A stretch of DNA of 64,000 bases, taken from Pseudoclavibacter sp. RFBB5. GTDB lineage: Bacteria; Actinomycetota; Actinomycetes; Actinomycetales; Microbacteriaceae. Position numbers and translations under genes: made by a program. This document shows, in pieces, positions 1 to 64,000 of this stretch. Every line of letters begins with the position of its first letter. The stretch's first letter is position 1. The notes beneath the pieces are model-generated. The model saw nothing but the letters and a program-made list of their open reading frames with translations, made no database searches and was not told where the DNA came from. The stretch is taken from the NCBI RefSeq assembly GCF_002931555.1, contig NZ_PSTZ01000001.1, forward strand, positions 124,001 through 188,000, read 5' to 3'.

Positions 1-1
1 C

Positions 2-646
2 ACCGGCACCGGGTACAGCGTGAGCGCCTTCACGACGTGGGCCGAACCCGAGGTCATCGACCAGGTGTGGGTGAAGCAGCTCGCGAGCGAGCTCGCGCCT
101 GGCGACTTCTACGGGGCCACGCCCGCGACTGAGGCCCTGCACCCCATTCGTGGCATCTCCGCCGTGGCCTGCAGCGAGCAGTTCGGCGTCGCCGGCCCCT
201 GGTACGAGCGGCTCCCGCACTTCAAGCTCGAGTTCCAGCCGTCCAACGGGGCCGAGCTGCAGAGCGAGTACCTCATCCCGCGGCTCCGGGCGCAGGATGC
301 GCTGCTCGCGCTCGCGGGCATCGCCGACCGCATCCGCCCCCACCTGCTCGTCAACGAGGTGCGCACGGTCGCGCGCGACTCTCTCTGGCTGAGCCCCATG
401 CACGGCAACGACGTCGTCGGCCTGCACTTCACATGGAAGCAGGACCCGGAGGTCGCCGAGCTGCTGCCGCTGCTCGACGAGATCTTCGAGCCACTCGGCG
501 GTCGCCCGCACTGGGGCAAGGTCTTCGACGAGCGGATCGACGTCGCCGAGCGGTACCCGCGCCTCGGCGACTTCCGGAAGCTCGTCGGGCGCTACGACCC
601 GAACGGCGTCTTCGCGAACGACTTCACGCGACGCGTGCTGCGGTAG
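2..646 (+). CDS. Alditol/xylitol oxidase-like FAD-linked oxidase, C-terminal part (5' end outside window)
   Basis: The reading frame is open from base 2, so the gene is cut by the left edge; an internal GTG at 20 is not a credible start because TGTGYSVSAF continues upstream in frame. The roughly 214 visible residues match the C-terminal substrate domain of FAD-dependent sugar-alcohol oxidases (ALO/AldO family). Recognisable blocks are YSVSAFTTW, VNEVRTVARDSLWLSP, VVGLHFTWKQDP and the closing RYDPNGVFANDF. Family enzymes oxidise the terminal hydroxyl of an alditol or aldonolactone and pass electrons to O2, giving H2O2. The N-terminal FAD-binding half with its histidyl attachment site is not visible, so substrate cannot be assigned. 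Confidence 0.75.
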   Translation, partial: TGTGYSVSAFTTWAEPEVIDQVWVKQLASELAPGDFYGATPATEALHPIRGISAVACSEQFGVAGPWYERLPHFKLEFQPSNGAELQSEYLIPRLRAQDALLALAGIADRIRPHLLVNEVRTVARDSLWLSPMHGNDVVGLHFTWKQDPEVAELLPLLDEIFEPLGGRPHWGKVFDERIDVAERYPRLGDFRKLVGRYDPNGVFANDFTRRVLR

Positions 647-764
647 GCCTGGGGCTGGACGCGTTTCGAGCCCTGGCGCGCGGAACGGCACGTTTTTGCA
701 CTGATGTTGGTCACGGGGGAGTTCGCTGAGCGGCCGCGCCCCACTGCGCCTCGAACTGACCCTG

Positions 765-807
765 TTGTGATCTCGCACGATCGTGCTAATTTACATCTGT
801 AAATTAG
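765..807 (+). promoter_or_regulatory. Promoter with two palindromic operators for the TetR/Pip pair
   Basis: A -35-like TTGTGA (765-770) and a -10-like TAATTT (787-792) are separated by 16 bp. A perfect 10-bp inverted repeat, CTAATTTACA/TGTAAATTAG, lies at 786-795 and 798-807 with a 2-bp centre, so it covers the -10 and the likely start point. A second perfect 12-bp palindrome, GCACGATCGTGC, fills 775-786 inside the spacer. The layout fits repression by the TetR protein encoded 19 bp downstream. The binding assignment is inferred. Confidence 0.72.
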
Positions 808-825
808 TTCCGAGCGAGGAGTGCC

Positions 826-1500
826 GTGATCCAGGAAGATGCGAGGTTCGTCCGTTCGCGGGCGGCGCTCATCGCTGCCGTCGTCGAACTGCTCGATGAG
901 GGGCGCGACGCAGCTCAGCTGAGCATCACCGACCTCGTCGGCCGGGCCGGAGTCAGTCGTCCCACGTTCTACAAGCACTTCGACGACACCGCCGCGCTCA
1001 TCCGCGAGGCCGCCCTCCGCCGCCTGCAATCGGCATTCGATCGGATTCCGAGCGTCGGCGAGGACCCCTCGTGGCCGACCTTCGTGCGCGGCACGCTCCG
1101 CGCGCTCCTCCACGAACTCGACGCAGACGCGCCTTTCTACCGGGCGGCCCTCGAGAGCAGCTTCGGCCTCCTCACGGGCGACGTCATCGCGTACCTCGCC
1201 TCGAGGCTCCTCGAATCGTCACCGCTCGGACCCGTCATCCGACGGCGCCCGGGCCCCGACACCCCGCGGGACCGCGCCGAGTTCCTCGCGGCCGGCGCCA
1301 TGTGGCACGTCACGCGGTGGCTCTTCGCTGACGTTAATGTCCCAGTCGAAGCGGACACGAACCCGACCGCCGACTCCTCGGCCGCTGCTCGCGCATCCAC
1401 CGATGAACTCGTCGAGCGCCTCTCCTCCCTGCTCCTCGCATCCTCCGGCGCGACTGTCGCCGAGCTTGACGCCCTCCGCGCCGAGCACGTTCGCTCATAG
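826..1500 (+). CDS. TetR/AcrR family transcriptional regulator
   Basis: This 224-aa protein has a canonical N-terminal TetR helix-turn-helix at about residues 33-52 (ITDLVGRAGVSRPTFYKHF), followed by a divergent ligand-binding and dimerisation region. The GTG start at 826 is supported by GAGCGAGGAG ending about five bases upstream. The gene lies 14 bp before a YhgE/Pip gene on the same strand and immediately behind a perfect palindrome that overlaps its promoter. It therefore probably represses itself and the membrane protein. The inducer is unknown. Confidence 0.9.
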   Translation: MIQEDARFVRSRAALIAAVVELLDEGRDAAQLSITDLVGRAGVSRPTFYKHFDDTAALIREAALRRLQSAFDRIPSVGEDPSWPTFVRGTLRALLHELDADAPFYRAALESSFGLLTGDVIAYLASRLLESSPLGPVIRRRPGPDTPRDRAEFLAAGAMWHVTRWLFADVNVPVEADTNPTADSSAAARASTDELVERLSSLLLASSGATVAELDALRAEHVRS

Positions 1501-1514
1501 GACTTCACACCCAC

Positions 1515-4016
1515 ATGCGTTCCTTCCCACTTCCCGCCTTCGTGCGCTCGCACCGGCGGACGCTCATCGTCATCGTCGGCATCGCGCTCATTCCCCTCAT
1601 CTACGCGGGCTCGCTGATCTGGTCGAACGAGGACCCGACGCACCGCCTCGACCACATCGACGCGGCCATCGTGAACAGCGACCAGGCGGCGACCCCCGCG
1701 ACGACCACCGAGGGGGAGCCGGCAGAACCCGTCGATCTCGGCGCGACGCTCACCGAGAAGCTCGTCGACAGCACCGAGTCGAACAACTTCAGCTGGCACG
1801 AGATGTCGGCGGATGAGGCGCAGAGCGAGCTCGAGTCGGGCAAGGTGCTCGCCGTGCTCGATATCCCGGCGGGTTTCTCGGCGGCGGCCGTCTCGGCGGG
1901 TGGTGACGACCCGCTGGACGCGGCCATCGCTCGCCTCTCCATCACGACCAACGACGGGGCGAACATCATCGTCGGCAACATCGCGTCGACGGTCGGCACG
2001 ACGGTCGCCGACGAGCTGGCGACAGAGGTCTCCGACGAGTACCTCCGCAACGTCTACGTGGGCTTCACCGACATCCACGAGAGCGTCTCCGAGGCTGCCG
2101 ACGGCGCGACCGAGCTCAACGACGGCGCCGAGCAGGCGCGCACCGGCTCTGGCCAGCTCGTCGTCGGGCTCGGCCAGCTGCGCGAGGGCGGGCTCACCCT
2201 CGCCGACGGCAGCGCGACGCTCGCCGACGGGGCGGCTCAGGTGGATGCGGGCGTGCAGCAGCTCAACGCCGGTCTCGTCACCGCCAACTCGGGTGCGCAG
2301 ACGCTCAGCTCCGGCGCCGCGGACGCCAACGCGGGCGCGCAGCAGCTCAGCGCGGGCGCTGCGACCGCGAACACGGGTGCACAGGAGCTGAGCGCGAAGC
2401 TCGCAGAGGCGAGCTCCGGTGCGCAGCTCCTCAGCGATGGGCTCGCGGAGTTGAACTCCAAGACGAGCGACCTGCCTGCGAGCGTCACGACGCTCACGGA
2501 AGGGGCGACGACTCTCGACGCTGGAGCGACGGCTCTCGCCGGTGGCCTCGAGACGGCCCTCGGAGCGAGCAGGGGCCTCGACGACGGCACCACTGCCCTC
2601 GCCGCCGGTGCAGGGGACCTCTCAGGCGGCATCGATTCGCTGCTTGCCGACTACGACTCGCTGTCCGATGCCCAACGCAAGGAACTGCTGACGCAGCTCT
2701 CCACTGCTGGACAGTCCCTCGGCGCGAAGGCCGGCGAACTGAGCGCCGGGACATCCGCGCTCGTCGGTGACGCCGCCGCGGGGACCGGGCTGAGCTACCT
2801 CCAAGCGAAGTCGACCGAACTCGCCGCTGGCGCCACCCAGCTCTCCGACGGCGTCTCACCGCTCAGCGGCAAGGTCGACGAGCTCGTTGCAGCGGTCTCG
2901 ACTGTTTCGACGAAGTCGGCGGAACTCGCCTCCGGAACCCAGCAGCTCTCCACCGGCGCTTCCACGCTCGCGACGGGCACCCAGTCGCTCGCCGACGGAA
3001 CGTCGACGCTGGCGACCGGAACCCAGTCGCTCGCGGACGGCGCATCCTCGCTCGCGACGGGCACGCAGACACTCGCGGACGGCGCATCCACCCTCGCGCA
3101 GTCGACGCCGAAGCTCGCCTCGGGTGCCTCCGAGCTCTCGTCGGGCGCGACAACCCTCGCCGACGGAACCGCCGACGCCGAGTCGGGCGGCGCCGAGCTG
3201 AACGACGGCATCACGCAGCTCGCCGACGGCAGCAAGACGCTCGCGGATGGCCTCGACGACGGGGTCTCCGACATCCCGAGCTACACGGATGCGCAGGCCG
3301 ACCACCTCGCCGGCGTCACGTCGACGCCAGTGGAGATCACGAAGACCCGACTCAACGAGGTGCCCGCGTACGGCTACGGTCTCGCGCCCTACTTCATGAC
3401 GCTCGGCCTCTGGGTCGGCGCGCTCGCCTTCTACCTGATGTTCCCGCCGCTGCGCGAGCGTCTTGTGCTCGGCCGTCAGCCCGCGATTGTCGTGGCGCTG
3501 CGCAGCTTCGCGCCCGGCGCGATGCTCGGCGCCGCGCAGAGCCTGCTCATGCTCACGATCGTCCGCTTCGGGCTCGGGCTCGAACCTGCCGACATGCTCG
3601 GCCTCATCGCGCTGGCGCTGCTCACAAGCGTCACGTTCGTCGCCGTCAACCAGGCCTTCAACGCGCTCCTCGGCCCTCCCGGACGCTTCCTCGCGCTCAT
3701 CATGATCGTGCTCCAGCTCTCCTCAGCCGGCGGCACCTACCCGGTCGAGACGGCACCCGCGTTCTTCCAGCTCATCCACTCGTGGCTGCCGCTGAACTAC
3801 GCCGTCACCGCGTTCCGCTCCCTCGTCGCCGGCGGGTCGATCGGCATCGGGGAGGCGTACGGGATGCTCACCGTCTGGCTCGTCGCGGCCCTCGCCCTCA
3901 CGACGCTGTCGATCGTCATCAAGCGCCGCCGGGAACGCCTGAAGCCGGCCGCAGCACCCGCTCCTGCGCGCATCCCGAAAGCTGCTGTCAGGCGGGCCGC
4001 GGCGTCCGTGACCTAG
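1515..4016 (+). CDS. YhgE/Pip family membrane protein
   Basis: This is an 833-aa protein with the YhgE/Pip (phage infection protein) architecture. It has one N-terminal membrane helix at about residues 15-36, a long extracellular region rich in LADG/LSxGA repeats (about 190-600), and a C-terminal block of about five membrane helices (about 618-810) resembling ABC-2 permeases. Known relatives act as phage receptors or as components of secretion and lipid-related envelope systems; no ATPase is adjacent. The repeats are in 14-residue register around residues 469-552. The gene follows the TetR gene by 14 bp and probably shares its transcript. Its stop overlaps the stop of the convergent GPP34 gene in the shared tetranucleotide CTAG. 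Confidence 0.88.
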   Translation: MRSFPLPAFVRSHRRTLIVIVGIALIPLIYAGSLIWSNEDPTHRLDHIDAAIVNSDQAATPATTTEGEPAEPVDLGATLTEKLVDSTESNNFSWHEMSADEAQSELESGKVLAVLDIPAGFSAAAVSAGGDDPLDAAIARLSITTNDGANIIVGNIASTVGTTVADELATEVSDEYLRNVYVGFTDIHESVSEAADGATELNDGAEQARTGSGQLVVGLGQLREGGLTLADGSATLADGAAQVDAGVQQLNAGLVTANSGAQTLSSGAADANAGAQQLSAGAATANTGAQELSAKLAEASSGAQLLSDGLAELNSKTSDLPASVTTLTEGATTLDAGATALAGGLETALGASRGLDDGTTALAAGAGDLSGGIDSLLADYDSLSDAQRKELLTQLSTAGQSLGAKAGELSAGTSALVGDAAAGTGLSYLQAKSTELAAGATQLSDGVSPLSGKVDELVAAVSTVSTKSAELASGTQQLSTGASTLATGTQSLADGTSTLATGTQSLADGASSLATGTQTLADGASTLAQSTPKLASGASELSSGATTLADGTADAESGGAELNDGITQLADGSKTLADGLDDGVSDIPSYTDAQADHLAGVTSTPVEITKTRLNEVPAYGYGLAPYFMTLGLWVGALAFYLMFPPLRERLVLGRQPAIVVALRSFAPGAMLGAAQSLLMLTIVRFGLGLEPADMLGLIALALLTSVTFVAVNQAFNALLGPPGRFLALIMIVLQLSSAGGTYPVETAPAFFQLIHSWLPLNYAVTAFRSLVAGGSIGIGEAYGMLTVWLVAALALTTLSIVIKRRRERLKPAAAPAPARIPKAAVRRAAASVT
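2919..3170 (+). repeat. In-frame 42-bp tandem repeat (14-residue LATGTQxLADGx units) inside the Pip gene
   Basis: At least six consecutive 42-bp units begin at 2919, 2961, 3003, 3045, 3087 and 3129. The three central units (2961-3086) are nearly identical at both DNA and protein level, for example STLATGTQSLADGT. The outer units are diverged. The strong DNA identity suggests recent unit duplication, so the copy number may vary between strains. Confidence 0.85.
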
Positions 4017-4750
4017 TTGTTCGCCGCGTTGGCGGCGACGCTCGCCGCGACGGCAGCATTGATCGTGATGGCGTTCATGGTGCGGGCGACGGCCGAACTG
4101 GCCGCGGTGGCTCCCCAGTCACCTTGCTCGAGGGCCTTGGCGCGGTTGATGACGTCGGTCTCCCAGGGGATCTCCCGGTGCAGCGTCGGCATCGACCCGC
4201 TCGCGGAGATGAGCGCCGCGAGGGCAGCGGTTCGCGCGTCGGGTTCCGCGCCGTCGATGAGCACGGACTGCACGCGGCTCATGAGCGTGGCACGGCGTCC
4301 CGTATCGCCCAAGCTGAGCGTCGTCTTCGGGATGAACCCGAAGGTCTTGCCCTGCTCGCGGGTGAGGTCGCCGCGGAAGATGAGGCTCTCGAGCAGCTGG
4401 CCGCGGAGGTTCGGCCCGATAGCGGCGAGCATGCCCTGCACCTCGCGCCGCTTCTCCCGCGAGTACTCCCAGGCCGACCGCAGAATCTCGTCCTCGGGCG
4501 CCTCATCGCCGACCGAGAGCACACGCGTGCCGCGAAGCCCCGCCTGCTCGATTCCGATCTGGTCGTTCAAGGCCAACTCAGTGAGCACCGCCCCGCCGAG
4601 CACGTAGAAGAGGGTGCCTTCGCCGCCGATGGTGCCGTCGTCCGGGTTGAAGAGCAGCAGCAAGAGGTCTTCTGCGAGCAGCGGCTGCGGCTCACTGGCG
4701 TGGTCGGCGCCGGTGTCGTCGGCGTCGTGGATGCGGTCGGGCTGTTCCAT
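4013..4750 (-). CDS. GPP34 (GOLPH3-like) family protein
   Basis: This 245-aa soluble protein opens with LLAEDLLLLLFNPDDGTIGG, the characteristic start of the GPP34/GOLPH3 family, and continues with the helical FIPKTTLSLGD and DVINRAKALEQGDWG segments seen in actinobacterial members. The eukaryotic protein binds phosphatidylinositol-4-phosphate; the bacterial role is not established. I chose ATG 4750 (MEQPDRIHD) because AGGGGGAT lies directly upstream. An in-frame extension to 4798 has no ribosome site. A second GPP34 protein is encoded at 15586-16347. The stop codon shares CTAG with the stop of the convergent Pip gene. Confidence 0.82.
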   Translation of the reverse strand: MEQPDRIHDADDTGADHASEPQPLLAEDLLLLLFNPDDGTIGGEGTLFYVLGGAVLTELALNDQIGIEQAGLRGTRVLSVGDEAPEDEILRSAWEYSREKRREVQGMLAAIGPNLRGQLLESLIFRGDLTREQGKTFGFIPKTTLSLGDTGRRATLMSRVQSVLIDGAEPDARTAALAALISASGSMPTLHREIPWETDVINRAKALEQGDWGATAASSAVARTMNAITINAAVAASVAANAANN

Positions 4751-4830
4751 GGATCCCCCTGGCTGGTGCGCGAGTCGTCGTGCGCGCCAAGCTAGCATCC
4801 GAGCCTCGAACGGATGCTCGACCGTCCTGC

Positions 4831-5490
4831 TCAGCCCTCCGCGCGGTCTCCGTACGCGGTGACCGACAGGAAGCGGGCGGGCAGCTCGATGAGCTCTTCC
4901 GGCCCGTGGGGGCCCTCGCCGTCGAACTGGAGGGTGTCGCCTGGGCCCATCTCGTAGCGCGCATCCCCGTGCCCGTAGGCCATGCGGCCTTCGAGCATGT
5001 AGAGCAGCTCGGTGCCTGGATGCTGGAACAGCGGGAAGACCTCGCTCGCCTCGGTGAGGGTCACGAGCACGGCCTCCATGCGCTTGTGCTGGCCGCGCAG
5101 GGCGCCGAGGAGCTCGTAGAGGTGCCCGGATCGGGAGCCGCGGCGCACGATCTGCGCGCCGTGGCCTGCTGGCACGTAGACGGCTTCGCGGTCGGAGTCG
5201 ACGCCGCGGAAGAGCGCCGTGACGGGCACGTCGAGGCCGTGCGCGAGGCGGCCGAGCGTGGTGAGGCTGCAGGAGGTGAGGGCGTTCTCGATCTTCGAGA
5301 GCATGGCTTTCGAGATGCCCACCTTGTCGGCCATCTCGGCGACGGACAGGCCGGTCGCGAGCCGGTACGCGCGCACCTGGGCTGCGATGGCCCGCTCGAG
5401 GTCGCCCGGCTGCGGGCCGACCGTGGCCGGATCGACCTCGCGGTCCACCGAACCCACGCCGATCTCGTCGTGGTCGTGTGCGTCGCTCAT
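4831..5490 (-). CDS. XRE-family regulator with C-terminal cupin domain
   Basis: This 219-aa protein has an N-terminal helix-turn-helix at about residues 33-88 (LSVAEMADKVGISKAMLSKI) and a C-terminal cupin at about 135-205 (FQHPGTELLYMLEGRMAYGHGD). This MerR-free XRE-cupin fold (PuuR/SutR type) usually senses a small metabolite and represses neighbouring genes. GGAGG sits six bases before ATG 5490, and a -10-like TAGGCT lies farther upstream. It is divergent from the membrane protein gene at 5592, which is a possible target. Confidence 0.88.
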   Translation of the reverse strand: MSDAHDHDEIGVGSVDREVDPATVGPQPGDLERAIAAQVRAYRLATGLSVAEMADKVGISKAMLSKIENALTSCSLTTLGRLAHGLDVPVTALFRGVDSDREAVYVPAGHGAQIVRRGSRSGHLYELLGALRGQHKRMEAVLVTLTEASEVFPLFQHPGTELLYMLEGRMAYGHGDARYEMGPGDTLQFDGEGPHGPEELIELPARFLSVTAYGDRAEG

Positions 5491-5555
5491 GCAGCCTCCG
5501 GGGTTTCGCTCAAGCCTAGCTTTCGAGCGTTGGCGAGCCGGACGCCTGGCATCGT

Positions 5556-5585
5556 TTGGTGTTGGGAGCCCCTTGCCCCTAGCGT
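5556..5585 (+). promoter_or_regulatory. Leaderless-type promoter of the 5592 gene
   Basis: TTGGTG (5556-5561) and TAGCGT (5580-5585) are spaced by 18 bp. The -10 ends six bases before ATG 5592, which would place the transcription start on or next to the start codon. No ribosome-binding site is visible. Confidence 0.6.
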
Positions 5586-5591
5586 TGCGGC

Positions 5592-6182
5592 ATGACGAGC
5601 GCGAGCGCAGGGGCAGAGCGTGGCTGGGTTCTGCGCGCGGCGATCAGGGCCGGGCTGCTGACGGTCATCGCCGGGTTCCTCGTCTACATGCTGCTGATCT
5701 TCCCGGGGGCGGCGGCCGCATCCGACGTCGATCGCGACTCGGCCGAGGGCGCCCGACTCGCCGGCACGCTCATCCCGATCGCCGTGGCGAGCATCGCTGC
5801 CGCGCTGGTGCTGGGGGTCTGGCTGACGCTCGACGTTGCTCGGGCGATCAGCCTCAGCTTCCGGCGCGCGGTGTCGAGGGGTGAGCGGATGCGGCTGCGA
5901 GCGTCGCTGCCGTGGGTCGCCGCGCTCGCGGTGCTGGTCGCGGTGGGCTGTGCGACGCTCAGCGTCGCCGTCATCGTGGACAGCATCGTCGCCGGCATCG
6001 GCGTGGATGCGGATCAGACCAAGTACTGGGGGAGCACCGGCGCGATCATCGGGGACGCGTTCGGTGCAGCCTGCATCCCGTTCGTGGTCGCGACCGGTGT
6101 CGCGCTGGTCACGTGGACGATCCGCGCGGCAACAAAACTTGACCGCCACGCGAAACGCGCCGGGAGTAGCGTTGCGGCGTGA
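5592..6182 (+). CDS. Four-helix membrane protein of unknown function
   Basis: This 196-aa hydrophobic protein has four predicted membrane segments, at about residues 18-38, 58-80, 106-130 and 150-175. I see no recognisable domain or catalytic motif. ATG 5592 follows TAGCGT at six bases, so it is probably translated from a leaderless transcript. Its stop overlaps the GTG start of the ferritin gene (GTGA), which suggests translational coupling and perhaps a role linked to iron handling; that link is inference only. Confidence 0.7.
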   Translation: MTSASAGAERGWVLRAAIRAGLLTVIAGFLVYMLLIFPGAAAASDVDRDSAEGARLAGTLIPIAVASIAAALVLGVWLTLDVARAISLSFRRAVSRGERMRLRASLPWVAALAVLVAVGCATLSVAVIVDSIVAGIGVDADQTKYWGSTGAIIGDAFGAACIPFVVATGVALVTWTIRAATKLDRHAKRAGSSVAA

Positions 6183-6712
6183 CTTCTTCTTCGTTCAATG
6201 ACCTTCTGACCGCCCAGATCGGCAACGAGTTCTCGGCATCGCAGCAGTACATCGCGATCGCCGTGTGGTTCGACAACCACGACCTCCCGCAGCTGGCGGC
6301 GCACTTCTACCAGCAGTCGGTCGAGGAGCGCAATCACGCGATGATGCTCGTGCAGTACCGCCTCGACCGCGACCTCGGCGTCACGATTCCCGGCGTCGCC
6401 GCCCCCAGGACCGAGTTCGCGAACGTCGTCGAGCCCATCGAGCTCGCGCTCGAGCAGGAGCGGGAGGTGACGTCGCAGATCGAGGCGCTGTTCCGCGCGG
6501 CACGTGCGGATGGCGACGCGATCGGCGAGCAGGCGATGCTCTGGTTCCTGAAGGAGCAGGTCGAGGAGGTCGCCTCCATGTCGACGCTCGTCACGATCGC
6601 GAAGCGCGCCGGCGACAACCTCTTCGACATCGAGAACTTCATCGCCCGCGAGACCGTCGGCGACAGCGGCCAGGACGCGGATGCTCCTGCCGCGGCTGGC
6701 GGGGCGCTCTAG
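6179..6712 (+). CDS. Ferritin (non-heme, ferroxidase type)
   Basis: This 177-aa four-helix-bundle ferritin stores iron as ferric mineral after Fe(II) oxidation. Ferroxidase residues are visible: Glu17 in GNEFSASQQY, Tyr24, and the Glu-Glu-x-x-His motif in SVEERNHA; a later Glu lies in LEQEREVTSQI and a Gln/Glu cluster in FLKEQVEEV. Actinobacterial BfrB-like proteins have this length and lack the heme-binding Met of bacterioferritin. The GTG start at 6179 overlaps the preceding stop. TAGCGT at 6167-6172 lies six bases before it, so the gene may also have its own leaderless promoter inside the upstream gene. Confidence 0.93.
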   Translation: MTSSSFNDLLTAQIGNEFSASQQYIAIAVWFDNHDLPQLAAHFYQQSVEERNHAMMLVQYRLDRDLGVTIPGVAAPRTEFANVVEPIELALEQEREVTSQIEALFRAARADGDAIGEQAMLWFLKEQVEEVASMSTLVTIAKRAGDNLFDIENFIARETVGDSGQDADAPAAAGGAL

Positions 6713-6826
6713 GCGCTCGCGCTCGTAAGTCGCTCCAGATGGTCGCCATGCGTGCGCACTGACGACCTTTTGGGGTGACTCGTGGATGTCGGCGGTCGCG
6801 CTGGCGACCCCGCGTACGCTGAAGCC

Positions 6827-7546
6827 GTGCATCCCGAACCATCGACGAAGGCCGCGCGTGCGCAGCTGACCGAGCTCGCCGAGTGCGCGGCTGCGGGCCT
6901 CGAGCCCGCCGTGCCGCTGTCGCCCGTGGATGAGCGGCTCGTGCGCGTCTCGCGATCTGCGGCTGTGCTCATCCTCTTCGGGATGCTCGACTCGCTCCCC
7001 AGCGACCGCGACGCCCAGGCGGGCGCCGTGTCTCGTGACCTCGACGTGCTGCTGCTCGCGCGCGCGTCGACGCTGCGATCGCATCCTGGACAGGTCGCGT
7101 TCCCCGGCGGGCGCGTCGACCCGGAGGACAAGGACGCGGTTGCCGCCGCGCTGCGCGAGGCGGTGGAGGAGACGGGGCTCGACGCCGACGGCATCGACGT
7201 GCTCGGCCCCCTCGAGCCCGTGCCACTCACGTACTCCCGCCACCTCGTGACGCCAGTGCTCGCCTGGTGGCGGCGCACCTCCGCCGTCGGGGTCGTCGAC
7301 GAGGCGGAGTCGGCCGCCGTGTTCCGCGCGCCCGTCGCCGATCTGCTCAACCCCGCGAACCGCGGCATCACCGTGCTTCGACGTGACGGGGAGGAGTGGC
7401 GCGGCCCCGGCTTCCTGGTGCGCGATGACAGTGGCCAGCACCTCGTCTGGGGTTTCACGGCGATGCTGCTCGACGGCATTTTCGACCGCCTCGGCTGGAC
7501 CGAGCCGTGGGATGAGGTGCGCGAGTTCGAGCTCCCGGAGGGCTGA
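6827..7546 (+). CDS. NUDIX hydrolase, CoA pyrophosphatase type
   Basis: This 239-aa protein carries the CoA-diphosphatase signature LRSHPGQVAFPGG followed by the Nudix box (ALREAVEETGL), as in NudL/PCD1-type enzymes that cleave CoA and oxidised CoA to phosphopantetheine and 3',5'-ADP. I prefer GTG 6827 (VHPEPSTKAA) over an in-frame start 45 bases upstream. TACGCT (6815-6820) ends exactly six bases before it, matching the leaderless arrangement of several neighbours, and no ribosome site exists for the longer form. It converges with exonuclease III across a hairpin repeat. Confidence 0.88.
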   Translation: MHPEPSTKAARAQLTELAECAAAGLEPAVPLSPVDERLVRVSRSAAVLILFGMLDSLPSDRDAQAGAVSRDLDVLLLARASTLRSHPGQVAFPGGRVDPEDKDAVAAALREAVEETGLDADGIDVLGPLEPVPLTYSRHLVTPVLAWWRRTSAVGVVDEAESAAVFRAPVADLLNPANRGITVLRRDGEEWRGPGFLVRDDSGQHLVWGFTAMLLDGIFDRLGWTEPWDEVREFELPEG

Positions 7547-7632
7547 GCGGGCCATTCGCATGCTCCTGCCCACGCGGCACGCGTGTCCGAGAGCGGGCGC
7601 GGATCGGGCTGCCGCCGCATCCGCCCGCATTC

Positions 7633-7696
7633 TCGGGATGGAGAACTCGCTTCGTGCTGGGAAGTTTCCCGCAACGAAGTGAGGTTGCCATCCCGA
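7633..7696. repeat. 64-bp inverted hairpin element, copy 1
   Basis: The element runs from TCGGGATGG to CCATCCCGA, with an imperfect inner stem TCGCTTCG/CGAAGTGA around TGGGAAGTTTCCC. It is about 80% identical over its full 64 bp to the element at 16398-16461. Both lie between the 3' ends of convergent genes. It may serve as a bidirectional terminator or be a dispersed palindromic (REP-like) repeat. Confidence 0.8.
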
Positions 7697-7767
7697 AGTC
7701 GGAGCGCGGTCGGTCAGAAACCGGGGGTGGTGGATGCGAGGTGCTGTCGCATCCGCTTCGTCGACGC

Positions 7768-8604
7768 CTAGAAGATCATCGGGCGGTCGTCGTCGAGGGA
7801 GGTCTCGAGGTCGAGCTCCACGACGACGGGCACGTGGTCGCTCGGGCCGTCGCCCTTGCGCTCGTCGCGTTCGATGGACGCATCCACGACGAGGTCGTCG
7901 AACTCCGGGGTGCCGAGGATGAAGTCGATGCGCATGCCCTCGTTGCGGGGGAATCGGAGCGACTTGTAGTCCCAGTAGGTGTAGCCCTCGACGCCGCGCG
8001 AGCGCACGGTGTCGACGAAGCCGGCCTCGAGGAACGCCTCGAACGCGGCACGCTCGGGTGCCGACACGTGGGTCGAGTCGACGAATGCGGCCAGGTCCCA
8101 GACGTCGATGTCGAGGGGAGCGATGTTGAAGTCGCCCATGAGTGCAAGCGGGGTGTCTGGATGCGCCTGCCGCCACCCGGTCATGTCGGCGAGCAGCGCC
8201 TTCAGCCAGGCGAGCTTGTACGGGTAGTGGTCGTTGGTGAGCTCGCGGCCGTTGGGCACGTACAGCGACCACAGGCGCACGTCTTCGACGGTGACGCCGA
8301 GGGCGCGGGCTTCGAGCGGAAGCGTGCCCTCTGGCGTTGCCTTCCCAAAGCCCGGCATGTCGGCGAACGTGATCTCGGGATCGCTCATGGGGAGGCGGCT
8401 CGCGAATGCGACGCCGTTCCACTGGCTGAGGCCGTGGATCTCGAGCTCGTAGCCGGCTTCTTCGAACACCTCCCGGGGGAACTGCTCGGGCTTGCACTTG
8501 ATCTCCTGCATCGCGAGCACGTCGATGTCGGCGCGCACCATCCAGTCGATGACTCGTCCCGAGCGGGCGCGGATGGAGTTGACGTTCCAGGTGGCGATGC
8601 GCAT
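7768..8604 (-). CDS. xth: Exodeoxyribonuclease III
   Basis: This 278-aa protein is an AP-endonuclease/3'-exonuclease of the EEP fold. The family motifs are present in order: ATWNVNSIRAR, MQEIKCKPEQFP (metal-binding Glu), WSLYVPNGRE, GDFNIAPLDIDVWD (catalytic Asp-Asn), RIDFIL and the closing SDHVPVV (catalytic Asp-His). ATG 8604 (MRIATWNV) is the canonical family start. On the minus strand TAGCCT lies seven bases before it, again suggesting a leaderless message. It is divergent from the exporter operon at 8702. Confidence 0.95.
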   Translation of the reverse strand: MRIATWNVNSIRARSGRVIDWMVRADIDVLAMQEIKCKPEQFPREVFEEAGYELEIHGLSQWNGVAFASRLPMSDPEITFADMPGFGKATPEGTLPLEARALGVTVEDVRLWSLYVPNGRELTNDHYPYKLAWLKALLADMTGWRQAHPDTPLALMGDFNIAPLDIDVWDLAAFVDSTHVSAPERAAFEAFLEAGFVDTVRSRGVEGYTYWDYKSLRFPRNEGMRIDFILGTPEFDDLVVDASIERDERKGDGPSDHVPVVVELDLETSLDDDRPMIF

Positions 8605-8665
8605 GGGGTCAAGGCTATCGCCCGGCGCTCTCAGGGAACTCGCACGCGCACGCCCCTGCCTGCTC

Positions 8666-8701
8666 TTGACGCAAACTAGTTTGCAGCGCAAACTGGTTTG
8701 C
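8666..8701 (+). promoter_or_regulatory. Promoter with tandem 14-bp palindromic operators
   Basis: GCAAACTAGTTTGC (8671-8684) is a perfect palindrome. GCAAACTGGTTTGC (8688-8701) is the same site with one central mismatch, and their centres are 17 bp apart. TTGACG (8666-8671) looks like a -35, and a CAAACT -10 (8689-8694) lies 17 bp farther on. The second palindrome ends at the base before ATG 8702, so bound protein would block a leaderless promoter. The small winged-helix regulator encoded in the same operon is the natural candidate ligand. Confidence 0.7.
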
Positions 8702-9427
8702 ATGGACATCAACGAACGCCGGACCCCCGCCGATGGCAGCATCCCGCAGGCGAGCGACGACGACCGTGCCCTCGCGCCGAGCGAGATGCTCGCCCTCATG
8801 CGTGACCAGCAGCGCACGACGCGCACCCGGCTCGACCGTGCGCTGTACATCCTCCTCGGCACCTGGGCGGTCGCCTGGTTCGTCGGCTTCCAGGCGCTGT
8901 GGAGTGCCGAGGATGGGGGAGCGAGCCCGATCGTTCGCATCCCCACCGCCACGGCCTTCATCATTTTCGGCGTGGCGATGATCGTCGGCGTCATCGTGTC
9001 GGTGGTCTCCGGCATCTCGATGGGGCGGGGGATGCGCGGCCGCAGCAACACGGCGGGCAAGCTCTACGGCTGGTCCTGGTCGATCTCGATGATGGGCGCC
9101 TGGTTCTTCGCCGCGTCGCTGCTGCGTCAGGTGCAGGACCCGACCCTCGCGCCGCTGCTCATGCCGGGCATCTTCGTCATCACGGTCGGCGTGCTCTACA
9201 TGGCGGGCGCCGCGATGTCCCGCTCCGGCGCGCAGTTCGCGCTCGGGGTCGCCGTCATCGTGCTCGCCGTCGTCGCCACCGCGCTGGGCGCGCCCACCCA
9301 CTACCTCGTCTACGGCACGGCGGGCCCGCTCATCTTCATCGCCTTCATCGTGCTGCTGCGCACGGGGGTCATCTCGAGCGAGCCGCCCCTGCGCGAGACC
9401 ACTCCGCGGGGCGAGGTGCACGCATGA
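8702..9427 (+). CDS. Polytopic membrane protein, first gene of an ABC exporter operon
   Basis: This 241-aa protein has a soluble N-terminus of about 45 residues and roughly six membrane helices, at about 48-67, 82-105, 125-147, 155-175, 180-200 and 203-222. I do not recognise a named family. ATG 8702 is chosen because it sits directly after the promoter and operator palindromes; the frame is open farther upstream, but that stretch overlaps the xth promoter. Its last bases overlap the start of the regulator (ATGA), so it belongs to a four-gene operon with regulator, ABC ATPase and ABC permease. Confidence 0.75.
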   Translation: MDINERRTPADGSIPQASDDDRALAPSEMLALMRDQQRTTRTRLDRALYILLGTWAVAWFVGFQALWSAEDGGASPIVRIPTATAFIIFGVAMIVGVIVSVVSGISMGRGMRGRSNTAGKLYGWSWSISMMGAWFFAASLLRQVQDPTLAPLLMPGIFVITVGVLYMAGAAMSRSGAQFALGVAVIVLAVVATALGAPTHYLVYGTAGPLIFIAFIVLLRTGVISSEPPLRETTPRGEVHA

Positions 9428-9729
9428 GCGACCCGAGCGCCGAGTTCGACCCGATCATCCACGCGCCCGCCCGACTGCGCATCATGACGACCCTCGCCGA
9501 GAGCCTCGACGACGGCGACGAGATGACGTTCTCGAAGCTGCGCAGCCTCCTCGACATGACGGCGGGCAACCTCACGACGCACCTCTCGAAGCTCGAGGAC
9601 GCCGGCTACGTCGTCATCGACAAGGCCTTCGCGGGCCGCAAGCCCGTCACGTATCTGACCATCAGCCCCGCCGGTCGAGCCGCGTTTCGCAGCTACCGGA
9701 CGGCGCTCCTGAAACTCCTCGGGGGATGA
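9424..9729 (+). CDS. Small winged-helix transcriptional regulator (MarR/ArsR-like)
   Basis: This 101-aa single-domain protein has the fold of short winged-helix regulators. FSKLRSLLDMTAGNLTTHLSK is the recognition helix-turn-helix (about residues 38-58), and AGRKPVTYLTISPAGRAAF is the wing followed by the closing helix. Such proteins are often encoded next to ABC exporters and autoregulate. It overlaps the upstream gene by four bases and ends one base before the ATPase gene. The twin palindromes at 8671-8701 are its probable operators. Confidence 0.85.
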   Translation: MSDPSAEFDPIIHAPARLRIMTTLAESLDDGDEMTFSKLRSLLDMTAGNLTTHLSKLEDAGYVVIDKAFAGRKPVTYLTISPAGRAAFRSYRTALLKLLGG

Positions 9730-9730
9730 C

Positions 9731-10732
9731 ATGAACGCCCAGCCCGCCAACGCCCAGCCCGCCAGTGCGCGGCCTTCCACGATCGTCGAGGTCGACGAAG
9801 TGGTCAAACGATTCGGCCAGCACACGGCCCTCGACGGGATCTCGCTGAACGTCACCGCCGGTGAGTGCGTCGGCCTGCTCGGGCCGAACGGCGCCGGCAA
9901 GACGACGCTGCTGTCGCTCCTGCTCGGGCTGCGCTCGCCGACGACCGGCACGGTGCGGCTCTTCGGCGGCGACCCGCTCGACGTCCGCACGCGCATCCGG
10001 GTGGGGTCGACGCCGCAGGCCAGCGCACTGCCGGAGGCGCTCAAGGTTGCGGAGGTGCTCGACTACGTTGCGGCCCACTACCCGCAGCCCGCGGCCAGGA
10101 ACGAGCTGGTGGATGCGTTCGACCTGGGCCCGCTGCTCGGCAAGCAGTGCGGCTCGCTCTCCGGCGGGCAGCAGCGGCGTCTCGCCGTGGCGCTCTCGTT
10201 CGTCGGCGACCCCGACCTCGTGCTCCTCGACGAGCCCACGACGGGCCTCGACGTCGACGCGCGTCGCAGCCTCTGGGACGCGCTCCGCGCCAAGCACCGC
10301 GCCGGCTGCGCCGTCATCGTCACGAGCCACCACCTCGAGGAGATCGAGCAGCTCGCCGAGCGGGTCGTCGTCATCGACCATGGCAGCGTCATCACGGACG
10401 GCAGCCTCGCCTCGGTGGTCGGCAGCGTCTCTCGCCGCAGGGTCACGATGCGGGGCGTCGATGCGGCCCGCATCCAGGCCATCGACGCCGACGCGCTGAC
10501 CGAGACGGTCGAGGGTCCGGGCGGTTCAGCGGGTTCGGGGCGGGCAGCGGATGCGGGGCTCGTGACCGCGCTCGTGCGCGACTCGGACGCGTTCATCCGC
10601 TCGCTCGTCGCATCCGGCGCGCCCTTCACGGACCTGACGGTGCGCGGGGCGACGCTCGAGGAGGCCTTCCTCGCCATGACGCAGAACGACGAGGCCTCGC
10701 CCGCCGTCAAGAACGCACAGAACGGGAGTTGA
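9731..10732 (+). CDS. ABC transporter ATP-binding protein (ABC-2 exporter type)
   Basis: This 333-aa ATPase energises the permease encoded next. Walker A is GPNGAGKTT, the signature LSGGQQRR, and Walker B with catalytic Glu LVLLDEPTTGLD, followed by the switch His in VTSHHLEE. The roughly 100-residue C-terminal extension after the nucleotide-binding domain is typical of CcmA/DrrA-type exporter ATPases. The N-terminus has a short Asn-Ala-Gln-Pro repeat (QPANAQPA). It is co-transcribed with genes on both sides. The substrate is unknown; drugs, antibiotics or lipids are usual for the family. Confidence 0.92.
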   Translation: MNAQPANAQPASARPSTIVEVDEVVKRFGQHTALDGISLNVTAGECVGLLGPNGAGKTTLLSLLLGLRSPTTGTVRLFGGDPLDVRTRIRVGSTPQASALPEALKVAEVLDYVAAHYPQPAARNELVDAFDLGPLLGKQCGSLSGGQQRRLAVALSFVGDPDLVLLDEPTTGLDVDARRSLWDALRAKHRAGCAVIVTSHHLEEIEQLAERVVVIDHGSVITDGSLASVVGSVSRRRVTMRGVDAARIQAIDADALTETVEGPGGSAGSGRAADAGLVTALVRDSDAFIRSLVASGAPFTDLTVRGATLEEAFLAMTQNDEASPAVKNAQNGS

Positions 10733-10737
10733 GGACC

Positions 10738-11490
10738 ATGTCCACTGCAGCACTCATCGCCACGCACGTGAAGTACTCGCTCATCGAGACGGCGCGCGTG
10801 CCCATCGCCGTCATCGGGTCGCTCGTCTTCCCGACGCTCGCGTTCTGCTTCTTCGTGCTGCCGCAGCGCGCGATCGCCGAGGATCCGGTGATCGCCACGC
10901 AGGCCGTCGCGTCGATGGTCGTGTTCGCCTTCATGACCAACGGGCTCTTCAGCCTCGGCCTCGACCTGGCTGAGCAGCGCTCGAAGCCGTGGGTGCCGTA
11001 CCTGCGCACCCTGCCGGGGAAGCCGTCCGCGCGCATCGCGGGGCTTGTCATCGGGACGCTCGTGATGGCGGTCGTCTCGATCGTGCCGCTGCTCATCGTC
11101 GGCGGGCTCTTCACGGCGGCCGCCCCGACCCTCATGCAGGTGGTGTTCGGCCTCATCGCGGTGGTGCTCACGGCGGTTCCGTCCGCCCTCATCGGCGCGA
11201 TCGTCGGCACGACCGCGGGCCCGAAGGCGGCGATCGCGATCACGCAGGTGCTCATGTTCCTGCTCGCCTTCGGAGGTGGCCTGTTCCTGCCGCCCATGAT
11301 GTTCCCCGGCTGGCTGGATGCCGCCTCGAAGGTGCTGCCCGTGCGGCAGGCGCGCGAGGTGGTCATCGCGGTGGTCTCCGGCGGGCAGTTCCCGATGTGG
11401 GCGCTCTTCGGCCTCCTCGCGTGGACGGCCGTCCTCGGCTTCCTCGCGGTGTTCTTCTACAAGCGAGACGAGGGCCGGAAGTTCTCGTAG
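10738..11490 (+). CDS. ABC-2 type transporter permease
   Basis: This 250-aa protein has six predicted membrane helices and the ABC-2 organisation, including FGGGLFLPPMMFPGWLDAASKVLP before the last helix, where many drug/antibiotic exporters have their conserved loop. ATG 10738 follows GAGGACC at a suitable distance, five bases after the ATPase stop. It pairs with the ATPase at 9731 to form an efflux system. Confidence 0.9.
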   Translation: MSTAALIATHVKYSLIETARVPIAVIGSLVFPTLAFCFFVLPQRAIAEDPVIATQAVASMVVFAFMTNGLFSLGLDLAEQRSKPWVPYLRTLPGKPSARIAGLVIGTLVMAVVSIVPLLIVGGLFTAAAPTLMQVVFGLIAVVLTAVPSALIGAIVGTTAGPKAAIAITQVLMFLLAFGGGLFLPPMMFPGWLDAASKVLPVRQAREVVIAVVSGGQFPMWALFGLLAWTAVLGFLAVFFYKRDEGRKFS

Positions 11491-11588
11491 GGGCCGTGGA
11501 CAACCTGGCTATGAACGCTGAAAATCTCCATCAATCTGGCCGAAGGAACGCCACTTAGACGGAATCCATGAGAATGGATCTTTCTCGT

Positions 11589-11617
11589 TTGTTGCGGTCC
11601 AGAATCACCGCTACATT
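11589..11617 (+). promoter_or_regulatory. Promoter of the peptide-export locus
   Basis: TTGTTG (11589-11594) and TACATT (11612-11617) are spaced by exactly 17 bp in an AT-rich stretch. They would start transcription near 11624, about 40 bases before GTG 11666. A short inverted repeat ATCCAT/ATGGAT (11564-11569/11574-11579) followed by CTTTCTCGTTT just upstream may end the preceding exporter transcript. Confidence 0.6.
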
Positions 11618-11665
11618 GATCCGCGTCGGCGCAAAGGGGCCCGACTCGGATCGAGGGGTGGCAGG

Positions 11666-12760
11666 GTGAAGCACGCGCAGCCTGGCAACGAAGACGTGGT
11701 CAGCGTCGTGTCGGACAGCGACCGACCTGCCCGGCGCCGGGGCTTCTCTGCCACCGTCGCGCTGGTCATCGTCGCCACGCTGGCGGTAGCCGCATCCCTC
11801 GTCGCCTTCTCCGTCTTCCGCCCCACCCCGCCCGGACTCGCAACCGCCTCCGTGCCTTCAGAAGTGCAACTCGTGGCCGAGGAACTGACCGACGCACGAG
11901 CCGTGGAGCTGACTGCACAGCTGGGTGACGACGCCTCCTTGCCGTCACCGACGAGCGGCACGCTGACCGACTCGTCCTGCACTGCAGGCGGCGACCTCGT
12001 CTCAGGGGGGAGCTCCTTCAAGGTCGGCGAGACTCCGCTCGTGAGTCTCCACACGTCCACGCCGCTCTGGCGGGACCTCAGCTATGGCCTCAAGGGTCCC
12101 GACGTCACCGCACTGCAGGTGGCGCTTGCGGGCCTCGGCTACGACGTGTCCGAGACTGACGCCTTCGACTGGCAGACGTGGTCTGCCTGGGACGACCTCG
12201 TCGAGTCGGTGTACGGCGACACCAAGCAAGGCGAGCTGGCACTCGCACAGGTGCTCTGGCTCCCCTCGGCGACGATCTCGGTGCAGTCCTGCCCGGTCCC
12301 GCTCGGACAGACAGCCGCGCAGGGCGAGGCTCTTGTCGACCTCGCGAACCCACTCCTATCGGCCTCCGTGAAGAGCTACCCGACAGACCTCGTGCCCGGT
12401 GCGCGAAAGCTGACGCTTGAGGGCGTCGACGTCGCGATCGACGAGGCGGGAGCCGTGACGCCTGAAGGGCTCTCCGTGCTGGCCGGCACGAATGCGTTGG
12501 CGAAGTACGCGGCGAGCCCTGACGATGCGAGCATTCAAGCCGAGCTCGTGCTGGTCGGTGCGACCACCGTCTACGCGGTCCCCCCGGCCGCGGTCGCGAT
12601 GACCAGCGAAACAGGTGGATGCGTCGCGACGCCGGACGGCGGGTCGCTCCAGGTGGCCGTCGTGTCCTCGAAGCTCGGTCGCACCTACGTCTCGTTCCCG
12701 GAGCCGCCGACAGCCGCGGCCGTCAAGGCCGTCGCGAAGAAGGACCTGGCATGTTCGTGA
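11666..12760 (+). CDS. Membrane-anchored adaptor-like protein with peptidoglycan-binding motif
   Basis: This 364-aa protein has an N-terminal cytoplasmic basic stretch, one membrane helix at about residues 29-50, and an extracytoplasmic part. The latter contains a clear PG_binding_1 motif, LKGPDVTALQVALAGLGY, at about 144-161. The surrounding beta-rich sequence resembles periplasmic adaptor (HlyD/MacA-like) proteins of Gram-positive ABC systems. GTG 11666 has GAGGGGTGG upstream. Its 3' end overlaps the ABC ATPase start by ten bases. It probably links the exporter to the cell wall. The assignment rests on layout and the one motif. Confidence 0.7.
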   Translation: MKHAQPGNEDVVSVVSDSDRPARRRGFSATVALVIVATLAVAASLVAFSVFRPTPPGLATASVPSEVQLVAEELTDARAVELTAQLGDDASLPSPTSGTLTDSSCTAGGDLVSGGSSFKVGETPLVSLHTSTPLWRDLSYGLKGPDVTALQVALAGLGYDVSETDAFDWQTWSAWDDLVESVYGDTKQGELALAQVLWLPSATISVQSCPVPLGQTAAQGEALVDLANPLLSASVKSYPTDLVPGARKLTLEGVDVAIDEAGAVTPEGLSVLAGTNALAKYAASPDDASIQAELVLVGATTVYAVPPAAVAMTSETGGCVATPDGGSLQVAVVSSKLGRTYVSFPEPPTAAAVKAVAKKDLACS

Positions 12761-13353
12761 CGCTCGCCGACGTCGGACATCGTTACCCCGGCCATCCGCT
12801 GCTCTTCGAGAACGTCTCCGCGCGCCTCGACCCTGGCCGTGTCTACGCGCTCACGGGCCCGTCCGGATCAGGGAAGTCGACGCTGCTCGGGATGCTCGCC
12901 GGCTGGATCCCACCCGTGGTCGGCAACATCACGCGTGTCGGCGTGGAGCGGATCGGCTGGGTGTTTCAGAACCCGCACGGCGTTGCGCGGAGGACGGCGC
13001 TCGACCACGTGGCGCTTGCGTTCGTCGCACGGGGGGAGACAAGAACACGTGCGGATGTTCGCGCTCGGGAACTGCTCGAACGCTTCGGCCTGGGACACGC
13101 GGCCGATCGCCAGTTCAGGGCTCTCTCCGGAGGTGAGGGGCAGCGGCTCATGCTCGCACGCGGCATCGCCGCCGCCCCCGACCTGCTCCTGGTCGACGAG
13201 CCGACGGCGCAGCTCGACCTGCGCACGGCAGCTTCCGTCAGCGACGCCCTCGGGCGCATCGCCACCGACGGCACGATCATTGTCGTCGCCACGCACGACG
13301 CCCGCACGAGAGACGCCTGCACCGACGTCATCGACCTGGGGGTGTTCCAATGA
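12751..13353 (+). CDS. ABC transporter ATP-binding protein (short, MacB/bacteriocin-export type)
   Basis: This is a compact 200-aa ATPase. Walker A is GPSGSGKST, the signature RALSGGEGQR, and Walker B LLLVDEPTAQLD, followed by VVATHDART. The size matches LolD/MacB-type and bacteriocin-export ATPases such as those beside lactococcin 972-like peptides. ATG 12751 overlaps the adaptor stop, and its own stop overlaps the permease start (ATGA), so the three proteins are translationally coupled. It lacks the C-terminal extension seen in the exporter ATPase at 9731. Confidence 0.9.
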   Translation: MFVTLADVGHRYPGHPLLFENVSARLDPGRVYALTGPSGSGKSTLLGMLAGWIPPVVGNITRVGVERIGWVFQNPHGVARRTALDHVALAFVARGETRTRADVRARELLERFGLGHAADRQFRALSGGEGQRLMLARGIAAAPDLLLVDEPTAQLDLRTAASVSDALGRIATDGTIIVVATHDARTRDACTDVIDLGVFQ

Positions 13354-14435
13354 GCGCGATGCGGTTCCGCGAAGTGCGGCGGGAGGCTGGCCGAAACCTG
13401 TCGTCCGGAGCGAGTCGCGCGGTGTTGCTGATGCTGCTTGTCGCCGCCGGCTCAGCCACGCTCGCGGCGTTGGACACTGCCGAGATGACCGGCGTCATCC
13501 GGGCCGCGGAGGACTTCCGCGCTCGTGGCGCATCGATCACAATCCTGGCGGCTGAGGACAGCATCGACGGGCGCGCGTGCGACGCACTCGGCCGGGTGGA
13601 CGGGGTGCGCGCGGCAGGCGCGCTGGCCGAGCGCGAAACGCCGCTCCGCGTGGCGAGCATCCCGCAGAACCCGCTCACCTACTTCGAGTCGTCACCGGGC
13701 TTCGCGACGATGCTCCCCGCCGCGACGGGAGGCACGGAGCCGGGGCTGCTCATGCCGATCGCGGTCGTAGAGACCCTCGGGCTGACCTTGGGTGACCCGA
13801 TCCAGACAGCGGATGGGCCAACGACCCTCGGCGGGACGTACGAGTACCCGGACGACGGGCGTACGACCGGAATGGCGTACGCGGCGATCGCGCCGATCGC
13901 GCCTGACTCCAAATTCGATGAGTGCTGGATCGACGCTTTCCCGGTCTCTCAGGCAACCATCGAGCTGCTCTACACGGCCATCGCGGCCGACTCGAATCTG
14001 CCTGACACGGGGCCGCAGCTGAGCCAGCACAACCTGCAGCTGGGGAAGCCGGTCAACCCGGAGTCTGCGTTCGCCGGAAGGGCGACTGGCGCGTTCCCGC
14101 TCGCGGGCTTCGGCATCGGCGCGATGATCGGCTTCGGGGCCGTCTGGCTGCGGCGGCTCGAGATCGCTTCGGCCTTTCACGTCGGGGTGCAACGAAGCGA
14201 CCAGACGGTGACGCTCCTGCTTGAGGCGCTCGCGTGGTCGTGTGCCGGGGCATTGGTGGCATTCCCTGCGATCGCCCTGCTGACACAGAACCTGGCGGCG
14301 AGTGACCTCATTCCGGTCGCCGCGACCGCCGCTTTGACTCCCGCGCTGACCGTCTCCGGGGCGATCCTCGGAACGCTGGCGGCGGCCCTGCTGGTGCGAG
14401 AACGACGGCTGTTCTCGTACTTCAAGGGTCGTTGA
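13350..14435 (+). CDS. FtsX/MacB-like ABC permease
   Basis: This 361-aa protein has one N-terminal membrane helix (about 24-45), a roughly 200-residue extracytoplasmic domain (about 46-245), then three helices (about 247-265, 285-310 and 325-348). This is the FtsX/MacB topology used to move or release substrates at the outer face of the membrane rather than through a classical channel. The outer domain contains two cysteines, in ACDAL and DECWIDAF. It is coupled to the ATPase and lies 66 bp before the small secreted peptide gene. Confidence 0.78.
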   Translation: MSAMRFREVRREAGRNLSSGASRAVLLMLLVAAGSATLAALDTAEMTGVIRAAEDFRARGASITILAAEDSIDGRACDALGRVDGVRAAGALAERETPLRVASIPQNPLTYFESSPGFATMLPAATGGTEPGLLMPIAVVETLGLTLGDPIQTADGPTTLGGTYEYPDDGRTTGMAYAAIAPIAPDSKFDECWIDAFPVSQATIELLYTAIAADSNLPDTGPQLSQHNLQLGKPVNPESAFAGRATGAFPLAGFGIGAMIGFGAVWLRRLEIASAFHVGVQRSDQTVTLLLEALAWSCAGALVAFPAIALLTQNLAASDLIPVAATAALTPALTVSGAILGTLAAALLVRERRLFSYFKGR

Positions 14436-14501
14436 CGGTACCGGTCAGCGCGGGTCGGCGCCGCCAAGGGGGAGGCGTCGGAACACAGAAAGGGGACGAA
14501 G

Positions 14502-14816
14502 ATGTCCACCATCACACTGAAGAACAAGGTCGGACGCAAGCTCGGCACGCTGCTGCTCGCCGGAGCGCTCGCAACCGGAGGGGTCGCGGTAGCGCAGGTC
14601 GCAGCTGCACCGGAAGCAGAAGCGGCGGTCTGCGGGTCGGTCTCGGCGCGGCCCGGTTACGCCTACGCGAGCAACGGCTGCGGCTATGCGCAGGCCTCTG
14701 TCGGACGCATCGTCAGCGGAAAGGGGAAGTCGGTGACGGCGACCAAGTACCGCGGCTGGGTCTCGGTGTCGTACAAGGCCGGTTCGCACTGGTACTCGCA
14801 GGGCAAGGTCTGGTAG
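14502..14816 (+). CDS. Small secreted two-cysteine peptide, candidate bacteriocin or signalling peptide
   Basis: This 104-aa precursor has a basic N-terminus, a hydrophobic core (about residues 14-36) and a signal-peptidase site near AEA/A at 39-42, leaving a mature peptide of about 62 residues. The mature part has exactly two cysteines (44 and 60) that could form a disulfide. It is rich in Tyr, Trp, Gly and Lys, and ends in tryptophan (GSHWYSQGKVW). GAAAGGGGACGAAG precedes the ATG. Its position behind adaptor, ATPase and permease genes recalls lactococcin 972-type loci, but I cannot align the sequence to that family confidently. A perfect terminator follows, suggesting a separate abundant message. 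Confidence 0.72.
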   Translation: MSTITLKNKVGRKLGTLLLAGALATGGVAVAQVAAAPEAEAAVCGSVSARPGYAYASNGCGYAQASVGRIVSGKGKSVTATKYRGWVSVSYKAGSHWYSQGKVW

Positions 14817-14839
14817 CGCCGAGGGCGGTCTAGTGCAGG

Positions 14840-14870
14840 CGGGGCCCCGCGACCTCAACGCGGGGCCCCG
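14840..14870 (+). terminator. Strong hairpin terminator
   Basis: A perfect 11-bp inverted repeat (CGGGGCCCCGC at 14840-14850, GCGGGGCCCCG at 14860-14870) has a 9-base loop and is followed by CTTCC. It lies 24 bases behind the secreted peptide gene. Confidence 0.8.
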
Positions 14871-14901
14871 CTTCCGAACATCCATTGACGGGGAGAGACA
14901 G

Positions 14902-15540
14902 ATGGTCATTTCACACGCACGATTGATGTGTACGTCGGTTGCCCTGCTCGCGGCGGTCGCACTGACCGGTTGCGCGCAGGCGGACACCTCTGACGAGGGC
15001 ATGACACAGACGGGCGGGTCCCTCACACTGGAGCAACTCCTTGATGAGGGCCTGGCGAACTCGAAATCGGATTTCCAGACGGAGGTGCTCACGGCCGCTC
15101 GTGAGTCCGGGGAGATCTCCGAGGCAGATTGGAAGGAGGGAAACAACCTGAGACTCCAGTGCCTTCAGGAGAAGGGTTTCGACGCCGAACTGCTGTATGA
15201 AGGTGCCGAGGTCTACTTGCAGACGGATGCCGATCCAGGGGCAGCAAGCCCCGACGAAGGGGATTCTGAGCTGCAGGCTGCGGATCTGGACTGTTACGAG
15301 AAGACCAGTGCGTTCATCAACGAGGCATACTCACTCATCAACGGCGGCCAATCTTCGGTGGATCCAGACGAGATGCAGCGTGCCGTACTGCAGTGCCTCA
15401 TCGACCGTGAGCTCGTGCCGGCCGACACCACGTACGAGGAGTTCGTTGCCGACCTCGAGCAGAACGAGGGAAAGCAGTACTCGCCGCAGAGCACCGAAGC
15501 GAACGACCCCGTCGCGGCCTGCTGGATGGAGAACTCCTAG
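14902..15540 (+). CDS. Secreted lipoprotein of unknown function, candidate immunity or accessory factor
   Basis: This 212-aa protein has a lipoprotein signal peptide (hydrophobic core about 11-21, lipobox ALTGC with acylated Cys24). The mature part is acidic, helical and cysteine-containing (LQCLQEKGF, LDCYEK, VLQCLIDREL, AACWMENS), suggesting disulfides. I recognise no family. ATG 14902 has GGGGAGAG upstream. It follows the peptide gene across a strong terminator, so it may be expressed separately or by read-through. A role in self-protection against the peptide is inference from position only. Confidence 0.7.
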   Translation: MVISHARLMCTSVALLAAVALTGCAQADTSDEGMTQTGGSLTLEQLLDEGLANSKSDFQTEVLTAARESGEISEADWKEGNNLRLQCLQEKGFDAELLYEGAEVYLQTDADPGAASPDEGDSELQAADLDCYEKTSAFINEAYSLINGGQSSVDPDEMQRAVLQCLIDRELVPADTTYEEFVADLEQNEGKQYSPQSTEANDPVAACWMENS

Positions 15541-15585
15541 GTGCGTTCGGCGGCGACCTCCAGCCTCGTTCCCTAGCGTCAGGTC

Positions 15586-16347
15586 ATGGACGCCACTGGG
15601 GAAGAGACTGTAACCGCTGCCGTGACCGTGCCACAGGCCGTGTTCCTGCTGGCCCTCGACGATGAGACGGGGAGGCCGCTCGTCGACAGGTCTGCGCTGG
15701 CGCAGGTGCTGTCGGCGGCGGGTCTCGTCGAGCTGATCATGCTCGGGAGGCTCCGCATCGCGGGCCCGACAAAGACCGAGTCGGGGGTGGATGCTGACGC
15801 CAAGCCCGGCACGTTCGTGGCGGTCGGTCAGCCCCTCGACCCGGCTGGTGCTGACGCCGACCTCGAGGCGCTCGTCGAGACCGCCGTCGGTCGCAAGCCG
15901 GACTCGGCGGTGAAGCTCATCGTCGGCTTCGGCGGACCCAAGTCGGAGGCGACGAAGCTCAAGGAGGGCATCGCCGAGGAGTTCGTGGACGCGGGCGTGC
16001 TCGGCCACGAGGAGAAGAAGTTCCTCGGCGGCACGTTCTCGGAACGCTGGCCGCGCGGGGAGAACGCGCAGCTCGAGGACTCCATCCAGGCTGAGGCCAG
16101 GGCACTGCTCACAGGTGAGGTCGAGCCGCGAGAGACCGACCGGGTTGCCGCAGCCCTCGCGCTCCTCCACGCGGTCCGCGTTCTGCCGCGCGTCTTCCCG
16201 GACCTCGACCGTGCATCCATCTCGAAGCGCGCCGAGGAGCTCATCGACTCGGCCGCCGTCGCGGGTGAGCTCGGGAAGATGATCAGGGAGGCGCAGCTCG
16301 TGATGATGACGACCGTCGCGACGCTGGTCATCACGACGCGAGATTGA
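15586..16347 (+). CDS. GPP34 (GOLPH3-like) family protein, second paralogue
   Basis: This 253-aa protein begins after a short tail with VPQAVFLLALDDETGRPLVD and AGLVELIMLGRLRI, the conserved GPP34 core start. It also has the central KLKEGIAEEFVDAGVLGHEEKKFLG segment and a C-terminal MMTTVATLVITTRD resembling other actinobacterial members. It is diverged from the 4013-4750 protein. ATG 15586 lies six bases behind TAGCGT (15574-15579), implying a leaderless transcript. It is convergent with the glutamate dehydrogenase gene, with a hairpin repeat between them. Confidence 0.85.
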   Translation: MDATGEETVTAAVTVPQAVFLLALDDETGRPLVDRSALAQVLSAAGLVELIMLGRLRIAGPTKTESGVDADAKPGTFVAVGQPLDPAGADADLEALVETAVGRKPDSAVKLIVGFGGPKSEATKLKEGIAEEFVDAGVLGHEEKKFLGGTFSERWPRGENAQLEDSIQAEARALLTGEVEPRETDRVAAALALLHAVRVLPRVFPDLDRASISKRAEELIDSAAVAGELGKMIREAQLVMMTTVATLVITTRD

Positions 16348-16397
16348 CAGCTCCCGAGCCGCCGACGCTTGCTGCCTCGGGCCCTGACCTCTGAAAC

Positions 16398-16461
16398 TCG
16401 GGATGGCAAAGTCGCTTCGTGTTGGGAAGTTTTCCTCAACGAAGCGACTTTCCCATCCCGA
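16398..16461. repeat. 64-bp inverted hairpin element, copy 2
   Basis: The arms form an almost perfect stem of more than 20 bp: left arm TCGGGATGG-CAAAGTCGCTTCG, right arm CGAAGCGACTTT-CCCATCCCGA, with a loop around TTGGGAAGTTTTCC. It is the homologue of the element at 7633-7696 and lies between the 3' ends of the GPP34 gene and the convergent glutamate dehydrogenase gene. Confidence 0.85.
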
Positions 16462-16518
16462 GACGGATCGCCGGGCGGGCGGACCCGGACGGGAGCGCGA
16501 CCGGCCGCGCGCGCCCCC

Positions 16519-19500
16519 CTAGCGGACGAGCGAGCGGAGGCGGCGCAGCGCGACGGACAGCGTGGCGAGGCCCGTGTCGTCGCCGGCGTGCACCGCATCC
16601 GATGCCTCGTCGAGCGCGCGCGTGGCGGTGGGGCCGAGCCCGGCGATCCACGCGTCGACGCGTGAGTCGGCCTCGGCCTGCTCGGTCTGAGCGATGACGG
16701 ATGCGGCGAGCTCGACCATGACGGCGTACAGGTCGTCGCGCATCGCGGCGCGCGCCATGGACCCCCAGCGGTCGTCCTGCGGCAGCGCGGTGACGCGCGT
16801 GAGCATGTCGTCGAAGCTGACGCGGGCCGACAGCGAGTAGTAGACGCCCGCGAACTCCTCGAGGTCCCACCCCTCGTTCCCGGCGCGCTCGATGATGTCG
16901 AGCAGCGGCATGAGCTCGAGCAGGCCGGCCCCGCGCAGCGCGAGGTCCCGCGGTACCCCGGCGGCCTCGAACTCGCTCACACGGTCCGCGAAGCGCTCGC
17001 GTTCCACGCCCTGCTGCAGCTCGCCGATCCGCGACGCGAACTGGGCGACCGGCTCCGTGAAGCGGGTGATCTCCTCGCCGATGTCGATGCGGTCTGGCCT
17101 GTGCTGCACGAACCAGCGGGTGGCGCGGTCGAGGAGTCGGCGGAAGCCGAGGTACAGCTCGGTCTGCGTGGAGGTCGAGACGAGGTTGTCGGTCGCCTCG
17201 ACTTCGACGACGAACCCGCGCAGGTCGAAGATCTCGCGGGCCGCGACGTAGGCGCGTGCGATCTCCTCGCTCGTGGCGCCCGTCTCGTCGGCGGCGCGGT
17301 AGGCGAACGTGATGCCGCCCCGGTTGACCATGGAGTTCACGACGGAGTTGACGACGATCTCCTGACGCAGCGGATGCGCGTGCAGGTCGGGCCCGTGCTG
17401 CTCGCGCACCTCGGCCGGGAAGTACTCGGCGAGGGTGTGCGAGAACCAGGGGTCGTCGGCGAGCTCGGTCGTGGCGAGGTCGCTCTTGAGGGCGAGCTTG
17501 GCGTAGGCGACGAGCACCGAGAACTCCGGCCTGGTGAGGCCGCGGCCATCCTCGATGCGGCGCTTGATCTCGGCGTTCGACGGCAGGAACTCGAGCTCGC
17601 GGTCGAGCTCGTCGCGCTCCTCCAGCCACGTGATGAGGCGCTTGTGCGATGGCAGCATGGATGCGGCGTTCGAGCGCGAGTTGCCGAGGAGCACGTTCTG
17701 CTCGTAGTTGTCGCGCAGCACCTGGGTTGCGACCTCATCCGTCATCGCGCGCAGCACCTCGTTGCGGGCCTCACGGTCGAGCCGCCCGTCGCGCTCGACG
17801 GCGCCGAGGAGGATCTTGATGTTCACCTCGCGGTCGGAGGTGCCGACCCCCGCGGAGTTGTCGATGGCGTCGGTGTTGAGGCTGACCCCGGCCACGGCGG
17901 CTTCGATGCGGCCGCGCTGGCTGACTCCGAGGTTGCCGCCTTCGCCGACGACCCTGAGCCGCAGCTCGCGGCCGTCGACGCGGATCGCGTCGTTGCCGCG
18001 GTCGCCGATCTCCGCGTTCGTCTCGTCACTCGCCTTGATGTAGGTGCCGATGGCGCCGTTCCAGAGCAGGTCGACCGGGGCCAGGAGGACGGCCCTCTTG
18101 AGCTCGAGCGGGGTGACCCGCTGCACGTCGGCTTCGAGGCCGAGCGCCTCCCGCATCTGCGGGGTCACTGGGATGGACTTCTGCGTGAGCGGGAAGACCC
18201 CGCCGCCTTCCGACATGACGGTGCGGTCGAAGTCGTCCCATGACGAGCCGGGGAGGTCGAAGAGTCGCTGGCGTTCGACGAACGTGGCCGCGGCATCCGG
18301 TGTCGGGTCGATGAACACGTGCCGGTGGTCGAACGCCGCGACGAGGCGGATGTGCTCGGAGCGCAGCATGCCGTTGCCGAAGACGTCGCCCGACATGTCG
18401 CCGACGCCGACGACCGTGAAGTCCTCGGTCTGCGTGTCGTGGCCCAGCTCCCGGAAGTGCCGCTTGACCGACTCCCACGCGCCTCGCGCGGTGATGCCCA
18501 TGCCCTTGTGGTCGTAGCCGGCTGAGCCCCCGGACGCGAACGCATCCGCCAGCCAGAAGTCGTAGCTCTCGGAGATGCCGTTGGCGATGTCCGAGAACGA
18601 GGCGGTGCCCTTGTCGGCTGCGACGACGAGGTACGGGTCGTCGCCGTCGTGGCGGACCACGTCGGTCGGCGGCACGATGTCGGTGCCGACGCGGTTGTCG
18701 GTGATGTCGAGGAGGCCGCGGATGAAGGTGCGGTAGGCCGACTTCCCGGCCTCGAGCCACGCGCCTCGGTCGCTCGGGGAGGGCAGCTGCTTCGCGAAGA
18801 ATCCGCCCTTCGACCCGGTCGGCACGATGACGGCGTTCTTCACCATCTGCGCCTTCACGAGCCCGAGCACCTCGGTGCGGAAGTCCTCGCGGCGGTCGCT
18901 CCAGCGCAGCCCTCCTCGGGCGACGCGGCCGAAGCGCAGGTGCACGCCCTCGACCTCGGGCGAGTACACCCAGATCTCCACCATGGGATGCGGCTTCGGG
19001 AGCCCGGGGACACGCGTGCAGTCGAGCTTCATGGAGACCCAGTGCTTCGGCTTGCCCTCCGCATCCACCTGGTAGAAGTTGGTGCGCCAGGTCGCGTCGA
19101 CGATGCCGATCATCGAGCGAAGGATGCGGTCCTGGTCCAGGCTGGCGACGTCGTCGAGCGCCGCCTCGAGCCGTGCCGCCACCGTGGCGAGCTCGGCGTC
19201 TCGGTCGCCGCCCAGCTCGGGGTCGAACTTCGTCTCGAAGAGCCGCACGATGTCGGCCGCGATGGCGGGGCTCCCGGTGAGCGCCTGCTCGATGTACTCG
19301 ACGGAGAAGGTCGCGCCGATCTGGCGCAGGTACATGCTGATGGCGCGCAGGATCACGATCTGGCGCCAGCGCAGGCCGCCGAGCAGCACAAGCGAGTTCA
19401 GCCGGTCGGTCTCGGACTCTCCCGACCAGACGGCGCTGAACACCGACTCGAGCTCCGCGCCCCAGTCGGCGTCGTTCCAGACCTCTGCGGCAGGGGCTGT

Positions 19501-21297
19501 CAGCCCGAAGTCGGAGATGTGCAGGTTCGTGCCGTCCGGCAGGGTGATGACGTACGGGTGCTCGTCGACGACGTCGACCCCGAGGTCGGTGAGGGCGGGA
19601 AGCACTCTCGTGATGGGGTACACGTGGTGGGAGGCGAACGTGAAGTAGCGCTTCCCCGGTTCGTCGCGTTCGGGGGCGTAGAGGTGCACGGCGAAGGGTG
19701 TCTCCGCGTCGAGCTGCTCGAGCAGGGCGATGTCGTGGACCGCGTCCTCGGGTGGGATGTTCTCCTTGTACCCCTCGGGGAATGCCGACGCGTACCGGCC
19801 GAGGATCTCCGCCGCACGCTCCTCGTCGTAGATGCGGTGCAGGCCATCCACGAGCTCCTCATCCCAGCCGCGGATGGCGCGCTCGATGCGGGGCTGCAGG
19901 TCCTGCTCGCTGACGTCGGGCAGCGGGATGCCCTTGGGCGCGCGCACGACGAAGTGCAGCTGGGCGAGCGGGGATTCGCCGACCCGGGTGGCGTGGTCGA
20001 CCTGGCTCGCGTTGAAGGTCGTGCGCAGGAGCTCTTCGATGCGGAGGCGAACCGTCGTGTTGTAGCGGTCGCGCGGCAGGTAGATGAGGGCCGACGCGAA
20101 GCGGCCGAACTCGTCGCGGCGCAGGAAGATGCGGTAGCGGCGCCGCTCGCGCAGGCGGCTCACCTCGGAGGCCACGGCGTGCAGGTGCTCGACGCTGTCC
20201 TGGAAGAGCTCGTCGCGCGGGTACTGCTCGAGGGTCTGCAGGAGGTCCTTGCCGGAGTGCGAGTTCGGGGCGTGGCCGGACGCGCGGAGCACGGCCCGCA
20301 CCTTCGCGCCGACGATCGGCAGCGTGAGAACGGACGCCGCGTAGGCGACCGACGTGAACATCCCGAGGAAGCGCAGCTCGCCCGTGACGTTGCCTGCCTC
20401 GTCGAAGCTGCGGATGCCGATGTAGTCCAGGTACACGTCGCGGTGCACGGTGGCTCGCGAGTTGGCCTTCGTGATCGTGAGGAGGCGCGGTTCCCGTGCG
20501 GTGCGCTGCGCCTCGGGGGTGAGGCGGGTGCTCGCGGTCGAGGGCCTGCGCAGGATGCCGAGCCCGGTGTGGGGGAGCGGGCGCAGCACCTCCTGGCCCT
20601 CCTCGTCCGTCTCGAGGACGTATTCGCGGTAGCCGAGGAATGTGAAGTTGTCTTCGGCGAGCCAGGTCAGGAACTCGACGGCTGAGGCGATCTCCTCCTG
20701 CGTGACGCTCGTCGGCGGCTCGGTGCGCAGGTCGGTGACGAGGTCGAGGCAGGCGCGGCGCATGGGGCGCCAGTCGGCGACCGCCGCGTGCACGTCGGCG
20801 AGCACGTTGCGCAGTCGCTCGGCGAGCTCTTCGCGGCCCTCATCGGTGGCGACGCGGTCGATTTCGAGGTGGATCCACGACTCGAGTTCGCCGCCGTGCG
20901 TGTGCATCTCGAGCAGCTCGCCGTCGTCGTCGCGGCGCACCGAGACGACGGGATGCGCGAGGAGGTGCACGGCGAGCCCCTGCCGCGCGACGGCGGCCGT
21001 GACGGAGTCGACGAGGAACGGGGCATCGGCCGTGCAGATGTCGACGATGGTGCGTCGCGAGCTCCAGCCGTCCTCCTTGAGGGTCGGCGTGAAGACGGCG
21101 ATGAGGGTCTCGTCGCTGCGCCGGCGCGACGCGAGCCTCCGCATGGTGGCGGCGGCTCCGACGATGTCGCGCGGTTCGCGAGTCGCGATGTCGTCGGCGT
21201 CGACGTCGTCGATCAGCCGTTCGAGGCCTGCACGGATGCTCGGCTCGACGTCGTCGAGCGCCTCGCGCAGTCCGGTGAATTCAGTTCCGTGGATCAT
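16519..21297 (-). CDS. gdh: NAD-dependent glutamate dehydrogenase, large (about 180 kDa) type
   Basis: This 1592-aa protein has the length and order of the L_180 NAD-glutamate dehydrogenase family: N-terminal ACT-like regulatory regions (about 1-600), a helical middle part, the catalytic domain and a long C-terminal domain. Landmarks are GLRWSDRREDFRTEVLGLVK and VPTGSKGGFFAKQ (dinucleotide/substrate region) and VVGEGGNLGVSQRGRIE (Rossmann part). It oxidatively deaminates glutamate to 2-oxoglutarate and ammonium, a catabolic role in related bacteria. AAAGGGGTAGG precedes the start. It stands alone on the minus strand. Confidence 0.95.
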   Translation of the reverse strand: MIHGTEFTGLREALDDVEPSIRAGLERLIDDVDADDIATREPRDIVGAAATMRRLASRRRSDETLIAVFTPTLKEDGWSSRRTIVDICTADAPFLVDSVTAAVARQGLAVHLLAHPVVSVRRDDDGELLEMHTHGGELESWIHLEIDRVATDEGREELAERLRNVLADVHAAVADWRPMRRACLDLVTDLRTEPPTSVTQEEIASAVEFLTWLAEDNFTFLGYREYVLETDEEGQEVLRPLPHTGLGILRRPSTASTRLTPEAQRTAREPRLLTITKANSRATVHRDVYLDYIGIRSFDEAGNVTGELRFLGMFTSVAYAASVLTLPIVGAKVRAVLRASGHAPNSHSGKDLLQTLEQYPRDELFQDSVEHLHAVASEVSRLRERRRYRIFLRRDEFGRFASALIYLPRDRYNTTVRLRIEELLRTTFNASQVDHATRVGESPLAQLHFVVRAPKGIPLPDVSEQDLQPRIERAIRGWDEELVDGLHRIYDEERAAEILGRYASAFPEGYKENIPPEDAVHDIALLEQLDAETPFAVHLYAPERDEPGKRYFTFASHHVYPITRVLPALTDLGVDVVDEHPYVITLPDGTNLHISDFGLTAPAAEVWNDADWGAELESVFSAVWSGESETDRLNSLVLLGGLRWRQIVILRAISMYLRQIGATFSVEYIEQALTGSPAIAADIVRLFETKFDPELGGDRDAELATVAARLEAALDDVASLDQDRILRSMIGIVDATWRTNFYQVDAEGKPKHWVSMKLDCTRVPGLPKPHPMVEIWVYSPEVEGVHLRFGRVARGGLRWSDRREDFRTEVLGLVKAQMVKNAVIVPTGSKGGFFAKQLPSPSDRGAWLEAGKSAYRTFIRGLLDITDNRVGTDIVPPTDVVRHDGDDPYLVVAADKGTASFSDIANGISESYDFWLADAFASGGSAGYDHKGMGITARGAWESVKRHFRELGHDTQTEDFTVVGVGDMSGDVFGNGMLRSEHIRLVAAFDHRHVFIDPTPDAAATFVERQRLFDLPGSSWDDFDRTVMSEGGGVFPLTQKSIPVTPQMREALGLEADVQRVTPLELKRAVLLAPVDLLWNGAIGTYIKASDETNAEIGDRGNDAIRVDGRELRLRVVGEGGNLGVSQRGRIEAAVAGVSLNTDAIDNSAGVGTSDREVNIKILLGAVERDGRLDREARNEVLRAMTDEVATQVLRDNYEQNVLLGNSRSNAASMLPSHKRLITWLEERDELDRELEFLPSNAEIKRRIEDGRGLTRPEFSVLVAYAKLALKSDLATTELADDPWFSHTLAEYFPAEVREQHGPDLHAHPLRQEIVVNSVVNSMVNRGGITFAYRAADETGATSEEIARAYVAAREIFDLRGFVVEVEATDNLVSTSTQTELYLGFRRLLDRATRWFVQHRPDRIDIGEEITRFTEPVAQFASRIGELQQGVERERFADRVSEFEAAGVPRDLALRGAGLLELMPLLDIIERAGNEGWDLEEFAGVYYSLSARVSFDDMLTRVTALPQDDRWGSMARAAMRDDLYAVMVELAASVIAQTEQAEADSRVDAWIAGLGPTATRALDEASDAVHAGDDTGLATLSVALRRLRSLVR

Positions 21298-21386
21298 GCC
21301 CTACCCCTTTACAGGCGGGCCCTCATTGGCCCGCCGTCGCACCCCGTGCCTCGATGGTAGCCGGGGTGGGAAGGCTCGGGTGCCGC

Positions 21387-22430
21387 TCAGAGGGTGACGG
21401 TGAGTCCCGTGCGAGCGCTCTCGCGGGCCGCATCCAGGATCTCGACCGTGTGCACGGCCTGCTCGAGCAGCACCGGGGGAGCGGCTTCGCCTCGGACGGC
21501 GGCAAGCAGCTGGCGGTAGAACTCGGAGTAGTCGCCGCGCGCCGAGGGCACGGGCGTGCTGCCCTCCGCGGTGTGCAGCACGCCCCAGCGTTCCTCGGTC
21601 TCGACGCCCCAGTCGGCGGCCGCGGCGGATGCGGGTCGCAGGCCGGCGTCGATCTGCGAGGTCTGCACGTCGTCCATGCGCGACTCGTACGAGCCGAGGT
21701 CGCCGTAGACGATGAGCTCGCGGCCTTCGAGGTGGTTGATCTTGCTGGACGCGACACGGGAGAAGACGCCGCTCGCGTGGTGGAGGGCGACGTCGAAGCC
21801 GCAGTCGACGTCGACGCCACCGACCGAGGTGATGTCGAGGTGGGCGCTCACGCGCTCGACGGGACCGAAGAGGAACGCCATCTGGTCGACGAGGTGGCTG
21901 CCGAGGTCCCGCAGGAGGCCGTGAGCCGGCCCGGTCTCGAGGGTGCCGGAGTCGTCCTGGTCCATGCGCGAGGAGACGCGCCAGATCTCGCCGAGCCTCC
22001 CCTCGTCGATGACCTGCTTGAGCGTGACGAGGTCGGTGTCCCAGCGGCGGTTCTGGTAGGCGGTGAGGATGCGCCCGCTGCGCTCGGCGGCGGTCTGCAG
22101 CTCGCGCGCGCCTTCGACCGTCGGCGCGAACGGCTTGTCCGCGACGACGTGGACTCCCCGCTCGAGGGCGTGCAGCACGAGCTCGCGGCGTGTGTCGGGC
22201 GGGGTGGTGATGACAACCGCGTCCACGCCAGCGTCGAGGAGCGCATCCAGGGAGTCGAACGCGGGGACTCCCGGGGCTTCGGTCGCGAGGATCGCGCGCC
22301 GCGCTGGTGAGCGGGTCACGACCCCGGCCAGCTCCCAGCCCGCCACGGCCTGGATATACGGCACGTGGAAGCGGTGGCCGCCAGCCCCGTAGCCGACGAC
22401 GCCGATGCGGGACGGTGTGGATGCGCTCAT
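21387..22430 (-). CDS. Gfo/Idh/MocA family oxidoreductase
   Basis: This 347-aa protein has an N-terminal Rossmann fold with GVVGYGAGGHRFHVPYI at about residues 10-26, the DKPFAPT motif (lysine of the EKP-type catalytic motif) at about 98, and the C-terminal alpha/beta domain with HLVDQMAFLFGPV. Such enzymes oxidise or reduce sugars, inositols or their derivatives with NAD(P). A substrate cannot be inferred: neighbours are glutamate dehydrogenase (same strand) and an unrelated divergent membrane protein. Confidence 0.9.
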   Translation of the reverse strand: MSASTPSRIGVVGYGAGGHRFHVPYIQAVAGWELAGVVTRSPARRAILATEAPGVPAFDSLDALLDAGVDAVVITTPPDTRRELVLHALERGVHVVADKPFAPTVEGARELQTAAERSGRILTAYQNRRWDTDLVTLKQVIDEGRLGEIWRVSSRMDQDDSGTLETGPAHGLLRDLGSHLVDQMAFLFGPVERVSAHLDITSVGGVDVDCGFDVALHHASGVFSRVASSKINHLEGRELIVYGDLGSYESRMDDVQTSQIDAGLRPASAAAADWGVETEERWGVLHTAEGSTPVPSARGDYSEFYRQLLAAVRGEAAPPVLLEQAVHTVEILDAARESARTGLTVTL

Positions 22431-22533
22431 GGGGCTCTCTCTTCTGCGCGGGCACTTGGTGCTAATGACAGGACAAGGCTAGGGCCTGGGTGGCCGGGCG
22501 GCAACGGCTCGACTGTCGGAGGTGTGGTGTTGA

Positions 22534-24057
22534 ATGAGCGCAGACAGGAAACAAGGGGGTGCGACCGTGGTTGAAGGCAAGAACGGATACACGCCGCCGG
22601 CGGACTACCGGGCACCCGACTTCGTGCGGCAGTGGTCGGACTCCGCGACGCGAGGTGCCGATCGCATCGAGCAGGAACGCGAGCAGCGCACGAGAGACGG
22701 CGAGCGCGATGCCGCTCAGCGCGCCCAGGACGGGCAGCGTGCGCTCGAGCAGAGCTCGCAGGACGCGCAGCGAGCCGCCGGTCAGGCAGCTCGGGACGCG
22801 CAGCGTGCGGCCGAGCAGCTCGCACGCGATGAGGGGCGGGCCGCCACGAGCACCGCTGCGCGCGCCACGTACGACCTCGACCGCAGCGGGGAGGGTGCGC
22901 AGCGTGGACTGGCCTACTCGCACGGCTCCGCCAACGACGCGCTGCTGCGTCGTCGCGCGCAGCTGCCGACGCAGGCGCAGGCGCAGGCGCCGTCGTCGGC
23001 CCCGGCTCCGCCTGCTGGCCAGGTGTCCAGCCCAGGTCCGGCCCCGACTTCTCCACCTGCTCCGCAGCCGACCACGCCGGGCGTGCATCCGACTCCCGCC
23101 GTCCCCAAGAGCCGAGCGGCCAGGGGCCCCGCCGCGAAGAACGCCGCACATCTCGGACAGCCGGGCCTCGGGCCTGGGGCCGCGGTCTTCGCCGGGCTCG
23201 CGGCCATCGTCGCGGCGTTCCTCGGCTACTGGATCCCGGTCGTCATCGCGATCCTGTTCTCGATGGCGCCCATCAAGCGCGGCTTCGCGTCGGGTGCCAA
23301 GGGCATCGCGGCCGCGATCCTCGCGATCCTGCTGCTCGCATCCGCCGCCTTGGTCCAGGTCGTGCAGGTGCTGCCAGGCGCCTTCGGAAGCGACGAGACC
23401 GAGGTCAGCACCGAGTCGACGCCCGTGGAGCTCGAGGGCGACCCCATCGAGTCCGGAACTCTCCCCGAGTTCACGTTGCAGGCCGGAAACCCCGTCGGAG
23501 GATTCGGCGAAGCCAACCTGGATGTCGTGCTGCCCGAAGGCGCCGGACAGCTGGCGGTGCTGCAGGTCGACGACAAGGTCGGTGGCCTCAGCGCCTCCAT
23601 GTACAGCGGCGATCAGGTTGTCGAGTTCCAGTACCTGGAGCGGGCGACCGGCGGAACGGCGCAATGGCTCATCAACACCCAGGCGGCCTTCGAGCAGTCG
23701 TTCGGCGACGACCCGACGTCGCTGGCCGTCGACCGCATCACGATCATGAGCGAGGGGGAGTGGACGGCCGAGATCCTGCCGGTCTCGGTGCTCCCTCCGT
23801 TCGACGTGGCGCTCGACGGGGTCGGCCCGGGGCTCTACCTCTACACGGGTGCGGGCGGCGAGGCCTCGATCACATCGAGCGACTACGGCAACTTCGCGAT
23901 GACCGTGCACGGCTCGGAGTTCGACTACATCACCGCCGAGATCCCTGAGGTCGAGGCGAGGACCTGGCCGGCGGGCCCCTTCGTCATCGAGGTCGTCGAG
24001 GCGACCAAGATCGACGGCACACCGCTGCCCTGGAGCATCCAGGTCGTAAGCCCCTAG
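22534..24057 (+). CDS. Membrane protein with Gln/Arg-rich helical N-terminus and C-terminal beta domain, unknown function
   Basis: This protein of about 507 aa has four parts. An N-terminal charged helix built from degenerate RDAQRAAEQ-like repeats spans about residues 45-120, and a Pro/Ala/Gln linker about 148-205. Two or three membrane helices follow (about 214-230, 232-247 and 255-280), then an extracytoplasmic beta-rich domain (about 295-505). I recognise no family. Two starts are possible: ATG 22534 with GGAGG ten bases upstream, or GTG 22567 with AAGGGGGT six bases upstream. The repeats suggest a coiled-coil or polymeric contact region. Confidence 0.7.
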   Translation: MSADRKQGGATVVEGKNGYTPPADYRAPDFVRQWSDSATRGADRIEQEREQRTRDGERDAAQRAQDGQRALEQSSQDAQRAAGQAARDAQRAAEQLARDEGRAATSTAARATYDLDRSGEGAQRGLAYSHGSANDALLRRRAQLPTQAQAQAPSSAPAPPAGQVSSPGPAPTSPPAPQPTTPGVHPTPAVPKSRAARGPAAKNAAHLGQPGLGPGAAVFAGLAAIVAAFLGYWIPVVIAILFSMAPIKRGFASGAKGIAAAILAILLLASAALVQVVQVLPGAFGSDETEVSTESTPVELEGDPIESGTLPEFTLQAGNPVGGFGEANLDVVLPEGAGQLAVLQVDDKVGGLSASMYSGDQVVEFQYLERATGGTAQWLINTQAAFEQSFGDDPTSLAVDRITIMSEGEWTAEILPVSVLPPFDVALDGVGPGLYLYTGAGGEASITSSDYGNFAMTVHGSEFDYITAEIPEVEARTWPAGPFVIEVVEATKIDGTPLPWSIQVVSP

Positions 24058-24290
24058 TTCCATCCAAGACCCCACCGCGTGCGCTTCGAGGCGCCCAGAC
24101 GGGCCTCGCTGACTCTCCACCCGGTGACGGCGTGACCTTCTGTGACGCAGCACTGCGCCGCGCGACCCTCTCGGAACTCCCGCGTACCGGCCCCTGCTGA
24201 CGGGCATCCGTTCGCCAATACCTTCTCGACATGCCCTCGCATCTGAGGGTCAGCCCCTCCGCCCGGAGGGTCCGCCGAGAGGAGAACGCG

Positions 24291-25403
24291 ATGTCACAGA
24301 TCGACACCGCACCGACCACCGACAGCCCGCCGTCGACGCCGCCGGACGACGCCACACCCTTGGCGAGCCGCCGGATGCAGACGCTCGGGCCCGGTGAGCA
24401 CCTCAAGGTCGTGCACCCCAAGCACTGGGTGCTCTGGATCCTCTCCGCCGTCGCCGTGTTCGCGGTCGCCCAGTTCGCGTGGTCGCTCGTCACGAACCAG
24501 CGCTACGAGTGGAACGTCTTCGGCGAGTACTTCTTCAGCCCGATCGTCGTCAACGCGCTCATCCTGACCCTGCAGCTGACGGTGCTCTCCGGGGCGATCG
24601 GGTTCATCCTCGGCGCCCTCCTCGCCGTCGCCCGCCTCTCGAAGTCGCCGCTGCTGAACTCCCTCTCGTGGAGCTTCATCTGGTTCTTCCGCTCCGTGCC
24701 GCTCGTCGTGCAGCTCGTGGTCTGGTACAACCTCGGCTACCTGTACCCGACGCTCGGCCTCGGGACGCCGTTCACGACGGACTTCTGGCTCGTCGAGTTC
24801 CCGACCGTGCAGCTCATCTCCTCGTTCGCCGCCGCGACGCTCGGCCTCTCCCTGCACCAGGCGGCCTACTCTGCGGAGATCATCCGCGCCGGCATCCTCT
24901 CGGTCGACCAGGGCCAGCTGGAAGCATCCGCCGCGCTCGGCCTCCCGCGCCGGTACCGCTTCTTCCGCATCATCCTGCCGCAGGCGGCACGCGCCATCAC
25001 GCCGAACGCGTTCAACGAGATCATCGGCCTGGTGAAGGGCACCTCGGTGGTGTTCGTCGTCGCGCTGCCCGAGCTGTTCTACACGGTGCAGGTCATCTAC
25101 AACCGCAACCAGCGCATCATCCCGCTGCTGCTCGTCGCGGTCGTCTGGTACGCCATCATCACCACGCTCCTCTCGATCGCGCAGTACTACATCGAGCGCC
25201 ACTTCTCGAAAGGCGCGCACCGAGAGCTGCCGCCGACGCCCATCCAGAAGGCGAGGGCCTGGATCTCCGAGAAGTGGGCGCTGCTCGACGACGGTGAGCA
25301 GAGCGGAGGCAGAGAGAAACAGCGCGAGAAGCCCGAACAACCCGACGGGCGCGCAGCCGCTGACACCAAGGCCGACCGGAAGAAGAACGGGATCCCAGCA
25401 TGA
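24291..25403 (+). CDS. Polar amino-acid ABC transporter permease
   Basis: This 370-aa protein has a Pro/Thr-rich cytoplasmic N-terminus and a HisM/GlnP-type permease core of about five or six helices. The EAA loop EASAALGLPRRYRFFRIILPQ at about residues 211-231 contacts the ATPase. A charged C-terminal tail of about 50 residues is longer than usual. ATG 24291 has GAGAGGAG upstream, and a small hairpin (CCCTCC/GGAGGG, 24255-24270) precedes it. The gene overlaps the ATPase gene (ATGA), and a binding protein gene follows. Confidence 0.92.
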   Translation: MSQIDTAPTTDSPPSTPPDDATPLASRRMQTLGPGEHLKVVHPKHWVLWILSAVAVFAVAQFAWSLVTNQRYEWNVFGEYFFSPIVVNALILTLQLTVLSGAIGFILGALLAVARLSKSPLLNSLSWSFIWFFRSVPLVVQLVVWYNLGYLYPTLGLGTPFTTDFWLVEFPTVQLISSFAAATLGLSLHQAAYSAEIIRAGILSVDQGQLEASAALGLPRRYRFFRIILPQAARAITPNAFNEIIGLVKGTSVVFVVALPELFYTVQVIYNRNQRIIPLLLVAVVWYAIITTLLSIAQYYIERHFSKGAHRELPPTPIQKARAWISEKWALLDDGEQSGGREKQREKPEQPDGRAAADTKADRKKNGIPA

Positions 25404-26218
25404 GCCAGGCAACCATCAACCGGAACGCCGAGGCGGAGCTCGTTCGCAGCGGAGCCGCCTCCGGGCAGGTCAGCGTGTGCGGCGTGAGCAAGTCGTACGG
25501 CGCCCACGAGGTGCTGCACGACATCGACCTCGAGATCGAGCCCGGCGAGGTCGTCGCGCTCCTCGGCCCATCCGGCTCCGGCAAGTCGACGCTCCTGCGC
25601 ACCATCAACCACCTCGAGTCCGTTGACGGCGGCTCGATCCTCATCGATGGCGAGTACATCGGCTACGTCAGGAAGGGAGACCGCCTCTTCGAGCTGCGCG
25701 AAGCTGAAACGCTTCGCCGTCGTACGAGGGTTGGCATGGTCTTCCAGAACTTCAACCTGTTCCCGCACCTCACCGCGCTGCAGAACATCACGGCGGCCCC
25801 GGTCGCGCTGCAGCGGGCCTCCAAGGCGGATGCGGACGCGCAGGCGCGGGGACTGCTCAAGCGCGTGGGCCTCGAGGGCAAGGAGCACCACTACCCGCGT
25901 CAGCTCTCCGGCGGGCAGCAGCAGCGCGTCGCGATCGCGAGGGCGCTTGCCCTCAAGCCGGACGTGCTCCTCTTCGACGAGCCGACGAGCGCGCTCGACC
26001 CCGAACTGGTCGGCGAGGTGCTCGACGTGATCCGCGAGCTCGCGCACGGCGGCACGACGCTCGTCATCGTGACGCACGAGATCGGCTTCGCACGTGAGGT
26101 CGCCGACCGCATCGTGTTCCTCGACGCCGGTCGCATCATCGAGCAGGGCACGCCGGAGCAGGTGCTCACGAACCCGCAGCACCCCCGGACGCAGGACTTC
26201 ATCCGCAAGGTGCTCTAG
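25400..26218 (+). CDS. Polar amino-acid ABC transporter ATP-binding protein
   Basis: This 272-aa protein is of the GlnQ/HisP class. Walker A is GPSGSGKST, Q-loop VFQNFNLFPHLTALQNI, signature LSGGQQQR, Walker B VLLFDEPTSALDPE, and switch VTHEIGFAREVADRIVFLD. The VFQNFNLFPH motif is diagnostic for amino-acid importers. It overlaps the permease gene and precedes the binding-protein gene, separated by 75 bp with a hairpin. Confidence 0.95.
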   Translation: MSQATINRNAEAELVRSGAASGQVSVCGVSKSYGAHEVLHDIDLEIEPGEVVALLGPSGSGKSTLLRTINHLESVDGGSILIDGEYIGYVRKGDRLFELREAETLRRRTRVGMVFQNFNLFPHLTALQNITAAPVALQRASKADADAQARGLLKRVGLEGKEHHYPRQLSGGQQQRVAIARALALKPDVLLFDEPTSALDPELVGEVLDVIRELAHGGTTLVIVTHEIGFAREVADRIVFLDAGRIIEQGTPEQVLTNPQHPRTQDFIRKVL

Positions 26219-26224
26219 CTCGCA

Positions 26225-26244
26225 GCGGGCCGATCCCTGCCCGC
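26225..26244 (+). terminator. Intercistronic hairpin between ATPase and binding-protein genes
   Basis: GCGGGC (26225-26230) and GCCCGC (26239-26244) pair across an 8-base loop and are followed by ATTCCTCTTC. It may be a partial terminator or a stability element that sets different levels of the flanking genes. Confidence 0.5.
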
Positions 26245-26293
26245 ATTCCTCTTCAGAACTTCAGCAACGCATCCACCCCGAAAGGTGCCTCTC

Positions 26294-27316
26294 ATGGCAA
26301 AGCTCAACAAGAAGAAGGTCGGCGTCATCGCCGGCGGTGTGGCGGCACTCGCCGTCATCGGGGTCGTCGCCACGACCCTCATCGTCAACGGCCAGTCGGC
26401 CCCGGTCACGGCAGCCGAGCCCGACGGTGCCCAGCCGGCAAGCGGACTCATCGAGTTCGACCTGACCAGCGCCAACGTCGACGGCCGCCCGCAGATCGAC
26501 CCGGTGCCAGAAGCCATCGCCGCGCTCGAGGCGTCCGGCTGGCAGCCCGCTGAGGCCGGCAAGCTCACGGTCGTCGGCAGCGCGTACATCCCGCCGCTCA
26601 GCTTCCTCGCCGAGGACGACAACGTGACGCGCCTGGGCAGCGAGGCCGACTTCGCGCAGCTCATCGCCGACGGGCTCGGCCTCGAGCTCAAGGGCGAGGT
26701 CGCCGCGTGGGCCGACTGGCCCCTCGGTGTGCAGTCCGGCAAGTACGACCTGATCACCTCGAACGTCACCGTCACGGAGGAGCGCAAGGACCTCTTCGAC
26801 TTCGCCACGTACCGTGAGGACGTGCTGGGCTTCTACGTGAAGGCCGACAGCGAGATCGAGTCGATCACCGAGGCCAAGGACGTCGCAGGCCTGTCGGTCA
26901 TCGTCGGCGCCGGCACGAACCAGGAGAAGATCCTCGTCGCCTGGGACGAGGAGAACCAGGCAGCCGGGCTCGAGCCGGTCGACTTCCAGTACTACGAGGA
27001 CGACGCGGCGGGCACGCTCGCCCTGCAGTCCGGACGAGTGGATGCGACCTTCGGTCCGAACGCGACGGCCGCGTTCAAGGCGGCGAGCGACGGCGAGACG
27101 AAGCTCGTCGGCACCATCAACGGCGGCTTCCCGGCCAACGCGCAGATCGCCGCGGGCACGGCGAAGGACAACGGCCTCATCGAAGCCGTCGAGATCGTCC
27201 TCAACCACGCCATCGAGAACGGCCAGTACGACGCCATCCTCGACCGCTGGGGCCTGCAGGACGAGCGCATCGACGTCTCCGAGGTGAACCCGGCGGGCCT
27301 GCCGCGCGAGGAGTAG
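26294..27316 (+). CDS. Amino-acid ABC transporter substrate-binding protein (family 3)
   Basis: This 340-aa secreted protein has an N-terminal basic/hydrophobic signal (about residues 4-35) without a lipobox, then a bilobed SBP_bac_3 fold. Blocks include KLTVVGSAYIPPLSF, WADWPLGVQSGKYDLITSNV (the Ser-Gly-Asp-like ligand region) and RVDATFGPNA. ATG 26294 is preferred to the GTG nine bases upstream because that GTG lies inside the ribosome site GAAAGGTG. With the two preceding genes it makes a complete importer; the ligand is probably a polar amino acid or derivative. Confidence 0.9.
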   Translation: MAKLNKKKVGVIAGGVAALAVIGVVATTLIVNGQSAPVTAAEPDGAQPASGLIEFDLTSANVDGRPQIDPVPEAIAALEASGWQPAEAGKLTVVGSAYIPPLSFLAEDDNVTRLGSEADFAQLIADGLGLELKGEVAAWADWPLGVQSGKYDLITSNVTVTEERKDLFDFATYREDVLGFYVKADSEIESITEAKDVAGLSVIVGAGTNQEKILVAWDEENQAAGLEPVDFQYYEDDAAGTLALQSGRVDATFGPNATAAFKAASDGETKLVGTINGGFPANAQIAAGTAKDNGLIEAVEIVLNHAIENGQYDAILDRWGLQDERIDVSEVNPAGLPREE

Positions 27317-27340
27317 CCATCTCCCACTCGTCAGTGACGG

Positions 27341-27379
27341 AACCCGCCGCGTCCTCGAAGCCCGAGGGCGCGGCGGGTT
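27341..27379. terminator. Bidirectional terminator between convergent genes
   Basis: A perfect 11-bp inverted repeat (AACCCGCCGCG at 27341-27351, CGCGGCGGGTT at 27369-27379) lies between the stops of the binding-protein gene and the convergent esterase gene. Confidence 0.75.
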
Positions 27380-27385
27380 GCGCGA

Positions 27386-28450
27386 TCAGTCGGACGACGT
27401 GACCGACTTCAGGAAGTCGATGGTCGACGCGAGCGCGCTCTGCGCATCCGCCCCCTCGAGCTTGAACTGGTACTCGTGCTGCAGCGCCGGCTCGTGGTCC
27501 TCCGGGTAGAAGACCGCGGTGACCGGCACGCCGAGACCCTGCAGCTTCGTCGCGAACGGCTGCGACTGGTTCGCGGTCAGCGGGTCGGCGTTGCCGCCCG
27601 AGATCCAGGTCTGCGGGAAGTCGGCGGTCACGTAGTCGAGGGTCGACATCTCCTGCCCTGCGGGCGTGTCAGCCCAGTCCTTGTCGCCCTGGTACGCCCA
27701 CAGCGCCACGCGGAAGCCGTAGCCGCCGAGGCCAGGCGCGCTCGGGATGCCGCTCACGTCGTAGATGCCGCAGTTCAGCACCATCCCAGCGAGCTGGTCG
27801 GCGGCGAGCGCCGGGGCGAGGCCGAGGAGCTCCGCGTAGGCGGGGTTCGTGGCGAGGGCCGCGAGCTGGCTCGCGAGCTGCGCGCCCGCGGAATCGCCCG
27901 CGAGGATGATCTGGTTCGGGTCGATGTTGTACTCGGCCGCGTTCGCCGTCAGGTGCGCGAGCGCCTCGTTCAGCTGCGTGAGCGCCGTCGGATAGGTGGC
28001 CTCCGGCGCGACCGTGTAGTTGACGGCGACCGTCGTGAACCCCTCCGCGGCGAGGATCTGCACATACGGGTCGACGTTCTGCTTGCCGCCCGAGATCCAC
28101 GCGCCCCCGTGGATCCACACGACCGTCGGCAGTGCCTCGGTCGTGTCGGCGGGTGAGTACAGGTCGAAGGTCGTGTCCGAACCGCCGTCGCCGTACGGCA
28201 CATCGAGCTGCGACTGCAGGCTGTCAGCGGTCGGCGCGAAGGCCTCCATCTCGGTGACGGTGCGCTTCGCGTCCAGCTCGAACAGGCCGCGGATGACCAT
28301 GGCAGCGGGCCAGGGCGTCGACACCCAGATGATCGCGCCGACAAGGCCGGCGGAGAGCACGCCGAGCGGCACCGTCCTGCTCTTGTGGCGGTACCAGGGC
28401 TTCGCTGCGTTCCTGGTTGGTCTCGGCGTGACACTCGGGGGGATGCTCAC
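27386..28450 (-). CDS. Membrane-anchored alpha/beta hydrolase, HSL-type esterase/lipase
   Basis: This protein of about 354 aa has a short basic N-terminus, one membrane helix (about 29-50) and an alpha/beta-hydrolase domain. Landmarks are the oxyanion motif WIHGGAW, the nucleophile elbow AGDSAGAQ, a catalytic Asp in GGNADPLT and a His near the end (EDHEPALQHEY). These belong to the hormone-sensitive-lipase (family IV) esterases acting on short acyl esters. I chose GTG 28450 because AAGAAT ends six bases before it, as in other leaderless genes here. The frame stays open upstream, but that translation is low-complexity and crosses a palindrome. Confidence 0.8.
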   Translation of the reverse strand: MSIPPSVTPRPTRNAAKPWYRHKSRTVPLGVLSAGLVGAIIWVSTPWPAAMVIRGLFELDAKRTVTEMEAFAPTADSLQSQLDVPYGDGGSDTTFDLYSPADTTEALPTVVWIHGGAWISGGKQNVDPYVQILAAEGFTTVAVNYTVAPEATYPTALTQLNEALAHLTANAAEYNIDPNQIILAGDSAGAQLASQLAALATNPAYAELLGLAPALAADQLAGMVLNCGIYDVSGIPSAPGLGGYGFRVALWAYQGDKDWADTPAGQEMSTLDYVTADFPQTWISGGNADPLTANQSQPFATKLQGLGVPVTAVFYPEDHEPALQHEYQFKLEGADAQSALASTIDFLKSVTSSD

Positions 28451-28517
28451 CCTCGCATTCTTCCAGTACCGCGATCCATGCAGACACACACCGCCGTGTT
28501 GTCCGCGAGCCCGGGTA

Positions 28518-28531
28518 TGCAATATGTTGCA
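28518..28531. promoter_or_regulatory. Palindromic candidate operator between divergent genes
   Basis: TGCAATATGTTGCA has perfect 5-bp arms (TGCAA/TTGCA) around TATG in an unusually AT-rich spot between the esterase gene (minus) and the membrane protein gene (plus). No regulator gene is adjacent. Confidence 0.4.
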
Positions 28532-28619
28532 GATCCCCCCTCCTCGATGCAGCGATGCAGCGCCGACCGCCCAGATCGGTTGCGCTCCTGCGAGCATCCC
28601 GACGCCGAACGGCCCATGC

Positions 28620-29150
28620 ATGTACGCCCTCCTCGTGATCCTCCAGACGGTGGTGCTCCCGTTGCTGTTCGGGGGCGTGCACCTGGGCGTCGCGGGCGGC
28701 AATCCAGCGCTCGTCTTCGGGATCTGGTTCGCATTCTGGGGCGTCGGGTCGCGCCTCATCGTCGCGGGCATCAGTCAGCTCACGAACCCCCTGCGAACCA
28801 CGCAGACCATCCTCGGGGCCGCCGCCGACGAGAGCGACGAGCCTGAGGAACACGCTGCCGGTACGCGCATGCAGACGCTCAACGCGACCGGCGCCGCGAC
28901 CGCGCAGGTGGTGCAGGAACTCGGGCTCGCGAACCTCAGCCTGGGCACCGTCGCGCTGGTCTCCTCGCTGGTCCCCGGTTGGGGACTCGTGGGCGCGCTT
29001 CCCGGCGCGATCTACCTGGGCCTCGCCGGCATCCGGCACCTCGCCAAGCGCGGGAAGAGCACCAACGAGCTCGTCGCGACCTGGACCGACCTGCTCGTCT
29101 TCGTGATCGTCGTGGGCGGCGTCGTCGCGGCCGCCCTCCGCGGCTGGTGA
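28620..29150 (+). CDS. Small membrane protein of unknown function
   Basis: This 176-aa protein has about four hydrophobic segments (about residues 2-20, 27-45, 108-132 and 155-173) and a hydrophilic loop (DESDEPEEHAAG). I see no recognisable domain. ATG 28620 (MYALLVILQ) begins directly with a membrane segment; upstream in-frame sequence is non-coding in appearance. The gene is 54 bp before the acyltransferase gene and may be co-transcribed, though a separate TAGCGT lies in that gap. Confidence 0.65.
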   Translation: MYALLVILQTVVLPLLFGGVHLGVAGGNPALVFGIWFAFWGVGSRLIVAGISQLTNPLRTTQTILGAAADESDEPEEHAAGTRMQTLNATGAATAQVVQELGLANLSLGTVALVSSLVPGWGLVGALPGAIYLGLAGIRHLAKRGKSTNELVATWTDLLVFVIVVGGVVAAALRGW

Positions 29151-29204
29151 ACGACCCGCTTCCCGGCTTGTCGCGTCGCGCGCTGCGATAGCGTCGAGCA
29201 CACC

Positions 29205-29915
29205 ATGATGCTTCGCCTGGCTCGCGCGCTGCTCGTGCGCAGCGCGGTGCGCGACGTGCGGACGGGCCTGCTGTCGATCGCGGTCACCGGCCAGCCTCCG
29301 GGCGGCGGTGCGGTGCTCGCCGCCAACCACGGCTCATGGTGGGACGCCTACCTGATCGGCCTCTACGCCAGGAACACCGGGTTCGACGTGGCCGTCATGA
29401 TGGGCGACGAGCAGCTGCGCCGCTTCCCGTTCCTGCGCCTCGTCGGGGCAGTGCCCCCGCGGGCGGTGCGCACGCTCGCCGACCGTGCGCGCGCCGGCGA
29501 CTGGTCCCTGATCTTCCCGGAGGGCGAGCTGCGCGCGGGCCGCGGGCTCGCGTCACTGCACCCGGGCGCCGAATGGGTCGCGGCGCGCGCCGAGGTTCCG
29601 CTGGTCCCCGTCGCCATCCGCGTCGTCATGCGCGGGGCGGCCAAACCCGAGGCGTTCATCCGCTTCGGCGCACCCGTGCGCCCCGAGCAGCTCGCCGCCG
29701 CGCTCGGGTCGATGCTCGAGGAGCTCGACCGGGCCCTCGACGCCGCCGACCCCGCACGGCCCCTGCCGGGCTACCGCATCGTGTTCGACGCGCAGCGATT
29801 CCGCCGCGACCGAGTCGGCTTCGCCGGGCGGATGCTCGCGTTCCTGACCAGGCCGGAGGGCTTCCGGGCTCGCCCGGCTCGTCCTGGTCGTCAGGGCGAG
29901 CGGGGCCGCGAGTGA
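29205..29915 (+). CDS. 1-acyl-sn-glycerol-3-phosphate acyltransferase-like protein (PlsC family)
   Basis: This 236-aa protein has the catalytic HX4D motif in NHGSWWD (His42, Asp47) and the substrate motif [12 protein letters not shown] at about 105-116. It transfers an acyl group to a glycerophospholipid or a related hydroxyl. A -10-like TAGCGT lies ten bases upstream. The gene overlaps the glycosyltransferase gene by four bases (GTGA), so the two probably act on one product, such as a glycolipid or an acylated glycosyl-carotenoid. Confidence 0.85.
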
Positions 29916-31132
29916 ACCGGTCGCTCGTGAGCCGCGTGGTCGCCGGAGTCTCCCTCGCGTACCTCGGCGCGAGGGCGATCGTGCTGCTCGCGAACGCGCT
30001 GACGCAGCCGAGCCTGCGGGCGGCGGCCGCGACGGCAACCGGGACCAGCCGCGCCCGTGCCAGTGCTGGGGCCGGGCGTGGATCGTCGGCCTCACCAGCT
30101 CCGGCTGAGCGCTCGGGCCACGCATCCGCGCCGCGGGTCGCGCTGCTCATCCCTGCCCGCGATGAGGAACCGACGCTGCGGGAGACGCTGCCCGGATTCC
30201 TGGGTCAGGGAGCCGACGAGGTGGTCGTGCTCGACGACGAGTCGGCCGACGCGACCCGCGCGGTCGCCGAGGCCGCGGGTGCCCGCGTGCTTCGGGGTGC
30301 GCCGCGCCCCGAGGGGTGGACGGGCAAGAACTGGGCGTGCGCGCAGCTCGCCGCCGCCGGCGAGGCGCCCGAGCCGCCGAGGCCCGACGATGTGCTCGTC
30401 TTCACCGATGCCGACGTGCGCTGGAACCCCGGTGCGCTTGACGCGCTGCTGGTGACCATGCGTGCATCCCGGGCCGACCTCCTCACGGTCTTCCCACGTC
30501 AGGAGACGCGGACCCTCGGCGAGCGGCTCATCACGCCCCTCAACGACGCGGTCGTGCTCGGGTCGGTGCCGATGGCCCTGCAGGGGCGCAGGGCGCCGGT
30601 CGTTGCGAACGGCCAGGTCATGGCGTTCACGCGCGCCGCCTACGCCCGCGTCGGGGGTCACGCGGCGGTGAGCGGTGAGCTCGTGGAAGACATGCGTCTC
30701 GCCGAACGGATGCGCGCCGCTGGCGGCCGAGTCGTGACCGTGCGGGGTGGCAGCGCGATCGGGGTGCGCATGTACGACGGGTACCGGAGCTCGGTGCGCG
30801 GCTTCGCGAAGTCGCTCCTCGGCCTCCATCACGGGTCGCGCGCGCTCATGCTGGCGACGAGTCTCCTGACGGTCTGCGTCTACTCGCTGCCGTGGGTCCT
30901 GCCCTTCTTGCCCGGTGCGGGGGAGTCGCGCGCAACCGGGCGCATCCTTCGCCTCGTGCGGTTCATGGGCCTGCTCGATCGCACGGTCTCCAACCTCATC
31001 GCGGGGCGGCGACGCCCCCTCGACCTCGCCGAAGGGCTGCTCGGCCCGATGAGCCCGCTGCTCGTGCTGCCCGTGTACGCGTTGGCGGGGCGCCGCAGCG
31101 TCGCCTGGAAGGGCCGCGCCTACGAGGCGTGA
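29912..31132 (+). CDS. Membrane glycosyltransferase, family 2 (CrtQ/HpnB-like)
   Basis: This protein of about 406 aa has an N-terminal membrane helix, a GT-A domain and two or more C-terminal helices. The GT domain shows [32 protein letters not shown], the acceptor-side motif [11 protein letters not shown] and the metal-binding DADVRW. The GWTGKNWAC block is typical of CrtQ-type and hopanoid-associated glycosyltransferases. GTG 29912 overlaps the PlsC stop. No carotenoid genes are nearby, so the lipid acceptor is unknown. Frames of the same strand run open farther upstream, but they are shadows of plsC. Confidence 0.85.
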
Positions 31133-31180
31133 CCAACCATCGCGTCTACGAGCAGTAGAAGACGTGCGTAGACTTCTGGC

Positions 31181-31993
31181 GTGACCTCCGCCGGCCTGCT
31201 GACCCCCGCCGTGGGGGAAGTGGACCCGCTAGACCTCGACCTCGACCTCGACCGAGACCCCGCCCTGGCCCCACCCGTGGATGCGCGGCCACGAGACGCC
31301 GCACGGGTGCGCCGAGTTCGGCTCGCGTTCGTCGCAGCATCGGTCTCCACGTTCATCGCGCTCGCCTCGCACGTCTTCGCCGGCGGCGGCATGCCCGGCC
31401 TGCTCGGCGTCGCGTTGCCGTTTGCGCTGGCCGTGCTCGCTTGCCTGCTGCTGGCTCGCATCCGCACCGACTCGCTCCGCCTCGCCCTGTCTGTCGGCGC
31501 GAGCCAGTTCCTCTTCCACACGCTGTTCGTGCTCGGCACGCCGCCGGCCGCCAGCGGTTCGGCGAGCGCAGCGGATGCGCATGCCGGGCACGCGGGTCAC
31601 GGCCAGCTCGCGGCCTCGTCGGCGATGGCGGACTTCGCGTCGGGCTCGGGCGTCAGCTCCCCGACCACCGCCCTGCACCTCGGACACGACGGCCCGCTCA
31701 TGTGGGCGATGCACGCGTTCGCCGCGGTGCTCACGGCGCTTGCCCTGTACTTCGGGGAGGCCCTCCTCGCGAGTCTCGCGCGCGTGAGCCACGCCGCCGT
31801 CGAGCTGCTTCGGCCGCTCGTTCGCGGCATCTTCCTGCTCCTCGTTCGCGCCGTGCGCCCCGCCGCGGTGATCGACTCGGCGCCGCTCGAGTTGCCCTGG
31901 GTGCCCGCGCTGCCAGTGCGCGCTGCGCGCACCCTGCGGCGCCGAGGCCCGCCCGCGGTCGCGATGCTCCCAGCATTCGCGACCTCGAACTAG
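31181..31993 (+). CDS. His-rich multi-helix membrane protein at the head of the copper/heme cluster
   Basis: This 270-aa protein has an N-terminal Asp-Leu repeat (DPLDLDLDLDRD), about four membrane helices (about residues 46-65, 70-90, 98-116 and 170-195), a His-rich loop (HAGHAGHG, about 135-142) and a second His cluster (LHLGHDG). The histidines and the following CopC and PCuAC genes suggest a copper-binding role. TAGACT (31169-31174) ends six bases before GTG 31181, so it is likely leaderless. Confidence 0.7.
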   Translation: MTSAGLLTPAVGEVDPLDLDLDLDRDPALAPPVDARPRDAARVRRVRLAFVAASVSTFIALASHVFAGGGMPGLLGVALPFALAVLACLLLARIRTDSLRLALSVGASQFLFHTLFVLGTPPAASGSASAADAHAGHAGHGQLAASSAMADFASGSGVSSPTTALHLGHDGPLMWAMHAFAAVLTALALYFGEALLASLARVSHAAVELLRPLVRGIFLLLVRAVRPAAVIDSAPLELPWVPALPVRAARTLRRRGPPAVAMLPAFATSN

Positions 31994-32133
31994 CGCCACA
32001 GCTCCCGTCTCAGCTTCCCTGCTGAGGTGCTGTCTGGTGCCGGTCGGCGTCGATCATTCTCCGTCCGCGACGCTCGCGCGCCTTCCGCGCGACGCCTTCG
32101 TGCGCGGGCGGACAGACCCGAGGAACTCTCGAG

Positions 32134-32904
32134 ATGTCTTTCGACTCAGCACCAACATCCACGACGCGCCGGACACCCCCGGCGCGCAGAACATCCACGA
32201 CCGGCAGCACACCGACCACAGCAGCCCCGACAGCACCGAGGAGACTCGCCGCCACGGCCATCGCGCTGCTCATGGCCTGTCTCCTGGGGTTCGCCGGCGC
32301 GACCCCAGCGCAGGCGCACGACCAGCTCATCGCGAGCTCGCCATCGCCGGACGCGTCGCTCGACACGTCACCGCCGGACATCACCCTCAGCTACTCCGCG
32401 AACATCATGGAGATCGGCCCGATGATCGTGCTGCAGGACGCCGCGGGCCGCGACTGGGCGACCGGCGAGCCCGTCATCGACGGGACGACGGTCACGAGCA
32501 CCATCGTCGACACCCTGCCCGACGGCGCGTACACCGTCAACTGGCGGGTTGTCTCCTCGGATGGGCACCCGATCACGGGCACCATCCCGTTCACGGTCGG
32601 CGATCCCACGGCGGCGGACGCGCCCGCGGCACCGGCACCCTCGGACCCGGCCACCGCTGCCCCGACGACGGCCGACCCCGCCCCCACTGAGGCGGCGCCC
32701 TCCGAATCCGAGTCACCCTCCGGCGCGACGACCCAGCCGACGTCCGAGATCACCTCGCAAGCGGCGTTCGACGTGCCGCGGATGCTGCTCATCGGCGCGC
32801 TCGGGGCGCTCGTCGCGCTCGGCGTCGCCTGGCTGATCGTCCGCGCACGCAAGGGCGGTCAGGCGCAGCCTGAATCGGCTGAGGCCGACACCGATGCGCG
32901 CTGA
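32134..32904 (+). CDS. CopC-domain copper-binding protein
   Basis: This 256-aa exported protein has an unusually long Thr/Pro-rich N-region (about 35 residues), a hydrophobic signal core, and cleavage after AQA that leaves His as the first mature residue (HDQLIASSPSPDASL), the Cu(II) ligand of CopC. The CopC beta-barrel (about residues 62-157) contains VNWRVVSSDGHPITGTIPF with the second His. A Pro/Ala/Ser/Thr linker and one C-terminal membrane helix (about 212-232) anchor it outside the cell. GAGGAACTC precedes ATG 32134. It binds copper for delivery or tolerance, together with PCuAC. Confidence 0.9.
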   Translation: MSFDSAPTSTTRRTPPARRTSTTGSTPTTAAPTAPRRLAATAIALLMACLLGFAGATPAQAHDQLIASSPSPDASLDTSPPDITLSYSANIMEIGPMIVLQDAAGRDWATGEPVIDGTTVTSTIVDTLPDGAYTVNWRVVSSDGHPITGTIPFTVGDPTAADAPAAPAPSDPATAAPTTADPAPTEAAPSESESPSGATTQPTSEITSQAAFDVPRMLLIGALGALVALGVAWLIVRARKGGQAQPESAEADTDAR

Positions 32905-32953
32905 CGCCGCCGCCACTCCTTCTCTCTTCTCTCTCCGCAAAGGAACCACGCTC

Positions 32954-33559
32954 ATGACCCGTACCACCACGAACCTCCCTCGCCCCCTCGCAGCGGCCGC
33001 CCTCCTCGCTGCTGCTGCGCTCGCCCTCACCGGATGCACGGCCGCCAGCTCGACGGCCACCCCCGACGCCGCCTCAGCGGGTCCCGCCGCCGAATCCGTC
33101 ACCGTCGAGAACGCCTGGGTGAAGGCCGCCGACTCCGGCATGTCAGCGGCCTTCGGCGAGATCGAGAACACGGGTGCGGGGGACGTGACGATCGTGTCGG
33201 TCGCGAGCCCCGCATCCACCGCGCTCGAACTGCACGAGACCGTCGAGAACGAGACGGGCGAGATGACGATGCGTGAGAAGGGTGGCGGGTTCACGATCGC
33301 CCCCGGCGAGACGCTGACGCTCGAACCCGGGGGCAACCACATCATGCTCATGGACCTGCCCGAGCCCGTTGTCGCGGGGGACGAGCTGAGCTTCACGCTC
33401 ACGTTCTCGGACGAGTCGACCCTCGACTTCACTGCCCCGGCCAAGGACTACGCCGGGGCCAACGAGAACTACGAAGACGGCGACATGGGCGGCGACATGG
33501 AGATGGACCACTCCGACATGGACCACGCCGAGCACGGCGACGACGCGGACAACAGCTAG
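32954..33559 (+). CDS. PCuAC copper chaperone lipoprotein
   Basis: This 201-aa lipoprotein (lipobox LTGC, Cys28) carries the DUF461/PCuA(C) fold. The Cu(I) site is visible as His in LELHETVEN, Met in EMTMREKGG, and His/Met in GGNHIMLMD, the H(M)X~10MX~21HXM pattern. PCuAC inserts copper into the CuA or CuB site of cytochrome oxidase. The extra C-terminal tail is Asp/Met/His-rich (MEMDHSDMDHAEHGDD), another metal-binding stretch. ATG 32954 has AAAGGAACC upstream. The stop overlaps the Dyp gene start by one base. Confidence 0.92.
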   Translation: MTRTTTNLPRPLAAAALLAAAALALTGCTAASSTATPDAASAGPAAESVTVENAWVKAADSGMSAAFGEIENTGAGDVTIVSVASPASTALELHETVENETGEMTMREKGGGFTIAPGETLTLEPGGNHIMLMDLPEPVVAGDELSFTLTFSDESTLDFTAPAKDYAGANENYEDGDMGGDMEMDHSDMDHAEHGDDADNS

Positions 33560-34824
33560 TGCCCGGCGACCAGAGCCCTGGTCGCCCCCGCCCGACTCGG
33601 CGACAGCTCCTCTTCGGGGGTGCTGTCGCCGGGTTCGGCGCGGTCGCGGCCGTGGGCGCCGACCAGGCGCTCCGTCTCGCGGGACGCCAAGAGCCAGCGG
33701 GCGCAGCGGATGCGGCTGCCGACGCGAGCCCGGCCGGTGCCGGCGAGCTGACCGGGTCAGGCGTCGTCCCGTTCTACGGGCCGCACCAGGCGGGCATCGC
33801 GACCGTGCCGCAGGCGCACGCGACGCTCGTCGCCCTCGATCTGCGAGACGGCATCGACCGCGATGGGCTGCGGCGACTCATGCAGCTCCTGACCGACGAT
33901 GCGGCGCGCCTCACCCGGGGTGAGCCGGCACTGGCCGACTCCGAACCCGAGCTCGCGCACCTGCCGGCCAACCTGACGGTGACGTTCGGGTTCGGTCCTG
34001 AGTTCGTGCGGCGCGCATCCACCACTGCAATGCAGGCGCCCGCCTGGCTGCGCCCGCTGCCGCCGTTCGGCATCGATCGGCTCGAGGCGGCGTGGAGCGA
34101 CGGCGACCTGCTGCTGCAGGTCGCGTCCGACGACCCGTTCACGGTCGCCCACGCGTTGCGGATGCTGCTGAAGGACACGCGCAGCTTCGCGACGGTGCGG
34201 TGGACGCAGCCCGGGTTCCGCCGGGCGCGCGGGTCGGAGGCCCCGGGCACCACGATGCGGAACCTGTTCGGGCAGGTCGACGGGACCGTCAACCCGGCGC
34301 CTCCGACGCTCGACTTCGAGCAGCTCGTCTGGATTCGCGAGGGCGCGTTCGCGGGCGGGACGGGCATGGTCGTGCGGCGCATCCGCATGGACCTCGACAA
34401 GTGGGACAGGCTCGACCGCAGCGGTCGCGAGCAGTCGGTTGGCCGCACGCTCGCGAACGGCGCCCCGCTGACCGGCACGGACGAGCACGACGAGCCGGAC
34501 TTCTCGGCCGAGAACGCGGCCGGGTTTCCCGTCATCGCCGAGTTCTCGCACATCCGGCGGGCGCGATCCGAGGACGCGTCGGAGCGGTTCTTCCGTCGCG
34601 CCTACAACTACGACGATGCGCCCACGGGGGAGGAGATCTCGAACTCGGGGCTGCTCTTCATCGCCTTCCAGGCGGACGTGGATGCGCAATTCGTGCCCAT
34701 CCAGCAGCGGCTCGACGAGCTCGACCTGCTCAACGAGTGGACGACGCCCATCGGGTCTGCCGTGTTCGTCGTGCCGCCCGGATGCGCGGAAGGCGGTTAC
34801 GTCGGCGAGGGGATCCTCGGATGA
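33559..34824 (+). CDS. Tat-exported Dyp-type peroxidase (EfeB-like)
   Basis: This 421-aa protein has a twin-arginine signal (TRRQLLFGG, Arg14-Arg15) and the dye-decolourising peroxidase fold. The GxxDG motif is GQVDGTVNP at about 238-246 (distal Asp), the proximal heme His is His331 in AEFSHIRRA, and the distal Arg lies in the SERFFRRAYNY region. EfeB-type members oxidise dyes or release iron from heme outside the cell. Here it sits in a copper cluster instead of an efeUOB operon. It overlaps the PCuAC stop by one base and the PepSY gene by four. Confidence 0.92.
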   Translation: MPGDQSPGRPRPTRRQLLFGGAVAGFGAVAAVGADQALRLAGRQEPAGAADAAADASPAGAGELTGSGVVPFYGPHQAGIATVPQAHATLVALDLRDGIDRDGLRRLMQLLTDDAARLTRGEPALADSEPELAHLPANLTVTFGFGPEFVRRASTTAMQAPAWLRPLPPFGIDRLEAAWSDGDLLLQVASDDPFTVAHALRMLLKDTRSFATVRWTQPGFRRARGSEAPGTTMRNLFGQVDGTVNPAPPTLDFEQLVWIREGAFAGGTGMVVRRIRMDLDKWDRLDRSGREQSVGRTLANGAPLTGTDEHDEPDFSAENAAGFPVIAEFSHIRRARSEDASERFFRRAYNYDDAPTGEEISNSGLLFIAFQADVDAQFVPIQQRLDELDLLNEWTTPIGSAVFVVPPGCAEGGYVGEGILG

Positions 34825-36371
34825 GCGGACCAAGACCGCGCGCCCGGCGCGTCTCGAGCACGGGATGGGTCGGGCAGCTGCTGATGCGCCTCCACTTCCT
34901 CGCGGGCGTCTTCGTCGGCCCGTTCATCCTCGTGGCGGCGCTGAGCGGCGCACTCTACGCGCTGACCCCGCAACTCGAGCAGCTGGTCTACGACCACGAG
35001 CTGCATGCGCCGGTCTCCGAGAGCGCCCTGCCGCTCGGAGAGCAGATCAAGGCAGCAGACGCGCACGTCGGGCAGGACGAGACGATCGTCGCCGTGCGTC
35101 CGGCCCCGAACCCGGGCGATACGACGCGGGTCATGTACGCGGATGCGACGCTCGGGGAGAGCACGACGCGGGCGGTGTTCCTCGATCCCGCGACGGCAGA
35201 GGTGCGCGGTGACCTGCCCGTCTACGGCACGTCCGGTTCGCTGCCGCTGCGCACCTGGATCTCCGAGCTGCACCGAAGCCTGCACCTCGGTGATGCTGGC
35301 CGGCTCTACAGCGAGCTCGCGGCATCCTGGCTCGGGGCCGTCGCGCTTGCAGGGGCAGGGCTCTGGGCCACCAGGTACCGGCGGGCGCGAACGGCGAAAC
35401 GGGCGACGCAGCAGCGCAACCTGCTGCGGCCGAACCTGCTCGCTACGGGGTTCGCGCGCACCCGCAGCCTGCATGCATCCACCGGCATCTGGGTGCTGGC
35501 CGGGGCGCTGTTCCTGTCGGCCACGGGCATCACGTGGTCGCAGTACGGGGGAGCGAACTTCACGGAGCTGCGAGCCGCGGTGGGATGGACGACGCCCGCG
35601 CTGAGCACGAGCCTCGACGGCGCCGGCGCCGCGGCCGCAGATGAGCACGCAGAGCACGCTGGCCACGGGCCCGGGGGTGTGACACCGAGCCTCGATGCTG
35701 GCGAGCTGAGCCCGGGCGCCTACGACTCGGTGCTCTCCATCGCGCGCGAGGCGAACGTGAACACCGGGCTCGTCGAGATCCGGCCGCCGGCGGAACCCGG
35801 CACGGCGTGGGTCGTGCAGGAGATCCAGCGCAGCTTCCCGACGGAGGTGGATGCGGTTGCCATCGACGGCACGACCATGCAGGTGGTCGACCGGGTCGAC
35901 TTCGCAGAGTTCGGGCCGGTCGCGAAGCTCAGCCGCTGGGGCATCGACCTGCACATGGGTTCGCTGTTCGGCCTCGCCAATCAGCTGGTCCTCTTCGCGG
36001 TTGCGGTGGGCATTGCGGCGATGGTCGTGTGGGGGTACGTGATGTGGTGGCAGCGTCGGCCGAGGCACGACCCGTCGCGGTTGGTCGGTGCCGCTCCGCC
36101 TCGTGGAGCGCTGCGCCGCGCGCCGTGGTGGGGCGTGCTGCTCGCGCTCGCCGTGGCCGTGGCGCTTGGCATGTTCCTGCCGCTGATGGGCGTGAGCCTG
36201 ATCGTCTTCCTGGCCGTCGACGTCACGGTCGGGATGCTCGCTCGTCGGCGATCGCGATCCGGGGCGCGGCCGTCCGACCTGCCGCGCGGTCAGCGGGCCG
36301 GCGGGGTCAGTCCCGCGAGCGATGGCTCGAGTGCGGGTCGGAGCGTGGGTTCGAGCTTGGACTCGAGGTGA
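34821..36371 (+). CDS. PepSY-associated membrane protein
   Basis: This 516-aa protein has the PepSY_TM layout: a first helix after the motif LLMRLHFLAGVFVGPFILVAALSGALYAL (described as residues about 20-48), a second pair near 175-190, a third near 230-248, and C-terminal helices near 390-412 and 440-480. Two extracytoplasmic PepSY-like regions lie between them, and a His-rich segment (DEHAEHAGHG) lies near 273-282. Such proteins occur with ferric or heme uptake and reductase systems. It completes the CopC-PCuAC-Dyp operon. Its last 65 bases overlap the 3' end of the convergent gene. Confidence 0.85.
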   Translation: MSGPRPRARRVSSTGWVGQLLMRLHFLAGVFVGPFILVAALSGALYALTPQLEQLVYDHELHAPVSESALPLGEQIKAADAHVGQDETIVAVRPAPNPGDTTRVMYADATLGESTTRAVFLDPATAEVRGDLPVYGTSGSLPLRTWISELHRSLHLGDAGRLYSELAASWLGAVALAGAGLWATRYRRARTAKRATQQRNLLRPNLLATGFARTRSLHASTGIWVLAGALFLSATGITWSQYGGANFTELRAAVGWTTPALSTSLDGAGAAAADEHAEHAGHGPGGVTPSLDAGELSPGAYDSVLSIAREANVNTGLVEIRPPAEPGTAWVVQEIQRSFPTEVDAVAIDGTTMQVVDRVDFAEFGPVAKLSRWGIDLHMGSLFGLANQLVLFAVAVGIAAMVVWGYVMWWQRRPRHDPSRLVGAAPPRGALRRAPWWGVLLALAVAVALGMFLPLMGVSLIVFLAVDVTVGMLARRRSRSGARPSDLPRGQRAGGVSPASDGSSAGRSVGSSLDSR

Positions 36372-36807
36372 CGCCGGGCCACACGTAGTCGAGGCCGCGT
36401 TCCGCGTCGGGGAACAGAGCGCCGTAGAACTCCTCGTCCTTGGCGATGAGCTTCGAGCGGTGCGACTCGTGGAGTGCCTCGTCGCCCAGCCAAGGTGGAG
36501 GGTCGGACACCCTGAAGTCCGGCCCTCTGCTGGCCGCCGCCTCCTCGAAGACGGCAAGCGTCTTCTCGGCGCAGGTGTCGGCGTAACCGCGTCCCACCCA
36601 TTCCGCGCAGAACGCGCCCTGGTAGTCGAGGAGGGCCCGTTCGTAGCCGATCCACATCTTCACGACGGGATGCTGCTGCCACCCGTAGCCGGGCACGGTC
36701 AGCGCCTTCATGACCTGCAGGGTCTCGACGCGCTGCTTGCCGAGGCGCTGCCGGTCGAGCACCCGCGCGGATTCCGCGAAGTCTGCATAGGGGAGGAACG
36801 TCTGCAT
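36307..36807 (-). CDS. MSMEG_6728-like protein (Pyr_excise family)
   Basis: This 166-aa protein has the conserved start MQTFLPYADFAESARVLDRQRLGKQRVETLQVMKAL and the WQQHPVVKMWIGYERALLDY block of the actinobacterial MSMEG_6728 family, distantly related to pyrimidine-dimer glycosylase (endonuclease V) proteins. A DNA-repair role is suggested by homology but not shown. The C-terminal Ser/Arg-rich tail is encoded within the overlap with the convergent PepSY gene. Confidence 0.82.
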   Translation of the reverse strand: MQTFLPYADFAESARVLDRQRLGKQRVETLQVMKALTVPGYGWQQHPVVKMWIGYERALLDYQGAFCAEWVGRGYADTCAEKTLAVFEEAAASRGPDFRVSDPPPWLGDEALHESHRSKLIAKDEEFYGALFPDAERGLDYVWPGVTSSPSSNPRSDPHSSHRSRD

Positions 36808-37358
36808 CGATCCGTTCTACCGTGCGGGGATCCGCGGACGCGGGGAGCTGGGCGGCAGATTCATTCGTCTCGCGGCCGCTCGGCTGGTGCCAGAGTGGGG
36901 GTGCCGTCGCCCCCCCCCGAAGCATGCGGCCCCCTCAGTGCTGTGTGATACGTTACCTCGACTCGAGCGACCGACCCCCAGGTTGCAGTGACCGACGGAG
37001 TTCACATGTCCATCCCGTGCTCGCAGTTCGCGGCCGAGTTCGACCAGGCTGGTTTCGTAGCGCGCCGCCACGAGCGCCGCGTGCCCACGCCCGTCCACTC
37101 AGCCCGCAGCGATTTCACACAGACGAAACATCTCTTGCATGTCAGAGAAATGTTGCGGGTGTCGTATGGGGTCGTGATCTTGGGATGCATCAGCTCGACG
37201 ACCAGTGATATGTCACATTTCATATGGGAGGTCAGGTCGGTTACTCCGAGCCGCCTCGGCTTGCCGTGAATGTGATCGCTCTCATCGTCTCGCGGTGCCA
37301 CGCGAGCAGAGCACAAACCCTCGTCTTCGTCACGAAGACCATCTGAGAGGAAAACCCC
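36808..37358 (+). other. 551-bp intergenic and leader region of the glycopeptide operon
   Basis: No convincing gene is visible. The stretch has a run of nine C at 36911-36919 and a more AT-rich part (about 37110-37230) with several inverted repeats. One is AACATCTCT facing AGAGAAATGTT (37127-37154), and another ATATG/CATAT (37208-37212/37221-37225). A possible promoter is TTGCGG (37153-37158) with GATCTT (37176-37181), 17 bp apart. A short GTG frame at 36988-37269 has no recognisable product or ribosome site. The region probably carries the regulatory sites for the ten genes that follow. Confidence 0.5.
37323..37339 (+). promoter_or_regulatory. 17-bp palindrome just before the operon's first gene
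   Basis: GTCTTCGT-C-ACGAAGAC is a perfect 8-bp inverted repeat with a one-base centre, 19 bp before GTG 37359 and directly before the ribosome site GAGAGGA. It is too tight for an RNA hairpin loop and is more likely a protein operator. No regulator gene is next to it. Confidence 0.55.
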
Positions 37359-39056
37359 GTGAAGAAAAGAAAACTGGCCGGTGTCCTAGCGCTCGCCACG
37401 ACGTCGATCATGCTGCTGAGCGCCTGTGGCGGCGGCGCGGCACCAGAAGCTGAAGGCGGCTCGACCGGAGAGCCCGTCGCGGGCGGCACCGTGCACATGC
37501 TGCAGAACGCAGACTTCTCCTACCTCGACCCGGCACGCGGGTTCGACGGCGGCGTCAACGCCTTCTACCGCCTCATCTACCGCGGTCTCACGATGCAGGC
37601 GGCCGGCAATGCGGAAGACCCGAACGCCATCGTCGCCGACATGGCGGAGGGGCTCGGCGAGCAGTCGGAAGACGGGCTCAAGTGGACCTACACGCTCAAG
37701 GACGGGCTGAAATTCGACAACGGCGACCCGATCACCTCCGCCGAGGTCAAGTTCGGCATCTCGCGCGCCTGGGACCCGGAGATCGGCATCGGCTCGCCGT
37801 ACCTCAAGCAGGTCATCGACGCGCCTGAGGGTTACGAGGGCCCGTACGTCACGGGCGACCTGCCCACGATCGAGACGCCGGACGAGAAGACCATCGTCTT
37901 CAACCTGAAGGCACCCTTCCCCGAGTTCGACAACGTGCTCGCCCAAGCGAACGCCGTCCCGTTCCCCACCGGCACGGGCGGCGGCAGCGAGTTCATCAAC
38001 GACATCATCGCCTCCGGCCCCTACACGCTCGAGAGCTACACCCCGGGCACAGCCATCAACCTCGTGCGCAACGAGAACTGGGACCCGGAGACGGACGACG
38101 TCCGCAAGGCGTACCCGGATGCTTGGCAGTTCAACATCGGCCTCGACCCGGCCACGATCGACGAGCGCATGATCGCCGGCCAGTCGTCCGACATCAACGC
38201 GATCGCCGGCGTCGTCCAGGCAGCGAGCCTGCCGCGTCTGCAGACTCCGCAGTTGCAGGACCGCACGGCGCTCTCCCCGGCCTACTGCACGACCTACATG
38301 TCGATGAACACGACGAAGGAGGCGTTCAAGGACGTCAAGGTGCGCCAGGCCGTGAACTACGCGCTCGACCGGGCTGCGATTCAGAACGCGTCGGGTGGCA
38401 ACCAGCTCGCAGACCCCGCGACGGCGATCATCCCGGCTGCCGTGAACGGGCACCTCGACTACGACCTCTACCCGAGCGAGGGCGACGATTTCACGGGCAA
38501 CGCGACTGAGGCGCAGAAGCTCCTCGACGAGGCGGGCGTCGGAGACGGCTTCTCGTTCACCCTCGACGTGCGCTCCAACCCCAAGGCGCAGGCACAGGCG
38601 GAAGCGATCCAGCAGGCACTCTCCCCACTCGGCATCGACGTGGCTCTGAACGTCATCGACGTCTCCACGTACTACGAGACCATCGGCACGACCTCGCAGC
38701 AGAACGACGCGGCGATCACCGGATGGTGCCCCGACTGGGCGTCCAGCGCCAGCACCTTCCTCCCCCCGCTGTTCGACGGGCGGAACATCACCGACAAGGG
38801 CAACTCGAACCTCGCCCAGATCAACGACCCGGCCATCAACGAGCGCATCGACGAGATCAAGGCGATGACCGACCTCGACGCCGCCAACACCGCTTGGGGT
38901 GAGCTCGACAAGCAGATCATGGAGCTCGCACCCATCGCCCCGCTGGTACTCGAGAAGGGCGTCTTCCTGCCGGGCGAGAATATCGCGGGCTACTACCCGA
39001 GCACCAGCTTGACCGACCTGACCATCGTCGGCCTCGCGGACCCGTCTAGGGGCTAA
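37359..39056 (+). CDS. Opp/Dpp-type ABC transporter substrate-binding lipoprotein
   Basis: This 565-aa lipoprotein (lipobox LLSAC, Cys23) belongs to SBP_bac_5, the cluster-C binding proteins. Blocks include YLDPARGFDGG, a WTYTLKDGLKFDNGDPITS segment and FNLKAPFPEFDN. These proteins bind oligopeptides or, less often, oligosaccharides, nickel or opines. GTG 37359 is preceded by GAGAGGAAAA. It opens a run of ten same-strand genes ending at 52526. The context of prolyl peptidases and glycosidases suggests (glyco)peptides as ligand; this is inference. Confidence 0.93.
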   Translation: MKKRKLAGVLALATTSIMLLSACGGGAAPEAEGGSTGEPVAGGTVHMLQNADFSYLDPARGFDGGVNAFYRLIYRGLTMQAAGNAEDPNAIVADMAEGLGEQSEDGLKWTYTLKDGLKFDNGDPITSAEVKFGISRAWDPEIGIGSPYLKQVIDAPEGYEGPYVTGDLPTIETPDEKTIVFNLKAPFPEFDNVLAQANAVPFPTGTGGGSEFINDIIASGPYTLESYTPGTAINLVRNENWDPETDDVRKAYPDAWQFNIGLDPATIDERMIAGQSSDINAIAGVVQAASLPRLQTPQLQDRTALSPAYCTTYMSMNTTKEAFKDVKVRQAVNYALDRAAIQNASGGNQLADPATAIIPAAVNGHLDYDLYPSEGDDFTGNATEAQKLLDEAGVGDGFSFTLDVRSNPKAQAQAEAIQQALSPLGIDVALNVIDVSTYYETIGTTSQQNDAAITGWCPDWASSASTFLPPLFDGRNITDKGNSNLAQINDPAINERIDEIKAMTDLDAANTAWGELDKQIMELAPIAPLVLEKGVFLPGENIAGYYPSTSLTDLTIVGLADPSRG

Positions 39057-39061
39057 CCGAA

Positions 39062-40036
39062 ATGACCTTCTCGTCGACCAATCTCGAGGTCGAGGGCACG
39101 GCGGGTGGTGATCCGGGTCTCGCTGAGACCCTGGATGCACCACCTGCCTCCGGCCGTCGGCTCGCTCGTGCCTTCTTCCGCGACTGGGGAGCGGTGCTCT
39201 CGAGCGCGTACATCGTGCTCATCATCCTCATGGCCATCACGGCTCCACTCCTCGTCAAGCTGAGCGGCTGGGACCCGTACGCGTTCGACCAAAGCGCGAT
39301 CGACCCGAACCTCGGAGGCGTGCCCCTCGGGGCATGGGGCGGCATCAGCGCCGAGCATTGGTTCGGCGTGGAGCCGGGCAGCGGGCGGGACATCTTCGCC
39401 CGAATCGTCTACGGGGCGCAGGTCTCGATGACCATCGCACTGTCGGCGACGGCGCTCACAAGCGTGCTCGGCATCGTGTTCGGGCTGCTCTCCGGGTACT
39501 TCGGCGGATGGGTCGACACGATCATCTCCCGCGTCATGGAGTTCCTCATGGCGTTCCCCGCGCTCATCTTCATGATCGCGGTGCTCTCGGCCCTCCCGGC
39601 CGACAATCGGCAGCTCTTGCTGGTGCTCGTCATCTCCGTGTTCGGCTGGCCGTACCTGGCCCGCATCGTGCGCGGACAGACGATGTCGATCAAGCAGCGC
39701 GAGTACGTCGAGTCGGCGAAGGCGTCAGGCGCGTCGAGCCTGCAGATCATCTTCCGGGAGATCCTGCCGAACCTGCGCTCGACGATCATCGTCATGACGA
39801 CGCTGGCCATCCCCGGCTACGTCGGCACCGAGGCGGGTCTCTCCTTCCTCGGTGTCGGCGTGGTTCCCCCGACACCCTCGTGGGGTCAGATGATCGCGAG
39901 CTCCGTCGGCTGGTACGCGGTCGACCCCATGTACTTCCTTATCCCAGGCATCTTCCTGTTCCTGCTCGTGCTCTCCTTCACCGTGCTCGGTGACCGCATC
40001 AAGAAGCTCGCCGAGTCCGGGGAGGCTCGCTCATGA
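39062..40036 (+). CDS. Opp/Dpp-type ABC permease (DppC/OppC-like)
   Basis: This 324-aa protein has the N-terminal OppC_N region with HWFGVEPGSGRDIFARIVYGAQ, the hallmark of DppC/OppC subunits. It has six membrane helices and the EAA loop (EYVESAKASGASSLQIIFREI). It starts five bases after the binding-protein stop and overlaps the second permease gene (ATGA). Confidence 0.94.
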   Translation: MTFSSTNLEVEGTAGGDPGLAETLDAPPASGRRLARAFFRDWGAVLSSAYIVLIILMAITAPLLVKLSGWDPYAFDQSAIDPNLGGVPLGAWGGISAEHWFGVEPGSGRDIFARIVYGAQVSMTIALSATALTSVLGIVFGLLSGYFGGWVDTIISRVMEFLMAFPALIFMIAVLSALPADNRQLLLVLVISVFGWPYLARIVRGQTMSIKQREYVESAKASGASSLQIIFREILPNLRSTIIVMTTLAIPGYVGTEAGLSFLGVGVVPPTPSWGQMIASSVGWYAVDPMYFLIPGIFLFLLVLSFTVLGDRIKKLAESGEARS

Positions 40037-41031
40037 CCCGCTACGCCATCAACCGCCTCCTCGGCATGGTCCTCGTGCTGTTCCTGGTGAGCCTCTTCAC
40101 CTTCGTCGTGTTCTTCGTGCTCTCGCCAGACCCTGCCGTGCAGATCTGCGGCAAGAACTGCACCCCGGAGCGCATCGACCAGATCCGCGAGAACCTCGGC
40201 CTCGACCTGCCCTTCTGGACGCAGTTCGGCACGTTCCTCGGGGGCCTCTTCTTCGGTCGCACGTACGAGGGAAGCGGCGCCGTCATCCAGTGCGCGGCCC
40301 CCTGCCTCGGCTACTCGTTCCAGTCGAGCCAGCCGGTCACCGAGATGATCCTGCAGCGTCTGCCGGTCTCCGCGACCGTCGCCATCGGCGCCGCGGTGCT
40401 GTGGCTCCTCACGGGTGTGACGGGCGGCGTCATCAGCGCCGTCAAGGAGGACAAGTTCGCAGACCGCTTCATCACGGGCCTCACGCTCGGTGGCATGTCG
40501 ATTCCGAACTACGTGCTCGCGTTGCTGCTGCAGTTCGTGCTCGTCGTGTCGCTCGGGTGGCTGCCGTTCCCGCAGGCCGTGCCGTTCCTCGACAACCCCG
40601 TGCAGTGGTTCCTGAACTTCATCATGCCGTGGGTGGTCCTCTCCATCGGCTACGCGGCGACGTACACGCGGCTCACTCGCGCGAACGTCATCGACACGCT
40701 GCAGGAGAACTACGTGCGCACGGCGAAGGCGAAGGGCCTGCGCCCGAGCCTCGTCTGGCGACGGCACGCGTTGCGTCCCGCGTTGACCCCCATCGTCACG
40801 ATCTTCGGGATGGACTTCGCCGGGCTCCTCGGCGGCGCGCTCATCACGGAGACGGTCTTCGGCATCAATGGCGTCGGCAAGCTCGCTGCCGACTCCATCA
40901 CGAAGAACGACCAGCCCGTCATCATGGGCGTCACCCTACTGGCGGCGTTCCTCGTGGTTGTCGGCAACATGGTCGTCGATCTTCTGTACTCCGTCATCGA
41001 CCCCCGGGTCAGAGTTGGAGCTTCGAAATGA
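40033..41031 (+). CDS. Opp/Dpp-type ABC permease (DppB/OppB-like)
   Basis: This 332-aa permease opens with the DppB-type MTRYAINRLLGMVLVLFLVS and has a periplasmic loop with two Cys pairs (ICGKNC, CAAPC). The EAA loop is NYVRTAKAKGLRPSLVWRRH, followed by FAGLLGGALITETVFGINGVG. The cysteine pairs in the outer loop are not typical of all family members. The gene overlaps both neighbours by four bases. Confidence 0.94.
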   Translation: MTRYAINRLLGMVLVLFLVSLFTFVVFFVLSPDPAVQICGKNCTPERIDQIRENLGLDLPFWTQFGTFLGGLFFGRTYEGSGAVIQCAAPCLGYSFQSSQPVTEMILQRLPVSATVAIGAAVLWLLTGVTGGVISAVKEDKFADRFITGLTLGGMSIPNYVLALLLQFVLVVSLGWLPFPQAVPFLDNPVQWFLNFIMPWVVLSIGYAATYTRLTRANVIDTLQENYVRTAKAKGLRPSLVWRRHALRPALTPIVTIFGMDFAGLLGGALITETVFGINGVGKLAADSITKNDQPVIMGVTLLAAFLVVVGNMVVDLLYSVIDPRVRVGASK

Positions 41032-41918
41032 ACGCGTCCGCATCCGCTGCCAATGGGCCCGGCGCAGGGCCGCTGCTCAGCGTCCGCGACCTCACCGTCT
41101 CGTTCGCGACGGCCGAGGGCCCGACCGACGTCGTCAAGAGCATCGACTTCGATGTGCCTCGCGGCGGTGCCCTCGGCATCGTCGGCGAATCCGGCTCGGG
41201 CAAGTCGATGACCAGCCTCGCCATCATGGGGCTGCTGCCCAAGGGCGCCAAGCGGTCCGGTTCGCTCGTCTTCGACGGCGAGGAGCTGAGCACGCTGCGC
41301 GAGCCGGCCATGCGCGCCATCCGCGGCGACCGCATCGCGATGATCTTCCAGGACCCGCTCTCGTCGCTCAACCCGTACTACACGGTCGGCACGCAGATCG
41401 CCGAGGCCTACCGTTCGCACCGCTCCGGTGTGAGCAGGGCGGCGGCCAAGAAGGTGGCGATCGAGGCGATGGAGCGCGTCCACATTCGCGACGCCGCTCG
41501 CCGCGTCGACCACTACCCGCACCAGTTCTCCGGTGGCATGCGCCAGCGCGTCATGATCGCGATGGCGTTGAGCATGGAGCCGGACCTGATCATCGCGGAC
41601 GAGCCGACGACGGCGCTCGATGTGACGGTTCAGGCGCAGATCCTCGACCTCCTCACGGAGATCAGGAAGGACACGGGGGCCGGCATGATCCTCATCACCC
41701 ACGACCTGGCTGTCGTGAGCGAGGTCGCCGACCAGATAGTGGTGATGCAGCGGGGCGAGCTCGTCGAATCGGGCAGCGTCGAGCAGATCTTCACCGACCC
41801 ACAGGAGCCGTACACGCGCCTGCTGCTGGATGCCGTGCCCCGCATCGACGACGAGATCGGCCTGCTGCGCACCACGACCGTGCCGGTGCAGACCATGCGC
41901 GAGGAGGAGACGCGATGA
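41028..41918 (+). CDS. Opp/Dpp-type ABC ATP-binding protein (DppD-like)
   Basis: This 296-aa ATPase has Walker [10 protein letters not shown]-loop [16 protein letters not shown], signature FSGGMRQR, Walker [17 protein letters not shown] and switch [10 protein letters not shown]. The C-terminal oligopeptide extension ([12 protein letters not shown]) is characteristic of OppD/DppD. ATG 41028 overlaps the permease stop, and the gene end overlaps the DppF-like gene. Confidence 0.95.
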
Positions 41919-42793
41919 GCGACCGGGAACCACTGCTTCGCGCGCGGAACCTCGTGCGCGAGTTCAGCACGGAGTCGGGCGGGGGCCTCTTCTCGAAGAG
42001 CAAGACCTTCCGCGCCGTCGACGACGTGTCGCTCGACGTGCACGAGGGTGAGACGCTCGCGCTGGTCGGAGAGTCAGGCTCGGGCAAGTCGACGACGGCC
42101 AGGCTCGTGGCGCGCCTCATGGACGTTACGAGCGGCACCGTCGAGTTCCAGGGGCAAGACGTGAGCGCGATCAAGGGCAAGGAATTGCACGCCTTCCGCG
42201 GCGAGGTGCAGGTGGTGTTCCAGGACCCGTTCTCCTCCCTCAACCCACGGCACACCGTCGAGCGGCTCATCACGGCGCCGCTCGTCTACCAGAAGCGCTC
42301 GATCCCCGGTGGAGCGCGCAGCTTCGCCAGAGGGCTCATGGAGCGCGTCGGCCTGAACCCCGACCATTCCGGCCGTTACGCCGCGCAGTTCTCCGGCGGC
42401 CAAGCGCAGCGCATCGGCATCGCGCGCGCGCTCGCCGTCGGCCCCAAGCTGGTCATCTGCGACGAGGCGGTCTCCGCCCTCGACGTGTCGGTGCAGGCCC
42501 AGGTCATCAACCTCCTCAGGCAGCTGCAGGAAGAAGAGGGGTTCAGCTATCTCTTCATCGCCCACGACCTCGCTGTCGTGCGGCAGATCGCGACGCGGGT
42601 CGCCGTCATGAGCGAGGGCCGCATCGTGGAGATCGGCGAGCGCGACCAGGTGTTCGAGCGCCCGAAGGACGAGTACACGCGCACCCTGCTCGCCGCGGTC
42701 CCGCGCATCAATCCGGAATGGGATGCGCGCCGCAAGAAGAACGAGCGCGCCCGCCGCCGCGCGGAGCGCGAAGCACAGGAGGAGAGCGCATGA
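41915..42793 (+). CDS. Opp/Dpp-type ABC ATP-binding protein (DppF-like)
   Basis: This 292-aa ATPase has Walker [11 protein letters not shown]-loop VFQDPFSSLNPRHTV, signature FSGGQAQR, Walker B LVICDEAVSALDVSVQ (Asp-Glu-Ala-Val rather than the usual Glu-Pro) and switch IAHDLAVVRQ. The strongly basic C-terminal tail (KKNERARRRAEREAQ) is unusual in length. It overlaps its neighbours by four bases on both sides. Confidence 0.95.
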   Translation: MSDREPLLRARNLVREFSTESGGGLFSKSKTFRAVDDVSLDVHEGETLALVGESGSGKSTTARLVARLMDVTSGTVEFQGQDVSAIKGKELHAFRGEVQVVFQDPFSSLNPRHTVERLITAPLVYQKRSIPGGARSFARGLMERVGLNPDHSGRYAAQFSGGQAQRIGIARALAVGPKLVICDEAVSALDVSVQAQVINLLRQLQEEEGFSYLFIAHDLAVVRQIATRVAVMSEGRIVEIGERDQVFERPKDEYTRTLLAAVPRINPEWDARRKKNERARRRAEREAQEESA

Positions 42794-44082
42794 GCGACGT
42801 GGTCGAGTACTCGCTGCCCGGAATCTGGGTGAGCGAGCGGAGCATCCGCGTGCCGCTCGACTGGTGGAACCCGGAAGCCGGAGAGATCTCGGTGTTCGTG
42901 CGTGAGCTCGTCGACCCCGACCGGCGGCGCGACGAGCTCCCGCTGCTGACCTACCTGCAGGGTGGGCCCGGCGGTGCGAACCCCCGCCCGCTCGACGCCA
43001 CCGGCTGGATCGGCGAGGCGCTGCAGCACTACCGCCTGGTGCTCGTGGATCAGCGGGGCACGGGGCGGAGCACGCCCATCGACGCGCACAGCATCGCGGC
43101 CCTCGGCGACGGTGCCAGCGGCGCCGACTACCTCGCGCATTTCAGGGCCGACTCCATCGTGCGTGACCTCGAGCACGTGCGCACGGCGCTCTATGGCGGT
43201 GCTCTGTGGGCGACGCTGGCGCAGAGCTACGGCGGCTGGCTCACGCTCGCCTACCTGTCGCACGCGCCGGCGGCCATCGCCGCGAGCTACGTGTGCGGCG
43301 GCATCCCGGGTACCCCCGCCGACGCCGCGGAAGTGTACCGGCGCACGTTCACGCGCGTCGAGCAGAAGAACGCCGAGTTCGCGAGGCGGTACCCGCAGGA
43401 CATCGACGTGGTCTCGACGATCGCCGACCGCCTCGCGGCTGATGAGGTGCGGCTCCCGGACGGCGACCGCCTCACGGTGCAGCGCTTCCAGTCGCTCGGC
43501 CTCGATTTCGGCATGAAACCCGGCTTCGAGCGCATGCACTGGCTGCTCGAAGACGCATTCACGCCCGACGGCCGCTTCAGCGAGCAGTTCCTCGCGCAGG
43601 TGCTCGCGCGCACCTCCAGCGCGGGCAACCCGCTGTTCTGGACCCTGCAGGAGTCGATCTACGGCGACGAGTCGAGCGGGGCCACGAACTGGGCGGCGCA
43701 GCGCGAGCGCGACCGGCGACCGCAGTTCGGCGTCGACCGTCATCCGCTGCTGTTCACGGGCGAGATGGCGTTTCCGTGGATGTTCGAGGAGGTCAGGCTG
43801 CTGCGTGGGTTCCGCGACGCCGTGCACGAGCTCGCGAAGCGCGAGCTCTGGAGCCGCCTCTACGACTTCGAGACGCTCGCCGCCAACGAGGCCCCGGTCG
43901 CAGCCGCGGTCTACTACGACGACATGTACGTGGATGCCCACCTGCAGCTCGACACGCTCTCGCGCGTCGGCAACTCCGTCAGCTGGGTCACGAACGAGTT
44001 CGAGCACGACGGGATCAGTTCGGGGCGCACCTTCACGCGCCTGCGGGAGCTGGTCCGAGACCGAGGAGGAGAGCGACGATGA
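42790..44082 (+). CDS. S33-family prolyl-type aminopeptidase (alpha/beta hydrolase)
   Basis: This 430-aa protein shows the S33 (proline iminopeptidase, tricorn factor F1-like) signature: YLQGGPGGANPRP near residue 56, VLVDQRGTGRSTP at about 85-97, and the nucleophile Ser146 in LAQSYGGWLTL. Members remove N-terminal Pro or other residues from short peptides. There is no signal peptide, so it acts in the cytoplasm on imported peptides. It overlaps the ABC ATPase gene and the M24B gene by four bases each. Confidence 0.9.
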   Translation: MSDVVEYSLPGIWVSERSIRVPLDWWNPEAGEISVFVRELVDPDRRRDELPLLTYLQGGPGGANPRPLDATGWIGEALQHYRLVLVDQRGTGRSTPIDAHSIAALGDGASGADYLAHFRADSIVRDLEHVRTALYGGALWATLAQSYGGWLTLAYLSHAPAAIAASYVCGGIPGTPADAAEVYRRTFTRVEQKNAEFARRYPQDIDVVSTIADRLAADEVRLPDGDRLTVQRFQSLGLDFGMKPGFERMHWLLEDAFTPDGRFSEQFLAQVLARTSSAGNPLFWTLQESIYGDESSGATNWAAQRERDRRPQFGVDRHPLLFTGEMAFPWMFEEVRLLRGFRDAVHELAKRELWSRLYDFETLAANEAPVAAAVYYDDMYVDAHLQLDTLSRVGNSVSWVTNEFEHDGISSGRTFTRLRELVRDRGGERR

Positions 44083-45560
44083 ACGCAGCGAACACAGACA
44101 TGGCCACGGGCGCAGACGCACCAACGGGCGCGGCCTCCGTTCGGCCCCCGTACGCGGGCACGAGGTATCCGAAGCTCGCGACCATCCCAGCGTTCACTGA
44201 CTTCATCGCGAAGGGCTGGCAGGACGTGGATGCGCCCGTCGCGCTCACCGAGGGGGCGGCGGCCGCGGCCGCGGCGCATCGAGCGCGCCTCAGCGCCCGC
44301 TTCGCCACCTCGACCATCGTCGTCTCGAGCGGCGTCGCCCCGGTTCGCAACGACGACTGCAACTACGGCTTCCGAGCGAACAGCGACTTCGTGTGGCTCA
44401 CGGGCTGTCAGGTCGAGGGCGCGACGCTTGTCATGCATCCGGTGCCAGGAGGGCACGACGCGACCCTGTACCTGCCCGCGCCGTTCCGCCCCGGCGAGGC
44501 TGGCTTCTTCAGCGACGCGAACCACGGCGAGCTCTGGGTGGGAGCCTCGCCCGGCATCGGGCAATGGGCCGAGGCGCTCCAGCTCGAGGTGCGGGCCACG
44601 CCGGAGCTCACGGTCGTGCGTGGCGCTCGGGGCGCCCTCGCGAGCGCCTCGGTATCGGCATCGACGATCGAAGCGCTCTCGCTGCTGCGCTCGCCGGACC
44701 TCGACAGGGAGCTCTCGAACCTCCGCATGGTCAAGGATGAATGGGAGATCGCGCAGCTCAGGCGTGCCGTCTACGACACGGTGAGTGGATTCGCGGCGGT
44801 CGTGAGCGAGGTACCGCGGGCTATCGAGGACGGGCTGGGCGAGCGCTGGCTGCAGGGCACCTTCGACCGGCACGCTCGCACCTTCGGGAACGGCCCCGGC
44901 TACTCGACCATCGTCGGGTCCGGGCCGCACGCGCCGATCCTCCACTGGGTGCGCTGCGACGGCCCCGTGCTGCCGGACGCGGCGCTGCTGCTCGACATGG
45001 GCGTTGAGACGAACTCGCTCTACACTGCCGACGTGACGCGCACCATCCCAGCCAGCGGGACCTTCTCCGCCGAACAGCGCGCCGCGCACGACCTCGTCGA
45101 GAAGGCGCACCGGGCCGGCATGGCCCAGATTCGACCGGGCGTTCCCTACCTCGATTTCCACTTCGCGGCGATGGAGGTCATCGCGCAGGGGCTGCATGAC
45201 TGGGGGATGCTCCCTGTCTCCGTCGATGAGGCACTCTCTCCCGAAGGCCAGCAGCACCGCCGCTACCTGGCGTGCGGGGTCGGCCATCATCTGGGCCTCG
45301 ACGTGCACGACTGCAGCCACTCGCCGTACGAGGAGTACATGGGTGCCGACCTCGAGGCTGGCGTCGTCATGACCGTCGAACCCGGCCTGTACTTCCACGC
45401 GAACGACGAGACGGTGCCGCCTGAGCTGCGCGGCATCGGCGTTCGCCTCGAGGACGACCTGCTCGTGACGGACGACGGTCATGAGGTGCTCTCCGACGGC
45501 CTCCCGATCGACGCAGACGGGGTCGAGCGCTGGACGCGCGAGCAACTCGGCCGTGCCTGA
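44079..45560 (+). CDS. Xaa-Pro aminopeptidase (M24B)
   Basis: This 493-aa metallopeptidase has an N-terminal AMP_N domain (FRANSDFVWLTGCQVEGATL) and a pita-bread catalytic domain with all five di-metal ligands: Asp306 (LLLDMGVE), Asp318 (TADVTRT), His403 (GVGHHLGLDVHD), Glu434 (TVEPGLYF) and Glu458 (GVRLEDDLLV). It cleaves the bond between an N-terminal residue and a following proline or hydroxyproline. There is no signal peptide. It overlaps the S33 gene by four bases and the alpha-galactosidase gene by eight. Confidence 0.94.
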   Translation: MNAANTDMATGADAPTGAASVRPPYAGTRYPKLATIPAFTDFIAKGWQDVDAPVALTEGAAAAAAAHRARLSARFATSTIVVSSGVAPVRNDDCNYGFRANSDFVWLTGCQVEGATLVMHPVPGGHDATLYLPAPFRPGEAGFFSDANHGELWVGASPGIGQWAEALQLEVRATPELTVVRGARGALASASVSASTIEALSLLRSPDLDRELSNLRMVKDEWEIAQLRRAVYDTVSGFAAVVSEVPRAIEDGLGERWLQGTFDRHARTFGNGPGYSTIVGSGPHAPILHWVRCDGPVLPDAALLLDMGVETNSLYTADVTRTIPASGTFSAEQRAAHDLVEKAHRAGMAQIRPGVPYLDFHFAAMEVIAQGLHDWGMLPVSVDEALSPEGQQHRRYLACGVGHHLGLDVHDCSHSPYEEYMGADLEAGVVMTVEPGLYFHANDETVPPELRGIGVRLEDDLLVTDDGHEVLSDGLPIDADGVERWTREQLGRA

Positions 45561-47700
45561 AACACCCCAGAGGATCCTCGAGCACCTGCGCTCAGACGGG
45601 GTGAGCGTCGTCGTCGAGCGGCGGGGCGACGAGCTGCCCTGCATCCTGCACTGGGGTCGTGACCTCGGAGAGCTCGATGAGGGTGACCTCGCCTCGTTCG
45701 CGGCGGCGAACAGCACGGTGCTCGGCTCGGACACGCTCGACGAGGAACCGCGGGTCTCGCTGCTCCCCGAGGCGTCGCGTGGATGGTTCGGCAGGCCGGG
45801 CCTGCGCGGGCACCGCGACGGACGGTCCTTCTCGCCTCGCTTCCGCGTCACCGGAGCCCGGCGAGCGGATGAGGCCGGGAGCGACCGCCTCATCTGGCTC
45901 GCCCACGACGCGGCCGCAGAACTCCAGTTGCAGTTGACGCTCGAGCTCGCACCCAGCGGGCTGCTGCGGGCGCGGGCCTGGGTGACGAACGTCGGCTCGA
46001 GCCCGTTCAGCCTCGATGCGCTGGAAATCGCCCTGCCCGTTCCGGTCTGCGCTGGCGAGATCCTCGAGCACACCGGCAGGCATCTCCTCGAACGACAGGA
46101 GCAGCGCAGCGCCTTCCAGCCGGGCACCCACCTGCGCGAGAGTCGCCGCGCTCGGGGGCACGACGCGACGATGCTGCTTGCGGCGGGAACCCCGGGGTTC
46201 TCGGCGAGAGCGGGCGAGGTGTGGGGTGTGCACGTCGGCTGGTCGGGGAACACCTCCGTCGCTGCTGAGCGCGTGCAGCCGACGGGCACGCGGGTGCTCA
46301 CTGGCGGCGAACTGCTGCTGGCGGGCGAAGGCGCGCTCGCACCCGGCGACAAGTACAGGTCGCCATGGCTGTGGGCGGCTCACGGCGACGGCACCGACGC
46401 GCTCTCAGCGCGTTTCCACGACTTCCTCCGCGCCAGGCCCGAGCACCCGAGGGGGCCACGAAAAGTGCTCTGCAACGTGTGGGAGGCGGTCTACTTCGAC
46501 CACAGCCTCCCGCGGCTGCTCGAGCTCGCGGAACGCGCCGCGGCGGTCGGGGTGGAACGCTTCGTGCTCGACGACGGCTGGTTCTCCGGCCGACGCGACT
46601 CCACCGCAGGGCTCGGCGACTGGAGCGTCGACCGCGCCGTCTGGCCGGACGGCCTGTGGCCGCTCGTCGCGCGGGTGCAGCAGCTGGGTATGGACTTCGG
46701 GCTGTGGTTCGAGCCCGAGATGGTGAGTCCCGACTCAGACCTGGCACGCGCGCATCCCGAGTGGATGCTGCAGCCCGGCGACGGCAGGCTCCCCGCCTCC
46801 TCCCGCTCCCAGCAGGTGCTGAACCTCGCCGATCCGGGCGCGTTCGCGCACGTGCTCGAGGCGATGGACGCCCTGCTCGCCGAGTACCCCATCGCCTACG
46901 TCAAGTGGGACCACAACCGCGACCTCGCGGAGGCGGGCGACGCAGCCACGGGGCGCGCGTCCGCGCACGCGCAGACGGGCGCCGCGTACCGGCTCCTCGA
47001 TGAGCTGCACGCCAGGCACCCCACAGTCGAGTTCGAGTCGTGTTCCGGGGGAGGGGGACGCGCCGACCTCGGCATGATGGGTCGCGCCGAGCGACTGTGG
47101 GCGTCAGACACCATCGACGCCCTCGAGCGCGTCGGCATCGAGGCCGGAACGGGGATGCTGCTGCCGCCCGAGATGATCGGCTCGCACATCGGCGCAGCTC
47201 GCTCGCACACCACGTCGCGAACCCATGACCTCGCCTTCCGCGGAGCCCAGGCGATCTTCGGCCATCTCGGCATCGAGTGGGATCTCACCAGGATCTCCGA
47301 CGCCGAGACGAAGGAGCTCGCCGAGTGGGTGGCCCTCTACAAGCGCTGGCGCCCCCTGCTGCACAGCGGGAGAGTGGTGCACGGCGACCCGATCGACGAC
47401 GCCGTCGCGATCCGCGGCGTCGTGGCGCACGACCGCACGGAAGCGCTCTTCGCCGTCACCCAACTGCGGGCGGGGCTGTCGTACCCTCCAGGGCGCTTCC
47501 GCATCCCCGGCCTCGATGAGCGTCGCCGCTACCGGGTCGGTCTCGTGCACCCGGCCGATGCTGTCGGCCCCCACAAGACGAACGTCGAGGGCTGGTGGCA
47601 GCGCGAGACGACCCTCGCGGGCAGCGTCCTCACCACCGCCGGTCTCCACCTCCCGCCGCAGCACCCCGAGCACACCGTGCTGGTCTCCCTGGCTTCCTGA
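45553..47700 (+). CDS. Alpha-galactosidase, GH36
   Basis: This protein of about 715 aa has the GH36 layout of N-terminal beta-supersandwich, (beta/alpha)8 barrel and C-terminal beta domain. The catalytic nucleophile is Asp453 in YVKWDHNRD and the acid/base Asp519 in LWASDTIDALER. FVLDDGWF and WFEPEMVSPDSDL also match the family. It hydrolyses terminal alpha-galactose. There is no signal peptide. GTG 45553 is chosen because it overlaps the Xaa-Pro peptidase stop; the open frame before it is out-of-frame peptidase sequence. Serine-linked alpha-galactose of extensins is a plausible substrate. Confidence 0.93.
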   Translation: MPETPQRILEHLRSDGVSVVVERRGDELPCILHWGRDLGELDEGDLASFAAANSTVLGSDTLDEEPRVSLLPEASRGWFGRPGLRGHRDGRSFSPRFRVTGARRADEAGSDRLIWLAHDAAAELQLQLTLELAPSGLLRARAWVTNVGSSPFSLDALEIALPVPVCAGEILEHTGRHLLERQEQRSAFQPGTHLRESRRARGHDATMLLAAGTPGFSARAGEVWGVHVGWSGNTSVAAERVQPTGTRVLTGGELLLAGEGALAPGDKYRSPWLWAAHGDGTDALSARFHDFLRARPEHPRGPRKVLCNVWEAVYFDHSLPRLLELAERAAAVGVERFVLDDGWFSGRRDSTAGLGDWSVDRAVWPDGLWPLVARVQQLGMDFGLWFEPEMVSPDSDLARAHPEWMLQPGDGRLPASSRSQQVLNLADPGAFAHVLEAMDALLAEYPIAYVKWDHNRDLAEAGDAATGRASAHAQTGAAYRLLDELHARHPTVEFESCSGGGGRADLGMMGRAERLWASDTIDALERVGIEAGTGMLLPPEMIGSHIGAARSHTTSRTHDLAFRGAQAIFGHLGIEWDLTRISDAETKELAEWVALYKRWRPLLHSGRVVHGDPIDDAVAIRGVVAHDRTEALFAVTQLRAGLSYPPGRFRIPGLDERRRYRVGLVHPADAVGPHKTNVEGWWQRETTLAGSVLTTAGLHLPPQHPEHTVLVSLAS

Positions 47701-47751
47701 CCACCCCAGACCTCCCGCCCCCGATCTTCCGCGTTCTCTGAACGGAGCAGC

Positions 47752-50616
47752 ATGACCTCTCCCACCCGCGCTCCCCGCACCGAGCGGATCGCGCCGCCCC
47801 TCGTCACCCCGTTCGGACTCGGCGACGTGGCCATCGACGACGCGAGCGTCTTCGCGCGTGCACGCAACGAGATGCTGCACCTCGCCGACGTCTACCCGAT
47901 CGATCGCCTCCTCGCGGTGTTCCGGGCCAACGCGGGTATCGACACGCGGGGTGCCGCGGCTCCGGGAACGTGGGAGGACTTCGGGCACCCGCTCGAAGAG
48001 GCGTGGGGCGAGGCCGACTACCCCGGCCGCGAGCACGCGCAGACCGCGAACCTGCTGCGCGGGCACTACGCGGGCCACTTCCTGTCGATGCTGTCGATGG
48101 CCTACGCGGGGGAGCGCGCCCCAGCGCTCCTCGCCAAGGTGGATGCGTGTGTAGCGGGGCTCGCCGAAGTTCAGGCCGTCCTCGCCGAGTCCGGCCGCTA
48201 CTCGCATCCCGGGTTCCTCGCCGCCTACGGGGAGTGGCAATTCGCTCGCCTCGAGTCGTACGCCCCGTACGGTGAGATCTGGGCCCCGTACTACACGTGC
48301 CACAAGATCATGGCGGGGCTGCTCGACGCACACGAGCTCGCCGGCAGCACCCTGGCCCTCGAGGTCGTCACGAGCATGGGGCACTGGGTGCACGCCCGCC
48401 TCGAAAGGCTCGACCCCGCGCAACGGCAACGCATGTGGTCGCTCTACATCGCCGGGGAGTTCGGCGGCATGAACGAGACGATGGCCCGATTGAGCGCGGC
48501 CGCCGACGAGCCCGCGTTCCTGGAGACGGCATCCTTCTTCGACACGAAGGCGCTCCTTGACGCGGGGGTCGCGGGCGACGACATCCTCACGAAGATGCAC
48601 GCCAACCAGCACCTGCCGCAGCTCGTCGGGTACCTGCACGAGTTCGAGCTGACGGGGGAACGCCGCTACCTCGACGCCGTGCTCGGCCTGTGGGACCAGA
48701 TCGTGCCTGGGCGGATGTTCGCGCACGGTGGCACGGGCGAGAGCGAGCTCTGGGGGCCGCCGCAGACGGTTGCCGGCAACATCGGCCAGCGCAACGCCGA
48801 GACCTGCGCCACCTACAACCTGCTCAAGATCGCTCGGCTGCTCTTCCAGCACACCCTCGACCCGCGCTTCTTCGACTACTCCGAACGCGCAATGCTCAAC
48901 CACATCCTCGGCTCACGCCGGGCCGTCGACTCCGACACGAGCCCCGAGGTGACCTACATGTTCCCGGTGCACCCCGGCGCGGTGCGTGAATACGACAACG
49001 TCGGCACCTGCTGCGGCGGTACGGGGCTCGAGAACCACGTGAAGTACCAGGACTCCGTCTTCTTCTCCGCCGGGCGCGAGCTCTGGGTCACCCTACCGAC
49101 CGCGTCGACCCTGCACTGGCGCGAGGCAGGGCTGCGGGTGCAGCTCAGCAGCGGGCTGCCCGCCGTCGGCGAGCTCGCGCTCTCGTTCGCAGCGCTGCCA
49201 GGCGGCGCACCCGGCGCAGCTCAGGCCGAGAGCGACGAGCTGGGGGCCAGCGCCGTGCACATCCGCATTCCGAGTTGGGTTGCCGGCCCCGTGAGACTGC
49301 AGCTGAACGGGGAGCCGCTCGAGGTGGAAGCTCGCCCCGGCACGTTCGCTACGATCCGTCGCGGGTTCACGCACGGCGACGTGATCTCGCTGGACCTGCC
49401 GATGGCTCTCGTGTCTGCCCCGACGATCGACGACCCGCGCCTGCACCACCTGCAGTACGGCCCGACCGTGCTGCTCGCGAGGTCGGAAGCGACGACGCCG
49501 CTACAGCTCGGTCTGCTCGGGCGGCGGATGCTCGACGGGACGCTGCTCGAGGACGCGGGCGTGGGCGACCGGGCCGCGGGGCGTCTCGGCGAACGTACGG
49601 GTGGTGGCTCGGTGCGGTTCGCCGGCCTCGACCTCGACCCGAGCTGGTCTGGAGCCGACTCGCGGTTCCACATGTATGTGCGGGCCGCCGACTCGACCAT
49701 CGCCTTCGCCGGACGCGACAGCGGCGTACCGAACCGGGCCGACTCGAGCGGGGAGACCTTCCTCGAAGCGCTCTGGGGTCTGGCGCCGTTCGCCGACAGG
49801 CCAGCGTTCCTCGAGGCGGTCTTCGAGGCGGTGAAGTCCACGCGCTCCAAGGGGCTGCTCTCGGGTGCTGAGCTCGAGGCCGTGCTGCAAACCGCCGGGG
49901 AGGCCGACCTGGCTGGCGATGGCCGATGCCGGGTCTCGACGGTGACGGTCGTCGTCGGGGCAACGGGCGGGGACACGGGCGAGCTCGGGCCACGCGTCTC
50001 CGAGACCACGCTCGAAGGTTCGCCAGCAACGCTCACGGCCTGGACGATCGGCGACTCGGCCGAAGACCCTCCGATGCCGCCCGCCGTGAGCATCCGCGTC
50101 GATGTCGACCCGGCCCCGTCGGGTTGGTTCACGAGGCAACCCGTGCTCACGCTCGACGCGGTGATCCTCGACGTGGTGTCCGACTCTTCGGAGATCTGCA
50201 TCGAGACGCGAATCGATGACGGAGACTGGCGGCCATACGACGGCCCGTTCGCTCTGGGCGCCGAGGGGGTGCACACGGTCACGGCGAGAGCCACGGGCGG
50301 TGACGGTCGGTGCGGCTACGCGAGCCGCGACCTCAGCATTGACACGGCCCCGCCCGAGGTTCGTGTCCGGCTCAAGGAGCTCGGGAGCAGTGTCGAAGTG
50401 ACCTTCTTCGCCGACGATGACGTGTCCGGCGTGGAGCGCATCCAGTGGGAAGGCCCCGGCACGTTCTGGGGAACGTTCCAGGAGGCGTTCGTGCGGGCCC
50501 TCACCGACGAGGAGCAGGTGCTCGAATATGCCGCCACCGACCGCGCCGGCAACGAGGGCCCGCGTCAGCGCCTCACTCTGCCCTCGGCCGCGACGGTGCT
50601 GGAGCGACACGGATGA
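47752..50616 (+). CDS. Beta-L-arabinofuranosidase-type glycoside hydrolase (GH127/GH146 group) with C-terminal Ig-like region
   Basis: This is a 954-aa protein. The (alpha/alpha)6 barrel carries the cysteine/zinc site of the family: Glu350 and Cys352 in NAETCATYN, and Cys420-Cys421 in GTCCGGTGLENHVKY, with candidate acid/base Glu330 or Glu332 in GESELWGPP. In HypBA1 the equivalent Cys is the nucleophile. CCGGTGLENH is typical of the GH146 branch. After the beta-sandwich comes a roughly 190-residue extension (about 765-954) of two Ig/OmpL47-like repeats, normally seen in surface proteins, yet no signal peptide is present. It is 51 bp after the alpha-galactosidase gene and overlaps the next gene. 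Confidence 0.9.
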   Translation: MTSPTRAPRTERIAPPLVTPFGLGDVAIDDASVFARARNEMLHLADVYPIDRLLAVFRANAGIDTRGAAAPGTWEDFGHPLEEAWGEADYPGREHAQTANLLRGHYAGHFLSMLSMAYAGERAPALLAKVDACVAGLAEVQAVLAESGRYSHPGFLAAYGEWQFARLESYAPYGEIWAPYYTCHKIMAGLLDAHELAGSTLALEVVTSMGHWVHARLERLDPAQRQRMWSLYIAGEFGGMNETMARLSAAADEPAFLETASFFDTKALLDAGVAGDDILTKMHANQHLPQLVGYLHEFELTGERRYLDAVLGLWDQIVPGRMFAHGGTGESELWGPPQTVAGNIGQRNAETCATYNLLKIARLLFQHTLDPRFFDYSERAMLNHILGSRRAVDSDTSPEVTYMFPVHPGAVREYDNVGTCCGGTGLENHVKYQDSVFFSAGRELWVTLPTASTLHWREAGLRVQLSSGLPAVGELALSFAALPGGAPGAAQAESDELGASAVHIRIPSWVAGPVRLQLNGEPLEVEARPGTFATIRRGFTHGDVISLDLPMALVSAPTIDDPRLHHLQYGPTVLLARSEATTPLQLGLLGRRMLDGTLLEDAGVGDRAAGRLGERTGGGSVRFAGLDLDPSWSGADSRFHMYVRAADSTIAFAGRDSGVPNRADSSGETFLEALWGLAPFADRPAFLEAVFEAVKSTRSKGLLSGAELEAVLQTAGEADLAGDGRCRVSTVTVVVGATGGDTGELGPRVSETTLEGSPATLTAWTIGDSAEDPPMPPAVSIRVDVDPAPSGWFTRQPVLTLDAVILDVVSDSSEICIETRIDDGDWRPYDGPFALGAEGVHTVTARATGGDGRCGYASRDLSIDTAPPEVRVRLKELGSSVEVTFFADDDVSGVERIQWEGPGTFWGTFQEAFVRALTDEEQVLEYAATDRAGNEGPRQRLTLPSAATVLERHG

Positions 50617-52526
50617 GCTCGCGACCGGCCCCGCTCCGCCAGGTGCGCATACTCGACGAGTTCTGGTCGCCGCGCATCCGTCAGGTCCGAGAGGTCATGC
50701 TGCCGCACATGCTCGAGCAGTTCCGCAGCGTCGGCCATCTCGAGGCGCTCGGCGGTGAATGGTCGCGCGACGGCTCACCGCATCCGTTCTGGGACAGTGA
50801 CATCGGCAAGTGGATAGAGGCGGCCAGCAACCTGCTCGTCGTAACAGACGACCCCGTGCTCGCCGCGGAAGTGGAAGCGCTGGTCGACCTCCTCGAAACT
50901 GCGCAGCAGCCGGACGGCTACCTCAACTCGTACTTCACGACGGTCGCCCCCGAGCGGCGCTTCACCGACCTGCGCGACTCACATGAGCTGTACTGCGCAG
51001 GCCACCTCATCGAAGGGGCCGTCGCCTACGCGCAGGCGACCGGGCGAGAGCGGATGCTCGGCATCCTGATCCGCTACGTCGACCTCATCGAGCAAACCTT
51101 CGGTCTGGGCGAGGGGCAGCTGCGCGGCTACGACGGCCATCAGGAGATCGAGCTCGCGCTCGTGAAGCTGTGGCGGCACACCGGGCAGGAACGCTTCCTC
51201 GACCTCGCCAGGTACTTCGTCGAGGAACGAGGCACGTCGCCGAAGTACTTCGACCAGGAGGTCGCCGAGCGCGGCGGACCTGGCCACTTCGGGATCGGGT
51301 TCCCCGGCACCAGGGGCGAGCTCGAGACCGAGCACGAGTACTTCCAGTCGCACCTCCCCATCCGGCAGCAGACAAAGGTCGTCGGGCACGCCGTGCGCGC
51401 CATGTACTCGCTCAGCGCGGTCGCAGACCTCGCGCTCGCCGACGGTGACACGAGCCTCGGCGCCATCAACGGGAAGCTGTGGCAGAACCTCACCTCGCGA
51501 CGCATGTACGTCACGGGTGGCCTCGGCTCCTCGGCCCACAACGAGGGCTTCACGAGCGACTTCGACCTGCCGAACCTGACTTCGTATGCCGAGACCTGCG
51601 CGGCAATCGGGCTCGTCTTCTGGGCCGAGCGCACCGCGAGGCTCGACCCTGACTCGACGTACTTCGACGTCGCGGAGCGGGCCCTCTACAACGCTGTTCT
51701 CGCCGGAGCCAGCAGCGACGGCACCGCCTTCTTCTACGACAATCCTCTCGCGAGCAACGGCGAGCGGAGCCGTTCGAGCTGGTTCGGGGTGGCCTGCTGC
51801 CCGCCGAACCTCGCGAGGCTCCTGACCTCCCTCGGCGGTTACTCGTACAGCCTGAGCGACGGGTCGGGTGCAGGTGGCGAGGATGGAGACGCCCACGTCG
51901 GCGCCGAGCCCTTCACCGTGACCGTGAACTTCTTCATCGGCAGCTCGCTCCGCTTCGAGACGGCCGGCGTCTCGGTGGAACTTCGCCAGCGCAGCGACCT
52001 TCCGTGGGAGGGGCGAGCGAGCCTCGAGGTGTGCCTGGAAGGGGCACGATCCGTGGGACTCGAGCTGCGCATCCGCATCCCGGATTGGGCGGAGCACGTG
52101 CAGATGACCGTGGGCGGTTCTCCGGTGCCTTTCGAGCTGAGGCGCGGCTACGCAGTCATTCGACGAGAGTTCCTCGACGGGGAACTGCTCGAGATCGACC
52201 TCCCGTTCGCCGTTCGTCGCGAACGCGCCGACCCCCGGGTGGTTGACGCCGTCGGCAAGGTTGCGGTCGTGCGCGGTCCGCTCGTCTACGCGGCCGAGGG
52301 GGTCGACAACGCGCATCCGCTCGACGAGGTGCCGCTGCCAAGCGCTTGCAGCTTCTCGGCGGAAACGGATGCTGGCCACCCGAGCGGTCCACTCACCCGG
52401 CTCATCGCAGATGTCGACCAGGCGACCCGGCTCACGCTTGTGCCCTACTTCTCTTGGGGCAACCGCGACCAGGGCGAGATGCGTGTGTGGCTGCCGGAAG
52501 AACCGCGCCAGGAGGCGCACCGCTGA
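50613..52526 (+). CDS. Beta-L-arabinofuranosidase, GH127 (HypBA1-like)
   Basis: This 637-aa protein has the GH127 start VRILDEFWSPRIRQVREVMLP and a complete active site. Acid/base Glu311 (AHNEGF) lies 16 residues before Glu327, the same spacing as in HypBA1. Zinc ligands are Glu327 and Cys329 (SYAETCAAIG) and Cys395-Cys396 (VACCPPN), with nucleophile Cys395. HypBA1 releases L-arabinose from Hyp-linked beta-arabino-oligosaccharides of plant extensin. There is no signal peptide, so it works on imported substrate. It is translationally coupled to the preceding gene and is the last gene of the operon. Confidence 0.94.
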   Translation: MSSRPAPLRQVRILDEFWSPRIRQVREVMLPHMLEQFRSVGHLEALGGEWSRDGSPHPFWDSDIGKWIEAASNLLVVTDDPVLAAEVEALVDLLETAQQPDGYLNSYFTTVAPERRFTDLRDSHELYCAGHLIEGAVAYAQATGRERMLGILIRYVDLIEQTFGLGEGQLRGYDGHQEIELALVKLWRHTGQERFLDLARYFVEERGTSPKYFDQEVAERGGPGHFGIGFPGTRGELETEHEYFQSHLPIRQQTKVVGHAVRAMYSLSAVADLALADGDTSLGAINGKLWQNLTSRRMYVTGGLGSSAHNEGFTSDFDLPNLTSYAETCAAIGLVFWAERTARLDPDSTYFDVAERALYNAVLAGASSDGTAFFYDNPLASNGERSRSSWFGVACCPPNLARLLTSLGGYSYSLSDGSGAGGEDGDAHVGAEPFTVTVNFFIGSSLRFETAGVSVELRQRSDLPWEGRASLEVCLEGARSVGLELRIRIPDWAEHVQMTVGGSPVPFELRRGYAVIRREFLDGELLEIDLPFAVRRERADPRVVDAVGKVAVVRGPLVYAAEGVDNAHPLDEVPLPSACSFSAETDAGHPSGPLTRLIADVDQATRLTLVPYFSWGNRDQGEMRVWLPEEPRQEAHR

Positions 52527-52677
52527 GGGCTGGGCCGCCGTCGGCCCGGAGAACCCGCTGACCTCGGGGTGCAGACGGCGAGCCGCGTGCGCAGATTCAG
52601 GCTACCTTTGGGCACCGCGGTGCCCTCGATTCTCGGACCGGACCAAGAATGTCGGTGGTCGGGTGGAAGCTGATCGC

Positions 52678-54135
52678 ATGATCGATGAAGCACTCGCGAC
52701 GAGAATCCCGGAGGGGTGGAGGCCACCCGACTCGCTAGTGGAGCGCGTGCGAATGCTCGAGCGCTTCCTGGTGGTCCGGTCGATCGTCGATGCCGACGCT
52801 GATCTCGCCCGTGCCCAGGCTGAGCAGGCGCGCGTCTACGCACTCGCGGCTCGGACGGCCCTCGCAGAGGACGAGCGCGAGGGCACACTCGAGCAGGAGT
52901 GGGCGCTTCGCTCGTGGAAGGCGGAGATCGCCGCGGTCACGAAGACTTCGAGGCAGGCGGTGTCTGGCATCATGGGCCGCTCGGCGGTCCTCACTGAGGA
53001 CTTCCCGCTCGTTCATGCCGCGCTCGCGGCGGGCGAGGTGTCGATGGCGCATGCCCGCATCGTGTGCGAGGCGGGAACGATCGTCGTGCACGAGGACACC
53101 GCGGAACAGGCCGCGCGCCGCGAGCTGTTCGTGCAGCTCGCGCTCGAGAAGGCGCGTTCGACGTCACCGGGCAGGCTGAAGGACTTCGCCATCAAGCAGG
53201 CGGAGCGGCTGACGGCGTCGTCGCTCGAGGAACGCTACGAGCAGTCGATGACGTCCCGGGCCGTGCTCGTCTCGAGTGAGGCGGATGGCATGGGGTCGCT
53301 CGGCGCGCGGCACTCGCTGCCGGTGCTCACGGCGATCGATGGGCGGTTGTCCGAGATCGCGAAGGCCATCATCGCGGCGCGGGGCTCTGATTCCGACGAC
53401 CCGCGGACCTTCCACCAGGTGCGGGCCGACGTGTTTGCCGAGCTGCTGCTCACGGGCAGGCTGACGACCTGTCCGGAAGCGGCGGGCATCACCGCGAAGG
53501 TGTCCATCACCTTGCCGGTGCTCGCGATGCTCCACGCTCAGCACGGCGACGTCGACGGCGACGGCCGTGCGCTCGATACGACGCCCGCGCTCCTCGACGG
53601 CGTCACGCCCATCCCGATGAGCGTCGCGAAGGCGCTCGCAGCCAACGCGCCGTCCTTCGAGCGCATCCTCACCCACCCGATCACTGGAACGGTCGTCGAG
53701 GTCGACCGCTACCGGCCGACGGAGGCGATGCGCGCGTGGCTGCGGGCTCGGGATGTGCACTGCAGGTTCCCGGGATGCCGGCTCCCTGCAGAGCGTTGCG
53801 ACCTCGACCACACGATCCCGGCATCTGAAGGCGGGCCGACGAGCCTCGTCAACCTCGCTGACCTCTGTCGCTGGAACCACACGGTCAAAGGCAACACCGG
53901 TTGGGAGGTCTGCCAGCTGCCCGGCGGAGTCATGGAATGGACATCGCCCACGGGCATCCCGCTGAAGGATGTTCCCGAACCGAGGGGCGTCACCTTCGGA
54001 CCCTCCCCGCCCGGCGAACCGGGCCTCGAGATCGGAGGAACTGCCTACCGGGTGCAGCAGCCCGGGCCCGAGCTTGGACCGAGGACCGGCGAGGAGCCGG
54101 GCGTCATGCCGGGCCTCGACCCTCCACCGTTTTGA
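52678..54135 (+). CDS. DUF222 / HNH endonuclease domain protein (13E12 repeat family)
   Basis: This protein of about 485 aa has an N-terminal helical DUF222 domain (about 30-330) and a C-terminal HNH nuclease domain: CRFPGCRLPAERCDLDHTIP, with the Cys pair and the HNH His-Asn in DLCRWNHTVKG. Many actinobacteria carry several such genes; their function is unsettled, and they are not necessarily mobile. A Pro/Gly-rich tail ends the protein. ATG 52678 is used, but GTG 52663 is also possible. It stands alone, 151 bp after the glycopeptide operon. Confidence 0.88.
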   Translation: MIDEALATRIPEGWRPPDSLVERVRMLERFLVVRSIVDADADLARAQAEQARVYALAARTALAEDEREGTLEQEWALRSWKAEIAAVTKTSRQAVSGIMGRSAVLTEDFPLVHAALAAGEVSMAHARIVCEAGTIVVHEDTAEQAARRELFVQLALEKARSTSPGRLKDFAIKQAERLTASSLEERYEQSMTSRAVLVSSEADGMGSLGARHSLPVLTAIDGRLSEIAKAIIAARGSDSDDPRTFHQVRADVFAELLLTGRLTTCPEAAGITAKVSITLPVLAMLHAQHGDVDGDGRALDTTPALLDGVTPIPMSVAKALAANAPSFERILTHPITGTVVEVDRYRPTEAMRAWLRARDVHCRFPGCRLPAERCDLDHTIPASEGGPTSLVNLADLCRWNHTVKGNTGWEVCQLPGGVMEWTSPTGIPLKDVPEPRGVTFGPSPPGEPGLEIGGTAYRVQQPGPELGPRTGEEPGVMPGLDPPPF

Positions 54136-54284
54136 CCGGGCTCCGATTCGTTCCCCGACTCTCGTGAACGCCCGCAGCTCCCCGCCGCCGCGCAGTGCGG
54201 CGACAAGGAGCTGCGGTGCGGAGGAGCTGGGCTGAGGAGCTGGGCTGCTTTGCCCCGGACTGTGCCCCGGCCTGCGCCCTGGAC

Positions 54285-55238
54285 TTACGCCGTCGTCGGC
54301 CCGTAGAACCCGTTGATCTCGGAAAGCTCGAGCTCTGCGGTCGCCTGGATGAGGGCGAGCAGGTCGGTGTCGAGGCCAGGCGCGAACTCCTCCAGACGCT
54401 CGTGGGTGATGAACGACGGAGCTCCGGCGGGGGCCTGCTCCGAAGCGTCCAACGTCGTGCCGTCCTTCGAAGGCGAGTCGCCTTGGAAGATCTTCCCTGC
54501 CTCCGACTTGCCGTCGAGGTCGAACGAGTACTGCTTGCTCTGCAGGCCCAGGTCGAGCAGCTCCTTCACCTCGGGGAACGACTCGGCGTTCGTCTTCGGG
54601 ATGGGCAGCAGCGACTTCCAGTTCACGCCGAGCGTCTCGAGGGCCTTCGCGTACGCGTTCTCGTGCGCCTGGTCGCGCACGATCAGGTAGGCGATCGTGC
54701 CACGCGCCGTCGGGTTGTCGGTCATCTCGTAGATGCGGCACTTCTGCAGCCGCCCCGTCGACTCGAGCATGAGGTTGTAGAGCAAGTCGAGGGGCAGGTT
54801 CCCGGAGTTGTAGACGTAGCTGCCGCTCCACGGGTTGCCCGCCGCATCCACGGGCAGAGCACCCTGCGCGCCGACCAGGTAGTGGTGGATGTTGCTCGTG
54901 TCGAGGGCGATCTTCAAGGGCGTCGCGCCGCCGGCACCCGGCTTGTCGAGCGGGTCCGTGAGCTTGCCCGTGTACTCGGGCGACCCATCGAGCAGCCGGG
55001 AGATGGTCGTGCCGATCAGCTCGACGTGGCTGATCTCCTCGGTGCCGATGCCCTGGATGAGGTCACGGTACGGCTTCGCCGTCGGGCCGCGGAAGTTCAT
55101 CGCCTGGAAGAGGTACTGCATCATGGTGCGCATCTCGCCGAACTGCCCGCCGAGCCCCTCCTGCAGGGCATTCGCGGCCGCGGGGTCTGGCTCGCCGTCG
55201 GCGATGTCGTTGATCCAGGTCTGTGCGTGGAAGTACAT
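54285..55238 (-). CDS. Manganese catalase
   Basis: This 317-aa protein is of the di-manganese, non-heme catalase family. Ligands are visible as Glu35 (GQFGEMRTM), Glu68 and His71 (TEEISHVE), a later Glu in LMLESTGR and a His in RDQAHENAY. It disproportionates H2O2 in the cytoplasm. GGAGACTCC precedes ATG 55238. The C-terminal part contains a typical KIFQGDSPSKDG segment. It is monocistronic; the oxidases at 2-646 and 33559-34824 are unrelated in position. Confidence 0.92.
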   Translation of the reverse strand: MYFHAQTWINDIADGEPDPAAANALQEGLGGQFGEMRTMMQYLFQAMNFRGPTAKPYRDLIQGIGTEEISHVELIGTTISRLLDGSPEYTGKLTDPLDKPGAGGATPLKIALDTSNIHHYLVGAQGALPVDAAGNPWSGSYVYNSGNLPLDLLYNLMLESTGRLQKCRIYEMTDNPTARGTIAYLIVRDQAHENAYAKALETLGVNWKSLLPIPKTNAESFPEVKELLDLGLQSKQYSFDLDGKSEAGKIFQGDSPSKDGTTLDASEQAPAGAPSFITHERLEEFAPGLDTDLLALIQATAELELSEINGFYGPTTA

Positions 55239-55367
55239 GGGGGAGTCTCCTCGTCATCGTTCCGGTTCGACGCGGATGCGCCGGTACCGAGAGACCATCA
55301 ACCGCGCCTGTGTTTTCAAGAGGGGTACCGCGAACCGGGCCCGAAGGTGTAGAACGCGCGATACCGA

Positions 55368-56708
55368 CTACTCCACGGGCGTCGCCGCTCGCGAGTTCTT
55401 CGAGCGCCGGACGGCGCGCAACACGACGTACGTGACGACCCCGACGGCCACGATGATGCCGCCGCGCAGCCACACCTCGCCGCTCTGCTGGGTGAGGAGC
55501 ACGATGCAGGAGATGATCGCGAGCACGGGGAGCACGGTCCAGGCCTTGAAGTGCGCGTGCTCGACCTTGTCTCGGCGCAGCACGAGCACGGCGAGGTTCG
55601 TGCTGAGGAACACGATGAGCAGCAGGATGACGACGGTCTCGGCGAGCACGGCGATGCCGCCGGTCGCGGTGAGCACGATCGCGAAGACCGTGGTGACGAC
55701 GATCGCGACCCACGGGGTGCGTCGCCCGGGGAGCACGCGCCCCAGCATGCGAGGCAGCAGCCCCTGGCCCGCCATGCCGTAGGTGAGGCGGCTGGCCATG
55801 ATCATGGTCAGCAGCGCGCCGTTGGCGACCGCGATGAGGGCGATCGCGCTGAACAGCCAGGCTGGCACGGGCACCCCGGTCGCCTCGATGACGTTGAGGA
55901 GCGGACCGGTGGACTCGGCGAGCTCGTCGGAGGGGACGGCGATGGATGCTGCGGTGCCGACGAGCATGTACATGAAGCCCGCCGTGAGCAGCGAGAAGAA
56001 CAGCGCCTTCGGGTAGACCTTCGACGGCTCGCGCACCTCCTCGATGAGGTTCGCGCTCGTCTCGAAGCCGACGTAGGAGTAGTAGGCGAGGAGGGCCGCG
56101 CCGAGCACGGCCGGGAACGGGTTGATGTCGTCGCCGAACGACACAGCCCGGCCGATGTCACCGCCGCCGTTCCCGACGAGCACCCCGACGAGCACCACCA
56201 CGAGGACGAGGCCCGTCAGCTCGATGCAGGTCATGACGATGTTCGAGCGCAGGGACTCCTTGATGCCGCGCAGGTTGACGAGCGCGATGAGCACCAGCAG
56301 GAGGGATGCGCCGACGACCGGCGGCAGGTCGATGAACGTGGCGAGGTAGTCGCCGCTGAACGCGAGAGCAAGGCTGGCCGCGCTGACGACACCCGCCGCG
56401 AGCATGCAGAACCCCACCATGAACGACACGAACTCGGAGCGGTACGCGCGCTGCGCGAACACCGCCGAACCACCCGCCTTCGGGTACTTCGTGACGAGCT
56501 CGGCGTAGGACGCGGCCGTCAGCAGCGCCATGCCGAGCGCCACCAGCAGGGGCAACCAGGTGACGCCGCCCACTTCGCCGGAGATGGTGCCGACGAGAGC
56601 GTAGATGCCAGCCCCGAGCACATCGCCGAGGATGAACACGAACAGGAGCAGCCCAGTGACGTCGCGCTTGAGGGCCGGGGTCGACGACGGGGAAGATGTG
56701 GGGGACAT
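55368..56708 (-). CDS. APC-family amino-acid permease
   Basis: This 446-aa protein has about 12 membrane helices and the APC signatures GDVLGAGIYALVGTISGEVGG (helix 1 unwound Gly motif) and YYSYVGFETSANLIEEVREPS (helix 6). It probably exchanges or imports amino acids or polyamines. ATG 56708 (MSPTSSPSST) is preferred: GACAAT (56720-56715 on the minus strand) ends six bases before it, whereas the longer in-frame extension is translated from a 16-bp tandem repeat and is not credible. Confidence 0.9.
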   Translation of the reverse strand: MSPTSSPSSTPALKRDVTGLLLFVFILGDVLGAGIYALVGTISGEVGGVTWLPLLVALGMALLTAASYAELVTKYPKAGGSAVFAQRAYRSEFVSFMVGFCMLAAGVVSAASLALAFSGDYLATFIDLPPVVGASLLLVLIALVNLRGIKESLRSNIVMTCIELTGLVLVVVLVGVLVGNGGGDIGRAVSFGDDINPFPAVLGAALLAYYSYVGFETSANLIEEVREPSKVYPKALFFSLLTAGFMYMLVGTAASIAVPSDELAESTGPLLNVIEATGVPVPAWLFSAIALIAVANGALLTMIMASRLTYGMAGQGLLPRMLGRVLPGRRTPWVAIVVTTVFAIVLTATGGIAVLAETVVILLLIVFLSTNLAVLVLRRDKVEHAHFKAWTVLPVLAIISCIVLLTQQSGEVWLRGGIIVAVGVVTYVVLRAVRRSKNSRAATPVE

Positions 56709-56784
56709 GCCCCGATTGTCGCGCGCATCCGGAGGGCAGTCCTCGCCCTTGTCAGGTGCGTCGCCGTATGCAACGGCGCCGGCC

Positions 56785-56864
56785 GTGCAGCCGCGGCCCT
56801 GAGCACCCGCGGCCCTGTGCACCCGCGGCCCTGTGCACCCGAGGCCCTGTGCATCCGCACTGCA
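56785..56864. repeat. 16-bp tandem repeat array, five units
   Basis: The unit GTGCACCCGCGGCCCT occurs head-to-tail at 56785, 56801, 56817 and 56833 with one or two substitutions each, followed by a degenerate fifth copy (56849-56864). The period is not a multiple of three, so it is non-coding. It lies between the divergent APC permease gene and the riboswitch-controlled exporter genes. Confidence 0.85.
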
Positions 56865-56933
56865 CGCGACTCCGGCCTGGCCAATGGAGCGGCCCGTTGC
56901 TACCGTTGAACCTTGAAGCCCCGGAATCGGGCT

Positions 56934-56976
56934 TGCGGACGAGGGAGCAGTACCCGCACCACGACAAGACTGACTC
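56934..56976 (+). ncRNA. Guanidine-III (mini-ykkC) riboswitch
   Basis: The sequence contains the diagnostic conserved blocks ACGAGG (56939-56944), GTACCCG (56950-56956) and ACAAGAC (56964-56970). TGCGG (56934-56938) pairs with CCGCA (56954-56958) to form P1. The loop bases GAGCAGT (56945-56951) can pair with ACTG-A-CTC (56969-56976) to form the H-type pseudoknot, with one bulged A. The ribosome site GAAGGAG follows within two bases. This layout suits translational control of the downstream guanidinium exporters. Recognition was by eye against the known class. Confidence 0.85.
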
Positions 56977-56989
56977 AGAAGGAGCCGTC

Positions 56990-57304
56990 GTGGCTTGGTT
57001 CGTGTTGATTCTGTCTGGAATGCTGGAGGCCGTCTGGGCCTCTGCGCTCTCCGCCTCGAAGGGCTTCAAGAGGCCCGTCCCCGTCGTCGTCTTCCTGGTG
57101 TCGCTCACCATCAGCATGGCCGGCCTCGCGTGGGCGATGACGCAGCTGCCGACCGGCACCGCGTACGCGGTCTGGGTGGGCATCGGCGCGACGCTCACCG
57201 TCATCTGGGCGATGGTCACCAAGCAGGAGCGGGTTTCCGTCGCACGGGTCCTGTTGCTCGTGCTGCTCGTCGGCTCGGTCATCGGCCTCAAGTTGGTGAG
57301 CTGA
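56990..57304 (+). CDS. Guanidinium exporter subunit, SMR family (Gdx/SugE-like), first of a pair
   Basis: This 104-aa protein has four membrane helices and the SMR Gdx features: the coupling glutamate Glu13 in SGMLEAVWASAL and the GTAYAVWVGIGA motif of the guanidinium-export subtype. GTG 56990 is positioned six bases after GAAGGAG, directly behind the riboswitch. Two bases separate it from a second SMR gene, so the pair may form a heterodimeric antiporter expelling guanidinium in exchange for protons. Confidence 0.93.
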   Translation: MAWFVLILSGMLEAVWASALSASKGFKRPVPVVVFLVSLTISMAGLAWAMTQLPTGTAYAVWVGIGATLTVIWAMVTKQERVSVARVLLLVLLVGSVIGLKLVS

Positions 57305-57306
57305 CC

Positions 57307-57669
57307 ATGGCGTGGATCGCACTCGTCATCAGCGGCATCCTCGAAGCCGTCTGGGCCACCGCCCTCGGCCAGTCGGAGGGGTTCACGCAGCCCCTCCCCA
57401 CGATCGTCTTCTTCGTCGGGGTCGTGCTCAGCATGCTCGGCCTCGGCTGGGCGGCGGCGCGCATCCCGATCGGCACCGCCTACGCCGTCTGGGTCGGCAT
57501 CGGGGCGGCCCTCACCGTCATCTACGCGATGGCGACCGGCGACGAAGCGTTCTCCCCGTGGAAGGCCGTCTTCATCTCCGGCATCATCCTCGCCGTGATC
57601 GGGCTGAAGCTCGTGCCAGACAAGAAGAAGGAAGCGGTCGCTGAGCCCGTGGCGCCTCCGGCGCTCTGA
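57307..57669 (+). CDS. Guanidinium exporter subunit, SMR family (Gdx/SugE-like), second of a pair
   Basis: This 120-aa protein has four helices, Glu13 in SGILEAVWATAL and GTAYAVWVGIGA. It is related to the preceding protein but has a longer, charged C-terminal tail (PDKKKEAVAEPVAPPAL), as often seen in one partner of paired SMR proteins. It starts two bases after the first gene's stop and shares the riboswitch-controlled message. Confidence 0.93.
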   Translation: MAWIALVISGILEAVWATALGQSEGFTQPLPTIVFFVGVVLSMLGLGWAAARIPIGTAYAVWVGIGAALTVIYAMATGDEAFSPWKAVFISGIILAVIGLKLVPDKKKEAVAEPVAPPAL

Positions 57670-57933
57670 CCTGGGCCGCGCGCTGATCGCGGCCACCTCC
57701 TCCTGGCGGACAGCTGTGCGGCAGACTTCGGCGACAACTCGCGCCTGACGGACGCTCAACGGACGCGAACGCCCCCGTCGTCACCGAAGTTTGCTGGTCG
57801 TGTCGGCGACCGGAATTGCGAGCCGCGATCGTGGCGGCCCTCGGCGCGCATCCAGTCGAGCGTCCGTGGCCGCACGTACGCTGTCCCTTTCGACGCCAGG
57901 CACCCCCACGTCCCGACCCCAGGAAGGGCCCGC

Positions 57934-58755
57934 ATCATCGTCTCGTCCGCAAGCTCCCCCGCTCGCGCCCGTCTCCTCACGGCTCTCGGCGCCGGCGTCG
58001 CGTCGGCCTCGTTGCTGACGGGATGCGCCGGGTCGTTCTTCTCGCCCGCGTACGGCGAGGACGAGGTGGGGAGTGGGGCGCAGGAGTCGCAGGTGCAGAC
58101 GGAGCCTTACCTCGACCCTGCCGCTGAGGGATACCCGGTGGCGCCGCCGCAGCAGCTGCCCGAGTCGGCCGGGTTCGGCATCTGGGATGTGCCGGTTGCG
58201 GAGCTCGCTTCGCCCGCCTGGGTGCAGGCGACGTCCGATGCGACGGGCATCCCGGTCCGCGCCCTCTCGGCGTACGCGGGGGCCGCGATCCGGGTCGCGG
58301 AGACGCGGCCGGAGTGCGGCATCGGCTGGAACACGCTCGCCGGTATCGGCGCGGTCGAGTCCAAGCACGGCACCTACGGCGGGTCGCAGGTGCTGGACTC
58401 CGGCCAGGTCGAGCCGCCCATCATCGGGGTGCCCCTCGACGGCAGCGAGGGATTCCTCGCGATTCCTGACACCGACGGCGGCGCCCTCGACGGTGATACC
58501 GAATGGGACCGGGCAGTCGGCCCGATGCAGTTCATCCCGGAGACGTGGGCGAAGCACGGGCAGGACGCGAACTTCGACGGGGTCGCCGACCCCCACCACA
58601 TCGACGACGCCGTGCAGACGGCGGCCGCCTACCTGTGCGAGCGGGGCGGCGACCTCACCACCGACGACGGGTGGAACACGGCGATCTCGGCATACAACCT
58701 GCCGGCCGAGTACGCGCGCGAAGTCGCGGGGTACGCGGAGCTCTACGCGAGCTAG
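57934..58755 (+). CDS. Lytic murein transglycosylase lipoprotein (non-canonical start)
   Basis: This protein of about 273 aa has an in-frame signal peptide ending in lipobox SLLTGC and a lytic-transglycosylase domain (SLT_2/MltB-like). The catalytic Glu lies in AGIGAVESKHGTYGG, with AVGPMQFIPETWAKHG and AVQTAAAYLCERGGDL downstream. It cleaves peptidoglycan glycan strands outside the membrane. No ATG, GTG or TTG precedes the signal peptide in frame. AGGAAGGG (57921-57928) is followed by two ATC codons (57934 and 57937), the best-placed starts. TTG 58012 would leave only the lipobox. A -10-like TACGCT lies at 57878-57883. Confidence 0.75.
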   Translation: MIVSSASSPARARLLTALGAGVASASLLTGCAGSFFSPAYGEDEVGSGAQESQVQTEPYLDPAAEGYPVAPPQQLPESAGFGIWDVPVAELASPAWVQATSDATGIPVRALSAYAGAAIRVAETRPECGIGWNTLAGIGAVESKHGTYGGSQVLDSGQVEPPIIGVPLDGSEGFLAIPDTDGGALDGDTEWDRAVGPMQFIPETWAKHGQDANFDGVADPHHIDDAVQTAAAYLCERGGDLTTDDGWNTAISAYNLPAEYAREVAGYAELYAS

Positions 58756-59048
58756 AGGTCCTCTGCGCTCGGCGCCACGACGCCGCCCGGGCTGTTGGCC
58801 ATGCGAAGCAGGTGCGCGAGGACTCGACGGTCGAGGTCGGTCGGCCGCTCGCCTCGGTAGTTGAACAGGACCGGGACGTTGGCGTTCATCCAGACGGCGT
58901 CGCGGCCGCCGCCGGTGAGCGCGTCGTTGCGCCAGCTCAACAGGAACGACTCGCCGCGCCTGAGTTTCGTTCCGACGACGGCTTCGAGGTGCGCGAGCAC
59001 TCGGTCGTCGAACTCGGTTGGTGTGTTGTCATAGATGAAGGTGCCCAT
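58752..59048 (-). CDS. Small DUF7882-like actinobacterial protein
   Basis: This 98-aa protein begins MGTFIYDNTPTEFDDRVLAHLE and continues with KLRRGESFLLSWRND and a C-terminal ANSPGGVV. It resembles a small family common in Microbacteriaceae, sometimes mislabelled as DNA ligase; the function is unknown. I prefer ATG 59048 because relatives start MGxxIY. An in-frame ATG 30 bases upstream lies within the spacer of an inverted repeat. Its stop shares CTAG with the convergent transglycosylase stop. Confidence 0.72.
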   Translation of the reverse strand: MGTFIYDNTPTEFDDRVLAHLEAVVGTKLRRGESFLLSWRNDALTGGGRDAVWMNANVPVLFNYRGERPTDLDRRVLAHLLRMANSPGGVVAPSAEDL

Positions 59049-59054
59049 AGTGTT

Positions 59055-59091
59055 GTCTGGCGCGGATGCGGTGAGCATTTCCGCGCCAGAC
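59055..59091 (-). promoter_or_regulatory. 12-bp perfect inverted repeat at the promoter of the DUF7882-like gene
   Basis: GTCTGGCGCGGA (59055-59066) and TCCGCGCCAGAC (59080-59091) are exact complements with a 13-base spacer. They end six bases before ATG 59048. On the minus strand TAGCGT (59098-59093) lies just upstream, so the repeat covers the likely transcription start. It could be an operator or a start-proximal hairpin. Confidence 0.55.
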
Positions 59092-59148
59092 GACGCTATT
59101 GAACCTGGCAGTTAGCGCCGAATCTCTTGACAAATCATAGAGTTTCCT

Positions 59149-59727
59149 CTACTCATGGCCAATCTCGGCGCAGGGAATCGCCATGGTCGCGACGAACGCC
59201 CCGTCGGAGTGCATCACCGGTGGGGCGGACTCGTCGAAGATCGCGGCCTCGCCCTCGGCGAGCTCGGTGCCGCCGAGGCTCAGGCGGCCGCTGATGAGGT
59301 AGATGGCGCGAACGTCGGGGTCGAACTCGATGGGGTCGCTCACGAAGACCCGGCCGAGGATGATTGGCTGCATCTCCGACTTGCGGGTCACCCGCAGCAG
59401 CCTGGTGCTCTTCGCGCGCCCGATGGAGCTGCGCAGCAAGAGGAGCGGGGTCGTCGACTCGACGACGATCTGGTGGTCGGCCCGCACCTTCTCCTGCCGA
59501 GTGCCATCCACGAGTCGCAGCTGCGGGCCGCTGATGCCGAGCCAGTGGTCGACGGTTCCCTCGGGCCGGTGCAGCGACTTCACGTTGCGTTTCACGTCGA
59601 CGAGCGACAGGCTCCACCTCGGATCGACCTCGTCGTCCGGGTCGCGCCAGATCTCGTGCACGCTCCCGGAGCGAAGGTCGGTGCCGAGCCGTTCCCGTGG
59701 CAGCGACTGCGGCGTGACGATCTTCAT
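59149..59727 (-). CDS. HutD/Ves-like cupin-fold protein
   Basis: This 192-aa protein starts MKIVTPQSLPRERLGTDLRSGSVHEIWRDPDD and continues WSLSLVDVKRN and DHWLGISGPQLRLVDG. The pattern resembles the HutD/Ves double-cupin family (WKNGGGxTxEI...WRxSIAxV). A second cupin-like half (about 120-190) contains YLISGRLSLGGTELAEGEAAIF. HutD-like proteins are linked to histidine utilisation but are biochemically undefined; no hut genes are nearby. The similarity is moderate and the glycine motif is altered, so the assignment is tentative. Confidence 0.55.
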   Translation of the reverse strand: MKIVTPQSLPRERLGTDLRSGSVHEIWRDPDDEVDPRWSLSLVDVKRNVKSLHRPEGTVDHWLGISGPQLRLVDGTRQEKVRADHQIVVESTTPLLLLRSSIGRAKSTRLLRVTRKSEMQPIILGRVFVSDPIEFDPDVRAIYLISGRLSLGGTELAEGEAAIFDESAPPVMHSDGAFVATMAIPCAEIGHE

Positions 59728-59791
59728 CGAACGGCATCCAATCTACGAAGCTCAGTTGCTGGGGAACCCCGTTGTCAGGGGGGAGAGGCCA

Positions 59792-59830
59792 GAAGGTGGC
59801 GGCCAGTCTGCAGACTGTGCCGCCACCTTC
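59792..59830 (-). terminator. Nested hairpin terminator behind the ammonium transporter gene
   Basis: Outer arms GAAGGTGGCGG (59792-59802) and CCGCCACCTTC (59820-59830) are perfectly complementary and enclose a further perfect 14-bp palindrome CAGTCTGCAGACTG (59804-59817). Read on the minus strand it follows the amt stop by 38 bases and is followed by TCTGGCC. Confidence 0.75.
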
Positions 59831-59868
59831 ATGGTCAGTGAGCGGATGCTCGTCGTGCGGGGCGGATG

Positions 59869-61137
59869 CTAGACGCGGGCATCCTCGAGCACGTAGCCGG
59901 CCTCACCGTGCGAGACGGTGTCGAGGCCTGCGATCTCGTCCTCGTCCTTCACGCGGAAGCCGATCGTCTTGTGGATGACGAACCCGATGATGAACGCGCC
60001 GACGAAGGAGTAGGCCATGACCGCGAAGGCTGCGATGGCCTGCACGAGGAGCTGTGTGCCGTCACCGCCGAGGAAGAGGCCGGTTCCGTTGGCGAAGAAG
60101 CCCAGGTAGAGGGTTCCGATGAGGCCGCCGACGAGGTGGATGCCGACCACGTCGAGCGAGTCGTCGAGGCCCAGCTTGAACTTGAAGTCGATCGCGAGGG
60201 CGCAGACCGCACCGGCGATGACGCCGAGGAGGATCGCCCAGACCGGGTCGAGGGATGCGCAGGCCGGGGTGATGGCGACGAGACCGGCGACGGCACCGGA
60301 CGCGGCACCGACCGAGGTTGGCTTGCCGTCGCGGATCTTCTCGACGACGAGCCAGGCGAGGAGCGCCGCCGCGGGGGCCGCGATGGTGTTGACGACGGCG
60401 AGGGCGGCGACGCCGTCAGCGGCGAGCTCGGAGCCGGCGTTGAAGCCGAACCAGCCGAACCAGAGGAGGCCGGCGCCCAGGAGGACGAAGGGCGGGTTGT
60501 GGGGGACGTGCGCTCCCTTGCCGAAGCCGACGCGACGCCCGAGGACGAGGGCGAGGGCGAGGGCTGCCGCACCGGCGCAGATGTGCACTGCCGTGCCACC
60601 GGCGAAGTCGATGACGCCGACGCCGAACGTCTCCTGCAGCCCGTAGGTGATCCAGCCGCCGTAGGCGAAGGAGCCGTCGTCGGCGAGGCCGAAGTTGAAG
60701 ACCCAGCTGGCAACGGGGAAGTAGACGACGGTCGCCCAGATGCCGGCGAAGATCATCCACGAACCGAACTTCGCGCGGTCGGCGATGGCGCCGGACACGA
60801 GGGCGACGGTGATGATCGCGAAGGTCGCCTGGAAGGCGGCGAACGCGAGCGGCGGGTAGGCGGCGTCTTCCGGGACCTCGAGGAGGCTGGAGAGCCCCAT
60901 CGCGGACGGGTCGATCGCGAAGAGCGGGCTCAGGCCGTCAGCTGCCGGGAAGGCGATCGAGTAGCCGTAGAGCACCCACAGCACGCCGATCAGGCCGATC
61001 GCGCCGAAGCTCATCATCATCATGCTGATCACGCTCTTCGCCTTCACGAGGCCGCCGTAGAAGAAGGCGAGTCCAGGTGTCATCAGCAGCACGAGCGCCG
61101 CCGCGAAGAGGATGAATGCGGTATTTCCTTGATCCAT
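59869..61137 (-). CDS. amt: Ammonium transporter
   Basis: This 422-aa, 11-helix Amt/MEP/Rh protein has the family signatures LMTPGLAFFYGGLVKAKSVISMMMMS, the DFAGGTAVHICAG segment bearing the first pore His, and HLVGGLIGTLYLGFF with the second pore His. It conducts ammonium under nitrogen limitation. ATG 61137 (MDQGNTAF) has AGAGGTC upstream; an in-frame extension of 46 residues is basic and lacks a signal function. No glnK (PII) gene follows, as it does in many bacteria; a strong hairpin ends the unit. Confidence 0.95.
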   Translation of the reverse strand: MDQGNTAFILFAAALVLLMTPGLAFFYGGLVKAKSVISMMMMSFGAIGLIGVLWVLYGYSIAFPAADGLSPLFAIDPSAMGLSSLLEVPEDAAYPPLAFAAFQATFAIITVALVSGAIADRAKFGSWMIFAGIWATVVYFPVASWVFNFGLADDGSFAYGGWITYGLQETFGVGVIDFAGGTAVHICAGAAALALALVLGRRVGFGKGAHVPHNPPFVLLGAGLLWFGWFGFNAGSELAADGVAALAVVNTIAAPAAALLAWLVVEKIRDGKPTSVGAASGAVAGLVAITPACASLDPVWAILLGVIAGAVCALAIDFKFKLGLDDSLDVVGIHLVGGLIGTLYLGFFANGTGLFLGGDGTQLLVQAIAAFAVMAYSFVGAFIIGFVIHKTIGFRVKDEDEIAGLDTVSHGEAGYVLEDARV

Positions 61138-61370
61138 CGTTGTAGACCTCTCTGCAAGGGGACGCCGTGGGCGTCGGGGTGCACTCAGCTTGCGCTCAGG
61201 CTGTTTCGCCTGTGAGGCCGTGGTGTTACGCGAACGAATGAAGTTCATGTCCGGCGTGTTTCCGCGGTGTCGCACGAACCGCGGTCTCGCCTTGCGCTAT
61301 GTGACGCCCTGAGTAGTCCGGCGTAGCTGCGGTCTTACGGTTGCGGGTGGGCTCTGCCTACCATCCCCGC

Positions 61371-62240
61371 ATGAGCACCTCGGCCTCCCTCGTCCAAGAC
61401 GCATCCGTCGATCGCGCCCAGTTCAACCGAGACTGGGAGGCGTGGCACGTCGAGCACGAGAAGCGGCGCACCGACGGGCACGGCTTCCTCGCGGTGACGA
61501 GCCTCACGTTCCTCTCGGAGGAACCGCAGGCCATCGAGGGCATCCCAGGTGCCTGGTCGTTGGAGGACGGTCAGGCGGTCGTCGACCTCGCGGACGGCGA
61601 GACCCTCGAGGCCGACGGGCTGCTCCTGCAGGGTCCGCGCCTTCACCGCTTCCCGTGCATCGCCGAGCGCGACGGGGTCAGCGCCCGCGCCGGGAAGGTG
61701 TTCATCGAGATCGCCAAGCGCGGCGGCTTCACGATCGTGCGCCCCCGCGACCCCGACTACGACTATCTGGCCTCCTACTCGGGCACCCCCACGTACCTGC
61801 CCAACCTGCGCTGGCGCGCCCAGGGCAGCTTCGAGGCGTTCGACGAGCCCCGCGACGTCACGGTCGGCGCGGCCGTCGAGGGGCTCGAGCACGTGTACTC
61901 CTCACCTGGCAAGGTCACCTTCGAGCTGCGCGGCGAGCGGTTCTCGCTCACGGCCTTCAACGGCCACGAGGCCGGCTCGCTGCTCGTGCTGTTCACGGAT
62001 GCGACGAGCGGGCTCACGACGTACGCCGCGAACCGCGCCCTCTCGGTCTCGGCTCCGGATGCGGACGGCCGCGTCACGGTCGACTTCAACCGCGCCGTGA
62101 ACCTGCCGTGCGCGTACACGGTCTTCGCGACGTGCCCGCTGCCTCCCGCCGAGAACCGGCTGCCGGTGGGCATCGAGGCTGGCGAGAAGACGCCGCTGTC
62201 CAAGGCCGGCGGCGACGCGGGGAGTGAGCCCGCCGTATGA
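61371..62240 (+). CDS. DUF1684 family protein
   Basis: This 289-aa protein has the conserved DUF1684 pattern: FNRDWEAWHVEHEKRRTDGHGFLAVTSLTFL at the start, NLRWRAQGSFEAFDEP in the middle, and the C-terminal DFNRAVNLPCAYTVFATCPLPPAENRLPVGIEAGEK. The biochemical role is unknown. ATG 61371 is preceded by TACCAT (61359-61364) at exactly six bases, so a leaderless start is likely; an in-frame ATG 30 bases upstream has no such support. It overlaps the acetyltransferase gene by four bases. Confidence 0.88.
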   Translation: MSTSASLVQDASVDRAQFNRDWEAWHVEHEKRRTDGHGFLAVTSLTFLSEEPQAIEGIPGAWSLEDGQAVVDLADGETLEADGLLLQGPRLHRFPCIAERDGVSARAGKVFIEIAKRGGFTIVRPRDPDYDYLASYSGTPTYLPNLRWRAQGSFEAFDEPRDVTVGAAVEGLEHVYSSPGKVTFELRGERFSLTAFNGHEAGSLLVLFTDATSGLTTYAANRALSVSAPDADGRVTVDFNRAVNLPCAYTVFATCPLPPAENRLPVGIEAGEKTPLSKAGGDAGSEPAV

Positions 62241-63337
62241 CGCAGACCGCATCCGTCGCGACGCAGGATGCACGCGCGACGCCGTCCGCGGCTGTGCGCG
62301 TCCGCGAGTCGCGGCCCGCCGACTGGCCAGAGGTGGTCCGGGTCAGCGAGGCGGCCTTCGCGGCCGGGCCGTACGGTCACCTGCCCGTCGGCGAGGAGCG
62401 ACAGCGCCTCGTGCGCGACGTCGAGGGCCGGGCCGCGGCGGGCAGCGTGCTCGTGGCGGAGCGTCTGACTGAGCGTCGGGCAGAGCAGGCCAGCGAGATC
62501 CTCGGCACGCTCAGCATCGCGCGGGCGGGCGCCGGCCCATCGCGGCTCGCGGTCGCCGACGAGGCCGAGGTTCGGCTCCTCGCCGTCTCGCCGACCGCCC
62601 AGCGGCTCGGCGTCGCGAGGCGCCTCATGCTCGCGGCGAGCGAGACCGCCCTCGGCTGGGGTGCGTCCGCGCTCGTGCTCGACACGGGTGACCGCAACTC
62701 CGCGGCGCAGGCGCTCTACGAGGGGCTCGGCTACCGGCGCACCAACGAGCCCGGCCAGCCCGGCCAGCGCGGCGTCGCGAGCGAGGGACGCATCCCGCAC
62801 GTCGACTACCGGCTGCAGCTGCAACCCGCCCCGGGCGTCGTCGTGCGGCTCGTGCGACCCAGCGAGGTCGACGCGGTCGCCGAGCTGTCGCTGCGCGCCT
62901 ACGAGCTCGAGTACAGCATCTCCGGCAGCTACCGCGACGACATCATCTCCGTCGGCGAGCGGGCGGCGGCCCATCAGGTGTGGGTGGCGGTGGATCCGCA
63001 GAGCGGCGAGCTGCTCGGATCCGTCGCGACGCCGAAGCCGGGGGAGCACCTCACCTCGTTGCCGCAGCGTGATGACGAGCTCGACTTCCGGCTCTTGGCG
63101 GTCGACCCGAGCGCCCGCGGACGCGGTGTCGGGGCCGCGCTCACGACGCTCGTGATCGAGCTCGCACGGTTGCGGGGTCTGCGTCGAGTCGTCATGAACA
63201 GCGGCCCGCAGATGGTGCGCGCTCACCGCCTGTACGAGCGCCTCGGGTTCTCGATCCTCGAGTCGCGCGTGCGCACCGTCGATCCGGGTGACGGCCGCGC
63301 GCCGTTCCAGCTGCTCGCGTTCTCGATCGACGTGTGA
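62237..63337 (+). CDS. Double-domain GNAT N-acetyltransferase
   Basis: This 366-aa protein has two GNAT domains. The first (about residues 17-175) has the acetyl-CoA loop LAVSPTAQRLGVARRLM and ALYEGLGYRR. The second (about 200-366) has LAVDPSARGRGVGAALTTLVIE and RLYERLGFSI. Tandem GNAT enzymes in actinobacteria include mycothiol synthase, but key flanking motifs and context do not point to MshD, so the substrate is left open. It is translationally coupled to the DUF1684 gene. Confidence 0.88.
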   Translation: MTQTASVATQDARATPSAAVRVRESRPADWPEVVRVSEAAFAAGPYGHLPVGEERQRLVRDVEGRAAAGSVLVAERLTERRAEQASEILGTLSIARAGAGPSRLAVADEAEVRLLAVSPTAQRLGVARRLMLAASETALGWGASALVLDTGDRNSAAQALYEGLGYRRTNEPGQPGQRGVASEGRIPHVDYRLQLQPAPGVVVRLVRPSEVDAVAELSLRAYELEYSISGSYRDDIISVGERAAAHQVWVAVDPQSGELLGSVATPKPGEHLTSLPQRDDELDFRLLAVDPSARGRGVGAALTTLVIELARLRGLRRVVMNSGPQMVRAHRLYERLGFSILESRVRTVDPGDGRAPFQLLAFSIDV

Positions 63338-63453
63338 CCTAGCGGGCCGCCCCGCGCGAGTCTGGACGTTGCCCAGGAGCCACCGATCCGACGCGGAGGT
63401 CGGTTCCGAATGATGGTGGAAGCGTCGCAGGGTGCGGCGCGGGAAGGCAACCA

Positions 63454-64000
63454 ATGACTGAGATCCTCGCTCACCACGGCCTGCTCACCGACACGAAGCT
63501 CCACGTCGACGACACGGGCGGGACTGGCCGCCCTGTTGTGCTCATCCACGGCTGGCCCCTCTCGGGAGAGGCCTGGAATCACCAGGTGCCGGCATTCGAG
63601 GCGGCCGGCCACCGCGTGGTGACCTACGACCGCCGCGGCTTCGGCCGCAGCGACAAGCCGCTGACCGGATACAGCTACGACGACTTCGCGGACGACCTGC
63701 AGGCCGTCCTCGAGGCCCTGAACCTGCGCGACGTGACGCTCGTCGGCTTCTCCATGGGTGGCGGCGAGGTGGCACGCTACCTCGCCAAGTTCGGTGACGA
63801 GCGCGTGCACAGCGTCGTCTTCGCATCCGCCGTGCCGCCGTACCTGCTGAAGACGCCCGCCAACCCCGACGGCCCCCTCGAAGCGGGGGAAGCCGCGAAG
63901 ATGACGGCCGCGCTCACCGCGAACCAGGAGTCGTTCTACGACGACTTCATCACCACGTTCTACTCGGTCGACGGCACGCTCGTCGTGTCAGAAGCCGAGC
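63454..64000 (+). CDS. Alpha/beta hydrolase, non-heme chloroperoxidase-like (3' end outside window)
   Basis: The frame opens at ATG 63454 with GGGAAGG upstream and runs past the right edge (182 codons visible). Motifs are the oxyanion loop VLIHGWPLSGEAW, VTYDRRGFGRSDKP and the nucleophile elbow LVGFSMGGGEVARY. These match cofactor-free haloperoxidase/perhydrolase-type hydrolases (arylesterase family). The catalytic Asp and His lie beyond the window. Confidence 0.88.
   Translation, partial: MTEILAHHGLLTDTKLHVDDTGGTGRPVVLIHGWPLSGEAWNHQVPAFEAAGHRVVTYDRRGFGRSDKPLTGYSYDDFADDLQAVLEALNLRDVTLVGFSMGGGEVARYLAKFGDERVHSVVFASAVPPYLLKTPANPDGPLEAGEAAKMTAALTANQESFYDDFITTFYSVDGTLVVSEAE

Follow-up and report, generated by a model that had tools for sequence, protein, structure and literature searches.

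The five genes found between positions 11666 and 15540 of the window (the whole stretch of 64,000 nucleotides of Pseudoclavibacter sp. RFBB5 DNA that was analysed) raise the question of whether an ABC machine encoded beside a small secreted peptide exports this peptide or protects the cell from it. All five reading frames are open and encode, in order, an adaptor, an ATPase, a permease, a 104-aa peptide and a lipoprotein. They form one unit, since the block 11492..15559, with exactly these five genes inside, is missing from two genomes of the same genus (G299 and G073), in which 34-36 bases separate the counterparts of about 11490 and 15560. The sole promoter-like site in 11400-15700 marks the block's left edge (11497..11525, + strand), and is weak evidence with 9/12 matches where shuffles average 0.2 sites. 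The answer we hold to be rather probable is that the block is a bacteriocin with its self-protection cassette, working like the lactococcin 972 locus, the MacAB-like machine being there mainly for protection rather than for export. The initial annotation spoke of peptide export in its title while considering immunity instead; immunity is favoured here and export disfavoured, the direction of pumping being what we infer.

The first three genes had been described as coupled, and indeed the adaptor overlaps the ATPase by 10 bases and the ATPase overlaps the permease by 4. The adaptor (11666..12760, + strand) begins with GTG and, by reading, carries a single membrane anchor near its N-terminus; its peptidoglycan-binding match is weak and remains sub-threshold (PF01471, 18.2 bits with a Pfam cut-off of 23, E 0.0029). 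The 200-aa ATPase (12751..13353, + strand) matches PF00005 (ABC_tran) with E 1.4e-26, whereas its FtsE and TIGR03608 matches are both below cut-off. The 361-aa FtsX-like permease (13350..14435, + strand) carries Cys77 and Cys192, invariant among 29 homologues; PF02687 is found in 8 of these 29, the window member, with no family match in the Pfam search, not being one of them, and none of the 29 has any NCBIfam match at E 0.01. Of the annotated MacAB-like machine with a peptidoglycan-binding adaptor, the ABC ATPase is clear, while the adaptor domain stays below threshold and the window permease is left without a family. MacAB, FtsEX and LolCDE are type VII ABC systems with an FtsX-like permease, and MacAB pushes out periplasmic substrates. 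The window shares with them the ATPase and, as candidates, an adaptor and an FtsX-like permease, and differs in the weak peptidoglycan-binding match of its adaptor, its monoderm host, its short ATPase with a separate permease, and a cassette that also holds the peptide and the lipoprotein. In the proposed mechanism the three proteins would compose a MacAB-like machine, probably held by the peptidoglycan, that would strip the peptide from the membrane surface or from its target.

An FtsX-like permease, an ATPase whose best sub-threshold matches include FtsE, and the weak peptidoglycan-binding match would also suit an FtsEX-like complex that senses the wall, the peptide being a ligand or regulator which, together with the lipoprotein, tunes a wall hydrolase or signals envelope stress; that the peptide kills is, after all, something we infer. 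We regard this alternative as quite improbable, as the permease, present in 32 of 299 family genomes, is patchily distributed, which together with presence and absence within a genus fits warfare better than housekeeping, and bacteriocin-family peptides occupy the same slot in related loci.

Concerning these relatives, and the conserved adjacency that the initial annotation suggested to check, 70 of the 74 fetched loci have adaptor, ATPase and permease all together, and 67 of those 70 contain a homologue of the window lipoprotein. The gene set is beyond chance, because the identical set recurs in many genomes; in the open-licence literature (titles and abstract openings, subscription papers being outside the scope) it is named nowhere. 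The counts refer to a family set of 34 loci, window excluded, and an order set of the 40 strongest stretches, weaker or shorter matches below these being left out; partial copies (L070 and L071 in the family, L195 in the order) were scored as misses, and short permease matches in two genomes (G005 and G045) lie outside the fetched loci. Adaptor homologues occur in 32/34 family and 39/40 order loci. A lactococcin 972 family peptide is linked in 19 of the 34 Microbacteriaceae loci, other small secreted peptides being found elsewhere; among 25 slot peptides, a set that leaves out L058 as nearly a copy of L057, an independent Pfam scan detects PF09683 in 15, and of the 40 PF09683 places 19 have a permease within 5 kb. 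Some of these loci also went into the lactococcin and lipoprotein HMMs, for which the results from Pfam and the lipoprotein search across whole genomes act as checks.

The transporter loci might instead constitute a general defence against foreign wall-active peptides, with the linked peptide acting as sensor, decoy or passenger, and the 29 of 40 order loci without a detected peptide would agree with this, bearing in mind that heuristic detection misses some peptides and that contig ends cut some loci. Of the 31 family loci that are complete, 28 have a small secreted peptide gene close by (groups beyond lactococcin 972, i.e. three-Cys, window-type and other, set by eye), which argues against it, and we consider it very improbable. 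Export, or release, of the peptide is the other reading to be weighed: after Sec passage the peptide would stay bound to membrane or wall, and the adaptor-ABC complex would drive it through the peptidoglycan. It accords with the adaptor, ATPase and permease accompanying the peptide, with the weak peptidoglycan-binding match, and with the clustering of peptide type on the permease tree (a quick tree, 30 of its 66 inner branches weak). It seems unlikely, as this one transporter family adjoins peptide types that have no sequence link to one another, and a single genome (G322) carries two near-identical loci of which only one has a recognised peptide. Furthermore, a lipoprotein adjoins a peptide with no neighbouring transporter in six cases, of which four come from one genus and two from a second; the four genomes of the first genus have a permease match elsewhere, one just a fragment, whereas the remaining two are without a permease match at E 0.001. 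Under the protective role that we favour, relatives of the machine would serve several peptide types.

The peptide precursor (14502..14816, + strand) would exit by the Sec route, its signal (residues 1-41, Sec-type by reading) showing a basic start, a hydrophobic core and an AEA/A site, as annotated. Cys44, Cys60 and the terminal Trp of the mature part (42-104) are likewise read from the translation. The initial annotation saw no clear resemblance to the lactococcin 972 family, and the comparisons concur: in Pfam the peptide obtains sub-threshold matches only, with PF09683 not matched, the genome of the window has zero PF09683 matches, and the hhalign score of the mature part against lactococcin 972 is equalled by 115 of 200 column shuffles. 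Membership of PF09683 by sequence is thus rejected. A search with the peptide alone in 198 other family genomes yields one clear relative (G014, E 1.7e-19), which lies inside such a locus, plus marginal matches (E 2.5e-4 and 6.8e-4) in two genomes that lack the permease, and a mature-part profile run on 298 genomes recovers its own three seed loci and no copies elsewhere. Homologues lying mainly away from ABC genes, which would speak against the coupling, are therefore not what was found. The profile of the three seeds supports one further relative, L164 (E 2e-7); L199, the best non-seed after it, is not supported (E 0.12). Both were placed in the alignment (A10) by eye, so that profile E-values drawn from that alignment are circular for the two. 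As to a possible kinship of window-type and three-Cys peptides, their whole precursors reach 90% in hhalign, the signal peptide contributing much. The peptide was found neither on plasmids (tblastn) nor on viral contigs, and the permease was not found on plasmids.

The 63-residue mature part is predicted to fold as a small beta sandwich, closest to lactococcin 972, and would contain a single disulfide. The lactococcin 972 structure (2LGN) comes top with Z 6.4, below the caution line of 8 of the tool, and rmsd 2.2 over 59/63 residues, the next row having 3.4; Foldseek places it fourth (E 0.22). The model was built from five sequences, one of which (L199) has no significant kinship, and among five peptide models two are confident (89.4 and 83.8) and three are poor (63.5, 54.9 and 49.6). 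This predicted fold, together with the transporter relatives that adjoin true PF09683 peptides, bears out the remark that the gene order recalls lactococcin 972 loci.

A comparison with Pseudoclavibacter terrae reveals which parts of the cassette vary. Outside an island, most pronounced across the mature peptide and the lipoprotein's first half, the DNA is 93% identical; dS is 0.05 for the adaptor and 0.09 for the ATPase, versus 1.35 for the mature peptide and 1.28 for the lipoprotein, and the signal peptide is 95% identical. Such joint divergence would be expected if a toxin is paired with its own immunity protein, and the contrast between a divergent mature part and a conserved signal argues against the ligand or regulator reading. 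The dN/dS of 0.47 for the mature peptide, over few sites, does not demonstrate positive selection, and the island may reflect recombination alone. The two strains thus offer two natural alleles that differ in mature peptide and lipoprotein with adaptor and ATPase nearly identical. The cassette also allows a clean test, the adaptor-ABC unit and the lipoprotein being separately removable and natural strains without the block being available.

The 212-aa lipoprotein (14902..15540, + strand), a candidate immunity protein, was annotated as Cys-rich, and besides Cys24 of its lipobox (LTGC) it has four cysteines (87, 131, 165 and 207) that are invariant in an alignment of 34. Its family has no Pfam model, the window member obtaining sub-threshold matches only, and its structural model has zero PDB matches at E 0.001, which leaves it untied to known immunity proteins. 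Strong matches (E under 1e-30) occur in 30 of 32 permease genomes versus 4 of 266 others (Fisher 1.6e-34, counting genomes as if unrelated and treating the permease search of 299 genomes and the lipoprotein search of 298 as one draw); a loose cut-off (E 1e-5) gives 49 of 298 genomes. In LanI/LanFEG immunity, e.g. NisI with NisFEG, a membrane lipoprotein and an ABC transporter also adjoin a wall-active peptide, and the window lipoprotein, having no Pfam family or PDB fold match, is set beside NisI by these traits only. As the cognate immunity protein it would capture the mature peptide at the membrane.

Whole-cluster plasmids of lactococcin 972 lift the MIC of the host from 12.5 to 800-1600 AU/mL (PMC4055356), and the bacteriocin binds lipid II and inhibits septum formation (PMC9964109). 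The mature peptide of the window would probably hit the wall of close relatives in a similar way, lipid II being its most likely target. Both systems (lactococcin 972: PF09683, operon lcn972-orf2-orf3) have a Sec-type signal, a beta-sandwich peptide, predicted in the window, and adjoining ABC partners. They differ in that the window peptide has no sequence match and bears two Cys near the N-terminus of its mature part, and in their partners: the window has the adaptor, the 361-aa permease and the lipoprotein where lactococcin 972 has a bact_immun_7tm protein (TIGR01654, a model of 681 positions) with its ATPase. None of the 29 permeases matches TIGR01654 (NCBIfam, E 0.01), a model that three of five long ORFs from classical-layout loci match below threshold, and a strong match to the lipoprotein occurs in 0 of 16 such loci. 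The lactococcin 972-like operons of Brevibacterium, as described in the accessible part of PMC5719810, contain the bacteriocin, whose precursor was put in PF09683 with weak homology, and three genes whose products are an ABC ATPase and a pair of transmembrane proteins, within a genomic island; neither a lipoprotein nor a peptidoglycan-binding adaptor is named there, a distinction from the window by description only.

More generally, and with a little under an even chance in our estimate, actinobacteria may use a constant adaptor-ABC machine and this new four-cysteine lipoprotein family as a bacteriocin chassis, with small secreted peptides unrelated to one another (lactococcin 972, beta sandwiches of the window type and other Cys peptides) being swapped together with their lipoprotein. 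If so, the lipoprotein family would mark many undescribed bacteriocins, including peptides that bacteriocin profiles overlook.

A final point is related to the "perfect terminator" annotated between peptide and lipoprotein. The hairpin is real (14837..14873, + strand, 15 pairs; z -3.0 for the stretch 14814-14901), but it lacks a T-run and the terminator scan of 11400-15700 lists no terminator, so it is better considered a candidate terminator or attenuator. It adjoins the GTG at 14833, over which the ATG at 14902 is the more likely start of the lipoprotein.

The adaptor (11666-12760), ABC ATPase (12751-13353) and permease (13350-14435) genes, which overlap one another, are followed on the same forward strand by the gene for a 104-aa secreted peptide (14502-14816) and, beyond a hairpin of 15 pairs without a T-run, by the lipoprotein gene (14902-15540). 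On the left, the neighbouring gene ends at 11490 and by reading codes for a transporter membrane protein. On the right (15586-16347) lies a gene whose product carries a GPP34 (Golgi phosphoprotein 3) domain (PF05719, E 2.7e-32), found in four of the ten searched genomes of the genus, i.e. the window's own 3.77-Mb assembly, Pseudoclavibacter terrae, G299 and G073. From left neighbour to GPP34 gene there are 34-36 bases in G299 and G073 and 4068 in the window. The five genes are one insertion, and the match of its boundaries to the five-gene set is a good argument for joint action. The five-gene locus of the initial annotation is upheld. The GPP34 gene keeps its place in the two genomes lacking the block. 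With somewhat better than even confidence, we read the block as a bacteriocin and self-protection cassette of lactococcin-972-like type, a confidence slightly reduced because one of the five sequences behind the peptide model described below (from locus L199) is an unproven relative.

Comparison with P. terrae shows a DNA identity of 93% over 10083 bases outside 13350-16349, the 150-base bins ranging from 0.84 to 0.99 except for three gap-bearing bins at 0.71-0.76. Inside this island identity is 77% overall, with a minimum of 0.45-0.58 at 14700 to 15300, a stretch that covers the greater part of the mature peptide and the lipoprotein's first half; the island also spans the permease and GPP34 genes, less deep there. 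Gene by gene, identity is 98% for the adaptor (dS 0.05), 95% for the ATPase (dS 0.09), 86% for the permease (dS 0.55), 95% for the signal peptide, 43% for the mature peptide (dS 1.35) and 60% for the lipoprotein (dS 1.28). Since dN/dS is below 1 throughout, allele exchange or old divergence is claimed here, and not positive selection. The joint divergence of mature peptide and lipoprotein reads as a putative toxin-immunity signature. A milder dip, 0.84-0.89, is seen upstream of the block at 8700-9450.

The lipoprotein is the likely immunity partner of the peptide, because it diverges jointly with the mature peptide and pairs with peptides elsewhere without the transporter. Its family shows a lipobox Cys and four invariant Cys, and the structure model, mainly helical (mean pLDDT 82), has no match in the PDB at E 0.001. 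A homologue is present within the fetched stretch in 67 of 70 loci with complete adaptor, ATPase and permease, mostly upstream of the adaptor; six loci share the window's arrangement, with the lipoprotein downstream of the permease. A search of whole genomes gave strong matches (E under 1e-30) in 34 of 298, namely 30 of the 32 permease genomes and four others (49 of 298 at E 1e-5), and 39 of the 50 strong places lie within 6 kb of a permease. Among the remaining 11, four, all from one genus, adjoin a lone peptide of the lactococcin 972 family (PF09683), two from a different genus adjoin a two-Cys peptide, and at five no peptide was recognised. The two-Cys peptide adjoining the lipoprotein at L237 and L238 (two genomes, one genus) resembles that of L169, and neither genome has a permease match. 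Two or more lipoprotein genes each are found at L042, L049, L068 and L198, and L039 holds a tandem pair of paralogues after one peptide gene (3208-4553).

The window permease matched 32 of 299 Microbacteriaceae genomes, spread over 17 of 85 genera; for the order, a permease profile run at E 1e-10 matched 43 of 347 genomes. Loci were fetched for comparison, 34 from the family and 40 from the order, with the three transporter genes complete in 31 and 39, respectively. Peptides of the family loci are of the lactococcin 972 family in 19, window-type in two, three-Cys in six and of other kinds in two, groups other than lactococcin being assigned by eye; none was found in five, two of them partial loci. 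The Pfam scan of slot peptides gave PF09683 in 15 of 25. Peptide type is clustered on the permease tree (16 changes over five labels vs a shuffled mean of 32.6), and lactococcin vs non-lactococcin takes three changes, counting only loci with known peptide. Outside the window-type trio, the closest permeases are those of L161 and L173, which likewise have the lipoprotein downstream, with no peptide recognised at either locus. One genome carries two loci (L163, L164) 96-98% identical in adaptor, ATPase, permease and lipoprotein, with a recognised peptide in only one. L067, from another genome of the window's genus, is a related cassette whose peptide belongs to PF09683 and whose permease shares just 27% identity.

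PF09683 peptides were found at 40 places, spread over 32 of the 298 genomes searched, and at 19 of these places a permease lies no more than 5 kb away. Among the other 21, 20 were inspected with 5-kb flanks: 16 show an ABC ATPase and, between it and the peptide, a long ORF (645 to 737 aa), weakly matching TIGR01654, the classical-operon partner, in three of five tested. The lipoprotein is missing from all 16 and present in three of the other four. Lactococcin 972 peptides of Microbacteriaceae thus have two settings, classical and window-like transporter/lipoprotein loci.

In the excerpts available of the respective papers, lactococcin 972 is a lipid II binder that inhibits the formation of septa (PMC9964109), two genes of its cluster were not separated in testing (PMC4055356), and exit of such peptides via Sec is presumed, with B and C gene functions described as unverified in every lactococcin 972-like locus (PMC11796350). 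The cassette brings a lipoprotein family without a Pfam model and makes an open question testable. Among the roles initially proposed for the ABC machine, export is the less likely, and immunity is favoured over it. Similarly excerpted sources describe differing gene organisation in propionibacteria (PMC4289311), an annotated lactococcin 972 family cluster in Frigoribacterium (PMC12823222) and, in Brevibacterium strains, a PF09683 gene that shares its operon with genes for an ABC ATPase and two transmembrane proteins (PMC5719810), which may be an early record of the layout described here.

Concerning the peptide itself, the mature-part profile matches three of 298 family genomes, all its own seeds, so that at E 0.001 no copy lies outside loci of this kind. 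A relative without Cys (E 2e-7) occurs at L164, in another family; the L199 peptide is similar by eye with no significant match. Conservation does not extend to the C-terminal Trp. Comparing sequences gave no link to lactococcin 972, in line with the initial view that no clear resemblance exists. The mature part was modelled with AlphaFold2 from five sequences and no templates; the best version is confident (89.4) and three of five are poor. Among the 1000 chains ranked highest by Foldseek, the lactococcin 972 structure 2LGN is the top match (Z 6.4, rmsd 2.2 over 59 residues; next row 3.4), and in plain Foldseek it comes fourth (E 0.22). The parallel with lactococcin 972 drawn at the outset stands for the locus, by the 19 of 34 family loci, and for the fold by prediction only. 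We read the predicted fold as lactococcin-972-like, its sequence trace lost or the fold arisen on its own, and not as family membership.
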